A stretch of DNA of 6,177 nucleotides from Clostridia bacterium (lineage in GTDB: Bacteria > UBA6262 > WVXT01 > JAUXBS01), in contig JAUXDE010000098.1 in assembly GCA_030618495.1 (NCBI GenBank), positions 1 through 6,177 on the forward strand. Reading direction: 5' to 3'. This document shows, in pieces, positions 1 to 6,177 of the stretch. Below the pieces are notes generated by a model. The model did no database searches, had not been told where the DNA came from, and worked only from the letters and a program-made list of their open reading frames with translations. The translations under genes were made by a program, and so were the position numbers. Positions within the stretch are counted from its first letter, which is position 1; the number at the start of each line of letters is the position of its first letter.

Positions 1-3
1 ATA

Positions 4-109
4 TAGTGTAATCATTCACAGAGCAGTATAGTATTCTCACTCTTCGTTCCTTGACGCTGAAGCAAAATACTTCCAGCAGACGCAAAGCTATGTTAGTAAC
101 ACTACACTC
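4..109 (+). repeat. MITE-like intergenic repeat, copy 1
   Basis: This is the first of two same-orientation copies of a 103-106 bp element; the other is at 5456-5558. By hand alignment they are about 85% identical, with a perfectly shared 29-base core (30-58 here, 5479-5507 in copy 2). The ends are inverted: TAGTGTA at 4-10 and TACACTC at 103-109, a near-complete terminal inverted repeat. Internal complementary segments (AGTATT at 30-35 with AATACT at 66-71, and ACAGAGC with GCTATGT) would let the element fold into a long imperfect hairpin. It ends 15 bases before the start codon of the GGDEF gene, so it fills that gene's visible upstream region and must contribute to its leader or promoter region. 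No transposase is encoded. It may be a small non-autonomous mobile element or a structured intergenic repeat; the sequence alone does not decide between these. Confidence 0.8.
91..101. repeat. 11-bp perfect palindrome TGTTAGTAACA in repeat copy 1
   Basis: This is an inverted repeat with 5-base arms and a 1-base centre, identical in both copies of the long repeat (the second is at 5540-5550). It lies 24-34 bases upstream of the GGDEF gene start, where an operator could sit. Because it also occurs in the downstream copy, it is more likely a subterminal part of the repeated element than a dedicated operator. Confidence 0.4.
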
Positions 110-124
110 AGGAATCTTATAAAA

Positions 125-1942
125 ATGAAAAGAACAAATAAGAACGTTTTTTCAACACTTAGCCGGGTATCCCAGACTCCCCTGATATCCGTGAAAACAA
201 TGAGCAATGACAAAACTCAGGACATAAACTCCCCGGCCCTGGATAAACTCCTTGAAGGGCAAAGGAAGCTCAAGCTCACGGACATTACAGCTCCTGCGGT
301 TAAATCAGCCCTAAAGAAAAAAGAACTCCTGGTAATCGACAATTTAAACCGAAGCGCCGGTTTAAAGAAGCTCAAACAAACCGGTATTAACTCCTTAATC
401 GTAACCCCCTTCAAGGGAAAGGATGTTGAAGGAGCAGTTGTATTCTACTACAATAAAAGCAAGCATCCGGATAGCAGTGTAATGAACCTGATGCCTTGCA
501 TAAGCCACCTGGCATCCTGCAATCTGTATGATGAATCCCTGCATGAAAGAATTGAACAATTAAAAAAATCCTCTAACATGGATGGACTAACCGGTCTTTA
601 TAATCATAAGTACTTCCATGAGGCGCTTACAAAAGAGCTGTTGAGGGCTCAGCGTTTCAAGTACCCGGTTTCCATAGCAATGATCGATATTGACCATTTT
701 AAGAAGTATAATGACACAAACGGGCATCCCAGGGGAGATGCTGTGTTAAGGGAAATTGCGGGTATATTAAGGAAAAGCGTGCGTTCGTATGATATCCCTG
801 TAAGGTACGGTGGTGATGAGTTCTGCCTGATACTCCCCTATGCCAAGAGAAACCAGGCGGTATTCCTGCTTGAAAGGATACGTAAAAAAGTTGCCCAGTA
901 CAATTTCTATGGAAAGAGTGACCGGGGGAAGATAACCATAAGCGGAGGAGTGTCATCCTACCCGGGTAATGCCAATTATAAGTCAATGCTCATTGACAGG
1001 GCCGACAAGGCGCTTTACCTTGCGAAAGAAGAGGGCCGGAACAGGATATGCACATCCCTGGGATCTGCCAAGGATGTTATCAACTTTGCCTTCTGCAGGC
1101 CGACTGTAACGAAGAGCCCGTTCTATTCCTATATTATCAAGGGTATGAAGAATGTAATAGATGACGTGGGGAATATCAGGCTGTTCATAGAGATTTATGA
1201 GAAAAATCTCAAGAACAGGGACCACATAAAAATTACTAAAAGTTTTATTAAGAATAAAATAGATGCGGTTGCCATTTCCTCCATGGCGGGAGTGGACTTC
1301 AGACTGCAAGTGGAGGAATTGAGCAGGGCAGGAATCCCGGCATTCATATTTAATACACCTTCCGTAATACCCCTTGGCAAGGTCGTAAACTACACGGGTT
1401 TTGACCACAGGGGCGCAGGAAGGAAGGTTGCAAAGTATCTAATAAGAATATTAAGGAACAGGGGAAAGGTGGCAGTTATAGAAGGATTCCCGGAAATTGC
1501 CTCGATAGAGATGAAGGAAGGCTTCTTTGAAGTTATAAAAGAGTCAAATGTAAGTGTAGTTTCAACTGAATGCGGTGAATGGCGAAGAATCAAGGCAAGG
1601 GACATAACCAGGAAGTTAATCAAAAAACATCCTGACATAGATGCAATCTGGGGTGAAAACGATGAAATGGCGCTGGGAGCGTCGGATGCGATAAAATCAA
1701 ACGGCATGACCGGGCAGGTATTTACGATTGGAACCGACGGAAGCCAGGCCGCCTTCGAAGCCATTAAAGAGGAACATCTTACTGCAACCCTTGATACAAA
1801 TCCCGTTGAAATGGGAAAGATACTAATGAGGACTGTAATAAGAAACACCATAAAAGAGGAAAAGATTGAACCATACACATGGTCACCCATTAATATAGTT
1901 GACCTTGAAAACGTTGAAGATAGTATAGCGAAAATAATATAA
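125..1942 (+). CDS. GAF-GGDEF diguanylate cyclase fused to a sugar-binding PBP-like domain
   Basis: This 605-residue soluble protein is predicted to make c-di-GMP from two GTP. Residues about 10-140 look like a GAF sensor with a short first helix. A linker helix leads into the GGDEF domain at about 150-312, which opens with MDGLTGLYN. The active site looks intact: GGDEF at 229-233, metal-binding Asp188 in the IDIDHFK motif, and Asn196 and Asp205 at nucleotide positions. RSYD at 220-223, five residues before GGDEF, is a complete inhibitory I-site. Residues about 318-600 resemble a type 1 periplasmic sugar-binding (RbsB/Peripla_BP_4) domain, with a NDEMALGASDAI stretch at 512-523 and TIGTDGS at 534-540. 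No signal peptide or membrane helix is visible, so the sugar-binding domain should be cytoplasmic, as in LacI-type sensors. The ATG at 125 has only a weak AGGA (110-113) upstream. The reading frame is open back to 32 but has no earlier start codon. It is the first gene of the putative operon, 33 bases before the GH2 gene. The ligand is unknown. Confidence 0.9.
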   Translation: MKRTNKNVFSTLSRVSQTPLISVKTMSNDKTQDINSPALDKLLEGQRKLKLTDITAPAVKSALKKKELLVIDNLNRSAGLKKLKQTGINSLIVTPFKGKDVEGAVVFYYNKSKHPDSSVMNLMPCISHLASCNLYDESLHERIEQLKKSSNMDGLTGLYNHKYFHEALTKELLRAQRFKYPVSIAMIDIDHFKKYNDTNGHPRGDAVLREIAGILRKSVRSYDIPVRYGGDEFCLILPYAKRNQAVFLLERIRKKVAQYNFYGKSDRGKITISGGVSSYPGNANYKSMLIDRADKALYLAKEEGRNRICTSLGSAKDVINFAFCRPTVTKSPFYSYIIKGMKNVIDDVGNIRLFIEIYEKNLKNRDHIKITKSFIKNKIDAVAISSMAGVDFRLQVEELSRAGIPAFIFNTPSVIPLGKVVNYTGFDHRGAGRKVAKYLIRILRNRGKVAVIEGFPEIASIEMKEGFFEVIKESNVSVVSTECGEWRRIKARDITRKLIKKHPDIDAIWGENDEMALGASDAIKSNGMTGQVFTIGTDGSQAAFEAIKEEHLTATLDTNPVEMGKILMRTVIRNTIKEEKIEPYTWSPINIVDLENVEDSIAKII

Positions 1943-1961
1943 AAAGGTTTTTGGTTTGCAG

Positions 1962-1968
1962 AAAGGAG
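1962..1968 (+). promoter_or_regulatory. Ribosome binding site of the GH2 gene
   Basis: AAAGGAG lies 7 bases before the ATG at 1976. It supports this start, which places a typical signal peptide at the N-terminus, over later in-frame Met codons such as residue 5. Confidence 0.85.
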
Positions 1969-1975
1969 AACGTTA

Positions 1976-2089
1976 ATGTTTGGTAAAATGCTGAATATAA
2001 TTAAGAAACATAAATCGTTTTTTGTGCTTACTGTTATAGTTATTGGATCCTTTGCATTTTTTGTTAATAGCGTCAGGGCGGTAAAGGCA
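1976..2089 (+). other. Sec signal peptide of the GH2 enzyme
   Basis: Residues 1-13 are basic (five Lys and one His). Residues 14-30 are a hydrophobic stretch. Small-residue motifs SVRA and VKA follow, giving possible signal peptidase I cleavage after Ala35 or Ala38. There is no lipobox Cys, so a soluble secreted product is more likely than a lipoprotein. An uncleaved membrane anchor is possible. Confidence 0.75.
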
Positions 2090-4708
2090 AGTTCCGACAG
2101 CTCTGAGAAAAAAATGCTGTTAAAAGAAAACTGGTTTATAAAATCATCCGCAAAGGAGAAAAAATGCGGAAAAGTCATTTCAGCCGGTGATTTTGTGCCG
2201 GGAGAGGACTGGTATAAAACGGATATGCCGTCAACCGTAATGTCCGTGCTGGTAAAGCATAAGGCTGTACCTGACCCATATGTCGGGAAGAACATGAAGA
2301 ATATTTCAAAAAAAATGTTCAAAAAACCGTGGTGGTACCGTACTGAGTTCCATCTCCCTGAAAATTATAAAAATAAAAAAATATGGCTGCACCTGGATGG
2401 TATTATTTATAAGGCTGATATATGGCTGAACGGCAAACTCGTTGCCGGAAAAAAAGAAATTGAGGGTGTCTATAAACTTTTCAAACTCGACGTAACGGAT
2501 ATAATCTCATATGAAAGTAAGAATTTTCTTGCCATAAAGGTCTTTCCCATTAAACCGGGCGACCTGTCTATCGGTTTCGTTGACTGGAATCCGTTCCCGC
2601 CGGATAACAATATAGGGATATGGAAAGATGTGTACGTAAGGGCAACGGGCTCAGGAGTGATAAGGCATCCGTTCGTAGTCACTGACCTGGACCTGCCATC
2701 GTATGACACTGCCCGGCTGAGTGTCACGGCAGAAGTGTACAATGCAGGCCAGAATATTTTGAACGGGAAGCTCGAAGGCAGGATTGGCAGTATAACGTTC
2801 TCGCAGGAAATTGAGATAAACTCCGGGGAAACGAAACTCGTAAGCTTCAAGCCCGAAGAATTCAGCCAACTCATCATATCAGACCCGAAGTTATGGTGGC
2901 CCAATAATGTCGGGCCGCAAAACCTGTACAGACTTGAATTGCTGTTAAAAGTCAATGATGAAGTATCGGATGCAAACAGTACGAATTTCGGGATTCGTGA
3001 AGTATCGTCCTTCTTTAACGACAAGGGGTACAGGGGTTTCAACATCAATGGGAAGAAAGTACTGATAAGAGGTGGCGGATGGACGGACGACCTGATGCTT
3101 GAAAACAGGGATGAGGTTGTCGAAGCAAAAGTCAGGTATGCAAAGAACATGAACCTCAATACTATTCGCGTTGAAGGGATATGGGGTAAGGACTTCCTGT
3201 ACGATAAATGCGACGAACTCGGGATACTGGTACTGGCAGGCTGGACCTGTCACTGGGAATGGGACCATTACCTGGATGTACCTTGCGATGAATACGGCGG
3301 AATATACGGAAAGGCAAGCATGGACATCGCGGTCGATTACTGGAGGGAGGTTATACTGAGGTTAAGGAACCATCCCTGTATTTTTGCATGGATGTACGGT
3401 AGTGACAAGCCCCCGAGGCCGGAACTGGAAAAAAGGTATATAAAAATACACGAGGAATATGACCCGACAAGGCCTTATACATCTTCTGCCACTGACAGAA
3501 AGAGCGAGATAACGGGCAAAACAGGTGTCAAGATGTACGGCCCCTATGATTACGTGCCTCCCGCTTACTATTACTTCAACAATAATGCCGGGGGAGCTTT
3601 CGGCTTTGCCACGGAAGAGGGGCCGGGAGCCACTATCCCACGTGTTGAAAGCATGAGAAAGATGCTGCACGAAGATGAATTATGGCCTATAAACGACGTC
3701 TGGTTCTACCACTCGAGTACGAGGCCAAGGGACCTTAAAGCAAATACCTTTTATGTGAAAACGCAGTATGGAGAAGCATCGGGCATTGAGGATTACTGCG
3801 CAAAATCGCAGCTTATGAATTACGATGCTGCAAGGGGACTGTTCGAGGCATGGGGCAGGAACAAGTACCTTTCAACCGGGATAATAAACTGGATGTACAA
3901 CGCCAGTTGGCCGTCAGTATGCTGGCAGTTGTTTGACCATTACCTTCTCCCGGGAGGCGCGTTCTACGGCACTCAGGAGGCATGTGAGCCGCTTCATGCG
4001 CAATTTTCCTACGATGATAATTCCGTGGTAGTTGTAAACAGTTATTACAAGGATTTTAAGGGACTAAAAGTATCTGCTGACATCTACAATATTGACGCAT
4101 CCAGGAAATATTCAAAAACAGTAACGGTTGATGCCGGAGAAGACAGCAGCAACAGGGCATTTTTCATAGATATGCCTCAAGACCTGTCGCAGGTCTTCTT
4201 TCTGAAACTTGAACTGAAAGATTCCGGAAAACCTGTATCATCCAACTTCTATTGCCTGTCGAAAAACAGCACTATGAAAATAGGGCTGGAAGACGAATTA
4301 TTTAAACTAAAGGAAATGAAGGAAGCCGAGGCCTTTTCACCGTTTGCTGACGAAGCGGAGTATATGTATAATTCACCGGCTGATTTCAAGGGCCTTGCAG
4401 AACTGCCGGAAGTGGAATTAGACGTCAAGGGTGTATTGAAAAAAGTTGATGAGGGAAATAAGGTGGAAGTTTCAATCAGGAATCCATCGGAAAACATTGC
4501 CTTTTTCGTTCAGCTCGATGTGACAAAAGGGCAGGGCGGGGAACCGGTTGTACCGGTTTATTGGGAAGAAAATTACGTAAGCCTGCTTCCTGGAGAGGAA
4601 TTAGAGGTTTCTGCAGTATTTTCCGGAAGAAACCTGGACGGGATGAAACCCTTTATAAAAGTTAAGGGATGTAACGTGCCGATAAAAACTATAAAAATAG
4701 GAGAATAA
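1976..4708 (+). CDS. Secreted GH2 exo-beta-D-glucosaminidase (CsxA-like)
   Basis: This 910-residue enzyme is predicted to remove glucosamine from the non-reducing end of chitosan or chito-oligosaccharides outside the cell. After the signal peptide come a GH2 sugar-binding jelly roll (about 48-225), an Ig-like sandwich (about 230-340), a TIM barrel (about 343-675) and two C-terminal beta-sandwich regions (about 676-765 and 805-905). Most GH2 enzymes have an Asn-Glu acid/base pair. The exo-glucosaminidase subgroup uses Asp in a Ser-Asp motif. This protein has GSD with Asp477, and the probable nucleophile is Glu547 in TEEGPG (Glu548 is adjacent). The 70-residue spacing is close to the 72 of the Amycolatopsis CsxA pair Asp469/Glu541. 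The stretch GPYDYVPPAYYY at 522-533 also resembles that subgroup. A beta-mannosidase is the main alternative, less likely given the SD motif and the nagB neighbour. The stop codon is 3 bases before nagB. Confidence 0.88.
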   Translation: MFGKMLNIIKKHKSFFVLTVIVIGSFAFFVNSVRAVKASSDSSEKKMLLKENWFIKSSAKEKKCGKVISAGDFVPGEDWYKTDMPSTVMSVLVKHKAVPDPYVGKNMKNISKKMFKKPWWYRTEFHLPENYKNKKIWLHLDGIIYKADIWLNGKLVAGKKEIEGVYKLFKLDVTDIISYESKNFLAIKVFPIKPGDLSIGFVDWNPFPPDNNIGIWKDVYVRATGSGVIRHPFVVTDLDLPSYDTARLSVTAEVYNAGQNILNGKLEGRIGSITFSQEIEINSGETKLVSFKPEEFSQLIISDPKLWWPNNVGPQNLYRLELLLKVNDEVSDANSTNFGIREVSSFFNDKGYRGFNINGKKVLIRGGGWTDDLMLENRDEVVEAKVRYAKNMNLNTIRVEGIWGKDFLYDKCDELGILVLAGWTCHWEWDHYLDVPCDEYGGIYGKASMDIAVDYWREVILRLRNHPCIFAWMYGSDKPPRPELEKRYIKIHEEYDPTRPYTSSATDRKSEITGKTGVKMYGPYDYVPPAYYYFNNNAGGAFGFATEEGPGATIPRVESMRKMLHEDELWPINDVWFYHSSTRPRDLKANTFYVKTQYGEASGIEDYCAKSQLMNYDAARGLFEAWGRNKYLSTGIINWMYNASWPSVCWQLFDHYLLPGGAFYGTQEACEPLHAQFSYDDNSVVVVNSYYKDFKGLKVSADIYNIDASRKYSKTVTVDAGEDSSNRAFFIDMPQDLSQVFFLKLELKDSGKPVSSNFYCLSKNSTMKIGLEDELFKLKEMKEAEAFSPFADEAEYMYNSPADFKGLAELPEVELDVKGVLKKVDEGNKVEVSIRNPSENIAFFVQLDVTKGQGGEPVVPVYWEENYVSLLPGEELEVSAVFSGRNLDGMKPFIKVKGCNVPIKTIKIGE
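4699..4703 (+). promoter_or_regulatory. nagB ribosome binding site inside the GH2 gene end
   Basis: AGGAG is formed by the last sense codons of the GH2 gene (Ile-Gly-Glu, then TAA at 4706-4708) and lies 8 bases before the nagB ATG. The overlap points to co-transcription and likely translational coupling. Confidence 0.85.
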
Positions 4709-4711
4709 AAT

Positions 4712-5458
4712 ATGAATATTATAATCGAGAAGGATTTTGAAAAAATGAGTAAGCGCGGGGCGGCAATCATAACAGAAATAATCAAGAAACAGCCCGAAAC
4801 AGTACTCGGACTGGCAACGGGAAGCACCCCCATGGGATTATACAAGGAACTGGTTAAAACCTACAAGGAGGACGGGCTTAGCTTCTCGGAGGTTGTAACC
4901 TTCAACCTGGATGAGTACCTCGGGTTGCACAAAACCGACAAGGACAGCTATTACTACTACATGTATGAAAACCTGTTCAATCATATTAATATAAAACCTG
5001 AAAACATCTTTATCCCTGACGGTACAGTGGAGGATGTCGAAAAGTCCTGTTCCGAATATGAAGCAAAGATAAAGAATGCCGGGGGCATAAACCTACAGGT
5101 ACTGGGGGTGGGTACTAACGGGCATGTAGGATTCAATGAGCCGGGATCACAGCAGGATTCAAGGACCAGGGAGATAGCCCTCACTCCAAGAACTATAAAA
5201 GATAATTCAAGGTTCTTTAACAACAGTGTTGACAATGTTCCCAAGAAGGCAATAACGATGGGGATGGGTACTATTCTAGAAGTGGGAAAAATAATACTAC
5301 TTGCATGCGGAGCCCATAAGGCCAATGCTGTTTTTAAAACAATTGAAGAGCCTATGACTTCAGATATACCTTCCTCTCTGATGATGCATCATAAGGATCT
5401 GACAATTATTCTGGATGAAGAAGCCGCAGGTAAACTCAGCGCAAAGTACCGGAACTAG
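4712..5458 (+). CDS. nagB: Glucosamine-6-phosphate deaminase
   Basis: This cytoplasmic enzyme converts glucosamine-6-phosphate to fructose-6-phosphate and ammonia, feeding amino sugars into glycolysis. The 248-residue length matches the short Gram-positive NagB type, which lacks the longer C-terminus of the E. coli enzyme (266 residues). The phosphate-binding loop LATGSTPMGLY is at 34-44. FNLDEYLGL at 64-72 carries Asp67, equivalent to the catalytic Asp72 of E. coli. GTNGHVGFNEPG at 134-145 carries the ring-opening His138 and Glu143. The position of E. coli Asp141 is Asn136 here, as I recall for other Gram-positive NagB proteins. SRTRE at 150-154 is also typical. The gene starts 3 bases after the GH2 stop and should share its transcript. 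Its stop TAG (5456-5458) coincides with the first three bases of repeat copy 2, yet the protein is full length. Confidence 0.96.
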   Translation: MNIIIEKDFEKMSKRGAAIITEIIKKQPETVLGLATGSTPMGLYKELVKTYKEDGLSFSEVVTFNLDEYLGLHKTDKDSYYYYMYENLFNHINIKPENIFIPDGTVEDVEKSCSEYEAKIKNAGGINLQVLGVGTNGHVGFNEPGSQQDSRTREIALTPRTIKDNSRFFNNSVDNVPKKAITMGMGTILEVGKIILLACGAHKANAVFKTIEEPMTSDIPSSLMMHHKDLTIILDEEAAGKLSAKYRN

Positions 5459-5558
5459 TGTATCGTTCACATACGTACAGTATTCTCACTCTTCGTTCCT
5501 TGACGCTAAATCAAAATACTTCCAGCATATGTAAAGATATGTTAGTAACACTACACTA
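5456..5558 (+). repeat. MITE-like intergenic repeat, copy 2
   Basis: This is the second copy of the element at 4-109, in the same orientation. Its ends are a perfect inverted repeat: TAGTGTA (5456-5462) and TACACTA (5552-5558), extending to ACTAGTGTA/TACACTAGT (5454-5462 and 5552-5560) when flanking bases are counted. Further in, ACATA pairs with TATGT and AGTATT with AATACT, so most of the element can fold on itself. It fills the whole gap between nagB and the convergent gene. The TAG at its left end is the nagB stop, and the CTA at its right end is the stop of the minus-strand gene. It has no T-rich run after a short stem, so it is not a classical intrinsic terminator, though the fold might still slow or stop transcription from both sides. 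Confidence 0.82.
5540..5550. repeat. 11-bp perfect palindrome TGTTAGTAACA in repeat copy 2
   Basis: The sequence is identical to that at 91-101. It lies between two convergent gene ends, where an operator would make little sense, which argues that the palindrome belongs to the repeat itself. Confidence 0.4.
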
Positions 5559-6177
5559 GTAAGCGTTGTAAACTAAGAATTCCGTTACGTTGTTATTATG
5601 GACCTTTATGAATCCAACCGGGTCATCAAGGATTTTATACTCTTCTATTTCAAGTTCAGGTTCTGTTTTCAGGGTTTCAAGCCAATGGTATTTCAGTATT
5701 ACTTCAGGCCCCGTGGCCTTACTTACCTTTATCCTGTTGTAGCCGGCTGTAACTCTTCCGTTACCCTTAAGAAAGAAGTCCGGTTTCCTGATAACCTCAT
5801 AAATGGCGATGGTTTTCATGGACCTGATTTTCTTTATGTAAGCCGGGTATTTGTCAAACAGTTCCTTTGCTTTCGGTGAGAAGCAGAAAACCCATTTAAT
5901 ATTGTAATGTTCAATGTAATTCCTTAACCGGCTAAGGGATAATTCTTCGTGGCTCTTACCGAATATACCCCGGTGGTTAAACTGGGCAAAGCCGTGCTTG
6001 AGGAAAACCTTCGGATAAAGGCCTCCAATCAGTTCCCTTTTCACGAATAATGGCAGTAATGACGGCAGGGGATTGAAGTAGTCATCCTCGTAAAGCAGTC
6101 TTGCCGACCTGTCCGTGTTGTTTTTTATCCAATTAAGCGCCTGCTCCTCGTTTTCAGGTATGCGGGTGGATATCCGG
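5556..6177 (-). CDS. C-terminal part of a probable large membrane protein (5' end outside window)
   Basis: The frame is open from the stop (CTA at 5556-5558) to the window edge, giving about 206 residues. The true start lies beyond 6177. A GTG at 6044 is in frame, but coding continues upstream of it with protein-like sequence, including NEEQALNWIKNNTDRSARLL, so it is not the start. The visible part is soluble, with no membrane helix. The A-x-x-W-I-K-x-N-T-D-x-x-A-R-x-L pattern, followed by RELIGGLYP and an alpha/beta stretch with IKWVFCFSP, resembles the extracytoplasmic tail of multi-pass glycosyltransferase-like or YfhO-like membrane proteins. That assignment is from memory of the pattern and is tentative. 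It is transcribed towards nagB and is probably not part of the amino-sugar operon. Confidence 0.7.
   Translation of the reverse strand, partial: RISTRIPENEEQALNWIKNNTDRSARLLYEDDYFNPLPSLLPLFVKRELIGGLYPKVFLKHGFAQFNHRGIFGKSHEELSLSRLRNYIEHYNIKWVFCFSPKAKELFDKYPAYIKKIRSMKTIAIYEVIRKPDFFLKGNGRVTAGYNRIKVSKATGPEVILKYHWLETLKTEPELEIEEYKILDDPVGFIKVHNNNVTEFLVYNAY

Follow-up and report, generated by a model that had tools for sequence, protein, structure and literature searches.

A rare, paralogous family of proteins with a sugar-binding domain behind a GGDEF domain, found in glucosamine and galactose gene clusters

Main finding

The window (the whole 6,177-nt stretch of DNA that was analyzed) corresponds to contig C49 in the fragmented assembly of a 1.69-Mb genome (G000; 98% complete) and encodes a 605-aa protein (125..1942, + strand; ORF, Pfam and AlphaFold model) in which a GAF-like domain, a GGDEF domain and a sugar-binding domain of the periplasmic-binding-protein (PBP) fold follow one another. 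Our preferred reading, which we hold to be probable rather than certain, is that this protein is a soluble, one-component sensor of an intracellular sugar that sets c-di-GMP via its C-terminal PBP domain; we infer the identity of the ligand, the coupling through the dimer, the sign of the effect and the target processes. Proteins of this type form a family of paralogues, of which each genome of this genus has at least four, and the architecture is best explained by recruitment of an ABC-transporter sugar-binding domain (RbsB/AlsB type) into the cytoplasm, behind a GGDEF domain.

Domain architecture of the window protein

The N-terminal GAF-like domain (residues 1–116; 125..472, +) adopts an alpha/beta fold in the AlphaFold model; in the window protein it is too weak for Pfam to detect, whereas the orthologue from the other genome of the genus (L046) passes the GAF_2 cut-off (29.2 bits vs 28.6). 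A long helix in the model (residues 117–150; 473..574, +) runs into the GGDEF domain and would act as a typical dimer/signaling helix. The GGDEF diguanylate cyclase domain itself (residues 151–307; 575..1045, +) matches Pfam with E=1.6e-45 and scores 176.7 bits against TIGR00254 (cut-off 37.4). Its catalytic signature is whole, comprising DIDHFKKYND (metal Asp from residue 188), the active-site GGDEF motif (residues 229–233; 809..823, +) and YLAKEEGRN, and the RxxD inhibitory site RSYD (I-site; residues 220–223; 782..793, +) lies five residues ahead of the GGDEF motif (RSYD-IPVRY-GGDEF). By motif mapping, the domain possesses the A-site, metal Asp, FKxxND and phosphate-binding Lys region of a diguanylate cyclase.

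A short linker of about 10 residues (308–317; 1046..1075, +), marked by a pLDDT dip to 64–82, separates the GGDEF domain from the predicted cytoplasmic sugar-binding domain of the RbsB/AlsB type (residues 318–605; 1076..1939, +), to which Peripla_BP_4, the fold and the mapped pocket all point. The Pfam match to Peripla_BP_4 covers residues 327–573 (E=2.9e-42; 145.4 bits vs a cut-off of 35.1). In the AlphaFold model of the entire protein (mean pLDDT 88, pTM 0.57, 33-row alignment), in which the relative orientation of the domains is uncertain, residues 317–605 superpose on ribose-binding proteins with Z ~34 and an rmsd of ~2.2 Å over 270–280 residues, and on ribose-, allose- and glucose/galactose-binding proteins with Z 31–35. 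Profile scores of the PBP domain were 110 bits for AlsB, 80 for RbsB and 38 for the LacI-type RbsR, and profile searches found no HTH family match in the protein. The sequence-only reading, which had proposed an RbsB-like domain behind an intact GGDEF domain with its I-site and a PBP fold after residue 318, is borne out by the Pfam matches, the complete motifs and the structural superposition; of the domains it had suggested searching for, GGDEF and Peripla_BP_4 were both matched, and GAF rose above its cut-off only in the orthologue.

The hydrophobicity scan revealed neither a signal peptide nor a membrane segment: the maximum KD19 was 1.20, compared with 2.28 for the adjacent secreted GH2 enzyme, which has a hydrophobic N-terminal segment. 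A membrane-anchored or exported protein is ruled out by this lack of a hydrophobic segment, in agreement with the cytoplasmic placement proposed earlier.

A glucosamine locus around the sensor gene

The gene immediately downstream of the sensor gene, after a gap of 33 nt, encodes a secreted GH2 exo-beta-D-glucosaminidase of the CsxA type (1976..4708, +), which carries an Ig_GlcNase domain and matches CsxA (2vzs) with E=4.3e-146, its catalytic D469/E541 aligning to D477/E547. Only 3 nt further on begins the gene for the glucosamine-6-phosphate deaminase NagB (4712..5458, +), with 307.6 bits against TIGR00502 (cut-off 236.9) and E=4.4e-67 to 2bkv. Because the genes are 33 and 3 nt apart, the three likely form an operon. 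The window starts at a contig end, and no ABC permease or ATPase gene is present in it.

Related loci suggest what may lie upstream. In G001, the other genome of the genus, the gene immediately before the orthologue encodes a ROK sugar kinase, and a copy on contig C30 of G000 (89% identical) is preceded by the same ROK kinase and, before that, by a sodium:solute symporter. The overlap between C30 and C49 spans 772 bp with 91% identity, and C30 stops at the point from which the two sequences are identical. This has the appearance of an assembly bubble over a single locus; a tandem copy is the alternative. From this overlap it would follow that the symporter and kinase also adjoin the window copy. 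Taken together, the genes make up a glucosamine route that would cut, import, phosphorylate and deaminate. More generally, the identified neighbors of the window gene and of paralogue loci comprise a symporter, kinases and catabolic enzymes. As a separate observation, the title coverage of the orthologue contig (L046, JAUXBS010000174.1) is 113, compared with 12–19 for that MAG's remaining contigs with family members; it may be multi-copy or derived from a more abundant relative.

A paralogue in a galactose operon, and the ligand

In G001, a paralogue (contig C250; L036 6348–7748) occupies position X of a lacZ-galT-galE-X-galK cluster, flanked by galE and galK, with a LacZ-type beta-galactosidase gene and galT upstream. 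The strongest reason to think that the PBP domain senses the sugar handled by the genes around it is that two unrelated sugar pathways each have their own copy. The galactose-operon paralogue and the glucosamine locus lend support to the sugar-sensing half of the sequence-only proposal; the other half, a c-di-GMP switch, fails for the family as a whole, given its GGDEF-dead copies.

We mapped the pocket onto the contact residues of RbsB, where an aromatic sandwich, an Asp and an Asn hold the sugar. The predicted pocket consists of the aromatic residues F333, Y334 and W486, together with N410, N512 and D538. The aromatic positions F/Y333, Y334 and W486, like D538, are conserved in all full-length members, and N512 is conserved in most. 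In every member, the residues equivalent to RbsB N13 (to S/T), D89 (to N), R90, S103 (to F/Y) and Q235 (to T/A/G/V) are replaced. Since the pocket differs in this way from that of RbsB, the ligand cannot be read from it and could be something other than a free monosaccharide. At the position of RbsB R141, the galactose-operon copy retains Arg, whereas both glucosamine-locus copies have Met; speculatively, a pocket without this positive charge would be suited to an amino sugar. The most likely ligands of the window protein would be glucosamine first and glucosamine-6-phosphate (GlcN-6-P) second.

The ligand might instead be another small molecule, such as a sugar phosphate of central metabolism, a cell-wall sugar or an AI-2-like furanosyl compound, with the operon links being coincidental. 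Two members do adjoin cell-wall genes: C86 comes after murG in a cell-wall cluster (gene names read by eye off the sequence starts), and the neighbor of C270 is a gene with a murC-like start. Neither these two nor C163 and C120 adjoin sugar-catabolic genes, and the known ligands of Peripla_BP_4 domains include AI-2, bound by LsrB and LuxP (PMC12268683). However, the occurrence of two paralogue groups in two different sugar pathways is hard to obtain by chance, and we consider this alternative improbable. C143 lies near lspA (by eye from the sequence start), with a GH116 gene ~4 kb downstream.

Intact and degenerate cyclase sites

Intact GGDEF sites are found in the window copy, its orthologue, C120, two proteins of the Ratteibacteria group and a Myxococcales protein. 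The galactose-operon copy has EDDKI in place of the GGDEF motif and keeps RxxD, and its model still shows a GGDEF plus a PBP fold (pLDDT 90). At the same position C86 has NKNEL, C163 GKNEI and C143 SNNEF, and the I-site Asp is lost in all three; the loci of this second clade are L028 13865–15271, L038 8612–10018 and L029 3–1286. The C86/C163/C143 clade is well supported in the tree and the galactose-operon copy branches elsewhere on a long branch, so the active site was probably lost twice.

In intact members the GGDEF domain is usually the better conserved of the two: GGDEF/PBP identities are 56%/40% between C49 and C120 and 93%/75% within the Ratteibacteria-group pair, and about equal (74/73) between C49 and its orthologue. 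This would be expected of a fixed output combined with a diverging sensor. The order is reversed in the dead pair C86 and C163 (66%/74%).

These comparisons bear on the possibility that the PBP domain is mainly a dimerization or localization module, for example one that binds the operon's symporter or kinase, that senses no free ligand, and that leaves control of the cyclase to the N-terminal GAF domain. A GAF-like domain does precede GGDEF in both the window copy and its orthologue, and several classical sugar-contact residues are replaced in the pocket. Yet the galactose-operon member and the C86/C163 clade lack GAF and retain the PBP domain, the PBP domain is better conserved where GGDEF is dead, and the aromatic and Asp residues of the pocket are kept in all members; we therefore regard a purely structural role as unlikely.

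On the preferred reading of a sugar-sensing PBP domain, the dead members need another output, whether as c-di-GMP receptors, through heterodimer tuning or via a partner protein. Judged by its motifs, the galactose-operon copy is a candidate sugar-linked c-di-GMP receptor.

A proposed mechanism and its setting in the c-di-GMP network

In the proposed scheme, the secreted exo-glucosaminidase would cut chitosan-type oligosaccharides, and the sodium symporter would import the sugar, which the ROK kinase, its neighbor in the orthologous arrangement, would phosphorylate; NagB would then convert GlcN-6-P to Fru-6-P. The PBP domain would bind the incoming intracellular sugar and close around it, and this closure, transmitted via the short linker, would alter the mutual orientation of the two GGDEF domains in a dimer, such that c-di-GMP synthesis would track the supply of glucosamine-pathway sugar. 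Ligand closure acting through the ~10-residue linker on a GGDEF dimer would be the simplest coupling. PilZ proteins would read the signal and HD-GYP proteins would degrade c-di-GMP.

The genome contains eight PilZ and two HD-GYP matches, and a genome profile search of G000 found no EAL. The only other protein found in G000 with a standard GG[DE]EF motif is a PAS-GGDEF protein (C123), so that the PBP-type enzymes account for one or two of its two or three standard cyclases. In G001, which is 76% complete, all the standard GG[DE]EF motifs found belong to the GGDEF-PBP family. G000 also encodes a 672-aa protein (C9; L039 7374–9389) with a GGDEF-like domain (IGGDDF) followed by apparent HEAT-type repeats.

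A bolder extension, for which we would claim little probability, is that c-di-GMP synthesis in this genus has largely been handed to cytoplasmic sugar receptors, one per carbon source, filling the role of a LacI repressor via c-di-GMP. The dead members, including the galactose-operon copy with its RxxD, would then be sugar-gated c-di-GMP receptors or heterodimer partners that tune the active cyclases.

Distribution of the GGDEF-PBP fusion

The GGDEF-PBP architecture is rare. G000 contains, besides the window copy and C30, paralogues on C86 and C143 and fragments on C27 and C35, and G001 carries the same domain order on contigs C223, C120, C250 and C163 and on the cut-off C270. Beyond the genus, we found it in two MAGs of one small phylum, labeled Ratteibacteria and Omnitrophota, and in one Myxococcales MAG, so that the survey suggested by the sequence-only reading did turn up the architecture in other genomes. 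It was not found in four sister-family genomes of the phylum, nor among 376 other Myxococcota, where one weak PBP match appeared. A 386-genome prokaryote sample yielded no GGDEF-PBP protein outside these groups at the threshold used, its single match being the same record as L050. A scan of ~85,000 species, which rested on two PBP peptide motifs and so may miss distant members, returned no further full-length member among the best 80 loci.

That the PBP part might be a separate gene joined by a sequencing or assembly error is ruled out, because independent genomes carry the same fusion, which reads through on four independently assembled contigs (JAUXBS010000174, JAQURI010000058, JAHJCU010000004 and PMZX01000515). 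Several other matches were set aside: in Cohnella (L054/L055) the main open frame is a different one from the matching + strand stretch; in Vibrio (L099) two separate adjoining genes encode a signal-peptide RbsB and a PAS-GGDEF protein, with no fusion; and a 580-aa frame in Butyricicoccus (L103) consists of a stretch open by chance followed by an ordinary RbsB of the lipoprotein type. At the Ratteibacteria-group loci (L047 1314–2318; L050 4366–5370) the gene just ahead of the fusion gene encodes a zinc-type alcohol/sugar dehydrogenase, and a CstA-like gene (by eye from the sequence start) lies downstream on the opposite strand.

Relation to known sensors

PleD, WspR and GAF-GGDEF proteins resemble the window protein in the catalytic domain, the I-site, the N-terminal GAF and the signaling helix, but the window protein adds a second, large sensor domain behind GGDEF; no PDB chain matched by sequence spans both GGDEF and PBP. 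With RbsB and AlsB (Peripla_BP_4), its PBP domain shares the fold, the sequence family and the aromatic and Asp positions, yet it is cytoplasmic, fused to a cyclase, without a signal peptide and altered in its polar pocket. LacI-family regulators use the PBP type I fold as a cytoplasmic sugar sensor and are placed in sugar operons. In contrast to these, the window protein has no HTH, has GGDEF as its output and is nearer in sequence to AlsB/RbsB than to RbsR. What had seemed odd about the PBP domain is accordingly only partly so: its position behind GGDEF and its higher scores as an ABC substrate-binding protein than as a LacI-type regulator remain unusual, whereas an intracellular PBP fold, given the LacI family, does not.

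BT1754, a fructose sensor (2x7x), and XylFII are structural matches of the window PBP domain and, like RmcA (SBP_bac_3), use a PBP fold to control a signaling output; in all three the PBP domain lies outside the membrane and signals across it, whereas the window protein is soluble. As far as the relevant sections of a 2022 review of c-di-GMP sensing go, RmcA carries a periplasmic SBP_bac_3 sensor, PBP-clan sensors are placed in the periplasm, LacI-like Periplas_BP domains in c-di-GMP proteins are listed as putative, untested sugar sensors, sugars act through the PTS, and no case of a c-di-GMP enzyme directly sensing an intracellular sugar is given (PMC8846402). Neither a cytoplasmic PBP fold nor a PBP-fold domain in c-di-GMP proteins is new as such; the novel part is an SBP-type domain behind GGDEF that is soluble, multiplied within a genome and present in catabolic operons, a C-terminal fusion that we did not find described in the open-access literature. 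With intact and dead members in two named sugar pathways, the family would make intracellular-sugar sensing a testable question and would show how a transport protein became an intracellular switch; the copies in the glucosamine and galactose clusters probably tell the cell which sugar it is eating.

Other features of the window

A reverse-strand ORF (5556–6176, −) without a confident Pfam match runs off the contig. A repeat search identified an interspersed repeat of ~83 bp upstream of, and outside, the sensor gene (26..108, +), with a second copy downstream of nagB (5475..5557, +). A structured RNA in the copy before the gene was rejected, as there was no Rfam match and folding was no better than for shuffles. 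G000 holds 38 matches to the repeat, ~20 of them near full length, with further copies at L028 2257–2333 and L031 669–744. In several copies, the right end has a 25-bp inverted counterpart 85–160 bp away, forming MITE-like elements of ~190–270 bp, and several contigs end in copies.
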